Below are positions 1 to 46,561 of a stretch of DNA of 46,561 bases, in pieces. Below the pieces are notes generated by a model. The model saw nothing but the letters and a program-made list of their open reading frames with translations, made no database searches and was not told the origin of the DNA. Origin of the DNA: a bacterium (GTDB taxonomy: Bacteria > JAHJDO01); contig JAHJDO010000109.1 in assembly GCA_018812485.1 (NCBI GenBank), positions 1-46,561 of the forward strand, written 5' to 3'. Each line of letters begins with the position of its first letter. Positions within the stretch are counted from its first letter, which is position 1. The position numbers and the translations under genes are program-made.

Positions 1-137
1 AATTCTTGATATTTTCATTTTGAATTCAACCATTTTAGGGAATGATTTTTCTGTTTTTACCGAAATTTGCTCTGTAACACACTCTTACTTATAGACTTAC
101 GCTTATGCCCCATTTTTCGCCAAATCTGTCTAGTTCC

Positions 138-587
138 CTATTTACATTCAGAATACTGGCAGTATCTTAATGATATTATTTTCCCTAGTTGTATAACTCT
201 TATTGGAAATAGAGAGCAGGATATGGGTTTTATTTGGACGGAATCTATTTCAGTGTTCACACAATAAGTATGAATAGCGCATTTGGTTATTCCTTCATGC
301 TTGTATGAAAAAACGCACGGTCCATCATCGTAAAGAGACTCAACACAACGACTTCCGCTTCGATATGTTTCTGCGTATCCATTCTTTTTTATGAGTCTTA
401 TATTTTCCTCTGGAAGATATTTTTCAATGCCTTTTAAATGTTTATCTATTATTTCTACATCTTCCTCAGATATTGGGGCTCCGAAGTCTCCTGTTGCACA
501 GCAGTGCCCATGACAGATTTCAAGGCAGCATGAAAAATGGGTTTTAAGAATAGCATCGTCTACAACAATTTCATCTATTATCAGCAT
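138..587 (-). CDS. DUF3109-family cysteine-rich protein, 3' end apparently frameshifted
   Basis: The 149-residue product matches the DUF3109 pattern as I remember it: an N-terminal [10 protein letters not shown]-like start, a CxxxCHGHCC cysteine cluster near residues 20-30, a [12 protein letters not shown] segment, then CVFSY, KCAIH and [10 protein letters not shown] blocks. Its eight or more conserved cysteines suggest a metal or Fe-S site; no function is established to my knowledge. The start codon overlaps the uvrA stop by 7 nt, so it is probably translated with uvrA. Family members usually run to about 180-190 residues and end with an RFGEEW-like segment. Here the frame stops at 138, but RFGEKW is encoded in another frame at about 110-127, so the 3' end looks frameshifted or eroded. 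Family call fairly sure. Confidence 0.8.
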
Positions 588-3433
588 TCCAGAACTTTCT
601 TCAGAAACTTTCCAGTATATGAGCGCTTATTCTTAGCAACTTGTTCCGGAGTTCCCTCTGCTACGATTTCTCCCCCATTGTCTCCTCCCTCTGGTCCAAG
701 ATCTATAATATAATCAGCTGTTTTTAGAACATCTAAATTGTGCTCAATTACCAACACTGTGTTTCCCCTATCCACTAACTTTCCTAAAACATCCAATAAC
801 TTCTGAACATCTGCAAAGTGCAGACCTGTGGTTGGTTCATCAAGTATATAGAGTGTCCTGCCTGTTGAAACCTTACTCAACTCACTAGCCAGCTTAACCC
901 TTTGTGCTTCTCCTCCTGAGAGAGTGGTAGCAGACTGTCCTAATTTTATATACCCGAGACCTACATCGTTTAGAGTCTGCAACTTCCTTTTTACAGGCGG
1001 AATGTTCTCAAAAAGTTTCAGAGACTCTTCAATTGTCATATTCAAGACGTCTGCTATGCTTTTATCCCTGTATTTTATTTCCAAAGTTTCTCTATTGAAT
1101 CGCGTTCCTCTACATGTTTCGCATGTTACGTAAATATCCGGAAGGAAGTGCATCTCAATCTTTTTTAAGCCGTCACCTTTGCATGCCTCGCATCTTCCGC
1201 CCTTAACATTAAAAGAGAATCTTCCAGGCTTATATCCCCTTGCCCTTGAGCTCGGAACCTGAGAAAACAGGCGTCTTATATAATCAAAAGCGCCTGTATA
1301 TGTGGCAGGGTTGGAACGAGGGGTTCTGCCTATCGGCGACTGAGTGATATTTGCAACCTTATCTATTTGAGAAAATCCTTTAATATCGACATGTTTACCT
1401 GGCTTTTCTTTTGAGCCGTACAGGATTTGAGCTAATGCCCTGTACAATATTTCGTCAACCAGTGTGCTCTTGCCGGAACCAGATACTCCTGAAACGCATA
1501 CCAATAATCCTAGCGGAATATTTACGTTTATCTTTTTTAAATTGTGTTCAAAAGCCCCAAGTATTCTAAGCTGCTTTTCAGTTGGTTTTCTTCTTTGTTT
1601 AGGTGTATCAATTTTAATTTTTCCCGACAGGTATTTACCTGTAATAGAATTCTTGTTTTTAATTATTTCTTCCAGCTTACCGCATGCTACAAGATCTCCG
1701 CCGTGAATGCCAGCTCCCGGGCCAAGATCTATTACATAATCCGCATTTCTTATTGTCTGTTCATCATGTTCTACAACAATAACTGTATTCCCCAGGTCGC
1801 GCAGACTGGTTAATGTCTTCAGTAGTTTTCTGTTATCTTTTTGGTGAAGTCCAATACTTGGCTCATCAAGGATATATAATACTCCTACAAGACCTGAGCC
1901 AATTTGTGTAGCGAGCCTAATTCTCTCTCCTTCTCCTCCTGAAAGAGTCTGCGCTGTTCTGTCCAGTGTAATATAGTCAAGTCCTACATTGGAGAGAAAT
2001 GTTAATCGTTCCCTGACTTCTTTTAGAATATCATGCGCAATAACTTCTTCTGTTTTACCCAAACGCAGAGTATTAAAAAATCTGATAGCAGATTTAATTG
2101 ATAAGGAACATATTTTAGCTATTGATTTCTTATTGATCCTTACAGCAAGACTCTGAGGGGAAAGTCTTGCGCCTTCACACTCAGGGCATAATCTGACTCT
2201 CATGTATTTATTGTAGATCTCTGACTTTACATATTCAGAATCAGTCTGACTCCATCTTCTCTCAAGATTGTTAATTACCCCCTCAAATTTCATTCTATGT
2301 CTGTGGATTCTACGTCTGAGTCGCAACGTAAAATCTAGTTTTTCTTCTGTGCCATACAGAATCATGTTTTGATGTTCTTTGCTTAAATTCTTGAATGGAA
2401 TATCAAGGTCTATATTATAGTGATCGCTAACTGTCTCCAGCATCTGAAACAGGTATCTTCTTGTTGCTGCTTTCCAGCGGTGGTGTTTTGTTGTTATCGG
2501 ATTGCTCCACGAAATAATTGCGCCCTCATTAATTGACAGATTCATATCAGGCACGATCAGGTCAGGATCAACTTCCATCTTCCTGCCCAGTCCGTTACAT
2601 GTTTTACATGCACCATAAGGACTGTTAAACGAGAACATACGAGGTGTGAGTTCAGAGTAATTTATTCCACATTTAATACATGCAAAATGTTCACTAAACA
2701 GGATATCTTTCTTATTGTTGATACATACCAAAATTAATCCTTCACCCAGTTTTAGAGCAGTTTCTACAGAATCACTAAGACGTGATTTGATATCTGATTT
2801 TATAGCGAGTCTGTCTACAACGACTTCAATGTTGTGTTTTTTGTTTTTATTGAGTTTTATCTCGTCTTCCACATTATAGATGTTCCCATCAACTCTGAGT
2901 CTTACAAAGCCTTTCTTTCTAATATCCTCAAAAAGAGCGCTATACTCTCCTTTTCTACCTCTCACTATTGGGGACATAAGCATAATTTTAGAGGATTGGG
3001 GGAATTTCATAATACTGTCAACGATTTGCTGGGAAGTTTGACGCGCAATTTCTCTTCCACATTTATAACAGTAGACTTCTCCTATGCGTGCAAACAATAC
3101 TCTTAGATAATCATAAATTTCCGTTACTGTTCCAACTGTTGAGCGGGGATTTTTTGCAGAGGTCCTTTGTTCAATAGAGATAGCAGGAGAAAGTCCTCCA
3201 ATATAGTCAACATCAGGTTTATCCATTTGTTCAAGAAACTGACGTGCATAAGAAGACAGGCTTTCTACATACCTTCTCTGTCCTTCTGCATATATAGTAT
3301 CAAAAGCCAGAGAGGATTTTCCTGAACCACTCAGGCCTGTAATAACAACAAGCTTGTTTCGTGGAATTTCCAGATCTATGTTCTTAAGATTATGCTGGCG
3401 GGCACCTTTGATAATTATACTGCTGCTATTCAT
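581..3433 (-). CDS. uvrA: Excinuclease ABC subunit A (UvrA)
   Basis: DNA damage-recognition ATPase of nucleotide excision repair, which loads UvrB at lesions. The 950-residue length is normal. Two ABC ATPase modules are visible: Walker A GLSGSGKS at residues 33-40 and GVSGSGKS near 649-656, each followed by an LSGGE signature and an LDEP Walker B. Zinc-finger cysteine pairs are present (CYKCG in the N-terminal part, CIKC...CKTC in the middle, CEAC...CETC in the second half). The gene overlaps the upstream sugar kinase by 4 nt (ATGA) and the downstream DUF3109 gene by 7 nt, so a repair gene lies inside what looks like a sugar-metabolism operon. No damaged motif seen. Confidence 0.98.
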
Positions 3434-4929
3434 GAAGACAAAAGAAAATCTTTTAGAAGCGGAAAGAGTTCCCTGTACTTCTCAAGTTTTTCGAGATAAA
3501 TTTTGTGCCGTGCAGAATTTGGTTCAAAGATCGTATCTCGCCTAACAAAACATCTAACGCCTTCTCCCGGATCTTTAAAAACCCCTGTTGAAATCCCTGC
3601 AAGTATAGCAGCTCCAAGGATACTTGCCTCTGTAATACATGGACGCACAAAGGGAATACCGAAAATATCTGCTTTGATTTGTAGCCAGTGGGACGATTTT
3701 GCTCCTCCACCTGTTGCTACAAATTCTGAAGTGTCAATGCCAATCTCCTTTAAAGCATTAAGATTGTCTACAAAATAAAAAGCAACACACTCCATGATAG
3801 CTTTAAGAATTTCGCCTCTTGTGGTGCTTGTTTTTAACCCAACAATAACACCGGATGCGTCAGAGATAAAATCCGGTGGACCAGTCATTTCAAAGTAAGG
3901 AAGAACTAGTAAGTTGCTCGGCTCAACAGGCATCTCATTTGAAAGTCTTTCATAAATATCGTATCCATCTTTGATAATTTTTTTATCAGCTGATGCAAAG
4001 GTATCCCTAAACCACCGAACCAACGATCCTGCCTGATTGTATACGAAGGATACAAAAAGATTGGGAAGTACATGATGTTCAATATTGAGCCCATTCTTAA
4101 TCATCAGGGAAGAATCAGGAATATGATTATAGGTTGGTGTTATACATTCGAAGGTTCCTATACCACATACTGCAGTGCCTGGCTGATATATCCCCGCACC
4201 CAGAGAGTTGCAGCATTGGTCGTGTCCGCCAACTACTATTTTTACTCCATTGTCGAGATTGAGTTCCTTAGCTATCAGGTTACTAACTGTACCTGCAATG
4301 GTTCCACTAGGTACAGGTTTTGGAAGTTTCTCACGTGAAATCTTGTTGATTGTCAGGAGCTTATCGGACCAATCTTCTTTTCGGATGTCAAAAAATAGTG
4401 TGCGATTTGCAAGGGAATAACTTGTAACAGCCTCACCTCCGAGCATAAATGTGATAAGGTCACCCCATAGGAGAAACTTATATGTTTTTGCATAACATTC
4501 AGGATCATATTGATGAAGCCAGAGAAGTTTTGGTAAGGAATAATTAAGCCCTAAAATATTTGGATTGATTTCATAAAAGGATTGCTGATCAATTTCTTTT
4601 GATAAAGATTCTATATGCTCTCCTCCACGAATATCAGAAGAAAGGATACAATTTCCCAAAATCTTTCTGTCTTCAGTAACAGGCGTCATTGCCTCCCCCA
4701 TTGAGCTCACACTCAACGCACTTATGGGATCCTTGCGGGTTTGTGCAGCAACTTCTGCGATAGAGGATTTGACCAAAGTTAATACTTCCTGACTGTCAAG
4801 TTCTGCCCAGTCAGGCCGCGAATGCAGAATATCATATTCTCTGTAAGCACTTGCTAGACAAATACCATCCTCCGAGAATGCCGCAGCCTTACAGCCTGTT
4901 GTACCTACATCTATCCCTAACAAACTCAT
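3430..4929 (-). CDS. FGGY-family carbohydrate kinase (xylulokinase-like)
   Basis: Phosphorylates a sugar or polyol with ATP in the cytoplasm. The 499 residues carry the N-terminal phosphate-1 loop [14 protein letters not shown] (5-18), [14 protein letters not shown] (about 237-250), and the C-terminal [20 protein letters not shown] segment with the ILGAAILAG motif, all typical of FGGY kinases of about 500 residues. The N-terminal half resembles xylulokinases, but FGGY substrate cannot be read from sequence; rhamnulokinase, fuculokinase or gluconokinase roles remain possible. It overlaps the isomerase-like gene upstream by 4 nt, which suggests the kinase acts on that enzyme's ketose product, and it overlaps uvrA downstream by 4 nt. 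Confidence 0.9.
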
Positions 4930-6332
4930 ACTACACCTACCTCATAGCCGAGATATTTCTCAAATGCTTCTTTTACTGGCTCGAGCACGTGAGAGGGAGT
5001 AACACTAACATGATGACGATGTCCCATATATCCTATTTTTTGAAGCACATTCTGTAATCCCTCAATCTCTGCCACGCCTGCACAACCAAAGAAATCTTCT
5101 GGGATAGGATCATCTGTAAACCGACCCTCTCCAAGATAGAACCTTAGTTTACCTGCCCCAGTCAGCATACTGCCGAATGTTATTGGATTAGGCGAAATAC
5201 GACCTACGTTACAGCCATAAGAATGTCCTTTACCTACAGCATTGGCCAGGATTGCATGATCAGTAATTTTACCCTTGCAGGTCATCATGCTTTGTGGAAC
5301 GGGGCCACAGTGAAAAAGGATGCACTTATTCTCTTCCTCAGCATAATTATTGTTCCAGTCCAGGCATGTGGCAACTTCACTCGATGCCTGAGATAAGGCA
5401 TACATGGTCACTGCATTGCCCACATCTACCTCACAGGCAGCAATCATACCACGATCATTCATTTCGCTTAGAAGAACACATGGTGAAATGCCAAGCTGCT
5501 GCTGCATCTCGAGCCAGCAGCGGATTGCTACTGCGTCCATCTTATATTCCTCAATAACGCTATCAATTGCAACGCCAAGTCTTACAATGGTATGAAATGC
5601 TTTTTGAGGAACTCCTTTCCATGAGCAGTATTGTTCCAGCCTCTTTGCCTTTGCTTGTATCTTTTTTTCAGTGCTCTTGAATGAGGACATCCTTGCAAAA
5701 ATATCCGACAAATCCAATGTTTCCATAGTAATCCCGTATTTTTGAAGTGTCAGCTCATCAATACGAACTGTTTTAAATGCTGTTGTTCGCGCGCCTATGG
5801 CTCCAACAACCAGTTTTTCCATTCCATTCACAACTCTACATATTCGGTCGAAAAAATCGATATTTGCAGCAAACTTATTATCTTTTGGATGTACAGTATG
5901 CGGTTTAAGCGCAGTAAAAGATATGTTGTTCTGACAAAACATATCCATGATGGAGAACTTTCCGCAAAACGCATCTCTTCGCAATTCTGGTCTCATCTTA
6001 TCCAGTTCATCCGGGTATGCCTGAATTAATATAGGAACGCCAGCATCTTTAAGAGCTGCAACTGCGCCTGTTTCATCCCCAAAATTGGGAAGGCACAGAA
6101 TCACACCATCAAACAGTCCATTGTTTTTCCGAAGAAAATCGGCAAATATCTTTCCTTCTTTTACAGTTTCAACTGCTCCATTACGAGTGGCATTAACGTC
6201 TAGCATTAGAGTCTCATATCCCAGTTTGTTCAGAGCTGCACTCATCTCACTACGTGCACCTTTAAGCAGTGTTGCAGGGAAAAAGCCACGATTTCCAAGG
6301 TAGAGCGCAAATGTAGATTTTTTTGTCTTCAT
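4926..6332 (-). CDS. L-fucose/L-arabinose isomerase-family protein
   Basis: The 468-residue protein has the layout of the fucose/arabinose isomerase fold: an N-terminal Rossmann-like part (FADFLRKNNGLFDGVILCLP near 63-82), a central part with a candidate metal-site Glu275 (CWLEMQ) and Asp293 (EMNDRG), and a C-terminal GHRHH (437-441) that may supply the histidine ligand. I map these to E337, D361 and H528 of E. coli FucI by motif only, not by alignment. Family enzymes are Mn-dependent aldose-ketose isomerases. A 4-nt overlap with the FGGY kinase supports an isomerase-kinase pair. It lacks the full length of classical FucI (about 590), so it is a shorter subfamily and its substrate is unknown. 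The region 6333-6416 before it has no clear promoter. Confidence 0.8.
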   Translation of the reverse strand: MKTKKSTFALYLGNRGFFPATLLKGARSEMSAALNKLGYETLMLDVNATRNGAVETVKEGKIFADFLRKNNGLFDGVILCLPNFGDETGAVAALKDAGVPILIQAYPDELDKMRPELRRDAFCGKFSIMDMFCQNNISFTALKPHTVHPKDNKFAANIDFFDRICRVVNGMEKLVVGAIGARTTAFKTVRIDELTLQKYGITMETLDLSDIFARMSSFKSTEKKIQAKAKRLEQYCSWKGVPQKAFHTIVRLGVAIDSVIEEYKMDAVAIRCWLEMQQQLGISPCVLLSEMNDRGMIAACEVDVGNAVTMYALSQASSEVATCLDWNNNYAEEENKCILFHCGPVPQSMMTCKGKITDHAILANAVGKGHSYGCNVGRISPNPITFGSMLTGAGKLRFYLGEGRFTDDPIPEDFFGCAGVAEIEGLQNVLQKIGYMGHRHHVSVTPSHVLEPVKEAFEKYLGYEVGVV

Positions 6333-6416
6333 AAATTTTCCTTTCTTTGATAAATTGCAGATAATAATTACGGATTAATAATTTTTACTGACCCTTCAAT
6401 TTCCAATTCTTTTTAT

Positions 6417-7568
6417 TTATCTCAGAGCAGGCATTGAAGGTATTTTTATCACCTTCCCGCCATTTCTTAATGATTCTGTTGCTGCGCATCCCGTTGCAAC
6501 AGCCATTCTGCCTGCTTCAGGTGTTGAAACAGGTTCTTTCCCTGTAAGAATCATTTCTATAAAATCCTTACATATAACTGGATCAGCTCCGCCATGTCCG
6601 CCTTCGACAGGCTTGATATTATATGTTCTATCAGCAAACTCTTTCCATTTGCCAGAGCGCCTCGTTTTTACAATAACTTTACTATCATCATCAAGATTTT
6701 CCATTCTGCCTTCAGTGCCAATGAATGTGTAATTTCTCCAATAATCCGGAGTAAAATGACACTGTTCATACGATGCTTTTATGCCGTTCTCCAACTCCAT
6801 AATCATAACAGTATTATCCTCAACATCAATCGCTTTACGAAAAGCGCATTTGATATATTTATGTTTACCCGATTTAAATTCCGTACATGTCTCTTTTTCC
6901 TGACATTCAGGGCATGTTAAATCATTGGGCTTATTCCCTCCGTAGAAGTCTAAACTGCCAAAAGCAGCTACTTTCCTGGTATAAGAGCCAGTAATCCAAT
7001 GAATCATATCAATATCATGAGCCGCTTTCTGCAGAAGAAGACTGGTTGCATTCTTCCTTTCAGACATCCATGTGCGAAAATACCACCGTCCACCGCTACC
7101 AACGAAATGCCGTACCCATACTGCTTTTATCTCGCCAATAGTACCAGTGTCTGCGATGTCTTTCATTGTCTGGAAAATGCGCATATGACGCATATTGAAT
7201 CCAATCATCAGCCTTTTGCCAGATTGTTTCCATGCCTTTAGAATATTGTCACAACCTTCCGTAGTAATAGCCATCGGTTTTTCAAGGAAAACATGTTTTC
7301 CCGCTTCAAGAGCAGCTATAGCATATTCCTCGTGGGTAAAGTCAGGAGACATAACAGCTATCGCATCAATATCCTTTCTTTTAAGCAGCTCTTTATAATC
7401 TGATGTAATAAAGATTTTCCCTTTGATTTCACTTTTAAACTCTTGTAATGCCTTCTCTGAAATATCTGCTCCTCCGGCAACTACTGATTTTCCTTCGGGA
7501 TTATGCCAGTGTTTCCACAGATTACCCCTGCCTGTTACGCCTATAATACCTATTCTAACTTGCTTCAT
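6417..7568 (-). CDS. Gfo/Idh/MocA-family oxidoreductase
   Basis: NAD(P)-dependent dehydrogenase family acting on sugars, inositols and related compounds. The 383 residues begin with a Rossmann nucleotide site (VRIGIIGVTGRG, 4-15), carry the signature EKP at 96-98 (FLEKPMAI), and have HDIDMIHW at 184-191, the usual catalytic His/Asp region. A four-cysteine patch (C219, C222, C228, C241) interrupts the C-terminal domain and could bind a metal. The gene sits 84 nt upstream of the isomerase-kinase pair and 22 nt downstream of the aminotransferase, so it probably belongs to the same transcript. Family certain, substrate unknown. Confidence 0.92.
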   Translation of the reverse strand: MKQVRIGIIGVTGRGNLWKHWHNPEGKSVVAGGADISEKALQEFKSEIKGKIFITSDYKELLKRKDIDAIAVMSPDFTHEEYAIAALEAGKHVFLEKPMAITTEGCDNILKAWKQSGKRLMIGFNMRHMRIFQTMKDIADTGTIGEIKAVWVRHFVGSGGRWYFRTWMSERKNATSLLLQKAAHDIDMIHWITGSYTRKVAAFGSLDFYGGNKPNDLTCPECQEKETCTEFKSGKHKYIKCAFRKAIDVEDNTVMIMELENGIKASYEQCHFTPDYWRNYTFIGTEGRMENLDDDSKVIVKTRRSGKWKEFADRTYNIKPVEGGHGGADPVICKDFIEMILTGKEPVSTPEAGRMAVATGCAATESLRNGGKVIKIPSMPALR

Positions 7569-7590
7569 TAGACCTCTAATGTATTAAAGC

Positions 7591-8784
7591 TTACTTATAT
7601 TTGGACATAAATTGCCTGATTTTCTCATATGCTTTTTTAAGAACATCCTCTTCCGGCAGGAAAACAATCCTGAAGTGTTTTGTTTCTGGCTTTTGTCCGA
7701 ATCCTGCGCCTGGGACAACAACAACGCCTGTTTCATAGATTAAATCAGAAACAAATTTCTGGTCTGATACGGGCACATCTATTTTAGGAAATGCATAAAA
7801 GGCGCCCTTTGGTTTTACACACTTGATACTTGGAATAGCATTGAGCATTTGGTATGTAATATCTGCTCTTCCTTTGAGCTTTGCATTTGCTTCTTTTATA
7901 TGCGATTGATCCCCTTCTAGAGCTGGCTTTATTGCATATTGCTCAGGATGATTTGCGCAGAGTCTTGCACGTGTTAGTTTCTGCATAGCCCTGTAATAGT
8001 CTCCTAAATTTTCCTCTTTGCCGCTTACAACACACCATCCAATACGCAGTCCTGGGGAAAGATATGACTTTGAAAGCCCGCCAAAAGTAAGGACAGATGC
8101 CTCTTTTGAGACACAAGCAGTAGGAATATGCTCCTCAGCATCAAAAACAAGTTTGTCATATACTTCATCGGAAAATATTACAAGATTATGCTCAAGAGCA
8201 AGATTAACAATTTGATTAAGAGTTTCTCTTGTATAAACTGCACCCGTTGGATTATTAGGATTTATAATAATAATCGCTCTTGTATTTTTATCTATTTTTC
8301 TCTTTATATCATTAATGTCTGGCTGCCAGTCATTCTCCTCATCTAAGTAATATGAATTGATTCCTGCTCCAAGCTTTGTTAGCACTGCTGTGTACAAAGG
8401 GTAACCAGGTGAAGGTACTAATACATTTTCATCAGGATTCACAAGACTTGTTAATGCTATTTCAATAGCTTCGCTTCCTCCATTTGTAATAAAGATGTCC
8501 TGAATATTTTTTATTCCCTTTCTACACGCTTCATTCTTAACAGATTCAATCGCTTCATCAATTCCAGACGATGGAGAATATCCTGTAAATCCACTTTTCA
8601 TTGCATTATATGTAGCTTCAATAATATGATGCGGCGTTTTAAAATCAAATTTTATTGGATCACCTATGTTGAGATAAAGCATCTCTCTGCCCTGAGAGGC
8701 TGCCTTCTCAGCTATTAGCATAATATCTCTGACAGCATATTTAATGCCTTTTGTCCTCTCAGCTGGTTTGATATGTGAATTCAC
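7591..8784 (-). CDS. Pyridoxal-phosphate class I/II aminotransferase
   Basis: Fold-type I aminotransferase of 397 residues, most like the AlaA/AspC group. Visible motifs are NGGSEAIEIA (101-110) for phosphate binding, NPNNPTGA (175-182), SDEVYD (205-210) with the PLP-contacting Asp206 and Tyr209, and the Schiff-base lysine K239 in GGLSKSYLSPGLRIGW. The C-terminal arginine that binds the carboxylate is probably in FRIVFLPEE. An amino-acid donor such as glutamate or alanine is likely, but the substrate is not readable. It starts the minus-strand run into the dehydrogenase and isomerase genes; the upstream gap contains only a transposase remnant. Confidence 0.92.
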   Translation of the reverse strand: MNSHIKPAERTKGIKYAVRDIMLIAEKAASQGREMLYLNIGDPIKFDFKTPHHIIEATYNAMKSGFTGYSPSSGIDEAIESVKNEACRKGIKNIQDIFITNGGSEAIEIALTSLVNPDENVLVPSPGYPLYTAVLTKLGAGINSYYLDEENDWQPDINDIKRKIDKNTRAIIIINPNNPTGAVYTRETLNQIVNLALEHNLVIFSDEVYDKLVFDAEEHIPTACVSKEASVLTFGGLSKSYLSPGLRIGWCVVSGKEENLGDYYRAMQKLTRARLCANHPEQYAIKPALEGDQSHIKEANAKLKGRADITYQMLNAIPSIKCVKPKGAFYAFPKIDVPVSDQKFVSDLIYETGVVVVPGAGFGQKPETKHFRIVFLPEEDVLKKAYEKIRQFMSKYK

Positions 8785-8838
8785 TAATTCTCTCCCTTAA
8801 ACTTAAGGTAAATAAGATAATGCCAAGTCCGTATAATG

Positions 8839-9000
8839 TCAATAGAATGTGCTGGCTGGGCACATAAGTAACACTTTTTGTTTAAGATTCTCATTGTAAT
8901 TCTCAATATATCTCATAGGTGTTAAATAATCAAGCGCTTGATGAGGGCGATTAAAATTGTACTTAATCAGCCAATTTGATACAAAAAATACGTACTCCAT
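8839..9000 (-). pseudogene. Transposase (integrase-core) C-terminal remnant
   Basis: A 53-codon open stretch on the minus strand reads as the end of an integrase-core transposase of the IS481/IS3 kind: WLIKYNFNRPHQALDYLTP followed by MRYIENY and a short tail ending in a TGA at 8839-8841. The N-NRPHQAL-LTP pattern is the hallmark of the last helix region of these DDE transposases. In frame upstream a stop appears at 9004-9006, and nothing resembling the catalytic core or inverted repeats follows before purM at 9072. It is therefore a decayed fragment. The rest of the 287-nt gap 8785-9071 shows no other recognisable feature. Confidence 0.75.
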
Positions 9001-9071
9001 ATATTAATTGGAAGAAGCGGCACGCAATATTACCTTGACAGATGTTTAAGGCGCTTGACAAATGCTAAAAA

Positions 9072-10073
9072 TCAAACTAGTTTCACTCCGCGCTTGCCTT
9101 TTGAAATCTCACCAATCAAATAGGCTTCTTCTCTTACTTCAGAGAGAAAAGACATTACTTTATCAGCTTCTTTTTTGGAAACCACAAGTATCATCCCAAT
9201 TCCCATATTAAACACTTTAAACATTTCCTTTGCTTCAATATTCCCTTTTTTCTGAATTTGTTCAAATATATGTGGTGTTTTCCAGCTTTTTGTATTTATA
9301 TGAGCCTGGCAATCTTTTGGGAGAACCCTTACAAGATTTCCTTCAATGCCTCCGCCAGTTATATGCGCCATACCTTTTATCTTGCATTTTTCCAAAAGCT
9401 TCATAATGACCTTGACATAAATTCTGGTAGGTGTCAGAAGCTCTTTCTTTAATCCTGAATCAATCTTATCAATATTAAATACCTTTCTTACTAAAGAAAA
9501 ACCATTGCTGTGCAGCCCTGAGGATTGAAGTCCTATTATGATATCACCTGAAGTGATTTTTGCTCCGGTTATTATTTTATTCTTATCCACAATCCCTACT
9601 GTGAATCCTGCAAGCTCATATTCGCCCGGCTTATAAAATCCGGGCATTTCTGCTGTTTCTCCGCCAAGCAAAGCGCACTCTGCCTCCCTGCATCCCTTGA
9701 CAATTCCTTCTACAACACTTGCTGCGCTTTTAACATTAAGACGCCCTGTAGCTAAATAATCAAGAAAGAATAAAGGCTTTGCGCCCTGCACAATAAGATC
9801 ATTCACACACATTGCCACAAGGTCTATGCCAACAGTGTTGTATGTTTTACACTTGCAGGCTATTTCAAGCTTTGTGCCAACACCATCTGTTGCGCCAAGT
9901 AGAACTGGCTTAGTATACTTAGTAATATCAGGCTCATAAAAACCCGCAAAACCGCCTAAACCACTAAGAACACCTTTATCAAACGTAGATTTTGCAAGAG
10001 GTTTTATTATGTCTACAAATTTGTCCCCTTTTTTTATATCCACGCCAGCTTTTTTGTACGTTAACTTTTTCAT
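9072..10073 (-). CDS. purM: Phosphoribosylformylglycinamidine cyclo-ligase (AIR synthetase, PurM)
   Basis: ATP-dependent closure of FGAM to aminoimidazole ribonucleotide, step five of purine synthesis. The 333 residues show the AIRS pattern: TYKKAGVDIKKGDKFVDII at the N-terminus, GATDGVGTKLEIA (about 60-72), NDLIVQGAKPLFFLDYLATG, GGETAEMPGFY, and the C-terminal HITGGGIEGNLVRVLP. Normal length is about 340. It lies alone between the HU gene and the transposase scar; no other pur gene is visible. A hairpin with a T-run upstream (10084-10120) may separate it from the HU transcript. Confidence 0.97.
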   Translation of the reverse strand: MKKLTYKKAGVDIKKGDKFVDIIKPLAKSTFDKGVLSGLGGFAGFYEPDITKYTKPVLLGATDGVGTKLEIACKCKTYNTVGIDLVAMCVNDLIVQGAKPLFFLDYLATGRLNVKSAASVVEGIVKGCREAECALLGGETAEMPGFYKPGEYELAGFTVGIVDKNKIITGAKITSGDIIIGLQSSGLHSNGFSLVRKVFNIDKIDSGLKKELLTPTRIYVKVIMKLLEKCKIKGMAHITGGGIEGNLVRVLPKDCQAHINTKSWKTPHIFEQIQKKGNIEAKEMFKVFNMGIGMILVVSKKEADKVMSFLSEVREEAYLIGEISKGKRGVKLV

Positions 10074-10083
10074 CTTTTATCAC

Positions 10084-10120
10084 AAAAAAATAAGGCCCGA
10101 ATACTAAAAAGCCGAGCCTT
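10084..10120 (-). terminator. Possible intrinsic terminator after the HU gene
   Basis: On the minus strand a weak hairpin (AAGGC at 10120-10116 pairing with GCCTT at 10096-10092) is followed by A and seven T residues. It falls between the HU stop and purM. The stem is only five pairs with a long loop, so the call is tentative. Confidence 0.35.
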
Positions 10121-10142
10121 GCGCTTTAAGAACATATCTTCT

Positions 10143-10418
10143 CTAGCCGAGCATCCTTTCTTTCATTATTTTTCCCGGCTTGAATAAAACAACCTTTCTT
10201 GCAGGGATAGGCACTTCTTGTCCAGTCTTTGGATTACGGCCTAATCTGGCTTTTCTCGACTTTTGTTTAAAAACACCAAAGTTGCGCAATTCCACTTTTT
10301 CTCCTTTGAGAACACTATCACACACATAGTGCAATAGTTTATCAACCACTTTTGCTACGATAACTTGAGTCACTCCCAATTCCTCAGAAATTTTTATTAC
10401 AATGTCTCTCTTCGTCAT
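10143..10418 (-). CDS. hup: HU/IHF-family nucleoid DNA-binding protein
   Basis: Small histone-like protein that bends and compacts DNA as a dimer. The 91-residue length and the family signature are clear: an N-terminal helical dimerisation part (MTKRDIVIKISEELG), the VELRNFGVFKQKSRKARLGR block, and the beta-arm segment NPKTGQEVPIPARKVVLFKP with the intercalating proline region. HU and IHF cannot be separated here; one copy beside rplU suggests a general HU role. It is 13 nt downstream of the unknown membrane protein gene and so probably co-transcribed with it. Confidence 0.96.
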   Translation of the reverse strand: MTKRDIVIKISEELGVTQVIVAKVVDKLLHYVCDSVLKGEKVELRNFGVFKQKSRKARLGRNPKTGQEVPIPARKVVLFKPGKIMKERMLG

Positions 10419-10431
10419 TACCTAGTCTCTC

Positions 10432-11079
10432 CTACTTGATTTTGCTTTGTTCTTCTTTCTTTATCCTACTTGATATTTGGTCTAGCATGTTTCTAATATT
10501 AGCGATAATAGACTTATCCTCAACAACACTTCCCGCTGCCTGTGCAGGAACATTTGTCTTTGCCTTAGGTTCTGCAACAGTCTTTACAAAAAATACTCTA
10601 TATCCAACGTAAGCTCCTGCTGTTAAAACAGCTATTAGTATTGCAAAAATGAAAAGCTTAATTAACCCTTTTCTGATTTTAGGTATGATTACGGTTCCTA
10701 TTTTGCTGATCTTTGAAAGCGCCTCCTTCTGCCCTTCAAGCCCTCCCAATCGTTTATTCAAGAATATATAGGAAACATGCCAATCATTTCCCAGTTTTCT
10801 GGATTGCATATCCGAGGCAGCTATATTACTCAATGAAACTGACTGACTAAGTATACTTGATATTTTATTATCAGGACTGTACTGCCTTTCAAGTATATTG
10901 CCTATTGACTCATACTTACGCGCAAGAAGACTTTTGGATTCCATAAACTCCTGCTCTTTCACCGGATTTACAGAAGTTAAATTCTCTCCGCCTTGTTTTA
11001 GAAGATCTCCAAATGCGACCCACAGCTGAATGAATCCCTTTAAAGCTATAATATCTGCCTCTAGTTTTCTATCACGCAT
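10432..11079 (-). CDS. Unknown single-pass membrane protein between L21 and HU
   Basis: I do not recognise this 215-residue protein. It has a soluble N-terminal part of about 135 residues, mostly predicted helix (KGFIQLWVAFGDLLKQGGEN near 14-33), then one hydrophobic segment at about 140-162 (KLFIFAILIAVLTAGAYVGY), then a short alanine/proline-rich linker and a charged helix ending in KKEEQSKIK. There is no signal peptide, so the N-terminus is probably cytoplasmic. The start overlaps the rplU stop by 8 nt, which implies translational coupling with a ribosomal protein gene. It occupies the place where rpmA (L27) normally sits. It could be a structural or secretion-related protein, but nothing supports a specific role. 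Confidence 0.7.
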   Translation of the reverse strand: MRDRKLEADIIALKGFIQLWVAFGDLLKQGGENLTSVNPVKEQEFMESKSLLARKYESIGNILERQYSPDNKISSILSQSVSLSNIAASDMQSRKLGNDWHVSYIFLNKRLGGLEGQKEALSKISKIGTVIIPKIRKGLIKLFIFAILIAVLTAGAYVGYRVFFVKTVAEPKAKTNVPAQAAGSVVEDKSIIANIRNMLDQISSRIKKEEQSKIK

Positions 11080-11404
11080 TCTTTTTCTCTACCTTCCCAA
11101 GAGATATTTTCCCAATCTTAACCTCCGTTAAAAGCTGCCTATGTCCAATCTTACGACTGTAACCCTTGCGTCTTTTCTTTTTAAATGCTATAATTTTTTT
11201 CCCTTTGACCTGTGAGATAACTTCTCCATGAACCTTAGCATTCTCTAGATGACTTTTATCTATGGATACGGTTTCTTTATTAGAAATTAAGATAGGTTCA
11301 AAATCGATCTTGCCACCAACCTTTTTTTCGATCTTCTCTATTTTTATAATGTCCCCTTCTGAAACTTTGAATTGCTTACCACCTGTAACAATAACTGCCT
11401 GCAC
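11072..11404 (-). CDS. rplU: 50S ribosomal protein L21
   Basis: L21 binds 23S rRNA in the large subunit. The sequence starts AVIVTGGKQFKVSEGD and continues to the basic KKKRRKGYSRKIGHRQ block, the two family hallmarks. I chose the GTG at 11404 rather than an ATG 18 nt upstream, because a strong AAGGAG Shine-Dalgarno lies 8 nt before the GTG and the family normally begins right at M-x-AVI. This gives 110 residues, close to the usual 103. Its stop overlaps the unknown membrane gene by 8 nt. L27 (rpmA), the usual partner, does not follow. Confidence 0.95.
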   Translation of the reverse strand: MQAVIVTGGKQFKVSEGDIIKIEKIEKKVGGKIDFEPILISNKETVSIDKSHLENAKVHGEVISQVKGKKIIAFKKKRRKGYSRKIGHRQLLTEVKIGKISLGKVEKKNA

Positions 11405-11432
11405 TTTATATCTCCTTTCCAATTGTCAGCGA

Positions 11433-11461
11433 AGATTATCATATACATAAGCAATTGTCAA
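11433..11461 (-). promoter_or_regulatory. Putative sigma70 promoter for rplU
   Basis: On the minus strand TTGACA (11461-11456), a 17-nt spacer, and TAATCT (11438-11433) preceded by TGA give a full -35 and an extended -10, with a start predicted near 11426, about 22 nt before the rplU GTG. A 9-bp direct repeat CAATTGTCA (11420-11428 and 11452-11460) overlaps it. Prediction by eye only. Confidence 0.45.
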
Positions 11462-11487
11462 ACTCGAATGTCCTGCATGCCATAGTG

Positions 11488-12984
11488 TTACAAACATTCT
11501 ATTTCCGAAGCCTCTATATGCATACTCAGATCTGATTCTAGAATGATCTTCTTATTATATGTTAATTCCAACCCAGTCAGTGTTTTCCTATAATGCTTGA
11601 GAAGATAGGAAGATATATACGGGTGAATCTTTACCCAGATAGTCTGCATTGATCTGGTTGCACATAACTGCTCTACCCTTCTCTGTAATTCAATACATGT
11701 AGTTGCTAATGACTTTATATTGCCATTTCCCTTACAATAAGGACAAACTTGAAACAAGTAATCAATGACACTTTGCTTAACTCTTTGTCTGGTCATTTCT
11801 ACAAGACCAAGTTTACTCAATTGCGCCACTGTAGTCTTAGCCCTGTCCTTTTTTAAAGCATCTTTAAAGACTCGCAATAATTCATGTTTATGCTTTTCAT
11901 ACTTCATATCAATAAAATCGATTATTATAATTCCGCCCATATCCCTGAGACGGAGCTGGCGAGCTATCTTTACAGCAGCTTCAAGGTTAGTTTTTAAAAC
12001 TGTATCTTCCAAGGAGCTTTTTCCCACATATTTCCCTGTATTTACATCTATAGAAACAAGAGCCTCTGTTTGCTCAATTAATATCCACCCGCCGCTTTTC
12101 AATCTCACTTTGTTTCGCAACGCCTTATCTATTTCCTTTTCTAAATTATACTTATCGAATAACTTTTGTTTCTCATTATAAAATTTTATACGAGATTTCA
12201 TTTCAGGCAGTACTCCACCCACAAACTGCCTCAACTTGTTGTATTCATCATTTGAATCTATCAGCACTGTTTGGATATCAGGACGCAATAAGTCCCTCAC
12301 AAGCCTGTGGATCAAGTTATACTCTTGATAAACTACAGTCAATGCCTCAGATATTTTTGCCCTTTTCTGAATCCTTCTCCAAAGTCTTACCAAATAATTA
12401 ATTTCATCATAAAACTCCTTTTCTGTCTTTCCTACGCCTCCTGTTCTAATAATGAGCCCCATATTCTCAGTTCTAATTTTTTTAGCAATCTCCTTTAAAC
12501 GATATCTTTCATTTTGATCATCTATCTTCCTGGAGACACCTATATGATCAACTGTTGGCATCAAAACCAAGAATCTGCCGGGTATGGAAATAAAAGAGGA
12601 TAGTTTCACCCCTTTGGTTCCCAATTGTTCCTTTATAACTTGAACAAGTATTTCCTGTTCATTAGTCAATATATCTGATATAGAGTCTTTTCGGGATCTC
12701 CTCGAAACTATTTCACCATTTCCTTCATCCTCTTCCACATCTTCTGGTACTGCTGAAGGAGTTGCTATATCTTTAACATGCAGAAATCCATTTTTCTCCA
12801 GCCCTATATCTACAAATGCAGATTGTATGCCTGGCAATATGGCTTTTACTCTGCCCTTGTAAATATTGCCTGCAATGCGTCTCTCTCCCTTTCTTTCAAT
12901 AGCAAACTCCGCTAACACACCTTCTTCCAACAGCGCTGTCCTTACTTCATAAGCGTCTACGCTTATAATCAATTCCTTTTTCAC
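11488..12984 (-). CDS. rng: Ribonuclease G/E family endoribonuclease
   Basis: Single-strand endoribonuclease for rRNA maturation and mRNA decay. The 498 residues have an N-terminal S1 domain (about 38-125) with an acidic insertion, then the catalytic core. Asp313 (SIDVNTG) and Asp356 (IIDFIDM) keep the 43-residue spacing of the E. coli RNase E Mg-binding pair D303/D346. The zinc-link CPYC falls at 414-417, also at the expected distance. There is no long unstructured C-terminus, so this is the RNase G type and not full RNase E. It stands 83 nt upstream of rplU, a common bacterial order, and just downstream of tRNA-Leu. Confidence 0.96.
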   Translation of the reverse strand: MKKELIISVDAYEVRTALLEEGVLAEFAIERKGERRIAGNIYKGRVKAILPGIQSAFVDIGLEKNGFLHVKDIATPSAVPEDVEEDEGNGEIVSRRSRKDSISDILTNEQEILVQVIKEQLGTKGVKLSSFISIPGRFLVLMPTVDHIGVSRKIDDQNERYRLKEIAKKIRTENMGLIIRTGGVGKTEKEFYDEINYLVRLWRRIQKRAKISEALTVVYQEYNLIHRLVRDLLRPDIQTVLIDSNDEYNKLRQFVGGVLPEMKSRIKFYNEKQKLFDKYNLEKEIDKALRNKVRLKSGGWILIEQTEALVSIDVNTGKYVGKSSLEDTVLKTNLEAAVKIARQLRLRDMGGIIIIDFIDMKYEKHKHELLRVFKDALKKDRAKTTVAQLSKLGLVEMTRQRVKQSVIDYLFQVCPYCKGNGNIKSLATTCIELQRRVEQLCATRSMQTIWVKIHPYISSYLLKHYRKTLTGLELTYNKKIILESDLSMHIEASEIECL

Positions 12985-13009
12985 TACATTCTCCTAAATG
13001 TTTGTTCGG

Positions 13010-13095
13010 TGCCGGAGGAGGGAGTCGAACCCTCATGGAGTTTAAGCTCCACCGGATTTTGAGTCCGGCGCGTCTGCCAGTTTCACCACCCCGGC
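13010..13095 (-). tRNA. tRNA-Leu (anticodon CAA)
   Basis: An 86-nt class II tRNA on the minus strand: acceptor GCCGGGG pairs with CUCCGGC, the anticodon stem CCGGA/UCCGG encloses loop CTCAAAA giving anticodon CAA for codon UUG, a long variable arm follows (GGAGC...CTCC), and the T arm contains GGTTCGACT. The 3' CCA is not encoded (ACCG follows). It lies 25 nt upstream of the RNase G gene. Confidence 0.95.
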
Positions 13096-13124
13096 TAGTA
13101 TTTTAATCTAGTATTCCCATTTAA

Positions 13125-14075
13125 TCAATTACAGTCTGGCACCAGCGGGCCTGCAAGCTCTTTAAGGAAGAAGAGTTTTCCAGCCAAAGTAGGCATAAAA
13201 CTGGAAGGAATCCAGATATTTGGTCCGTGTCTTAAAGTAACCCAGAGAGATAATCCCTGCCACATCATTCCCCTACCTAATGTCCCATCACATCCGCCGA
13301 TTATTTTATCCGCTTTGAGGAATAGACCCGGACCAATTGTATTGGCAAAACATGGAACTAGAGTTGTGCGACTCTTAAAACTGGTTATTGCGTTCTGTTC
13401 TATGGTCAAAGGATGTAGTTTTGCTCCCAATCTGTATTCCTGCTTCTTCCATTTTTCCTCTCCTAAAAATTCGCCGGCAAAATGCGGCTCCCAAAAAGCA
13501 ATATGAAACACTCTTCCAATACCAAAAACAACTATGAGTTTTGCCCCCTCTTTTTTGAGCTGTCCTATCTTCTCAGCATATGTGGGAAGAACATTCTTAA
13601 GCGCAAAATGTCGTTGGTTTTTTGGAACAGTCAGATCTCCGAGCGGTCCATAAAAAGCTTGCTGCATTGCATTTTGAAAAGTTCCTATATTATCAGGAGG
13701 TAATGTGTTTCCATCTTTATCGCTCCATTCATCCATGTTGAACCCATAAACATGCTTGCAATCCACATTCCATTCTTTTAGAAAATAAACGGCCCATTTA
13801 TACATTCCCATTGGACCAACAGGCAATATAAACGCTATCTTCCTGCCCTCATCTTTTGTCCTTCTAATCTCTATAGCTATTTCATGACCCATCATAGTAT
13901 CAAAATCACTCAAAGTTTCGCATGGAACAGGTTCAAACTTCTTGTTCCACCAATCCTGACGCTCGGTAACTGACTCCGGGGGATTATCACAACATTTATC
14001 CAGCTTCTCAATATCCCACCCTTGCGGGAAGAAATTCTCTAATAAAGATCCTTTAATTGTGCTCATTAAATCCAT
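13125..14075 (-). CDS. NagB-like (glucosamine-6-phosphate isomerase/deaminase family) protein with altered active site
   Basis: The 316 residues match the NagB/6-phosphogluconolactonase family: GFNMDEWSD (111-119, Asp115 equals catalytic Asp72 of E. coli NagB) and [13 protein letters not shown] (185-197), the counterpart of GIGxDGHIAFNEP. In the latter His191 and Glu196 are kept, but the aspartate equivalent to Asp141 is Val189 and the next glycine is Phe190. NagB is about 266 residues, and this protein has an N-terminal extension. It begins 2 nt after the PIG-L deacetylase stop, so the two are one unit and probably process an N-acetylated amino sugar. Loss of Asp141 makes true deaminase activity uncertain; an isomerase or altered substrate is possible. 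Confidence 0.8.
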
Positions 14076-14077
14076 AA

Positions 14078-14854
14078 TTATCCTCCATTATCTTGTTTCT
14101 TATATTTAACCTTGTCCTTTAACAACTTCTCTAAAATATTATCCTGAGGGAACGGATGTCCTTTATGCTGTCTGAATCCTTCGGCATATTCTATGCCAAT
14201 TTCTTTTCCTCTTCTGCTTGAAATCTCCTTCATAGTCTCTGTGTATTTGTCCATACCGTGCTGTCTTTTCAACCAGGAGCGTTGACTTTCATGTTTCCTT
14301 AACATGCTTGTTTTGGTTTCCATTACATCTTTAATATCTACATAAAATTCAGGATGCACAGGATTGCCAAATCTATCCTTTAAATCCAGAGAATCTCCAT
14401 AATATAGATATGGAATCTTGGATGTCGCTTTTGCTGGATTTACTAAGGCAGTGTGATAATTGGGAATTGGTGCGTTAAAACACCCGTCCCACACTAAATC
14501 AGCAGTTATCTCATGGTCCTTCATATAATCCTGAGGAGACATGGTAATAACAATGTCAGGATCCACTTTTCGTATCATTTCTGTAACCATGAATCTTGTT
14601 GGATTATCAAACACAACATGTAAGCAGGATATGCCACAGCTAATATATTCTGCCTCAAGCAGTTTTGCTGATGACTTAGCTTCCATATACCGTTTTCTGC
14701 TCAAGTCTGCTGGAACATACTCAACAGACCCCATATCCCCTGAACCCACGGTTGCAATGGTTATCTTATGCCCTTTTTTCTTCAGTAGAGCAAGAGTTCC
14801 AGCCATAATAAATTCTACATCATCAGGATGCATTCCAATACCAAAAATCTTCAT
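14078..14854 (-). CDS. PIG-L/LmbE-family N-deacetylase
   Basis: Zinc-dependent deacetylase family (PIG-L, MshB, BshB) acting on GlcNAc-type substrates. The signature GMHPDDVEF (7-15) provides the zinc-binding His9, Asp11 and Asp12, and a second site appears as [13 protein letters not shown] with Asp113 and His114. The length of 258 is typical. No transmembrane segment or signal is seen, so it is cytoplasmic. Its immediate neighbour is the NagB-like gene (2 nt gap), which supports amino-sugar catabolism: deacetylation followed by isomerisation. The specific sugar is not readable. Confidence 0.9.
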
Positions 14855-14875
14855 AATTTCATACCCTCCTTCCTC

Positions 14876-15658
14876 CTATTTTATCTTATGTTCGTATCTT
14901 TTACCACTCTCTAATTCCACAGTAACACTGCTTCTGAGTATATTTAAATCAACCACCTTCCCCTGCCCATATTCTGTATCTATCGTTGCATCTATTTTAG
15001 GAAAAGACTTTTTCATTTCTTGATACGACTTTGATTCATATCTCAGGCAACACATCAAGCGACCACATAAGCCTGATATTTTTGAGGGGTCTAAGTGAAA
15101 ATTCTGAGATTTAGCATTTTGAATGGTAACTGCCTGAAACTCCTTAATGAAACTTGCACAACAAAGAACCCTCCCACAATGCCCACAATATCCTGCAATA
15201 TTTTTTGCTCTATCTCGTACGCCCACTTGTCTTAATTCTATTCTTGTTTTTAATGTATGCTCAATGTCTTTTAACAGGTCTCTAAAATCCACTCTATCGT
15301 CCGCCACAAAATGGAATATTATTTTATTTCCCTCATGTATGCACTTTGCATCTATAACTCTAATTGGAAGATTATGTTTGGTTACTTTTTCTAAACATAT
15401 TGCTAATGACTTTTTCTCTCTCTCAAATATATCCTGTATCTGACTTATATCACTCTCCGTTGCAACTCTAATGATTTGTCCTCTTTCTTTAGAGCATATA
15501 CAATCAGCTACCTCTTGTATCCCTGATATAATTTTAGCATAATATTTGTCGCCATCTACTTCTATTAGACAGTAATCATTATACTTGGCAACAGTGTTGC
15601 CAATATCAAGCCATAATGTTCTGTCTTTGCAAATCCTAACCTGGATTATTTTATGCAT
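14876..15658 (-). CDS. ricT: PSP1-domain protein RicT/YaaT
   Basis: Homologue of B. subtilis RicT (YaaT), a member of the RicA-RicF-RicT complex that assists RNA processing and carries Fe-S clusters. The 260-residue protein shows the two cysteine clusters of the family, YCGHCGRVLCC and GLCGRLMCCLRYES, plus VEVDGDKYYAKI-type N-terminal sheets and a closing VVDLNILRSSVTVEL strand. It overlaps holB by 8 nt, repeating the tmk-holB-yaaT order known from Firmicutes. Family call certain; partners RicA and RicF are not in the window. Confidence 0.93.
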   Translation of the reverse strand: MHKIIQVRICKDRTLWLDIGNTVAKYNDYCLIEVDGDKYYAKIISGIQEVADCICSKERGQIIRVATESDISQIQDIFEREKKSLAICLEKVTKHNLPIRVIDAKCIHEGNKIIFHFVADDRVDFRDLLKDIEHTLKTRIELRQVGVRDRAKNIAGYCGHCGRVLCCASFIKEFQAVTIQNAKSQNFHLDPSKISGLCGRLMCCLRYESKSYQEMKKSFPKIDATIDTEYGQGKVVDLNILRSSVTVELESGKRYEHKIK

Positions 15659-16685
15659 CTACTTTTCCTTGTATATCTAAAAACAACTTCTCCAGAATAA
15701 GCTGGGAACTGACGTTGTTTCTTACATACGCCTTCATATCAGTAATTGTGTCCAAAAACCTTTCAATCTGAGACAGAGAAAATTTACTCTCTAATTGCTT
15801 AAGATCCTCGCTAATGTCCAAATTAATAAGAGAAACTTGTTCTCCAGCTTGTTTCAAGATCGCAATATCTCTGAGGCATGTTGTAAGCATGTCTAAGCTC
15901 ATATGCAACTTGTTTCTATATTCTCTAACATCCCTGCTTCGCTCACTATCCCCATTATTAAAAACTTCCTTATTAAATTCTCCTACAAGAGTAATCACAT
16001 CTTCATTCTTCAGCCTGCTAAGCATATCCATTAACCTACTCTTTACAAGAGGTATTTGGGCGTCATCCTTTAACTTAAGCGCCTCTCCTAAACTACCCTG
16101 GGATAAATTGGCTATGAAATGAGCAAGTGATTTGTCTACTCTATGATGTTCTACTAAAAAGTTCTCAATTCTATGAAGCTCTATCCTTATAAAGGGAACT
16201 GCTTGACATCGCGAAACTATAGTCTGTAAAAGCAGATGCGAGCTCGTAGAGGTTAAGATTAATACGGAATTTTCAGGTGGCTCCTCCAAAGTTTTTAAAA
16301 TGCAGTTTGCGGCTTGAATGGTCATATTTTCTGCTTCTGCAATAATGTATATTTTTTTCTTACCCTCATATGTTTTAAATGATATTTGTGTTCTTAATTC
16401 CCTAATATTATCAATTGTTATGGACAAAGAAGACCCTGTTGGATAAACGCATTTTACGTCCGGATGCATATAAGCATCTATCTTTTTGCAACATGCGCAT
16501 CTATCACAAGGAATCTCACTAACCCCCTCACAATTCAATGCCTTGGCAAGATTAATTGCTGCCAACCTTTTGCCTACTCCATAGGGACCAATGAACATAT
16601 AAGCATGAGGAATCCTTCCATGTTTCAACGAATTCTGCAAAAGCTTTACAGCTATTTCCTGCCCGATAATATCATTAAACGACAT
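15651..16685 (-). CDS. holB: DNA polymerase III subunit delta' (HolB)
   Basis: Clamp-loader AAA+ subunit. The 344 residues start with FNDIIGQEIAVKLLQNSL and GRIPHAYMFIGPYGVGKR (24-40; Walker A region 33-40), followed by a zinc-binding group C52, C60, C63, C66 (CDRCACC), SSTSSHLLLQTIVSRCQ (sensor 1 and the SRC arginine finger) and a helical C-terminal collar. Length is typical of delta'. It overlaps tmk by 11 nt upstream and ricT by 8 nt downstream. Gamma/tau would have the same core but is longer; this length and context favour delta'. Confidence 0.94.
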   Translation of the reverse strand: MSFNDIIGQEIAVKLLQNSLKHGRIPHAYMFIGPYGVGKRLAAINLAKALNCEGVSEIPCDRCACCKKIDAYMHPDVKCVYPTGSSLSITIDNIRELRTQISFKTYEGKKKIYIIAEAENMTIQAANCILKTLEEPPENSVLILTSTSSHLLLQTIVSRCQAVPFIRIELHRIENFLVEHHRVDKSLAHFIANLSQGSLGEALKLKDDAQIPLVKSRLMDMLSRLKNEDVITLVGEFNKEVFNNGDSERSRDVREYRNKLHMSLDMLTTCLRDIAILKQAGEQVSLINLDISEDLKQLESKFSLSQIERFLDTITDMKAYVRNNVSSQLILEKLFLDIQGKVDA

Positions 16686-17337
16686 AATTATTTCTTCTCA
16701 ATAAATCATCTATATGCTTCTGGATTTCTAACTGTGTCTCACTGATTTCGCTTTTTACTGTAACTGCTTTTATACGTACTGGTTCTCTTCGAGCAAGATT
16801 AAGATAACCTTCCCGCACTCTTTTATGAAATTCAATATCTTCCTGTTCGATCCTATCACTCTCCCCTCTTGGAAAAGAATCCTTCGATAAGCGCAGGGAT
16901 TTTTCTAATCCAATATTCACATCAATATCCAAAAGAATTGTCAGGTCTGGTTTTATCTTATTTATGGCAAAGTCGTTTATATTCTTTATAATATCTAAAT
17001 CTATTTTCCTTCCATACCCTTGATATGCAAATGTAGCATCATAGAAGCGATCACAAATTATAGTAATGTTTTTTTTTAATGCAGGAATAATAATCTCATC
17101 AACATGCTGCGCCCGTGCTGCTTCGTACAGCAGTAATTCGGTTCTTACTGACATATTCTTGTGTAAAGGAGAGAGCAGTAATTGCCTCATTTTTTCTCCT
17201 AATGCTGTGCTGCCGGGCTCTCTCGTGCAATAAGTCCGAATGCCTTTCTGAGTAAGATAACTAGCAAGTAACCTGGAATGCGTGGATTTCCCACTACCCT
17301 CAGGCCCCTCCAATGTTAATAGAAACCCTTTTTTCAT
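16675..17337 (-). CDS. tmk: Thymidylate kinase
   Basis: Phosphorylates dTMP to dTDP. Walker A GPEGSGKST lies at 11-19, TREPGSTALGEKMRQLLL carries the substrate Arg, and DRFYDATFAYQGYGR is the DR(Y/H) motif followed by the AYQ signature. The 220-residue length is normal. First gene of the tmk-holB-ricT run; its start lies 97 nt from the divergent tRNA-Arg. Confidence 0.97.
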   Translation of the reverse strand: MKKGFLLTLEGPEGSGKSTHSRLLASYLTQKGIRTYCTREPGSTALGEKMRQLLLSPLHKNMSVRTELLLYEAARAQHVDEIIIPALKKNITIICDRFYDATFAYQGYGRKIDLDIIKNINDFAINKIKPDLTILLDIDVNIGLEKSLRLSKDSFPRGESDRIEQEDIEFHKRVREGYLNLARREPVRIKAVTVKSEISETQLEIQKHIDDLLRRNNYVV

Positions 17338-17388
17338 AACGTGTCGATTATAACATTACATGCTGTTTTGTCTATTGGAATTTGCACC

Positions 17389-17417
17389 TTGAACTGGGTT
17401 GTGCTTTTTGCTAGTAT
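17389..17417 (+). promoter_or_regulatory. Putative promoter for tRNA-Arg(UCU)
   Basis: TTGAAC (17389-17394), a 17-nt spacer and TAGTAT (17412-17417) predict a start near 17424, about 10 nt before the tRNA. A better -10 TATACT (17415-17420) is nearby at spacing 20. The region lies between the divergent tmk and tRNA genes. Confidence 0.4.
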
Positions 17418-17433
17418 ACTTGAAATTATACCT

Positions 17434-17507
17434 GCGCCAGTAGCTCAGTTGGATAGAGCATCTGCCTTCTAAGTAGAGGGTCGGGGGTTCGAGTCCCTCC
17501 TGGCGTA
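17434..17507 (+). tRNA. tRNA-Arg (anticodon UCU)
   Basis: A 74-nt cloverleaf: acceptor GCGCCAG pairs with CTGGCGT (first pair G1-U72), D arm GCTC...GAGC, anticodon stem TCTGC/GTAGA around loop CTTCTAA giving TCT (codon AGA), T arm GGGGG-TTCGAGT-CCCTC, discriminator A. CCA is not encoded. The foldase gene begins 24 nt downstream, so the tRNA may be the head of that transcript. Confidence 0.95.
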
Positions 17508-17531
17508 CTTTTTAAATCAGGAGAAAAATCA

Positions 17532-19136
17532 ATGCTTAAGTCTATAAGAAAAAACATGAAGCCAATAATGTGGATAACAGCATTAAGCTTTCTGGCTACA
17601 ATATTCTTTGCATGGGGAATGGGTGCGACATCGAAAGCAAGAACAAATGTTACTGTGGCAAAAGTAAATGGAGCTGATATCAAGTATGAAGAGTTTAGAT
17701 ATGCTCTAACAGCTACGGAAAGAAATTATAGAAGAATGTATGGAGATCAGTTTGACAGAATCAAAAAAAACATGGATATGGATAACCAGATTCTAAATCA
17801 GTTGATAGATCAAAAGCTTCTTATGCAGGAGATAAAGAAACAGCGCGTAAAAATCTCAGATAAAGAGATTATAGATAGAATAAAACAAGATCCTGTATTT
17901 AAAAACAAGGAAGGCGGATTTGATAAGGCAAAGTTTGAACAGTATGTAAATGGTCTCCCTGCTTCTCAGTGGCAAGAAATCGAGAATGGAATTAGGAAGT
18001 CCCTTGCGCTTGAACATCTTTGGAGAAAGATTACTGATCCAGTTATAATAAGCGACAAGGTAATTTTAGGTGAATTTATGCTAAAAAATGAAAAAGTAAA
18101 AATCAACTATATATGCTTCAGTGTAGACGAGTTCAAAACTCAGGTATCTGTGAATGATAAAGATATTACTGAATATTTTTCCAAAAACAAAGCTGAATTC
18201 AAGCAGCCTGATAGAATTAACATAGAATACGTTCTTATCAAACCAGAGCTCTTTAAAGAAAAAATCGAAGTTTCAGATGATGAAATTAAAAAATATTATG
18301 CGGAGAATAAACAGGAATTTGGAGTGGTTGATAAAAAGCCTGAAGAAATTAAGCCTCTAGAACAGGTAAGCTCTCAGATAAAAGAGAAACTTACAAAAGA
18401 AAAAGCAGAGCAATTAGCTGAAGAGAGAGCTTATGATCTCTCTATTGACCTGGGTGAAGAGAATAAATGGGAAGATATACTAAAAAAAGAGAATCTCTCA
18501 TCAAAGCAGACAGGGTATTTCGCAGAAGGAGAACAAATTCCAGAAATAGGATATTCCCGTGAGTTCTCACAAAGCGCATTTTCTCTTAAAAAAAGTGATA
18601 TAAGCGACCCCGTTAAAACAGCTAAAGGGTTTTGCATATTAAGACTTGTGGATTTAAAGCCATCCTACATACCTGAGCAGATAGAAGAAGTAAAGGATGA
18701 AGTACACAAAAGGTTAACTGCTCTTAAATCAAAGGAACTAGCTGAGAAAAAAGCAGATGAGTTCATCGAAAAATCTCAATCAGCAAAGAATATCGAAAAG
18801 TTAGCAAAAAAGCTTAAATATAATGTTAAGCAAACAGAGTTTTTTGAAAGAGGAGTGTATGCAAAAGACATAGGATATGCCCCTAAACTCATAACAGACG
18901 CGTTCCTTTTAGAAAAAGGCAATATAAAAAAAGTATCAGAATCGCAAGATGTATTTGTAATAGAACTTGCTGAGAAAAAAGCTGCTGATAAAGAAGAATT
19001 TGATGCACAGAAGGAGCAGATTAAACAGACTTTACTGCAAAAAAAGAAGCAGTCGGTATATGAGAAATGGTTCAAAAACCTAAAGCAGGAAGCAAAGATT
19101 GTAAATAATCTTGATGAAATACGACGTGCACAGTAA
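17532..19136 (+). CDS. SurA/PpiD-type periplasmic peptidyl-prolyl isomerase/foldase
   Basis: The 534-residue protein has a short cytoplasmic start, a signal-anchor at about 11-30 (KPIMWITALSFLATIFFAWG), then the SurA_N pattern: VAKVNGADIKYEEFRYAL and LNQLIDQKLLMQEIKKQ. Two rotamase-like segments follow, with long charged coiled-coil stretches (residues about 175-510). This matches PpiD, an inner-membrane-anchored chaperone for secreted and outer-membrane proteins. The second parvulin domain looks degenerate, so true isomerase activity is unproven. A clear AGGAGAA ribosome-binding site precedes the ATG. Its end overlaps the RNase R start by 26 nt. Confidence 0.88.
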   Translation: MLKSIRKNMKPIMWITALSFLATIFFAWGMGATSKARTNVTVAKVNGADIKYEEFRYALTATERNYRRMYGDQFDRIKKNMDMDNQILNQLIDQKLLMQEIKKQRVKISDKEIIDRIKQDPVFKNKEGGFDKAKFEQYVNGLPASQWQEIENGIRKSLALEHLWRKITDPVIISDKVILGEFMLKNEKVKINYICFSVDEFKTQVSVNDKDITEYFSKNKAEFKQPDRINIEYVLIKPELFKEKIEVSDDEIKKYYAENKQEFGVVDKKPEEIKPLEQVSSQIKEKLTKEKAEQLAEERAYDLSIDLGEENKWEDILKKENLSSKQTGYFAEGEQIPEIGYSREFSQSAFSLKKSDISDPVKTAKGFCILRLVDLKPSYIPEQIEEVKDEVHKRLTALKSKELAEKKADEFIEKSQSAKNIEKLAKKLKYNVKQTEFFERGVYAKDIGYAPKLITDAFLLEKGNIKKVSESQDVFVIELAEKKAADKEEFDAQKEQIKQTLLQKKKQSVYEKWFKNLKQEAKIVNNLDEIRRAQ

Positions 19137-20643
19137 AAAATCCCATAGATACACCACTCCGAAGATAACTGATCCTATCAGGTCTATTTTAGATGAATTC
19201 AAAATATCCCAAAGTTTCCCAAAATTAGTAATAGAAGAATGCGAAAGAATTGATCCATTTATTTCTAAAGAAGAAATTAAGAAACGCCGCAACCTAACGG
19301 AACTTACATGTTTTACAATAGACCCCGAAGATGCAAAGGATTTTGACGATGCAGTCTCCATTGAGAAAACTGAGAATGGAAGTTTCTTACTGGGCGTTCA
19401 TATAGCGGATGTTGATCATTACGTAAATAAGAATAAGCATATAGACAGCCAGGCTCTTTCCAGAGGAACAAGCATATATCTTCCTGATAGGGTGATTCCA
19501 ATGCTGCCTTCCAAACTTTCTGAGAATCTGTGCAGTTTAAAGCCTGACGAAAACAGATTAACTTTAACAGTTATGATAAAAATAGATGCACAGGGCAATA
19601 TTAGAGAATACGAAATCTTTGAGAGCCTAATTAAAAGCAAGGCAAGGCTATCCTATGAATCCGCAGAGGAATTAATCCACTCCAATAGTAAACACACGGA
19701 AATATCATTAGCCTTAAAAACTATGTACAAACTAAGCAGGATATTAGATAAAAAAAGATTGGAGAGAGGATACATTGATTTTGATGTGCCTGAGATTAAG
19801 ATATCACTTGACGGGAATGGGAAAGTCATTGATATTCAAAAAAAGAAGAGATTATCCAGCCATATTTTGATCGAGGAATTCATGCTTCTTGCAAATCAGT
19901 GTGTAGCAGAATACATTACCAAAAATAAGGTTCCTATGATCTATCGCGTTCATGAAACTCCAGACGACCTAAAAATAAAAGACTTCGCATTGCTTGCAAA
20001 AACACTGAATTATAGATTTGATCAAAATAAATCTAAAAATCCAAAATACATACAGAGATTCCTGCATAAAACAAATGGGCAAAAGGACCACGTTCTTGTT
20101 AGCCAGATTCTTTTAACATGCATGCAAAAAGCAATATATTCTACCAAGAATGTTGGGCACTTTGGGCTTGCATTAAACTGCTATACTCATTTCACATCCC
20201 CTATCAGACGCTATCCTGACTTAATTGTTCACAGAATTCTTAAAAACAAGTTTAAAAATCGTATAGATAACCTTTCTGAGATTGCAGGCATTGCTTCTGA
20301 AAGAGAGCAAATAGCAGTTAAAATAGAAAGAGAATCAATTAAGTTAAAACAGGTTGAGTTTATGAAAAATAAACTTTGGGATGTATTTGAGGGTGTAATA
20401 TCCGGTGTTCAGCCATATGGTTTGTTTGTTGAGCTTAATGATACTTTAGCTGAAGGGCTTGTTCATGTCAGCGCACTAAAGAACGACTACTATACGTTCT
20501 CTGAGAAACAGTTTGCACTTGTAGGAAAACGCACAAAGAGAAGATTCCAGCTTGGAGACGCAGTAAAGGTACAAGTAGTTAGAGTGGATAGTAATAAAGG
20601 GCTAATCGATTTTATATTGATTGAAAATAAAACAAGCGGCTGA
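19111..20643 (+). CDS. rnr: Ribonuclease R/II family 3'-5' exonuclease, N-terminally short
   Basis: Processive 3'-5' exoribonuclease. The core RNB domain begins with TIDPEDAKDFDDAVS; Asp71, Asp77, Asp79 and Asp80 match the four metal-binding aspartates of the family (RNase II D201, D207, D209, D210). HFTSPIRRYPDLIVHR closes the domain, and an S1 domain follows at about 425-505. At 510 residues the N-terminal cold-shock domains and helix-turn-helix of full RNase R (about 700-800) are missing: the protein starts in the linker before the RNB domain. A TTG at 19111 and an ATG at 19114 are both possible starts, inside the end of the foldase gene. Confidence 0.9.
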   Translation: MMKYDVHSKKSHRYTTPKITDPIRSILDEFKISQSFPKLVIEECERIDPFISKEEIKKRRNLTELTCFTIDPEDAKDFDDAVSIEKTENGSFLLGVHIADVDHYVNKNKHIDSQALSRGTSIYLPDRVIPMLPSKLSENLCSLKPDENRLTLTVMIKIDAQGNIREYEIFESLIKSKARLSYESAEELIHSNSKHTEISLALKTMYKLSRILDKKRLERGYIDFDVPEIKISLDGNGKVIDIQKKKRLSSHILIEEFMLLANQCVAEYITKNKVPMIYRVHETPDDLKIKDFALLAKTLNYRFDQNKSKNPKYIQRFLHKTNGQKDHVLVSQILLTCMQKAIYSTKNVGHFGLALNCYTHFTSPIRRYPDLIVHRILKNKFKNRIDNLSEIAGIASEREQIAVKIERESIKLKQVEFMKNKLWDVFEGVISGVQPYGLFVELNDTLAEGLVHVSALKNDYYTFSEKQFALVGKRTKRRFQLGDAVKVQVVRVDSNKGLIDFILIENKTSG

Positions 20644-20697
20644 TCAACATTGTGCGTTGTTGAAACTGTCGAAAAACTCAAAAACACGGTATTTTCA

Positions 20698-21690
20698 TTA
20701 ATTTTTTAACACTCTATGTCTCCACATAATTAACAAGATTAAACTGACAATTCCTACTATAAGATATCCTTGAGCAGGATCTAAGCCAAGCACACCTTTT
20801 ATTTCATAAATCGGCGTCAGAAGAATCCAGTAAAGAATAGACCCAAAAATTAAGGCCACGATATGATGCTTAGTAATATCTTGATGGTATATCTGAAAAA
20901 AAACGAATAACAAAACAAAGATAATTTCAACTAACTGAATGGAAATTGTAAATAAAGGTGGTTGGGATTTTGCTAATATGTTTGGGATTGCTTGAAGAGA
21001 CCACATATAAAAAAAGCCTGGGAATCCAAAAATAAAAGGTAAAAGTAATGGTATTTTTCTTGTAGTTATCCTGCTATTTCTATTCTTAAAGGCTATCCCA
21101 ATTAAAGATAACACAATAAGGAAACTTCCGAGTAGTAAAAAAGGGTGCGGCCAATAGGGTATCATTTTGTTTCCTGCTACTGTGCCAAAAGTTTTCATGC
21201 CCATTACGACAATAAATATGAAACCAGTAAAACTGAATACTAATCCTCTTCTTCCCAAAAGAGAAACATTTTTGTATTTTGGCCATAATAAGTCTACAAT
21301 TGCAATAGGAATCAAAGTGCTCACTGTTGCATGGAAAAGCAAGAGTACAATTGTCCATGACCATTGTACCCCAAGAAACATTCCATACCCCAAAAGAACC
21401 CCTCCATCAATCCAATTTGTATTAAAGAATGCTTTTGTAGTAAGCGCTTCTTCAACAATTCCATAAGCAACCGCAAGAAAAATAATTGACCATTGTAGTT
21501 TCCATCTTACTCTGGCTTCTCTAATAAGGACTGTACCGCAGCCATATAAGAGTACACCTAATAAAAGAGCATTTGGGCTAAAGAAACAAAGTGGCGGAGT
21601 AGAGCCAGAAAGCAATTCCCCTAATACAGGAGACAAGAACAATAGAAAGATTAATATTAAGTATTCTCTTTTTATTTTTAGTTTGAACAT
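20698..21690 (-). CDS. Multipass membrane protein with CPBP-like EE/H motifs
   Basis: A 330-residue protein with about nine or ten hydrophobic segments and few charges. Between segments it has YGIVEEALTTKAFFN (77-90, Glu80-Glu81) and LLLFHATVSTLIP (116-128, Phe119, His120). This recalls the CPBP/Abi intramembrane protease motifs EExxxR and FxxxH, but the arginine after EE is missing (Lys86 is close), so it is at most a divergent member. The end converges on the RNase R gene (54 nt gap). A GGAAGAT ribosome-binding site precedes the ATG. The 120-nt gap upstream (21691-21810) has no obvious promoter. Function unknown. Confidence 0.65.
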   Translation of the reverse strand: MFKLKIKREYLILIFLLFLSPVLGELLSGSTPPLCFFSPNALLLGVLLYGCGTVLIREARVRWKLQWSIIFLAVAYGIVEEALTTKAFFNTNWIDGGVLLGYGMFLGVQWSWTIVLLLFHATVSTLIPIAIVDLLWPKYKNVSLLGRRGLVFSFTGFIFIVVMGMKTFGTVAGNKMIPYWPHPFLLLGSFLIVLSLIGIAFKNRNSRITTRKIPLLLPFIFGFPGFFYMWSLQAIPNILAKSQPPLFTISIQLVEIIFVLLFVFFQIYHQDITKHHIVALIFGSILYWILLTPIYEIKGVLGLDPAQGYLIVGIVSLILLIMWRHRVLKN

Positions 21691-21810
21691 ACTTTATCTT
21701 CCAATATCTAACATAAAGCCCAGCTCACTGGTTTTTGCATGTTTCTTGAAAAAATTCCATATAAGTTCGTATTAGGATTTTTAATCTAGTTTACATCTAA
21801 CCAGCCATCA

Positions 21811-23172
21811 TTAAGGAACTGGATTAACAGGAACGGGCTGCATTGCCCCATCAACGATAGAAGGATCGGAAAGTATCTCACTAAGAAAATGAGGATCAGA
21901 AAGAATTTCTCGTCGTATATCTTCCGGGCTGGGATGAGCTGGAGCAGGAATACCCGCTGGAGCAGATGCTTCTTTCCTGGAAACGACCGAATCCTTATTT
22001 TGTTGGATAATCTCCATAAAAGCCATAAAGGTAGAGGTGCGCTCTTTCTTATTTATGGCTTTGATAACTTCCTGATGGTAATCTGCATCAGTAGTAGCTG
22101 CACTTTCCTCCGGATATTTAAAGAAAGTCTGAGTCCACACAGGCGTCATGGCTTCTAAACCCCACACACTGGCATAATAAGCCATAGCTTTAAGCCATTT
22201 GCTGTCGAGTTCCTGAAACTTATTATCACCGATCCAGGCGCTGATTAAGTTAGTCAATTTTATCTTCTTACCAACATCTCGACTATAGTAGATTGGGCGC
22301 CAGGTCTCTCCTATATAAATATTTTTCCCCTTTTCTTTGGCTGTAGTAATCATTTTATTTACTGGCTGCATGTCTTTAAATGAATAAATGTTTAAAGATA
22401 ATACATTCAATTCGTCGATTGATAAAAGCTCATTAAATATCTGCTGTGACTCCTGTGAAGAAGGCATGATGCTTGCGCCGAGCCTGGTATTCGGAGATGC
22501 TTTCTTTACTGATACTATGATCTCCTGTGTGAATTTAGACCAGTTACCGGGCAATACCTGGATTCTCATCCTTTTAGCCACATTGGAGGGCTTATGCAGT
22601 ACTATAAATATTTCAGGTTCAAAGCGAGCGGCAATTCGGGGATAAATCTTTATTGCTGCTTCCTTCAACTCATCAAAACTGTTAAATCGATGATACACCG
22701 CGGAATACTGTGGGGTTATTATAAGCTCCAGATTCTTTTTTCGAATATATTCGATAAGTTTGTCATACTTTTTAATTGTTTCCTGGTCGTTATCCAACCA
22801 AGGAAAAAAACCCATATTTATATCAATTCCCTTGACACCTGCTTCTTTCAGGGCATCAACATACTTCTTGAGTGTCTTTAACGGCGTATTTTTGATATAT
22901 ATTTCATGAGCAAAGATAAGGTTTGCTCTGAAACTAAGTGGCTGCTGCGGGTATTTGTTACACTGCTCAGTAATTTTATCCAAAATATTATTCATTTTGG
23001 AAATGTACTGTTCCTGGGTAATATTCGGCAATTTGTCTCTCTCATAGGTATCTTGAAGCGCTCCCCTTTTATGCCCTCTTTTTTTGTCCTGAGCGTATCC
23101 ATTCATACTTGAAGCCAGAATTATTGCAATTAAACATCCTATGCCGGCTATCCTTATTATTGTCTTCTTCAT
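21811..23172 (-). CDS. Secreted TIM-barrel glycosidase-like protein, acid/base Glu replaced by Lys
   Basis: The 453-residue protein starts with a Sec signal (MKKTIIRIAG...SSMNGYA, likely cleavage after Ala27), then a barrel-like domain sharing close sequence with the larger neighbour at 23271-25517: ITQEQYI, FAHEIYIKN, DALKEAGVKGIDINMG, FPWLDND. The clan GH-A style second-half motif is IFIVLHKPSN (188-197) with Lys194, where the neighbour has IFIVIHEPTT with Glu182. The later IYIGETWR (285-292) keeps the candidate nucleophile Glu289. The C-terminus is a proline/alanine-rich tail with ILSDP repeats. Retaining catalysis is therefore doubtful and a binding role is possible. It has its own promoter in the gap upstream. 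Confidence 0.7.
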   Translation of the reverse strand: MKKTIIRIAGIGCLIAIILASSMNGYAQDKKRGHKRGALQDTYERDKLPNITQEQYISKMNNILDKITEQCNKYPQQPLSFRANLIFAHEIYIKNTPLKTLKKYVDALKEAGVKGIDINMGFFPWLDNDQETIKKYDKLIEYIRKKNLELIITPQYSAVYHRFNSFDELKEAAIKIYPRIAARFEPEIFIVLHKPSNVAKRMRIQVLPGNWSKFTQEIIVSVKKASPNTRLGASIMPSSQESQQIFNELLSIDELNVLSLNIYSFKDMQPVNKMITTAKEKGKNIYIGETWRPIYYSRDVGKKIKLTNLISAWIGDNKFQELDSKWLKAMAYYASVWGLEAMTPVWTQTFFKYPEESAATTDADYHQEVIKAINKKERTSTFMAFMEIIQQNKDSVVSRKEASAPAGIPAPAHPSPEDIRREILSDPHFLSEILSDPSIVDGAMQPVPVNPVP

Positions 23173-23208
23173 ACTTTACCTCCCTTTTTTCTAAATTGGA
23201 TTCATCCT

Positions 23209-23237
23209 ATCATATATTTATTAACCATCCTGGTCAA
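23209..23237 (-). promoter_or_regulatory. Strong putative sigma70 promoter for the 453-residue paralog
   Basis: On the minus strand TTGACC (23237-23232), exactly 17 nt, then TATGAT (23214-23209): five of six matches in each box. The start is predicted near 23202, and the gene's GGGAGGT ribosome-binding site follows shortly. This gives the downstream paralog housekeeping expression in addition to any read-through from the ECF operon. Confidence 0.55.
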
Positions 23238-23270
23238 TGCCAAGCTCTATCATCACAATTTTTATTCCAA

Positions 23271-25517
23271 TCAATTCTTAACATTACCTCCCGAGGCTTC
23301 AGATAGCTCAATTATTACTTTTTTGCCTAACTCATTTTTGATTCTAAGAACTAAGTATGCAATTATTTTTCCCCCGTTAGGAGACCACGCAAAGTCAGCA
23401 GCAGTCACACCGCCAGGGATATATTCCTTGCTGCTTGGATTATTAAAATAAGTAAGCCTTTTTTTGTTTTTACCATTTGAATCCATTATCCAGTAGTCAG
23501 CTAAAACCTCATATTGCTTAATTTGCTGTGGTATTTCCATACTGGACATCCAAATTATATTCCTGCCATCTGGCGAGAAATGAGCATGCTCATCCCATTC
23601 TGAAAGTGATGTATTCGTTAGCGCTATTAATTCTGTTGTAATAAGATTGTATGAATAAATATCCAGATTCTTATATTGGCCATCTTTTGTTGCGGAAAAC
23701 AGGATAATCTTATCATCAGGGAAAAATCCATGAGTCTCATAAAACTGCATATCACCCGGATTCAGTATTAATATGTTTTCAAGACGAACATTACTATGGT
23801 TAATAATAATATCTGCTATTTTTATAACCCATCTCCCTGAAGGTTTGATATTACGATCTATCATTTCTGACCAAATAAGTTTTTTCCCATCATGGGAGAA
23901 ATGAGGATGAAGAACGGCTTTTCTTTCAGGAATATTTGTCAGCTGCCAGAATTGCTTTGCACATTTGTCCATAAGCCAAATATTGTTATTTACCCCTGAT
24001 CCAGGTCCTGTAAACGCTTTCTCTATTTTTTGAAAAATATTCGGAAAACCTGCCAAGCTTGGATTCTGCGCTTGAAATACAATATATTCACCAGAAGGAT
24101 GCCATGCAGGTTGCCCATTATGTTTTTGAGGGACATTCGGGTTATCGCAGGTGAGACATCTTTGCCCTGAGCCATCAGACTTCATAATCCAAACATCATA
24201 ATAACCATCCTCTCCTCTTCTATCAAAGGCAATCAAGTCATCTTTTGGAGACCAGGCAACCCTGCCGCCATCTTCTTGAATTATTTTTATGCTTTTTACC
24301 AATCGAGAACTATAATTATTATTTTTGCCCAGCTTTATTTCTGGCTTTATTGCTGTTTGGGCTAGGCCTCTTTTCTGGATAATCTCTTTGAATGCTTCAA
24401 AGGTCTTGGTACGCTCTTCATTGTTGATAGCTTCGATCACTTGTAGATTATAACCTTGGCTAAGTGCATTACCCCCTTCTTTTACATATTTAAAGAAGGT
24501 CTGTATCCAGAAAGGCGTTATTGCCTCAAGTCCCCATACACTGGCATAAAGTGACATTGCTTCTAACCACTTAACGTCAAGTGTCTGAAATGCTTCATTT
24601 CCAATTCCCATAGCACTGATGTTGTCTAGTGTTTCAGTCTTACCTGCTTGTGGTACGTAGTATGGCGACCGCCATGTCTCTTCAATGTAGACTTTTTTCC
24701 CTTGTCTTCTGGCTTCTCGAATCATTTTATTTGCTGCATCAAAACTTCTAATATTATAAATATCCAGGGTTATTATCTCGAGTTCATCAATGGATAAAAA
24801 TTTATCAAAACATTTCTGTTCAGACTGTATAAACACAGGGTCTGCCAATACTCCTGCCCCGCAACGCGTTTTTTGCGAAACGGCCTTAACGACTCTGGCT
24901 GTTTCTTTAACAAATTCTCCCCACTCTTCCGGGCTAACTTCAAAACCCATTCGACTGGCCATTGTAGTAGGTTCATGTATTACTATAAAAATTTCCGGTG
25001 TATATCGTTTTGCAATTTCAGGATAGATCTGAAGTGCCATATTTCTCCATTCCTCAAAACTATTGACGCGGTGATACATTGGTCCATAAAATGCATTTAT
25101 AGCAATTTGCAGATTATGATGACGGATATATTCAATAAGGTTATCGTATTTTTGAATTGTCTCCTGATGATTATCCAGCCATGGAAATAATCCCATATTG
25201 ATGTCAATTCTGTTTACGCCTGCTTCTTTTAAAGCATCCACACATTTCTTGAGAGTCTCCAGAGGCATGTTCTTGATACAGACTTCATGGGCGAAAAATA
25301 GATTTGCAGAAAAATTAATCTTGTGCTGGGGCTGGTTTTGACAATTAGTTATAATAGAATCAAGAACCCTGTTCATAATATCTATGTACTGCTCTTGGGT
25401 GATAGACTGTCCTCTATCGTCTGCTTGGGCATAGCTTGTCAGAACAAATGTAATGCCAATGAGTAAAATTAGACAAGCGATAATAAGACTTTTGCTGATC
25501 TTCTTTTTTCTTAACAT
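23271..25517 (-). CDS. Secreted TIM-barrel glycosidase-like protein fused to a TolB-like beta-propeller
   Basis: The 748 residues comprise a Sec signal (cleavage near Ala30-Ala32), a barrel-like domain at about 40-385 homologous to the 453-residue neighbour, and a C-terminal six-bladed-propeller-like region (about 405-745) with WSPKDDLIAFDRRG, WHPSGEYIVFQAQ, HFSHDGKKLIWSE and HFSPDGRNIIW, the WSPDG repeat style of TolB/PD40. Candidate catalytic residues are Glu182 in IVIHEPTT and Glu280 in VYIEETWR, arranged like clan GH-A acid/base and nucleophile. Endo-galactanase-like or other glycan activity is possible, but the family is not identified. It follows the small membrane protein by 14 nt in the ECF operon. 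Confidence 0.72.
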   Translation of the reverse strand: MLRKKKISKSLIIACLILLIGITFVLTSYAQADDRGQSITQEQYIDIMNRVLDSIITNCQNQPQHKINFSANLFFAHEVCIKNMPLETLKKCVDALKEAGVNRIDINMGLFPWLDNHQETIQKYDNLIEYIRHHNLQIAINAFYGPMYHRVNSFEEWRNMALQIYPEIAKRYTPEIFIVIHEPTTMASRMGFEVSPEEWGEFVKETARVVKAVSQKTRCGAGVLADPVFIQSEQKCFDKFLSIDELEIITLDIYNIRSFDAANKMIREARRQGKKVYIEETWRSPYYVPQAGKTETLDNISAMGIGNEAFQTLDVKWLEAMSLYASVWGLEAITPFWIQTFFKYVKEGGNALSQGYNLQVIEAINNEERTKTFEAFKEIIQKRGLAQTAIKPEIKLGKNNNYSSRLVKSIKIIQEDGGRVAWSPKDDLIAFDRRGEDGYYDVWIMKSDGSGQRCLTCDNPNVPQKHNGQPAWHPSGEYIVFQAQNPSLAGFPNIFQKIEKAFTGPGSGVNNNIWLMDKCAKQFWQLTNIPERKAVLHPHFSHDGKKLIWSEMIDRNIKPSGRWVIKIADIIINHSNVRLENILILNPGDMQFYETHGFFPDDKIILFSATKDGQYKNLDIYSYNLITTELIALTNTSLSEWDEHAHFSPDGRNIIWMSSMEIPQQIKQYEVLADYWIMDSNGKNKKRLTYFNNPSSKEYIPGGVTAADFAWSPNGGKIIAYLVLRIKNELGKKVIIELSEASGGNVKN

Positions 25518-25531
25518 AATTCGCCTCTATT

Positions 25532-25792
25532 TTATTTGAATGTTTCTAGCAGCTCTTGAGCAGGAACCTTTTCCTGTATAGCTCTTTTTCCCAATTTAGC
25601 TTGTGGCCGGCCAAAGAGAATCATGGCAATAAGCAATAACCTGAAAGCCTGCCAGTAAGTGATGGCTTTTAAATTGAATATTACTGTCATAGTTATGTTC
25701 CAGAGCCATTTGAGAAGCCATACAAACAAGAAGAACATGCCTATCACTGCTGCTATCTTGACTATTAATAATATTACATTCATGCTTTTCAC
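25532..25792 (-). CDS. Small membrane protein of the ECF operon
   Basis: An 86-residue protein with two hydrophobic helices (about 5-32 and 35-60) and a charged C-terminal tail. The middle LLKWLWNITMTVIFNLKAIT and YWQAFRLLLIAMILFG resemble, from memory, small proteins with LWN...F...ITFWQA...ILFG patterns that sit beside ECF sigma factors in Bacteroidota and related groups. It lies 18 nt downstream of the anti-sigma gene and 14 nt upstream of the propeller-fusion gene, with an AAAGGAGGTG ribosome-binding site. It may assist sigma or anti-sigma signalling or anchoring of the secreted proteins. No function is known. Confidence 0.7.
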   Translation of the reverse strand: MKSMNVILLIVKIAAVIGMFFLFVWLLKWLWNITMTVIFNLKAITYWQAFRLLLIAMILFGRPQAKLGKRAIQEKVPAQELLETFK

Positions 25793-25810
25793 CTCCTTTT
25801 TTCTTAATTT

Positions 25811-26326
25811 CTAGGACCCTACATGTATCCTTAAAGAAATATCTCCATTCCTATTTTGCAGACTGATTCCCAAAAAGTTATAATTTAAGCTTATTTCCCT
25901 TAGGTCAAAGTTCCTTGCAGCTGGCCATTTTGTAATAGGATAATCTAGGTTAACTATGGGCCATGAGAATTGAATAAGGCTAATAAAAAGCATGGCTAAA
26001 ACGCATGCAGCCACTTCAGGCCAAAGTCGTTCTGGAGAAAACAAAGGATACTCCCACAAACTTCTTAAAGATGATATTAGACCTGCCTTTTTTATTTGTT
26101 CCCTATCAAGTGCTACTATCTTCTCCTCTAGTCTGCTGTTAAAGTCCGGGGAAAGCTCAACATCCTCCAGATCATTTATAGTATTAATTGTATTTATCAA
26201 GACATCATATTCTCCTCTGCAATTAGAGCATGTCTCAAGGTGTAGCTTAACTTTTTCTTTATCAGTTTTGGTCAGCTCATTATTATAGAAAGACAGAAGA
26301 TTCTTATTTATTCGCCTGCATCTCAT
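25811..26326 (-). CDS. Zinc anti-sigma factor with one membrane segment
   Basis: A 171-residue protein with an N-terminal zf-HC2/ZAS module: Cys3, His29, Cys33 and Cys36 (HLETCSNC) fit the H-x3-C-x2-C signature that holds ECF sigma factors inactive. One transmembrane segment lies at about 103-124 (PEVAACVLAMLFISLIQFSW), and the remaining C-terminal part would be periplasmic. Its ATG overlaps the sigma stop by 1 nt (TAATG), the usual sigma/anti-sigma arrangement, so the partner is the adjacent sigma factor. The signal it senses is unknown. Regulated proteolysis of the C-terminal part is typical of the group but not shown here. Confidence 0.88.
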   Translation of the reverse strand: MRCRRINKNLLSFYNNELTKTDKEKVKLHLETCSNCRGEYDVLINTINTINDLEDVELSPDFNSRLEEKIVALDREQIKKAGLISSLRSLWEYPLFSPERLWPEVAACVLAMLFISLIQFSWPIVNLDYPITKWPAARNFDLREISLNYNFLGISLQNRNGDISLRIHVGS

Positions 26327-26949
26327 TAAATTCTTCCTTCCCTTTTAAGTTGAGATACCTTTTCCCCTAGACTTCTTAGCGCGTAATGGATGCGTGATTT
26401 AACTGTTCCCGCACTACAGCCCAGGGTCAAGGCTATATCTTTATAGTTCAGTCCATTATATATATAAAGAACGAGCGCTGCCTTTTGTTTATGTGGCAAT
26501 GAAGCTATGAGTTTCTTCATATTAGCCCGCTTTTCTTTTTCCTTTAATTCATCCAGAGGTGTTCCGGCTTTGCTAGCTATTGTTTCTTTAAGGCTTACAG
26601 TCGTGCCATTAGGAAACTCATAAGAAGCGTCCAAACTATACTGAAGAAAATTTTTTTTCTTGCGCATTTCATAATAATATAGATTTGTCAATATCTTATA
26701 AAACCATGGTCGGAATCTACAACCGGTATGGAAAAGTGCTGCCTTTTGATATAGAGTTAGAAATGCCATCTGGGCTATATCCTCCGCTAACTCAAAATTT
26801 CTACTAAGCTTATAAAGGTAGTTCACAGCTCGTTTTTGATACCTTTTTGCCAACATATTGAAGCTTCCACGATCACCATTTTTAAACTTCTCTATTAAAG
26901 TTTCATCATCTAGTTCATGTGTACCTGCTGACTTATTTAGTTCTTCCAT
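26326..26949 (-). CDS. ECF-type RNA polymerase sigma factor
   Basis: A 207-residue sigma-70 family protein of the extracytoplasmic-function group: region 2 (FNMLAKRYQKRAVNYLYKL, then ELAEDIAQMAFLTLYQKA) and region 4 (LPHKQKAALVLYIYNGLNYK, DIALTLGCSAGTVKSRIHYAL). Region 3 and the N-terminal region 1.1 are absent, as expected. The operon continues with its anti-sigma factor, a small membrane protein and the secreted barrel proteins, which are its likely regulon. The ATG has no Shine-Dalgarno, and the nearest promoter-like hexamer is TTGAAC at 26983-26978; a GAAC-type ECF -35 is conceivable but no matching -10 was found. Confidence 0.93.
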   Translation of the reverse strand: MEELNKSAGTHELDDETLIEKFKNGDRGSFNMLAKRYQKRAVNYLYKLSRNFELAEDIAQMAFLTLYQKAALFHTGCRFRPWFYKILTNLYYYEMRKKKNFLQYSLDASYEFPNGTTVSLKETIASKAGTPLDELKEKEKRANMKKLIASLPHKQKAALVLYIYNGLNYKDIALTLGCSAGTVKSRIHYALRSLGEKVSQLKREGRI

Positions 26950-27047
26950 ATTTATATATGCTAAAATAGGTTAAAAGGTTCAATTAAGTTACATGTTTTT
27001 TATTAACTTTTCAATTGATTCCTATTTAATTAACGATACAGGTTTAG

Positions 27048-27053
27048 TATAAT
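27048..27053 (+). promoter_or_regulatory. TATAAT -10 box immediately before murC
   Basis: A perfect TATAAT sits 8 nt before the ATG at 27061, so transcription would start at about 27060, giving a nearly leaderless murC message. A -35 at spacing 17 (TTTAAT, 27025-27030) is weak. There is no Shine-Dalgarno before murC. Confidence 0.5.
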
Positions 27054-27060
27054 ATTGCAA

Positions 27061-28443
27061 ATGCTAAAAAACGTAAAATCTATTCATTTTGTTGGCATCG
27101 GTGGTATAGGAATGAGCGGGATAGCCTATATTCTGCTTAAATCAGGATATCAGGTAAGCGGCTCAGACAAGGTAACCTCATCAATAATCAATAAACTAAA
27201 AATAAATGGTGCGCATATTTTTATCGGACACGATGCTAAGCATATAATAGCTCAGGAGTTAGTTGTTTATTCCACAGCTATCTCAGAATCTAATCCGGAA
27301 CTTGCTGAAGCCAGAAAAAAGAAAATCCCAATAATTCACAGAGCAGAACTTCTCGCAAAAATAGCAAATAACAAAAAGAGTATATTTGTAACAGGTTGCC
27401 ATGGAAAAACTACTGTAACATCAATGATTGCGCATATGCTTATAGAAACAGGATACGACCCGACAGTAATAATAGGAGGCGAGATTAGTTCTTTAGGGGG
27501 GAATGCCCGCTTAGGGATAAGCCCATGGTTTGTAGCAGAGGCTGATGAAAGTGATAAGTCTTTTTTGAAACTAAATCCATATTTTGGAATTATTACAAAT
27601 ATTGATGAAGACCATCTGGAGCATTATGAAAATCTTGAGAATATCATAAATACGTTCCTGTATTTTACAGAGCGTATAGATAAATCCGGCAGAATATTTT
27701 GCTGTATTGACAATAACAACGTAAAAGAATTGATTTTCAAACTACATAAAGGAAAATTCAAAACTCCAATAACAACCTATGGAATGAGCAAGAATGCTGA
27801 GATACGGGCTGAGGGCCTGATATGCGAAGCGCTTTCAACACGTTTTGATGTATATAAAAATGCTGAATTACTTGGTTCTTTTACACTCAGCGTTCCGGGA
27901 AAACATAATGTACTTAATGCGCTTTCGGCAATTGCGCTTGGCGTGGAAATAGGATTACCCTTTGATGCAATACGGAAAGCCATGCAAGGTTTTAAAGGCG
28001 TTGACAGAAGATTCCAGATCAAGGCGAATATTGGAGATGTAATGGTTATAAATGATTATGCTCATCATCCGGCTGAAATTCAAGCTGTTTTAGAAACAGC
28101 TAAAAACTTAGGGAGAAAGCGTATTGTGGCTGTATTTCAGCCTCATCGATATACAAGAACTGAAAAGCTATATAAACAATTCGCTGCCTCATTATCAAAA
28201 GCTGATAAGGTCATATTAACCGATGTATACAGCGCAGGAGAAGCTCCTATAAAAGGGGCTAATACAGATATAATCTTTAATGCTATGAAAAATAATGGCT
28301 ACAAAAATGCCGTATATATTCCTGACAAAAGTAGAATTCTCAGTTATCTGAGCAATACTATAGAGAAAGGAGATATAATGCTTTGTATGGGAGCAGGTGA
28401 TATTTCTGCGGTAGCAGAGGAACTTGCTGAGAAATTAATATGA
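27061..28443 (+). CDS. murC: UDP-N-acetylmuramate-L-alanine ligase
   Basis: Adds L-Ala to UDP-MurNAc in the cytoplasm, the first step of the peptide stem. I use the ATG at 27061 (460 residues) rather than an upstream TTG, because MLKNVKSIHFVGIGGIGMSG is the normal family start. Visible motifs: the N-terminal GIGGIGMSG nucleotide fold, the ATP P-loop VTGCHGKTTVTSMIAH (Cys where most have Thr), ADESDKSFL, NIDEDHLEHY and DYAHHPAEI with FQPHRYTR in the C-terminal domain. First gene of a dcw segment, overlapping murB by 4 nt. Early dcw genes (mraY, murD-G, ftsW) are not in the window. Confidence 0.97.
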   Translation: MLKNVKSIHFVGIGGIGMSGIAYILLKSGYQVSGSDKVTSSIINKLKINGAHIFIGHDAKHIIAQELVVYSTAISESNPELAEARKKKIPIIHRAELLAKIANNKKSIFVTGCHGKTTVTSMIAHMLIETGYDPTVIIGGEISSLGGNARLGISPWFVAEADESDKSFLKLNPYFGIITNIDEDHLEHYENLENIINTFLYFTERIDKSGRIFCCIDNNNVKELIFKLHKGKFKTPITTYGMSKNAEIRAEGLICEALSTRFDVYKNAELLGSFTLSVPGKHNVLNALSAIALGVEIGLPFDAIRKAMQGFKGVDRRFQIKANIGDVMVINDYAHHPAEIQAVLETAKNLGRKRIVAVFQPHRYTRTEKLYKQFAASLSKADKVILTDVYSAGEAPIKGANTDIIFNAMKNNGYKNAVYIPDKSRILSYLSNTIEKGDIMLCMGAGDISAVAEELAEKLI

Positions 28444-29381
28444 ATAAAAAATTAACTAAAGAGCTCTCTAATTTGATAAAAGGAGAGATCAGGTTTAATG
28501 AACTTTTATCCAAGCACACCTCTTTTAGAATTGGCGGCCCTGCAGATGTGTGGATATATCCAAAAGATATCTCAGATATCAAAAACATTCTCATGTTCTG
28601 TAATAGTTATAACATTCCTGTTACAACCCTTGGTGGAGGAACAAACGTTTTAATCAGTAGTGATAAAGGAATAAGAGGCGTTGTGTTGAATTTGGAACGT
28701 GGGTTATGTGGTATCAAAATAAAAGGAGAACGTATTACTTGTGGGACTGGCGCCTTGCTCTCAAAGCTTCTAAAACAGGCTGCAAGAGAAGAACTTACAG
28801 GACTTGAATTTACTGCAGGAATTCCAGGGACTGTTGGCGGCGCAGTGAGTATGAATGCAGGAACGAAAGAAATCCGAAATCCGAAATCCGAAATCCGAAA
28901 CGTAGAGTATACAGCAATTGGGGATTTGGTTGAATCAGTTAAAGTAATTGATATGAAGGGTAATGTATCTGAACTTGGGAAAAATGATCTGCGTTTTGGG
29001 TATCGCAAGTCTAATTTATCTAAATACATAATACTTGAGGTAAAACTAAAACTAAAAACAGGCAGTAAAAAAGAAATCAATGAACGCATATTCAAGCTTT
29101 TGGAGCACAAAAAGTCCACACAGGTTCTTGACATACCAAGCGCAGGATGCATATTTAAAAATCCGGATGGCCATTCTTCCGGTAAATTAATTGATCAAAC
29201 TGGATTAAAAGGGCTTGCTATTGGAGATGCACAGGTCTCAGAGAAACATGCTAACTTTATTGTTAATAATGGCAATGCAAGCGCTCATGATGTACTTGAA
29301 CTTATTAAAAAAATAAAATCAACAGTTTTTGAAAAAACTGGCATAAAACTAGAAGAAGAAATTAAAATTATAGGAATATGA
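28440..29381 (+). CDS. murB: UDP-N-acetylenolpyruvoylglucosamine reductase
   Basis: FAD/NADPH enzyme that completes UDP-MurNAc. The 313 residues show the FAD site VTTLGGGTNVLISSDKGIRG and LEFTAGIPGTVGGAVSMNAG, and the active-site region SAGCIFKNPDGHSSGKLIDQ. Position 237 is Cys where the proton-donating Ser229 of E. coli MurB lies, an altered residue that may still act as an acid. After MNAGTKE there is an in-frame insert from a four-copy heptanucleotide repeat (28871-28898). It overlaps murC and ddl by 4 nt each. Confidence 0.96.
   Translation: MNKKLTKELSNLIKGEIRFNELLSKHTSFRIGGPADVWIYPKDISDIKNILMFCNSYNIPVTTLGGGTNVLISSDKGIRGVVLNLERGLCGIKIKGERITCGTGALLSKLLKQAAREELTGLEFTAGIPGTVGGAVSMNAGTKEIRNPKSEIRNVEYTAIGDLVESVKVIDMKGNVSELGKNDLRFGYRKSNLSKYIILEVKLKLKTGSKKEINERIFKLLEHKKSTQVLDIPSAGCIFKNPDGHSSGKLIDQTGLKGLAIGDAQVSEKHANFIVNNGNASAHDVLELIKKIKSTVFEKTGIKLEEEIKIIGI
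28871..28898 (+). repeat. Four tandem copies of AATCCGA inside murB
   Basis: Exact heptamers run without a mismatch from 28871 to 28898. Seven nucleotides is not a multiple of three, so the reading cycles and the block plus flanks encode the IRNPKSEIRN stretch. The insert falls between MNAGTKE and VEYTAIGDLVESV, where MurB proteins normally have a short loop. Confidence 0.9.
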
Positions 29382-30289
29382 AAAATAGGCGTATTGCTGT
29401 TTTAATGGGAGGGCCTTCTTCTGAGAGAGAAATATCTCTTAAAAGTGGGAATTGTGTACTAAAGGCTCTTAAAGCGGCTCAGCTGAATGTTACCGCTTTT
29501 GATGTTAATAGAGAGTTGCCTGACAGGCTGATAAAGGAGAAAATAGATCTGGTATTTATTGCTCTTCACGGGAAACCCGGAGAGGATGGAACAATTCAGG
29601 GAATGCTCGATATATTAAATATTCCCTATACGGGTTCAGGAGTTCTTGCAAGTGCACTCTCTATGAATAAAATAGCTTCCAAGCGTTTGTTTCAGACTGC
29701 TGGAATTCCGACTCCAGAGTTCAGAGTAATGAGCAAAGGCAAATATCATATTAATACTTTGGAGAACTTTCCTATAGTTGTTAAGCCATCTAGCGAGGGC
29801 TCAACAATCGGAATATCTATCGTAAGAAAAGAAGATAAATTCGAGAAAGCTCTGAAAACTGCTTTCCATTATGATGATAATATAATATGCGAAAAGTATA
29901 TAGACGGAAAAGAAATAACAGTTGGTATATTAGAGGAGAAAGCCTTGCCGGTAATTGAAATTATTCCAAAATTCGGATTTTACGACTTTAATGCAAAATA
30001 TAAGAAAAAATCCACGGATTTCGTTGTGCCTGCAGAGCTTCAAGAGGAGAAAAGCACACAGATAAAGCAGATAGCTCTCAAGGCGCATAAGATACTTGGA
30101 TGCTATGGGATGTCAAGAGTGGATATGAAACTTGACTGCAAACTAAATCCCTATGTTTTAGAGATTAATACAATTCCAGGTCTTACAGAAACAAGTCTTC
30201 TGCCAAAAGCCGCACAGGCGGCTGGAATAAGTTTTATAGAACTCTGTCTGAGATTACTGGATCTGGCAATCAAGAAACATGAAAAGTAG
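29378..30289 (+). CDS. ddl: D-alanine-D-alanine ligase
   Basis: ATP-grasp enzyme joining two D-Ala for cell-wall precursors. The 303 residues have VLMGGPSSEREISLKSG at the start, ALHGKPGEDGTIQGMLDIL, the ATP-grasp loop PIVVKPSSEGSTIGISIV and the C-terminal LEINTIPGLTETSLLPKAA with the metal-binding Glu/Asn. Length is typical of DdlB. It overlaps murB by 4 nt and ftsQ by 11 nt. Confidence 0.97.
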   Translation: MKNRRIAVLMGGPSSEREISLKSGNCVLKALKAAQLNVTAFDVNRELPDRLIKEKIDLVFIALHGKPGEDGTIQGMLDILNIPYTGSGVLASALSMNKIASKRLFQTAGIPTPEFRVMSKGKYHINTLENFPIVVKPSSEGSTIGISIVRKEDKFEKALKTAFHYDDNIICEKYIDGKEITVGILEEKALPVIEIIPKFGFYDFNAKYKKKSTDFVVPAELQEEKSTQIKQIALKAHKILGCYGMSRVDMKLDCKLNPYVLEINTIPGLTETSLLPKAAQAAGISFIELCLRLLDLAIKKHEK

Positions 30290-31136
30290 AAAAACAAAAC
30301 TTCGCAAGAATGTTAAAATAGCGTCTAGAATCTCTGCTGCACCTCGTTTACATAAGAAGGTAGTTAAAAAGAGAGCACTACAGATAAGTAAAATTTTAAC
30401 TCTCTTTCTAATCATATATGCTACTTTCTTCATAGTATTAAAATTTAAAAAATTCATTATTCATTCAAATTACTTTTGTATTAATAATGTTATTGTAAAT
30501 AACGATAAATTTCTTGATAATGTAGTTATTTTAAAGGAAATTAATAGCATAAAAGGTAAGAATATTTTTACTCTTGATATCGACACATTGAGATCACACT
30601 GTGAGGCACTAGCAAATGTAAAGACGGTTGTTATTGAACGCTCATTTCCAAATACGATTTTAGTAGATATAACAGAAAGAATTCCTATTGGACAAATATC
30701 ATACAGTCGTAATATATATGGGATAGATGAAGATGGAATAATTATTAAGCTTAATGATTCAAGAGGGTTGCCGGAAATAATAGGATTGAAAATAAACAAT
30801 GTATATTCAGGAGAAAATATTGCATCTAATCCCGAAGTGTCTGAATTAATAAAAAAGATTATTGCAATTATAAAGACTTATAATATGGGAAGACTTGCTG
30901 AATTTGGCAGTTTAAAGAATATAAATGTTAAAGAATCTAAAAATCTAATTCTTGACTTTATGTGTCAAGATAATGAAATAAAAATCAAAATAGGCAAAAC
31001 TGACTTTGAAGAAAAACTCGCAATATTAGAGGATCTTCTAAGTAGACTTGGACAAACTCAAAGGGAAAAACTTCTCTATATAGATCTGCGTTTTGGAGCG
31101 GATTTAAACGCTATTCCTGTAAAATACAGAAAGTAA
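30279..31136 (+). CDS. ftsQ: Cell-division protein FtsQ
   Basis: Bitopic division protein. The basic cytoplasmic tail (residues 1-34, many Lys/Arg) is followed by one membrane helix at about 36-55 (ISKILTLFLIIYATFFIVLK), then a POTRA-like segment with IKGKNIFTLDIDTLRSHCEA and VERSFPNTILVDITERIPI, the POTRA/FtsQ hallmark. The 285 residues and position between ddl and ftsA support the call. FtsQ recruits FtsL/FtsB at the septum. Overlaps ddl by 11 nt. Confidence 0.93.
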   Translation: MKSRKTKLRKNVKIASRISAAPRLHKKVVKKRALQISKILTLFLIIYATFFIVLKFKKFIIHSNYFCINNVIVNNDKFLDNVVILKEINSIKGKNIFTLDIDTLRSHCEALANVKTVVIERSFPNTILVDITERIPIGQISYSRNIYGIDEDGIIIKLNDSRGLPEIIGLKINNVYSGENIASNPEVSELIKKIIAIIKTYNMGRLAEFGSLKNINVKESKNLILDFMCQDNEIKIKIGKTDFEEKLAILEDLLSRLGQTQREKLLYIDLRFGADLNAIPVKYRK

Positions 31137-31140
31137 ACTC

Positions 31141-32355
31141 ATGCGAACTCGAAAAGACATTGTAACAGCACTGGATATAGGAACTTCTAAAATATGCGCC
31201 ATGGTTGGCAAATTAGACAAAGAGAATAGCATAGAAATTATAGGGATGGGAACTGTTCCTACCAAAGGCCTGAAAAAAGGGCTTATTGTTAATATTGATA
31301 TTGTGACTGATGATATCAAGGAAGCTCTTAGAGAGGCAGAAAAGACATCGGAATTAGAAATTTCGTCTGTATTTATGGGAATCGGCGGTGGACATATCAA
31401 GACAGTTAATAGTAAAGGTAGTGTTCCAGTTAGAAGAGAAGATAGAGAGATAACAATTGAAGATACTCGAAACGTGATAGAAACAGCTAAAGCAATTGCT
31501 TTGCCAGAAGGGAGAGAGATTATTCAGGTTTTACCTCAAGACTTCATTGTGGACGGACAGGCAGAGATTAAGGATCCAATCGGCATGAATGGTGTAAAAC
31601 TTGAAATAATGACACATATTGTTACTGGAATGATAACACATACACAGAATTTCATAAAAAGCGTCAATCAGGCTGGGTTTAAGATAGAAGATATTATATT
31701 TAATCTATTAGCTTCTTCTGAATCAGTACTATCGCAGAGTGAAAAGGAGCTTGGCGTTGTATTGATTGAAATGGGAGCAGGCACAACAAATTTTGTTATT
31801 TTTGAAAAAGATAGCTTGAAGTACTCTCAGGTACTAGCAATAGGCGGTAATCATATAACAAATGACATAGCTATAGGTCTTCATATCTCTACACCGGAAG
31901 CGGAGAAAATAAAGAAAAAATACGGTGCTGGATTAGACATGGAAACAAATACTAATAATCAAGAAGACCCAAATCATTTCTCACCGTATCAGCTTTCGGA
32001 GATTGTTCAACCCAGGATTGCAGAAACTATCCGAATTGTAAAGGAAGAGATAGAAAGAGCTGATTTCGTAAATTTAATTGCCTCTGGAGTAGTTCTCACG
32101 GGTGGCAGTTCTTTACTTAAGGGAATGTCTTCAACCGCAAGAGATATATTCAATCTGCCAACAAGAATAGGTACGCCAAACCTTGCGTACCAGCTTGGAG
32201 ACATACCTGAGGGACCAAGCTATTCAACGTGTATCGGCCTATTACAACATGGTTCTGACTTCAGAAAATTTGGAGGAACGTCAAAATTTGAAAATAAAAA
32301 TCTTATGGGTAGAATGACAGGAAGTGTAAAGAAGATATTTGGAGATTTTTTCTAA
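31141..32355 (+). CDS. ftsA: Cell-division protein FtsA
   Basis: Actin-like membrane tether of FtsZ. The 404 residues show the phosphate-1 loop TALDIGTSKICAMVG, the 1C domain (KTVNSKGSVPVRREDREITI), VVLIEMGAGTTNFVIFEKD for phosphate-2, and VLTGGSSLLKGM for the adenosine site. The C-terminal end (GSVKKIFGDFF) is a short amphipathic helix, the usual membrane-targeting sequence. ftsZ starts on its stop with a 1-nt overlap. Confidence 0.97.
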   Translation: MRTRKDIVTALDIGTSKICAMVGKLDKENSIEIIGMGTVPTKGLKKGLIVNIDIVTDDIKEALREAEKTSELEISSVFMGIGGGHIKTVNSKGSVPVRREDREITIEDTRNVIETAKAIALPEGREIIQVLPQDFIVDGQAEIKDPIGMNGVKLEIMTHIVTGMITHTQNFIKSVNQAGFKIEDIIFNLLASSESVLSQSEKELGVVLIEMGAGTTNFVIFEKDSLKYSQVLAIGGNHITNDIAIGLHISTPEAEKIKKKYGAGLDMETNTNNQEDPNHFSPYQLSEIVQPRIAETIRIVKEEIERADFVNLIASGVVLTGGSSLLKGMSSTARDIFNLPTRIGTPNLAYQLGDIPEGPSYSTCIGLLQHGSDFRKFGGTSKFENKNLMGRMTGSVKKIFGDFF

Positions 32356-33467
32356 TGTTTGAAATAGTTGAAGAGACGACAGCAGGTGCAAGTATCAAAC
32401 TGGTTGGAGTTGGTGGAGGAGGTAATAATTCTGTAGATGCAATATATAAAAAAGGCCTCTCTGGAATAGAATATATTAATATTAACACAGATATACAGGC
32501 TCTTAAAGCATCTATTGTTCCCCATAAAATTCAAATCGGGCTAAAGACAACAGAAGGAGTTGGAACAGGTTCTAATATAGATTTAGGACGCCGCAGTCTG
32601 AATGAAAGTAGAGCAGAAGTTGCTGAAGCATTAAAAAACTCAGACATTGTATTTGTAACCTGTGGACTTGGAGGTGGAACAGGCACAGGGGCAGCACCAC
32701 TCATCTGCGAAATTGCCCAGGAACTGGGGGCGCTAACAATAGCAATAGTTACAAGTCCTTTTCTATTTGAAGGGAAAAAAAGATGTTTGCAGGCTAAAGA
32801 TGGATTAGGAGCAATAAAGGAAAAATCCAATGCAACAATCTCTATCCCAAACCAGAAACTTTTTGGAACAATTGACAAAGAATCATCTTTTTTAAAAGCA
32901 TTTGAATTTGCAAACAACACTCTATTTGACACTATTAGTGCAATCTCTGACCTAGTAACTGCCCCAGGAATAATAAATCTTGATATATCAGACATTCGGC
33001 AGGTAATAGCCCATGGCAAGGAGGCTACCTTAGCAGTAGGAACTGCATATGGTGAAGAGAGAACATCCTCTGTTGTAAAGAATGCTCTTTTATGTCCGCT
33101 CTTAGAAGAGGTTGATGTTAAGAGTGCAAAGACAATGCTTGTTAATATAACAGGTGACGAAGATCTCAGCTTTGGAGAAGTTGAAAAAATCATTGATAAT
33201 GTTCGTAAAGCGGTTACACACAGTGTCAATATAGTATTTGGAGCTATTATAGATAAAAAAGTAAATAATAAGCTGAAACTTACAATTATTGCTACTGATA
33301 TCCCATCTCTAGAAAAAAAGGAAGCAAAATTCATCTCAGACGTCTCAGGAGTTCATAGAAAGGAAGCTACAATAAAGGATCGAGTTATGCGGGAAAAAGT
33401 GAATAGAGAGCTAGGAGGTGACAGTAATTTAGACATACCAACATTTTTAAGAACTAAACCAGGTTAG
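32355..33467 (+). CDS. ftsZ: Cell-division GTPase FtsZ
   Basis: Tubulin-like Z-ring GTPase of 370 residues. The tubulin signature GGGTGTG lies at 106-112 (CGLGGGTGTGAAP), the T7 loop NLDISD at 208-213 keeps the catalytic aspartates D210 and D213, and the C-terminal peptide DIPTFLRT (about 361-368) resembles the conserved FtsA/ZipA-binding tail DIPAFLR. The N-terminal GVGGGGNNSVDA differs from the usual GVGGAGGNAVN, and the linker before the tail is short. Translationally coupled to ftsA (TAATG). It is a divergent but complete FtsZ. Confidence 0.95.
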   Translation: MFEIVEETTAGASIKLVGVGGGGNNSVDAIYKKGLSGIEYININTDIQALKASIVPHKIQIGLKTTEGVGTGSNIDLGRRSLNESRAEVAEALKNSDIVFVTCGLGGGTGTGAAPLICEIAQELGALTIAIVTSPFLFEGKKRCLQAKDGLGAIKEKSNATISIPNQKLFGTIDKESSFLKAFEFANNTLFDTISAISDLVTAPGIINLDISDIRQVIAHGKEATLAVGTAYGEERTSSVVKNALLCPLLEEVDVKSAKTMLVNITGDEDLSFGEVEKIIDNVRKAVTHSVNIVFGAIIDKKVNNKLKLTIIATDIPSLEKKEAKFISDVSGVHRKEATIKDRVMREKVNRELGGDSNLDIPTFLRTKPG

Positions 33468-33482
33468 AATTTCATCCCCTGA

Positions 33483-33503
33483 CCCTCTCTTAAAAAGAGA
33501 GGG
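33483..33503. repeat. Perfect 8-bp palindromic hairpin between ftsZ and pilT
   Basis: CCCTCTCT (33483-33490), a five-base TAAAA loop, then AGAGAGGG (33496-33503), and CCTGA upstream. No T-run follows on either strand, so it is not a clear intrinsic terminator; it resembles REP-like CCCTCTC...GAGAGGGTCAGGG elements common in many genomes. Confidence 0.6.
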
Positions 33504-33528
33504 AAAGATGAGTAATACAAGGAGAAAA

Positions 33529-34617
33529 ATGGACATAGAAAAATATCTCAAAGAACTGGTTCAAAAAAACGGTACGGATTTACATCTGAAAGCGGGCAGC
33601 TCTGCTAAAATTAGAATAAATGGAGAGTTATGTTCATATGGCGAAATACTTTCTTCAAAAGATACCAGAGAAATTGCTCTTGAGTTAATGAATGACGAAC
33701 AAAGGCAAAAGTTTGATAAAGAATTTGAGATGGATATTTCATACGGAGTTTCGAATTTAGGACGCTTCAGGGTTAATATTTTCTATCAGAGAGGAACTGT
33801 GGGATTGGTTTTGAGAAGGGTAAGAACACAGATAGGATCATTTAAAGAGCTAAATCTGCCTTCTACGTTAGAGAAGATATCCCTGTCAAACAGAGGTTTA
33901 ATCATTGTTTCTGGCACAACAAGTTGTGGAAAATCAACAACTGTTGCATCTATGATAAATTATATAAACGAGAACTTGAATCGTCATATTATCACAGTTG
34001 AAGATCCTATTGAGTTTCTCCATAAAGACAAAAAAAGCATTGTGAATCAGAGAGAAGTACATATAGATACATCTTCATACGCTATCGCATTGCGCCATGC
34101 CATGCGCCAGGATCCAGATGTTATTCTAATAGGCGAAATGAGAGATATTGAAAGTTTTCATATTGCTCTAGGTGCGGCAGAAACGGGACATATTGTACTC
34201 ACAACACTTCATTCAACTGATACGTCAGGCGTATTTGGCAGAATACTTGATTTTTTCCCTCCGTCTCAACATCATCAGATCAGAATGCAACTTTCTCTTA
34301 ATCTTAAAGCTGTCATTTGCCAGCGGCTTATACCAAGAATGGACAAGGATGGCCTAACACCTGCAGTGGAAATATTGATAAATACCCCTGTGGTTTCTAG
34401 ATTAATAAGGGAAAACAGACTGAATAAGATAATATCTGCTATTCAAGGTGGACAGGAAGATGGTATGCAGACATTTAATATGTCCCTGGTTAAATTATGC
34501 AAAGAGGGCTTTATAAGCAGAGAACAAGCTATGGCCAATGCGACAAATCCTGAAGCGTTAAAAATGAATCTTGAAGGAATCTTTCTTGATGAAGATAAAC
34601 AGATACTCGGCAGTTGA
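33529..34617 (+). CDS. pilT: PilT-type twitching/retraction ATPase
   Basis: Hexameric ATPase that retracts type IV pili from the inner membrane. I start at the ATG at 33529, because MDIEKYLKELVQKNGTDLHL is the normal PilT opening and AAGGAG precedes it; an ATG 21 nt upstream is possible. The 362 residues have Walker A GTTSCGKST (129-137, unusual TSC in place of GSG), Asp box ITVEDPIEF (156-164), Walker B IGEMRD and the His box TGHIVLTTLHS. PilB and pilin genes are not seen, so a role outside pili cannot be excluded. Confidence 0.92.
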   Translation: MDIEKYLKELVQKNGTDLHLKAGSSAKIRINGELCSYGEILSSKDTREIALELMNDEQRQKFDKEFEMDISYGVSNLGRFRVNIFYQRGTVGLVLRRVRTQIGSFKELNLPSTLEKISLSNRGLIIVSGTTSCGKSTTVASMINYINENLNRHIITVEDPIEFLHKDKKSIVNQREVHIDTSSYAIALRHAMRQDPDVILIGEMRDIESFHIALGAAETGHIVLTTLHSTDTSGVFGRILDFFPPSQHHQIRMQLSLNLKAVICQRLIPRMDKDGLTPAVEILINTPVVSRLIRENRLNKIISAIQGGQEDGMQTFNMSLVKLCKEGFISREQAMANATNPEALKMNLEGIFLDEDKQILGS

Positions 34618-35209
34618 AGCATTAAGAAAAGGGAAAGTTATAGTTCTTCCAACTGATACTGTTTATGGCCTTGGATGCATGTGCAATAGTGAACAAGCCG
34701 CAAATAGGATTTATGACCTAAAAAACAGAGATCGCAGAAAACCATTAATTTTATTTGTTTCTAATTTAAAGCAGGTAAAAGACCTTGCCTGCAATATCCC
34801 TCAAATAGCAAAAGAGCTTATGAACAAGTTCTGGCCCGGTCCGCTCACAATTATCTTAAGAGCAAAAGAAAATATTCCAATATCTCAAGCATGTATCTTT
34901 AAAACAGATAATTTCAATACGATAAGTTTCAGAATACCTAATCATCCAATACCGCGATTTCTAGTAAAGGAGTTAGGAGTGCCGCTTGCTACAACAAGTG
35001 CTAATATCTCTGGATATAACTATCAAGCGACTTCAGTTAAGATACTAGAGAGGATATTTGAGAATAAAGTAGATTTATGTATTGACGATAATGAGATGCC
35101 AACTGGGATAGAATCCACTGTTATAGACTGCAGTGTCAGTCCGCCTTCAATATTACGTGAAGGCGCATTAGCAAGTCAGATAAAATCATGCTTAACACGC
35201 TTTCAATAG
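34589..35209 (+). CDS. tsaC: L-threonylcarbamoyladenylate synthase (Sua5/YrdC/TsaC)
   Basis: Makes threonylcarbamoyl-AMP for t6A37 of ANN-decoding tRNAs. The 206 residues from the ATG at 34589 start MKINRYSAVEALRKGKVIVL and PTDTVYGLGC, then KNRDRRKPLILFV, FWPGPLTIILRAK, SFRIPNH and TTSANISGY, the YrdC signature series. An in-frame TTG 18 nt upstream is possible. The start lies inside the end of pilT (29-nt overlap). The Sua5 C-terminal extra domain is absent, so this is the short TsaC type. Confidence 0.94.
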   Translation: MKINRYSAVEALRKGKVIVLPTDTVYGLGCMCNSEQAANRIYDLKNRDRRKPLILFVSNLKQVKDLACNIPQIAKELMNKFWPGPLTIILRAKENIPISQACIFKTDNFNTISFRIPNHPIPRFLVKELGVPLATTSANISGYNYQATSVKILERIFENKVDLCIDDNEMPTGIESTVIDCSVSPPSILREGALASQIKSCLTRFQ

Positions 35210-35221
35210 ATGTAGAAGAAA

Positions 35222-35230
35222 TGTTAAAAT
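35222..35230 (+). promoter_or_regulatory. Possible extended -10 promoter for the URO-D-family gene
   Basis: TG-T-TAAAAT (35222-35230) is an extended -10, with start predicted near 35237 and the ATG used at 35267. The -35 region is poor. Weak evidence. Confidence 0.3.
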
Positions 35231-35266
35231 ACAATAATTGAAACATTAATGAATTGGAGAATGAAT

Positions 35267-36331
35267 ATGACAAAACGAGAAAATATAATCAGAATACTTA
35301 AAAGACAAGGAGGAGAACACATTCCATTTGAACTGTCATTTACACCTAAACTTCAAAAAGAGTTTGAGCAGAGAACAGAAACCAATAATGTGTCGGAATA
35401 TTATGATTTTGACTTCAGAGATGTAGGACTAAATCCATCTAGAATCAAGTTGGATTTCAGTAGATATTATGAAGGAAAATCCCTCAAGGAAGGTTATTAT
35501 CTTGATGATTTAGGTGTAGCTCATGAACCGGGGTCATTAGAGCACTTTACACACTATATTTCTCCGCTAGCCGGCTCGGATACAACAACAAAAGATATTG
35601 AGGAATATCCGATGTCAGACCGTGAAGCAGATTACCGCTATGAAGGGAAAGATAAGCACGTCTCAGATATTCATAAAAAGGGGTACGCTGTGTGCGCATT
35701 TGTTGGGCATACTTTTGAAAGTGCCTGGCAAATTCGAGGAATGGAGGACATGCTGATGAACTTTTATGATAATCCAAATTTAGCACATACTCTGCTTGAA
35801 CGCATAGCAGAGAAAAACATAGTTGCTTCAAGAAAATTTGCTGAAGCTGGAGTTGATATTGTAAAGCTCGGTGATGATGTAGGAACCCAAACAGGAATGA
35901 TGATGAGTCCAGACATATGGCGCGAATTTTTAAAACCACGTTTGGAACGACAGATCAGAGCGGCGAAAGACGTAAATCCGAATGTTCTTACATGGTATCA
36001 CTCAGACGGCAACATTGAAGTCATTATCCCTGAACTTATTGAGATTGGATTGGACATTCTCAACCCTGTACAGCCTGAGTGCATGGATCCCGTCATAATG
36101 AAAAATAAGTATGGAGATAAACTCTCCTTTTGGGGAACGATTGGCACACAATCTACAATGCCATTTGGCACCCCTCAAGATGTAAAAGATGTTGTAAAGA
36201 ATATGATAGAAAAGGTTGGACACGACGGAGGACTAGTTCTCGCACCAACACATGTACTGGAACCAGAAGTTCCGTGGGAAAATATTGATACATTTGTAGA
36301 AGCGTGTAAAGAGTATGGTGTACTAAACTAA
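35267..36331 (+). CDS. Uroporphyrinogen decarboxylase-family protein (not clearly HemE)
   Basis: The 354 residues (ATG at 35267 chosen, 7 nt after a GGAG ribosome-binding site) carry the URO-D fold pattern: KLGDDVGTQTGMMMSPDIWR, FLKPRLERQIRAAK and WYHSDGNIEVIIPELIEIGL, with LNPVQPECMD and FWGTIGTQSTMPFG at the end. HemE's typical N-terminal PVWFMRQAGR motif is not seen, and no other heme gene is in the window, so it is more likely a member of the methyltransferase-like or uncharacterised branch (MtaA/CmuA-type). Its end overlaps the convergent FAD oxidase by 9 nt. Specific reaction unknown. Confidence 0.85.
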   Translation: MTKRENIIRILKRQGGEHIPFELSFTPKLQKEFEQRTETNNVSEYYDFDFRDVGLNPSRIKLDFSRYYEGKSLKEGYYLDDLGVAHEPGSLEHFTHYISPLAGSDTTTKDIEEYPMSDREADYRYEGKDKHVSDIHKKGYAVCAFVGHTFESAWQIRGMEDMLMNFYDNPNLAHTLLERIAEKNIVASRKFAEAGVDIVKLGDDVGTQTGMMMSPDIWREFLKPRLERQIRAAKDVNPNVLTWYHSDGNIEVIIPELIEIGLDILNPVQPECMDPVIMKNKYGDKLSFWGTIGTQSTMPFGTPQDVKDVVKNMIEKVGHDGGLVLAPTHVLEPEVPWENIDTFVEACKEYGVLN

Positions 36332-37747
36332 TCCTCTCGAAAAGATATTGTCCAACCCTAAAATACAATATGGGTCAAGTGTTTTCTTAACCCTTACCAT
36401 CTCTAATATTCCTTCTCTGCCATACATTACTTCCAAATACTTGTGCTTTATCTTCCCTATGCCATGTTCTGCAGACACTGTCCCTCCCATTTCCACTGCT
36501 TTATGGACAGCTTTGCTGCATATACCATTAACTATTGTTTTTTCTTTCTCATTCTTTGGGAAAAAATTAAGATGCAGATGGTTTTCTCCAATATGTCCAT
36601 AGAGAACAAATTGAATCTTCTCATTATCTAAAGCATGTTTGTAAAAATAGAAAAGCTTCTCAAATGATTCATCAGGCACAGCAATATCAAGAGCGATCTT
36701 GTGTGATTTAATCTCTTTAAAGTAATCTCTTACTTTTTCCGGAAGCTTGTGCCGAAAATTTATAAGCTCCTGATATCTCTTTTTATCCTGGCTTATCCAT
36801 GTATCAATAACTTCATATTTATCCAGAAGATTTAACCATGCATCCAGAGTATTCTCCCCTTCTTCCTCTTCTATGTAGACAGCTGCTGTTGAATTATCTG
36901 GTATGCTCTGAAAATCGCTTCTTAAAAAGTCCAGGCTGTTTTTGTCAAAATATTCTAAGGAAACTGGATTTAGACCTGAATTATTCTTAATTTCAGAAAC
37001 AAATTCTAAAAGCCTTTGTTCATCGGGTAGAAAGATAACCATTATGAACCGAGACTGCAGATCATCAATTATTTCAACCTCTGCCTCTGTAACTACTCCT
37101 AATGTGCCCTCTGAACCAATGAATAAGTCAATTAAATCCATTTGCGGCTTTGAAAAATAACCTGCAGCATTCTTAACTTGCGGACTGATATAAGAAGGAA
37201 TCTTGATGTTTAATTCGTCTATTCTAATAATTCCCTCCTTATTTGCAAAAATCTTGCCTCTTTCTATATTCAGAAGTTTGCCTGTAGAAAGCAGGACTTT
37301 AATCCTTCTTACATAATTACGTGTTGATCCAAAGTAATAGCTATATTCTCCGGAAGCATTCGTTGCTATATTACCTCCAATAAAAGCTGTTCTTTCTGTA
37401 GGAAATGGCGGGTAAAATAAGTTCTGTTCGGACAATACTCCTAAAAAATCATTAATAATCACCCCTGACTGCAAAACAGCTCTTTTATTTTCCTTATCTA
37501 TTGATAGAATTTTATTCAGTCTCTCTACTGAAAGAATAGCGCCATTCCGCGAAACTCTACTGCCGACTGTTCCTGTTCCTCCTGCAGAAATAGTTAGGGG
37601 TATTTTTTTGCTGGCACATTCGCAAACAACCTCTTTTACGTCATCCTCACTCTCAGGGATATAGAGAATATCAGCATTACCTCCTTCTAAATTGGAAGCA
37701 TCCTCTAAATAGCCAATTATCTGATCTTTATCCCTTTTAATTATCAT
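36323..37747 (-). CDS. FAD-linked oxidase (glycolate/D-lactate dehydrogenase type)
   Basis: The 474 residues have the PCMH/FAD_binding_4 N-terminus: VVCECASKKIPLTISAGGTG followed by TVGSRVSRNGAILSVERLN, and FIGGNIATNASGEYSYYFGS. The C-terminal FAD-oxidase domain shows VLYGHIGENHLHLNFFP and GTVSAEHGIGKIKHKYL, the GlcD/Dld signature. Such enzymes oxidise 2-hydroxy acids (glycolate, D-lactate, D-2-hydroxyglutarate). No Fe-S partner subunit is adjacent. It is 5 nt downstream of cysS on the same strand. Confidence 0.9.
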   Translation of the reverse strand: MIIKRDKDQIIGYLEDASNLEGGNADILYIPESEDDVKEVVCECASKKIPLTISAGGTGTVGSRVSRNGAILSVERLNKILSIDKENKRAVLQSGVIINDFLGVLSEQNLFYPPFPTERTAFIGGNIATNASGEYSYYFGSTRNYVRRIKVLLSTGKLLNIERGKIFANKEGIIRIDELNIKIPSYISPQVKNAAGYFSKPQMDLIDLFIGSEGTLGVVTEAEVEIIDDLQSRFIMVIFLPDEQRLLEFVSEIKNNSGLNPVSLEYFDKNSLDFLRSDFQSIPDNSTAAVYIEEEEGENTLDAWLNLLDKYEVIDTWISQDKKRYQELINFRHKLPEKVRDYFKEIKSHKIALDIAVPDESFEKLFYFYKHALDNEKIQFVLYGHIGENHLHLNFFPKNEKEKTIVNGICSKAVHKAVEMGGTVSAEHGIGKIKHKYLEVMYGREGILEMVRVKKTLDPYCILGLDNIFSRGLV

Positions 37748-37752
37748 ATTGT

Positions 37753-39150
37753 CTAGTGTCTGCTTGTATTATTTTGCTTCCAACTGGTTGTTCCGTCCGG
37801 ATTGTCTTTGAGAATAACGCCTCTATCTTCCAGCAGGCTCCGAATTCTGTCTGCTCCTTGCCAGTCCCTCTTTCTGCGAGCCTTCGTTCGTTCTTTAATT
37901 AAATCCAGCAAATCTCTATCCAATTCCTTATCCTCTATCCTTGGCAGGATCCCAAGTATAGAACAAAATGTTTCCAGATTAAGAATATTCTGTTTTAATT
38001 GAGCAGAATCTCTGCTCTTATCTGCTATCAAGCTATTAATTTCAGTTATGAGATCAAACACAACTCCCAGAGCAGATGCTGTATTAAAATCATCGTCCAT
38101 AGCTTCCTCAAACTTGTTCATCCATTCTAGATGTATATTTTTTTGAGGCGTATCTAAATCCTTTGCATTTTCCCTAATGTTGTCAAAACAATTTTCTATT
38201 CTCTCAAGTGCTTTTCCTGATTCAGCGAGACTTTCGTCGCTAAAATCAAGCGGGCTGCGGTAGTGAGCAGATATCATAAAATATCGTACAACCTGAGGCC
38301 TAAATCTTTTAAGTATGTCTCTCACTAGAAAGAAATTGCCAAGAGATTTAGACATCTTCTCTCCATTAATATTTAGAAACCCGTTATGCAGCCAATACTT
38401 AACAAAGGGCTTGCCTGTTGCTGCCTCACTTTGGGCTATTTCGTTTTCATGATGAGGGAAGATCAGATCCTGTCCTCCAGAATGTATATCAAATGTTTCT
38501 CCAAGGTATTTCATACTCATAGCAGAACATTCAACATGCCATCCTGGCCTGCCTTTACCCCACGGGCTATTCCAGCTTGGCTCATTAGGTTTGGCTCTTT
38601 TCCATAAAGCAAAATCGCTGGGTTGCTTTTTGCGCTTGTCTATCTCAACCCTTGCAGCATGCTTCATTTCATCAAGCGGACGCTTTGATAACTTACCATA
38701 ATCAGAAAACTTGCCCACTTCAAAAAAAACATCTTCATCAACTTGATAGGCAAAACCTGCATCCATAAGCCTTTTAATCAAAGAAATAATATCTGGAACA
38801 TGTTCAGTTGCCTTTGGACATATATCAGGCTTTGTAATATCGAGAATTTTCAAATCCTCAAAAAAAGCATCCGTATATTTATGAGCTATTTCCCCAGCAG
38901 AGACCTTCTCTTTATTTGCTCTGTTTATAATCTTATCATCAATATCTGTAATATTCTGTACAAAGGTAACTTCATACCCCTTATATTTGAGATATCTTTT
39001 TATTACATCAAATACAATAAAATTCCTTGCATTCCCTGCATGAAAATAGTCATATACTGTAGGACCACAGTTATACATCCTGACTTTGCCTGGAACTAGA
39101 GAGTGAAACTCCTCTTTTTTACCTGTAAGTGTATTATAAACCCTAAGCAT
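37753..39150 (-). CDS. cysS: Cysteinyl-tRNA synthetase
   Basis: Class I synthetase charging tRNA-Cys. The HIGH-like HAGN is at 37-40, KMSKS at 265-269, and the zinc ligands are Cys28, Cys208 (HVECSAM) and the FPHHENE motif (231-237). 465 residues is the usual length; the anticodon-binding helices complete the C-terminus. It overlaps cysE by 8 nt, a common cysE-cysS order. Confidence 0.98.
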
Positions 39151-39796
39151 TCTTATGTTTTCCCCTCTCCCAGTTCTTTATCTGAGAGGAGGTTTCATTT
39201 ATCATCTTCTCCAGATGTTTGATTTTTTCTGCAATTGGATCCGGCAGGTTTGTGTGATCAAGACTTATGCCAGCAACCTTCCTCCCCTTTTTTCGCGTTA
39301 TCCTCCCGGGAATACCAACAACCGTGCAATCCGAAGGTACATTTTTTAGTACTACAGCATTAGCGCCAACCATTACATTATTGCCAATTACAATATTTCC
39401 CAGAATCTTTGCTCCTGCACCAACAACAATGCTATTGCCAAGTGTAGGGTGCCTCTTCCCCTTTTCCTTGCCTGTGCCTCCAAGTGTAGCACCTTGAAAT
39501 AGCGTTACATTGTCCCCAATAACTGTTGTCTCCCCAATTACAACACCCATACCATGATCGATAAAGAATCCTCTGCCAATCTCTGCGCCGGGATGAATCT
39601 CAATTCCTGTAAAAAACCGGGCTATTTGTGATATAAGCCTTGGGAAGAATGGCACATCTTTCTTATGGAGATAATGAGCCACTCTGTACCAGATAATTGC
39701 GTGAAGCCCTGCATATGTTAAAACCTCCAACATATTTCTTGCTGCAGGATCTCTGTCAAACACAGCCTGTATATCATGCCTTAATGTTTGAAACAT
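39143..39796 (-). CDS. cysE: Serine O-acetyltransferase
   Basis: Makes O-acetylserine for cysteine synthesis. The 217-residue short form has [20 protein letters not shown] at the N-terminus and the left-handed beta-helix hexapeptides: [20 protein letters not shown] with the catalytic His, [20 protein letters not shown] and [20 protein letters not shown]. The C-terminal tail is probably the feedback or CysK-binding part. Overlaps cysS; cysteine supply and charging are thus in one unit. Confidence 0.97.
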
Positions 39797-39864
39797 TAGC
39801 TACCTCCTTTTCTTGACTCAAAAACAAAATACCATTTTTGCTCCTTAAAAACAACCAGATTCTC

Positions 39865-39893
39865 TTGACACTGTATGCTGTAGTTGGCATACT
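39865..39893 (+). promoter_or_regulatory. Strong putative sigma70 promoter for the MFS-ROK unit
   Basis: TTGACA (39865-39870) with all six consensus bases, 17-nt spacer, CATACT (39888-39893), start near 39900. The MFS ATG follows at 39912 with AAGGGAAAG as ribosome-binding site. Confidence 0.6.
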
Positions 39894-39911
39894 GACCAAG
39901 GGAAAGTTCAA

Positions 39912-41060
39912 ATGGTAAATATATTTATAATTCCTTTTATATATGCTTTTATCGGCTCAAGTCTCTTTATTGCAATCCCGCTTCATATAATTGATTTAGG
40001 CGTAAGCAATCCATTTATTCTTGGTCTGGCAGGAAGTGTATTTTCAATCTTCTACGCGCCATTATGTATACTTCAAAGTTTGCTCTCAAATCGCATCAAT
40101 AAAAGAACTGCTATTCTGTCTGTATCCATTACATATCCTTTTATAATACTTGGATTTTTATTATTCAATAATATTCCTGCTATCATTATATTATGCGGCT
40201 TAATGGGTATAGTTTTATCAATGTTCTGGCCTACATATCAATCCCATATAACTATTAGATTAGATCCTGCTCAAACTACTCGTAGCCTTCAAGCATTTAA
40301 TGTTGCATGGGGCTCTGCAGTGGTTATAGGCTGTTTTATGGGTGGAGTTATTATTTCTGGCATGAATATTAAAATGTTATTTGTTCTTAACCTGATAATG
40401 AGTTTTATAGGAGCATATCTTGTAGCCAGACATATCCATAATAAATTAACTGATCCAATAATAGAATGTACTACTCAAAATAAGCAGAACGATCAATCGC
40501 AGTCCAAATTCTTCCTGATACTTGCATGGATAGGTGTATTTGCTGTGTTCTTTTCTATGGGAGTTATAGTCTGGCTTTTTCCGAAATTTGCTACGGATGT
40601 TGGCGTGTCTCCATTGATTATAGGCTCCCTCAGAGCAGTTTTGGGAATATTTCAGGTTATAATATTTTTTATTCTCAGACTAAATCATAGATGGCAGTAC
40701 TCATTCTCACATTTGTTTTTCTATGAGCTTGTGCTAATATCCGGACTTGTAATACTTGTTTTCTCCCATAATGTTATGTGGTGGACATTATCTTTTTCCC
40801 TGATAGGAGTAACTGTTGGCTTTTTATATTCTTCAAGTTTATTCTACAGTTCACAAGCGCGGAGTATTAAAAGCGAAAAAACAGGTTTTCATGAAGCGAT
40901 TATAATGGGTGGAAGTTTACTGGGAACATTTCTTGGCGGAATTATAGCAAAACTATTTTCCGCATCTGGAGCATACTTCACATGCATAATCTTTATGATT
41001 ATTTGCATTATTATCCAGTTAGCTGTTCGCTTTAGATATAAAAAATGGGGAGTATTATGA
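39912..41060 (+). CDS. Major facilitator superfamily transporter
   Basis: A 382-residue inner-membrane protein with about twelve hydrophobic segments. The first helix opens MVNIFIIPFIYAFIGSSLFI, and a central loop (about 176-198, rich in Gln and Asn) separates the two six-helix halves. The loop between helices 2 and 3 contains LSNRINKRTAILS, a degenerate form of the MFS GxxxDRxGRR motif. Overlapping the ROK kinase by 4 nt, it probably imports the sugar that kinase phosphorylates, but the substrate is not readable. Export of sugar or drug is also possible. Confidence 0.85.
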   Translation: MVNIFIIPFIYAFIGSSLFIAIPLHIIDLGVSNPFILGLAGSVFSIFYAPLCILQSLLSNRINKRTAILSVSITYPFIILGFLLFNNIPAIIILCGLMGIVLSMFWPTYQSHITIRLDPAQTTRSLQAFNVAWGSAVVIGCFMGGVIISGMNIKMLFVLNLIMSFIGAYLVARHIHNKLTDPIIECTTQNKQNDQSQSKFFLILAWIGVFAVFFSMGVIVWLFPKFATDVGVSPLIIGSLRAVLGIFQVIIFFILRLNHRWQYSFSHLFFYELVLISGLVILVFSHNVMWWTLSFSLIGVTVGFLYSSSLFYSSQARSIKSEKTGFHEAIIMGGSLLGTFLGGIIAKLFSASGAYFTCIIFMIICIIIQLAVRFRYKKWGVL

Positions 41061-42034
41061 ATAAATCTTTTTTAATTGGTGTAGACCTTGGAGGAACAAA
41101 TTTAAAGACAGGCCTCGTAAACATGGATGGCAAAATCTTAAAAAAGATTATAGCAGATACTGGGGAGAGTAAAGATATTGTATTGAAACAAATTGTTGAA
41201 GCTATTGAAAATATTATAAGTAAGACAGGAAAGGATAAATCAGAAATTATAGGTATTGGCATAGGATCACCAGGTCTTGTAGATAGCGAAAAAGGAATAA
41301 TACACGGATTAACAAATATTAAAGGATTTGAGAATGTGCATATGAAGGAATATGTTGAATCTGCTCTGGATATTCCAACATCTATTGATAATGATGTTAA
41401 TGTCATGGCATACGGCGAATTAAAATGCGGCGCAGGAAAAGATGCAATGAATATTGTATGCCTGACTCTGGGCACAGGTGTTGGCGGAGGAATAATAATA
41501 GATGGAAATATCTATCGCGGAAGCTCGCTTAGCGCAGGAGAAATCGGGCATATCCCTGTAAATGTTGATGGCCCGAAATGCATATGCAGCGGAAGAGCAT
41601 GCCTTGAAAGTTATATCGGCAAAGATAGAATCATAAAAAGAACCATTGAAAAACTTATACAGAGAAAAGAAAGTATGATTCTGAAACTAGTTGATGGAGA
41701 TTTGGAGAAAATAACACCAAAGATTGTTTATGAAGCTGCAGAAAAGGGAGACATGCTCGCAATTGAAATATGGAAAGAAACTGCCCAATATCTGGCAACT
41801 GCGCTTACAGGTGTTATAAATTTTCTAAATCCTGAGATAATAGTAATTGGCGGTGGGATAGCTAATGCTGGTAAATATATCTTTGACCCACTTAGAGATA
41901 TGATTAAAAAACGAGTTTTTCCATTCCTTGCAGAAAAAATACAGATCGTTCACGCCCAGCTTGGTGATGAAGCAGGTGTAGTAGGTTCAGCAATGCTGGC
42001 AAAGAATAATATCAGCAAGTCAGAAAGTTCTTAA
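41057..42034 (+). CDS. ROK-family sugar kinase (glucokinase-like)
   Basis: The 325 residues from the ATG at 41057 (4-nt overlap with the MFS gene) show the phosphate loop FLIGVDLGGTNLKTGLV, SIDNDVNVMAYGE, TLGTGVGGGIIIDGNIY and AGEIGHIPV followed by CICSGRACLESYIG. The three zinc cysteines of the ROK CxCGxxGCxE motif are kept, but two glycines are replaced (CICSGRAC). The HxC pattern favours a glucokinase or N-acetylhexosamine kinase. No helix-turn-helix is present, so it is an enzyme and not a repressor. Its end overlaps the convergent isomerase gene by 15 nt. Confidence 0.9.
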   Translation: MNKSFLIGVDLGGTNLKTGLVNMDGKILKKIIADTGESKDIVLKQIVEAIENIISKTGKDKSEIIGIGIGSPGLVDSEKGIIHGLTNIKGFENVHMKEYVESALDIPTSIDNDVNVMAYGELKCGAGKDAMNIVCLTLGTGVGGGIIIDGNIYRGSSLSAGEIGHIPVNVDGPKCICSGRACLESYIGKDRIIKRTIEKLIQRKESMILKLVDGDLEKITPKIVYEAAEKGDMLAIEIWKETAQYLATALTGVINFLNPEIIVIGGGIANAGKYIFDPLRDMIKKRVFPFLAEKIQIVHAQLGDEAGVVGSAMLAKNNISKSESS

Positions 42035-42811
42035 AAACTCAACAGCTTTTTTTACGTCTTCCACACGATTATCCCCTGCTTCTCTTTCAACTGTGAGATA
42101 GCCGTCATATCCTATTTCATCAAGTGCCTTCAGATAATATTCAAAAACAACGCCTCCCCTGCCCAGAGGAAGCTCTATGTATTTACCTTCTCCGAGACAC
42201 AATCCATCTTTTGCATGTGTATGACAAATATAATCTCTAAGAATTTTCACACCTCCTATATGATCAAACGGACCGCACATTACAAGATTTGCAGGATCGT
42301 AATTCACTCCAATTCCCTTACTTGAAACTCTATCCAGAAATATTTTAAGTTCTACCGGGTCTTCAGGCCCTGTCTCAGTTGCTAATATAATGTTTCTCTC
42401 TCCAGCGTATTTTGCAAGTTCAACAGTTGTCCTGAATGTCTCCTGATAAACTTGATGGCTCTCTTCCTGCGGAAACTTACCTATATGCATAGTTACAACC
42501 CTTGTGTTCAAATCACAGGCTAAATCAATACATTTTTTAATCCTAGGAATATTCACTTTGTTGAACTCAGCATTTGTAAATCCTTTGACCCAGTCAAAAT
42601 CACCGCAAAGTGCTGTGATTTCTAATCCCAGCCCACTTACAAATTTCTTGAGTTTTCCTCTTTTTTCTTTTGAAAAATTGTCAGGATATAATTCTCCACG
42701 AGTTACCATAAATTGACACCCATCTGCTCCAATTTCCTTTGCTTTTTTTATACCGCCGTAAACTCCAAGCTTTAAGTTATCAACAAACACACCAATCTTC
42801 CTTTTACCCAT
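42020..42811 (-). CDS. Sugar phosphate isomerase/epimerase (AP-endonuclease-2-like TIM barrel)
   Basis: The 263 residues fit the xylose-isomerase-like TIM barrel: TRVVTMHIGKFPQEE, ILATETGPEDPVEL (catalytic-type Glu), GIGVNYDPANLVMCGPFDHI with the metal-binding Asp, ICHTHAKDGLCL, LGRGGVVFEYYLKALDEIGY and LTVEREAGDN. Such proteins are metal-dependent epimerases or isomerases of sugars, inosose or hydroxypyruvate. It is convergent with the ROK kinase. The substrate cannot be inferred; the family is sure. Confidence 0.87.
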   Translation of the reverse strand: MGKRKIGVFVDNLKLGVYGGIKKAKEIGADGCQFMVTRGELYPDNFSKEKRGKLKKFVSGLGLEITALCGDFDWVKGFTNAEFNKVNIPRIKKCIDLACDLNTRVVTMHIGKFPQEESHQVYQETFRTTVELAKYAGERNIILATETGPEDPVELKIFLDRVSSKGIGVNYDPANLVMCGPFDHIGGVKILRDYICHTHAKDGLCLGEGKYIELPLGRGGVVFEYYLKALDEIGYDGYLTVEREAGDNRVEDVKKAVEFLRTF

Positions 42812-42867
42812 TATTACTCTCCTGTGTCTCCGTTTTTAAAAAATTATTATTGAGATGAGAGAAAAAC

Positions 42868-43563
42868 TCATTTATTTATAAGACTTGCAAAATACCCAGC
42901 GCCGAAGCCGTTATCTATATTTACAACTACAACACCTTCAGCGCAGCTATTGAGCATTGTAAGAAGAGGTGTAATGCCAGAAAAACTAGCACCATATCCA
43001 ACACTTGTCGGCACCCCAATAACAGGTTTCGGAGTAATGCCTCCCACAACGCTGGCAAGAGCTCCCTCCATTCCGGCAACTACAATAATAACGTTTGCAG
43101 ATTGAATTTCCCCTAGATTCTTAAACAGCCTGTGTATTCCTGCAACACCAACGTCATAGATCTTTTTTACATTATTTCCAAGAAATTCCGCAGTAACTGA
43201 GGCCTCCTCTGCAACAGGGATATCAGCAGTACCAGCTGTAAGTATAAGAATATTCTTATTTGTCTTCTTCTTAGGGAATTTATTAACTGTAATTATAGAG
43301 GCTTTCTCATGAAATACTGCCTTACCCCATCTCGACTTTATTGCCTTAAAAACTTCGCGATTCGCCTTTGTAGCAATGAGCCTATTATTGCTTTCCAAAA
43401 TAACTTGCGCAATCCTTACTATCTGAGAGAGAGTTTTCCCAATACAGAAAATAACCTCATCAGTTCCCAGGCGAAGACTTCTATGTGTATCTACTTTCGC
43501 AAAACCAAGTTCATGATATTGAAAGCCGCAAAGTTTTTCTGCGGATTTCTTATCAACTTTCAT
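42868..43563 (-). CDS. larB: LarB, nickel-pincer-cofactor biosynthesis carboxylase/hydrolase
   Basis: PurE-like enzyme that carboxylates nicotinic acid adenine dinucleotide toward the Ni-pincer cofactor of lactate racemase. The 231-residue protein has ILTAGTADIPVAEEASVTAE, KIYDVGVAGIHRLF, VVAGMEGALASVVGG and the C-terminal LLTMLNSCAEGVVVVNIDNG with Cys207, the counterpart of the adduct-forming Cys221 of L. plantarum LarB. LarC, LarE and LarA are not in the window. The start overlaps the small lysine-rich gene by 11 nt. Confidence 0.88.
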   Translation of the reverse strand: MKVDKKSAEKLCGFQYHELGFAKVDTHRSLRLGTDEVIFCIGKTLSQIVRIAQVILESNNRLIATKANREVFKAIKSRWGKAVFHEKASIITVNKFPKKKTNKNILILTAGTADIPVAEEASVTAEFLGNNVKKIYDVGVAGIHRLFKNLGEIQSANVIIVVAGMEGALASVVGGITPKPVIGVPTSVGYGASFSGITPLLTMLNSCAEGVVVVNIDNGFGAGYFASLINK

Positions 43564-43657
43564 TCTTCTTCTGCTTCTTCTGCTTCCTCTTTTCCTTTAA
43601 TGAGAGCTTGGCTTCTTTTTTGTCCTTTTTTTGTCCTTTGTTTTTTTCATGCGCCAT
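43553..43657 (-). CDS. 34-residue lysine-rich small protein upstream of larB
   Basis: A short gene with a near-perfect AGGAGGTGAT Shine-Dalgarno 8 nt before its ATG at 43657. The product has 34 residues, of which about half are Lys/Arg (MAHEKNKGQKKDKKEAKLSL at the start, then KEKRKQKK and so on). It overlaps the larB start by 11 nt, so it may serve as a translational coupler. Such basic peptides often bind RNA or ribosomes, but this one is not recognised. The excellent ribosome-binding site and coupling argue for a real gene. Confidence 0.6.
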   Translation of the reverse strand: MAHEKNKGQKKDKKEAKLSLKEKRKQKKQKKNES

Positions 43658-43674
43658 TCTTATCACCTCCTCCC

Positions 43675-44667
43675 TTATTCTGTATCTACTACTTCCGCTT
43701 TTTTACTGGGGTCTAAAAAAAGAATTCTATCTGCCCCAGCACGTTTAAGTTTTTTGATCATTTTATCAGGTTTTGGATGTAATGCAATTATTGTTCCTCC
43801 TCCCCCAGCGCCGGCAAGCTTTGCTCCTAAAGCACCATTTTTCAGGGCTATCTCAATTAAACGGTCGTTCTCTTTGCCTGATGCTCCAAGATCCTGCTGT
43901 ATTCTATGATTCTGATTCATAAGATTACCTAACTTGACCCAGTCCTTATTAAGTAGTGCCTTTTTCCCTTGCCTGCAAATATGTGCAATCTTTTCATATG
44001 CTGATATAACCTTCATATCACCGTCCATCCATCTGTCGCGTATTGGCTTAAGAACAGAACCCGATACTCTTCTAACTCCGGTATGCGCAAGCACAAATGG
44101 GAGCTCTTTAACATAAAAATGAAGCGGCTCCACTGTAGCATAAACCTCATGCTTTAATTGTCTATAATGCTCTTTATCCCGAAAATCAATATAATTAAGA
44201 CCTCCGAATGTTGCCATATATTGATCCTGATATCCGCATTGAATTTTCATATAATTCAATTCAATAGTTCTTGCCATTTCAGCCATATGATATTTATCTT
44301 CGCAACCAGCGCTTGTATTCAGGAATTTCAGAATAGCATTCAATGATGCAACAAGCATTGCAGTAGAGCCGGCAAGACCAGCCTGAAAAGGAACATCGCT
44401 CCATGCTTTCAGATGCATCTTGATTTCCCAAATATTTAAGTAATTAAGTATAGCTTCTGGTATCAGGAAATGCTCACTTTTAATATTAAATTCCACTTTG
44501 CTGTCTGTTACGAACTTTTCATTCCCTATTTCAAGAACTAGTTTGTCGCATCTCTCAATAGTAACATATGCCTGCTCTGCAATAGAGCATGATATAACAC
44601 TACCGCCATAACCGTCTGTGGGATTTCCTATAATACCTGCTCTACCAGGAGCAGAAGCTTTAATCAT
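43675..44667 (-). CDS. GHMP-family sugar kinase (glucuronokinase-like)
   Basis: The 330 residues from the ATG at 44667 (a GTG at 44679 is possible; GGTGAG stands 7 nt before the ATG) begin MIKASAPGRAGIIGNPTDGY, the GHMP motif 1. The ATP loop is DVPFQAGLAGSTAMLVA, a variant of PxxxGLxSSAA. The C-terminal motif is LGAKLAGAGGGGTIIAL. The sequence is most like glucuronokinase and heptose-kinase relatives that make sugar-1-phosphates. It lies on the end of galU (8-nt overlap), so the two could make a UDP-sugar together. Substrate unproven. Confidence 0.85.
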   Translation of the reverse strand: MIKASAPGRAGIIGNPTDGYGGSVISCSIAEQAYVTIERCDKLVLEIGNEKFVTDSKVEFNIKSEHFLIPEAILNYLNIWEIKMHLKAWSDVPFQAGLAGSTAMLVASLNAILKFLNTSAGCEDKYHMAEMARTIELNYMKIQCGYQDQYMATFGGLNYIDFRDKEHYRQLKHEVYATVEPLHFYVKELPFVLAHTGVRRVSGSVLKPIRDRWMDGDMKVISAYEKIAHICRQGKKALLNKDWVKLGNLMNQNHRIQQDLGASGKENDRLIEIALKNGALGAKLAGAGGGGTIIALHPKPDKMIKKLKRAGADRILFLDPSKKAEVVDTE

Positions 44668-45565
44668 GTTGAAGCTCACCCGTATGCATTTTTTTAATTA
44701 AATGCTGTCTAAGAAGATATCCATATTTATCATCTAATAATGCAAAATCTATAAATGCCTTGAAGTAACTCTCAAAATTACCTATATCGTATCTTTTTTC
44801 TTCTTCAATAAGTTTTACATAGCTAACCTTGTGTCCATTCTTAATTATTAGCCTGATTGAGTCAGTAATTTGAAGCTCTCCCCCATCGTCAGGCATTGTC
44901 TTATCAATAAAGTCAAACACAACAGGATTGAACACATATCTTGCTGCTATTGCAAGATTGCTTTTTGCCCTGCTGATTTCCGGCTTTTCAATCAAATCTT
45001 TAACCTCGCCTGTATGACTGGTTTTCTTGTCCTTAGGCTCAATAATCCCATACTTATACACCTCATTATCTGGAACTTCTTCAACAGCAATCGTGCACGC
45101 AGAATTTGTTTTAAGGTGAACATCAATCATTCTTTTTAGTAAATTACTATTATCAGAACTTCTTATTATAGAATCACCCAGCGCAACAATAAAAGGCTCC
45201 TGACCAACAAAATTTCTGCCCAATCTTATTGCGTCTGCGAGCCCTGCCTGTACACTCTGGCGAATGTAGTAAAAATCAGACACATCCTTCTCATATTCAA
45301 GATCCTTCAAAAGACTGAATTTGCCTGATTCCTTAAGTTTTTTTATAAGTTCAGGGTCCGGGTCAAAATGGTCTTCAATAGCTGTTTTCTTTCTGCCTGT
45401 AACAAAAAGTATTTGAGGAACGTCAGCATTAATTATCTCCTCCACAACATACTGCACAACAGGCTTCCTGCCCACAGGCAGCATCTCTTTAGGCTGCGAT
45501 TTTGTAGCAGGAAGAAGTCTTGTTCCCAATCCGGCAACTGGAATAATGGCTTTCTCAATTTTCAT
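44660..45565 (-). CDS. galU: UTP-glucose-1-phosphate uridylyltransferase (GalU type)
   Basis: Forms UDP-glucose from glucose-1-P and UTP. The 301 residues carry VAGLGTRLLPATKSQPKEML (10-29), the nucleotide-binding motif, then QSVQAGLADAIRLGRNFV, FIVALGDSI, and VKDLIEKPE. Length is standard for bacterial GalU. Its overlapping GHMP-kinase partner suggests it may also use another sugar-1-phosphate. A tRNA-Arg gene lies 34 nt upstream. Confidence 0.95.
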   Translation of the reverse strand: MKIEKAIIPVAGLGTRLLPATKSQPKEMLPVGRKPVVQYVVEEIINADVPQILFVTGRKKTAIEDHFDPDPELIKKLKESGKFSLLKDLEYEKDVSDFYYIRQSVQAGLADAIRLGRNFVGQEPFIVALGDSIIRSSDNSNLLKRMIDVHLKTNSACTIAVEEVPDNEVYKYGIIEPKDKKTSHTGEVKDLIEKPEISRAKSNLAIAARYVFNPVVFDFIDKTMPDDGGELQITDSIRLIIKNGHKVSYVKLIEEEKRYDIGNFESYFKAFIDFALLDDKYGYLLRQHLIKKMHTGELQHD

Positions 45566-45599
45566 AATAATATTCCTTTTTGTTTTTTTATTAATATAG

Positions 45600-45673
45600 T
45601 ACGCCTGAAGGGATTCGAACCCCCGACCTACAGATCCGGAATCTGTCGTTCTATCCAGCTGAACTACAGGCGC
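45600..45673 (-). tRNA. tRNA-Arg (anticodon CCG)
   Basis: A 74-nt cloverleaf on the minus strand: acceptor GCGCCTG with CAGGCGT (G1-U72), D arm GTTC...GAAC, anticodon stem ACAGA/TCTGT around loop TTCCGGA giving CCG (codon CGG), T arm with GGTTCGAAT. CCA is not encoded. The 3' end of the pseudouridine synthase gene overlaps its first 10 nt. Confidence 0.95.
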
Positions 45674-46374
45674 ATAAGTCTTTTTATCTCATAATCTCTT
45701 AAATTTCTATATCTTCCAGACTGTAGATTTCTAAGTTTAAGTCCGTCTATAGAAATCCTCTTAATGTGGTAAACTCTATATCCAAGCTGAAAGAACATAC
45801 GTTTTATTTCTCTTTTCTTGCCTTCAAATAATGTGAGCCTTACATGCGATATCTGCCTGGAAGTTTTTAATATCTCTGCTTTTGCAGGTTGTGTTTTTCT
45901 TCCATCTATATAAATCCCTGAAAAAATCTTTGCAACCTGTTTTGATTCGATAGCGCCTTTGACCTTCACAACATATGTTTTTGGAACATGATGTTTCGGA
46001 TGTGTCAGCTTGTATGCAAAATCCCCGTCATTTGTCAGAATTATCAATCCCTCTACATCCCAGTCAAGCCTGCCAACCGTATAAAGCCGTGCAGGTATAT
46101 CTTTAATAAGATCTATTGTTTTTCGCCTTCCTTTTTCATCAGAGTTGGTACAGACATACCCTGTAGGCTTATTTACCATAACATAAAATTTTTTCACCGG
46201 TTTAAGAGGTTTTCCCTTATAAGTAATCTTGTCTTTTTCCGGATCAACCCTTAGCCCCGAGATTGTGGCAACCTCGTTATTTACCTTTACAAGCCCTTCA
46301 TCAATCAGTTTATCACATGCCCTTCTTGACGCAACGCCAGCATCTGCAAGAACCTTCTGCAACCTGATTTTCAT
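45664..46374 (-). CDS. rluB: Pseudouridine synthase RluB/RsuA family
   Basis: rRNA pseudouridine synthase. The 236 residues start with an S4 domain (IRLQKVLADAGVASRRACDK, 3-22), then FYVMVNKPTGYVCTN and the catalytic block GRLDWDVEGLIILTNDGDFA with Asp104; RLTLFEGKKREIKRMFFQLG closes the domain. The RluB/RsuA subfamily is supported by length and the GRLD motif. Its last codons (CGC CTG TAG) lie inside the 5' end of tRNA-Arg(CCG). Confidence 0.93.
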   Translation of the reverse strand: MKIRLQKVLADAGVASRRACDKLIDEGLVKVNNEVATISGLRVDPEKDKITYKGKPLKPVKKFYVMVNKPTGYVCTNSDEKGRRKTIDLIKDIPARLYTVGRLDWDVEGLIILTNDGDFAYKLTHPKHHVPKTYVVKVKGAIESKQVAKIFSGIYIDGRKTQPAKAEILKTSRQISHVRLTLFEGKKREIKRMFFQLGYRVYHIKRISIDGLKLRNLQSGRYRNLRDYEIKRLMRL

Positions 46375-46383
46375 AATAGCAGT

Positions 46384-46413
46384 AAACTAGCACATCGCTG
46401 ACAGCGCTGTCAA
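46384..46413 (-). promoter_or_regulatory. Putative promoter with palindromic operator before rluB
   Basis: On the minus strand TTGACA (46413-46408), an 18-nt spacer and extended -10 TGC-TAGTTT (46389-46384) point at rluB. The perfect 14-bp palindrome TGACAGCGCTGTCA (46399-46412) covers the -35, so it may be a repressor site. Confidence 0.4.
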
Positions 46414-46502
46414 GAAAGTGGGGTAATGTAAAATATTTTATGCAAAAGTAATTGAGATAGGAAAAAGAAAGGGCTATCCTCTCTCCTAAGAAAAAAACAG
46501 AA

Positions 46503-46521
46503 TCCCGAGAAAGTATCGGGA
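46503..46521 (-). terminator. Possible hairpin terminator (minus strand)
   Basis: TCCCGA (46503-46508), 7-nt loop, TCGGGA (46516-46521); read on the minus strand a T-run (TTCTGTTTTTTT) follows a few bases after the stem. No minus-strand gene is visible to its right, so the role is uncertain. It could also shape the leader of the plus-strand gene that starts at 46538. Confidence 0.3.
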
Positions 46522-46537
46522 AAAAGGAGAAGAGAGA

Positions 46538-46561
46538 ATGCGCCCAGGAAAATATGATACG
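46538..46561 (+). CDS. Possible start of a new gene, cut by the window edge
   Basis: ATG at 46538 preceded by AAGGAG at 8-nt spacing begins MRPGKYDT and runs off the window. Only eight residues are visible, so no function can be given and the frame could be chance. Confidence 0.35.

Follow-up and report, generated by a model that had tools for sequence, protein, structure and literature searches.

Between rnr and murC, in a window of 46,561 nucleotides (the whole stretch of DNA analysed here), lies a block of minus-strand genes for an ECF sigma factor, a zinc-type membrane anti-sigma, a small membrane protein and two secreted proteins, B2 and B1, that share a barrel domain. We read the block as an insertion that carries an operon under ECF control and serves to process glycan outside the cytoplasm, a reading we hold to be slightly more credible than doubtful. 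The zinc-binding anti-sigma would hold the sigma factor at the membrane until an envelope or glycan signal releases it, a step in which the small membrane protein might assist, and the freed sigma factor would transcribe its own operon. The exported products would be B2, a putative retaining β-glycosidase of an unnamed clan GH-A family with a propeller attached, and B1, a diverged paralog without the acid/base residue that probably binds glycan and does not cut it.

The initial annotation of the region had proposed that secreted glycosidase-like proteins are encoded behind a sigma/zinc-anti-sigma module, and the clan GH-A fold and glutamate pair of B2 bear this out. Its further claim that no system with this content has been described agrees with our literature search, which covered sources outside subscription journals and found none. 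The parts are of known kinds, and their combination is present in no relative searched.

The block and its junction

The five ORFs, their order and the 1-nt overlap of the sigma and anti-sigma genes were confirmed as first annotated (Table 1). The run of genes, which had been thought to end at B1, extends to a sixth minus-strand gene 3' of B1 in the same block, whose polytopic product matches no Pfam family. Only weak homologs of this protein were seen, on Haladaptatus and Vibrio plasmids.

Table 1. Features of the rnr-murC block, in positions of the window
Feature	Position	Strand	Evidence
ECF-type sigma factor, 207 aa	26326..26949	-	Sigma70_r2 and Sigma70_r4_2
Membrane anti-sigma, 171 aa	25811..26326	-	zf-HC2 (H-x3-C-x2-C), TM, overlap with sigma
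Small membrane protein, unnamed family (WLWN...ITYWQAFRLLLIAMILFG)	25532..25783 (ORF from 25792)	-	
B2: export segment, barrel and PD40 β-propeller	23271..25517	-	AlphaFold2, Foldseek, Pfam
B1: signal-like N-terminus, barrel and Pro-rich C-terminal tail, without propeller	21811..23172	-	
Polytopic membrane protein, 330 aa	20698..21690	-	8 hydrophobic segments
Block, about 6.4 kb, between rnr (RNase R) and murC; inserted here or lost in other congeners	20644..27054		Both flanks
Intergenic segment sigma-murC, common to G001	27018..27060		TATAAT-like element reading into murC

The flanks (rnr ends at 20643, murC starts at 27055) show that the contig is native. Three of the four congeners (G002, G003 and G004) have rnr and murC directly joined, and G003, whose MurC is 94% identical, has nothing of the block. 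The fourth, G001, carries a minus-strand GH13-like (amylase-like) gene in the same junction; its product is secreted (locus L032, G001:C74, 3484-5217; Alpha-amylase 1.1e-07, Malt_amylase_C 7.5e-09). This genome (G000) and G001 have in common a stretch of about 45 bp immediately before murC, with the TATAAT-like element in it; the insertion may therefore be older, its content having been exchanged since. The distribution fits either an insertion here or a loss in the other congeners. A recent foreign origin was considered from base composition and set aside, the GC content of the block resembling that of its surroundings.

Promoter-like matches in the region are at chance level, and the 98-bp gap between B2 and B1 could hold a promoter of its own. 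No target motif of the sigma factor was established in the window: a GAAC[CT]TT at 26981, upstream of the sigma gene, was not taken as evidence because the window holds 17 further occurrences.

The two barrel proteins

As first annotated, B1 and B2 have hydrophobic N-termini and a common barrel (53% identical over 349 aa, E 2e-129). In the AlphaFold2 model of the B2 barrel (residues about 35-385, pLDDT 89), eight strands form a TIM barrel. Foldseek matched it first to PslG of family GH39 among PDB structures (E 1e-9, TM 0.59) and then to GH5, GH10, GH53 and GH26 enzymes; the top matches are nearly all of clan GH-A, and their TM-scores of about 0.45-0.59 suffice to name the clan but neither family nor substrate. 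Clan GH-A enzymes have an acid/base Glu at the end of strand 4 and a nucleophile Glu at the end of strand 7. The (β/α)8 barrel of B2 has E182 (in HEP) at the first of these positions and E280 (in EETW) at the second, a pair conserved in its relatives, the acid/base Glu being kept in every aligned relative save B1. Hence the modelled barrel has the clan GH-A fold, with E182 as putative acid/base and E280 as putative nucleophile; the corresponding pair in PslG is Glu165 and Glu276 (PMC11912335).

Where the initial annotation could assign the barrel to no named family, this holds for Pfam, and the clan can now be given. B2 shares with PslG and GH5 enzymes, its best structural matches, a TIM barrel that has Glu residues on strands 4 and 7, but its barrel is only about 13% identical and matches no Pfam family. 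In profile searches the barrel weakly matched a GH5 endoglucanase (E 2e-4 for alignment A5, 0.009 for A6), and no Pfam GH family passed the cut-off in any of eight barrel members; membership of GH39 or GH5 at the sequence level was accordingly rejected. B2 may thus be a retaining β-glycosidase of an unnamed clan GH-A family.

The second domain of B2, a PD40 β-propeller (residues about 410-748; Pfam PD40, 6.7e-12), was modelled at a moderate pLDDT of 71, and the model matches TolB-type and oligogalacturonate lyase folds. The annotated TolB-like propeller therefore stands as a fold, and does not stand as a plain TolB, to which the sequence match is weak (E 0.0045). At locus L041, from an alphaproteobacterium, the barrel gene has a stand-alone propeller gene on either side, and both propellers align with most of that of B2 at about 28%. 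B2 thus seems to join in one protein two partners that are encoded side by side there. Residues R31, Q81, H149, T207/H208, H256 and D320 (propeller numbering) are identical in B2 and the two L041 propellers, and the register of the repeats suggests a pore-lining position for them, with roughly one in each blade. The Yersinia oligogalacturonate lyase has catalytic Arg217/His242. His149 of the B2 propeller is aligned with the histidine in the lyase's THEFW motif, in a weak match (E 0.005), and Asn stands at the position of the catalytic Arg; PF14583 reached only 0.016, in one member of alignment A7. Despite the shared propeller fold, B2 was not called a PL22 enzyme because the lyase Arg is not aligned, although the His is.

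The two paralogs are not equivalent. B1 has HKP in place of HEP, so that the acid/base Glu at the end of strand 4 is Lys194, and it keeps the nucleophile (E289) and the fold-defining residues. It departs at eight columns where the six other barrels agree; three of these changes, E148K, T150S and M152V (barrel numbering), fall in the strand-4 loop. Its branch in the tree is about three times that of B2 (0.68 versus 0.23), with its placement not settled. The Lys194 codon is one base change from a Glu codon; a sequencing error is possible but less likely in view of the two neighbouring changes. With the acid/base Glu lost and the surrounding loop changed, B1 is probably not a hydrolase. By known glycosidase chemistry, a barrel that has lost the acid/base and kept the nucleophile would more likely bind glycan, or act as a very weak enzyme, than hydrolyse it efficiently.

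B1 also has a sub-threshold Pfam match to MupG_N (2.5e-04), and the block adjoins the murC-murB-ddl-fts cluster. Both would fit a system that monitors the cell's own envelope (peptidoglycan or an outer-membrane glycan), with B2 as an envelope-remodelling enzyme. However, with most congeners lacking the block, its neighbourhood says little, and the glutamate pair and structural matches point to β-glycan hydrolases rather than peptidoglycan enzymes; we regard this account as very unlikely.

Regulatory genes and their link to the barrel genes

The sigma and zinc anti-sigma genes were correctly recognised as members of known families. The sigma factor has sigma-70 regions 2 and 4 only, as in ECF factors (Sigma70_r2, 8.1e-12 at residues 33-99; Sigma70_r4_2, 1.4e-13 at 144-194). 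The adjacent gene encodes a membrane-anchored protein with the zinc motif of ZAS anti-sigmas (HLETCSNC; zf-HC2, 6.8e-06), one transmembrane segment (residues 107-125) and an outer tail of about 46 residues; Pfam and transmembrane prediction found no recognisable sensor domain in it. Another ECF/anti-sigma pair, in G002 (L037, C52, 2976-7527), is followed by genes that by eye resemble planctomycete-type DUF1549/DUF1501.

The small membrane protein, with at least one transmembrane segment, more likely starts at the ATG at 25783, behind AGGAGGTG. In 11 of 13 other loci, drawn from many bacterial families, the gene for its homolog comes immediately 3' of one for an ECF sigma factor (sigma calls confirmed by Pfam), apparently without a zf-HC2 gene between the two, whereas the anti-sigma gene intervenes here. 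No Pfam or NCBIfam model covers the family (L046-L056; LWNWLMPxxFxLxxITxWQAxGLxxLxxILF). A 68%-identical relative in G001 (L044, C206, 1492-1740) has no sigma gene beside it, and adjoins HEPN/nucleotidyltransferase-like genes within what resembles, by eye, a V-type ATPase operon.

The short outer tail of the anti-sigma, without a recognisable sensor domain, leaves room for B1 as the signal input. As an exported pseudoglycosidase that has lost its acid/base and kept its nucleophile and fold-defining residues, it would bind glycan and contact the anti-sigma or the small protein, with B2 as the output enzyme. The contact is purely predicted, B1 is the last of the five genes and the partners show no conserved co-occurrence, and we consider this improbable. 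The fuller version, in which B1 reports glycan binding to the ZAS anti-sigma via the small protein and so switches on B2, whose propeller may have a second active site made up of its conserved Arg, Gln, His, His, His and Asp, is a long shot.

The operon reading depends on whether the regulatory and barrel genes belong together. In a scan of species genomes, barrel relatives turned up in MAGs with the labels Deltaproteobacteria (68%), Kiritimatiellota (61%), Acidiferrobacterales (52%), Alphaproteobacteria (52%) and Desantisbacteria (35%, the gene broken by a TAA), with more distant ones in G383 and, frameshifted, in G171; at least four named phyla are represented. They are sparse: among 385 sampled genomes of about 325 genera, only five gave barrel matches at E 0.01, this genome included, and a second, overlapping sample added none. 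One of the five, in G182, was judged to be chance, having a low score and lying in unrelated genes. No barrel gene was present in the four congeners, and none was found in plasmids or phages. The Desantisbacteria homolog (L009, G187:C19, about 9250-15620), with its in-frame TAA, heads a run of genes for a 624-aa protein of unknown kind, a cupin, a GFO/IDH/MocA oxidoreductase and a GH127/GH76-like protein. We count this setting in favour of a role in glycan processing.

The initial annotation had asked whether the five-gene order is conserved, and a survey of relatives' neighbourhoods found it in none of those searched; a conserved coupled system is not supported, and the coupling of sensing to a glycan-directed output rests on one locus. 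No relative pairs ECF and barrel genes, so control of B1 and B2 by the sigma factor is suggested by adjacency in one genome. This bears on another account, that a generic ECF/anti-sigma/small-protein stress unit and an independent glycosidase-like pair are chance neighbours at an insertion-prone junction, with no regulatory link. No orthologue of the sigma factor was found among the 385 sampled genomes; the nearest homologs, about 36% identical, are mostly followed by a zf-HC2-like gene and then by unrelated genes. Barrel homologs have no ECF gene within about 10 kb, as far as the contigs reach; the GH13-like gene of G001 in the same junction is unrelated; and gaps of 98 bp and 120 bp lie before B1 and between B1 and the polytopic gene. 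Yet cotranscription is favoured, since all six genes lie on one strand and B2 starts 14 bp past the small gene. The close packing of the genes from sigma to B2, and the association of the small protein's family with ECF sigma genes, likewise speak for the operon. We think chance association unlikely, though it is the most serious of the alternatives, and prefer the operon.

Relation to known systems

In SigI/RsgI systems, the sensing domain is fused to the anti-sigma. In cellulolytic clostridia, the membrane anti-sigma of these systems makes the transcription of secreted glycosidases respond to polysaccharide outside the cell (PMC4711584, PMC12203970). The present block resembles them as a membrane anti-sigma system with secreted glycosidases as its likely output. 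It differs in having a sigma factor of ECF type, a short-tailed zf-HC2 anti-sigma, and barrels that are secreted as proteins of their own; with neither a SigI-type sigma factor nor an RsgI N-terminal domain, membership of that type was rejected. Classical ECF/ZAS pairs have the same domain content, overlap and single transmembrane segment, but here the next genes in line encode a small membrane protein of an ECF-associated family and glycosidase-like proteins.

The locus exposes an unnamed clan GH-A family that occurs thinly in several phyla and has a natural link to a propeller partner, and in which a paralog without the acid/base residue adjoins an intact one. It also draws attention to a widespread, unnamed family of small membrane proteins as a candidate regulator for ECF units without a recognisable anti-sigma.
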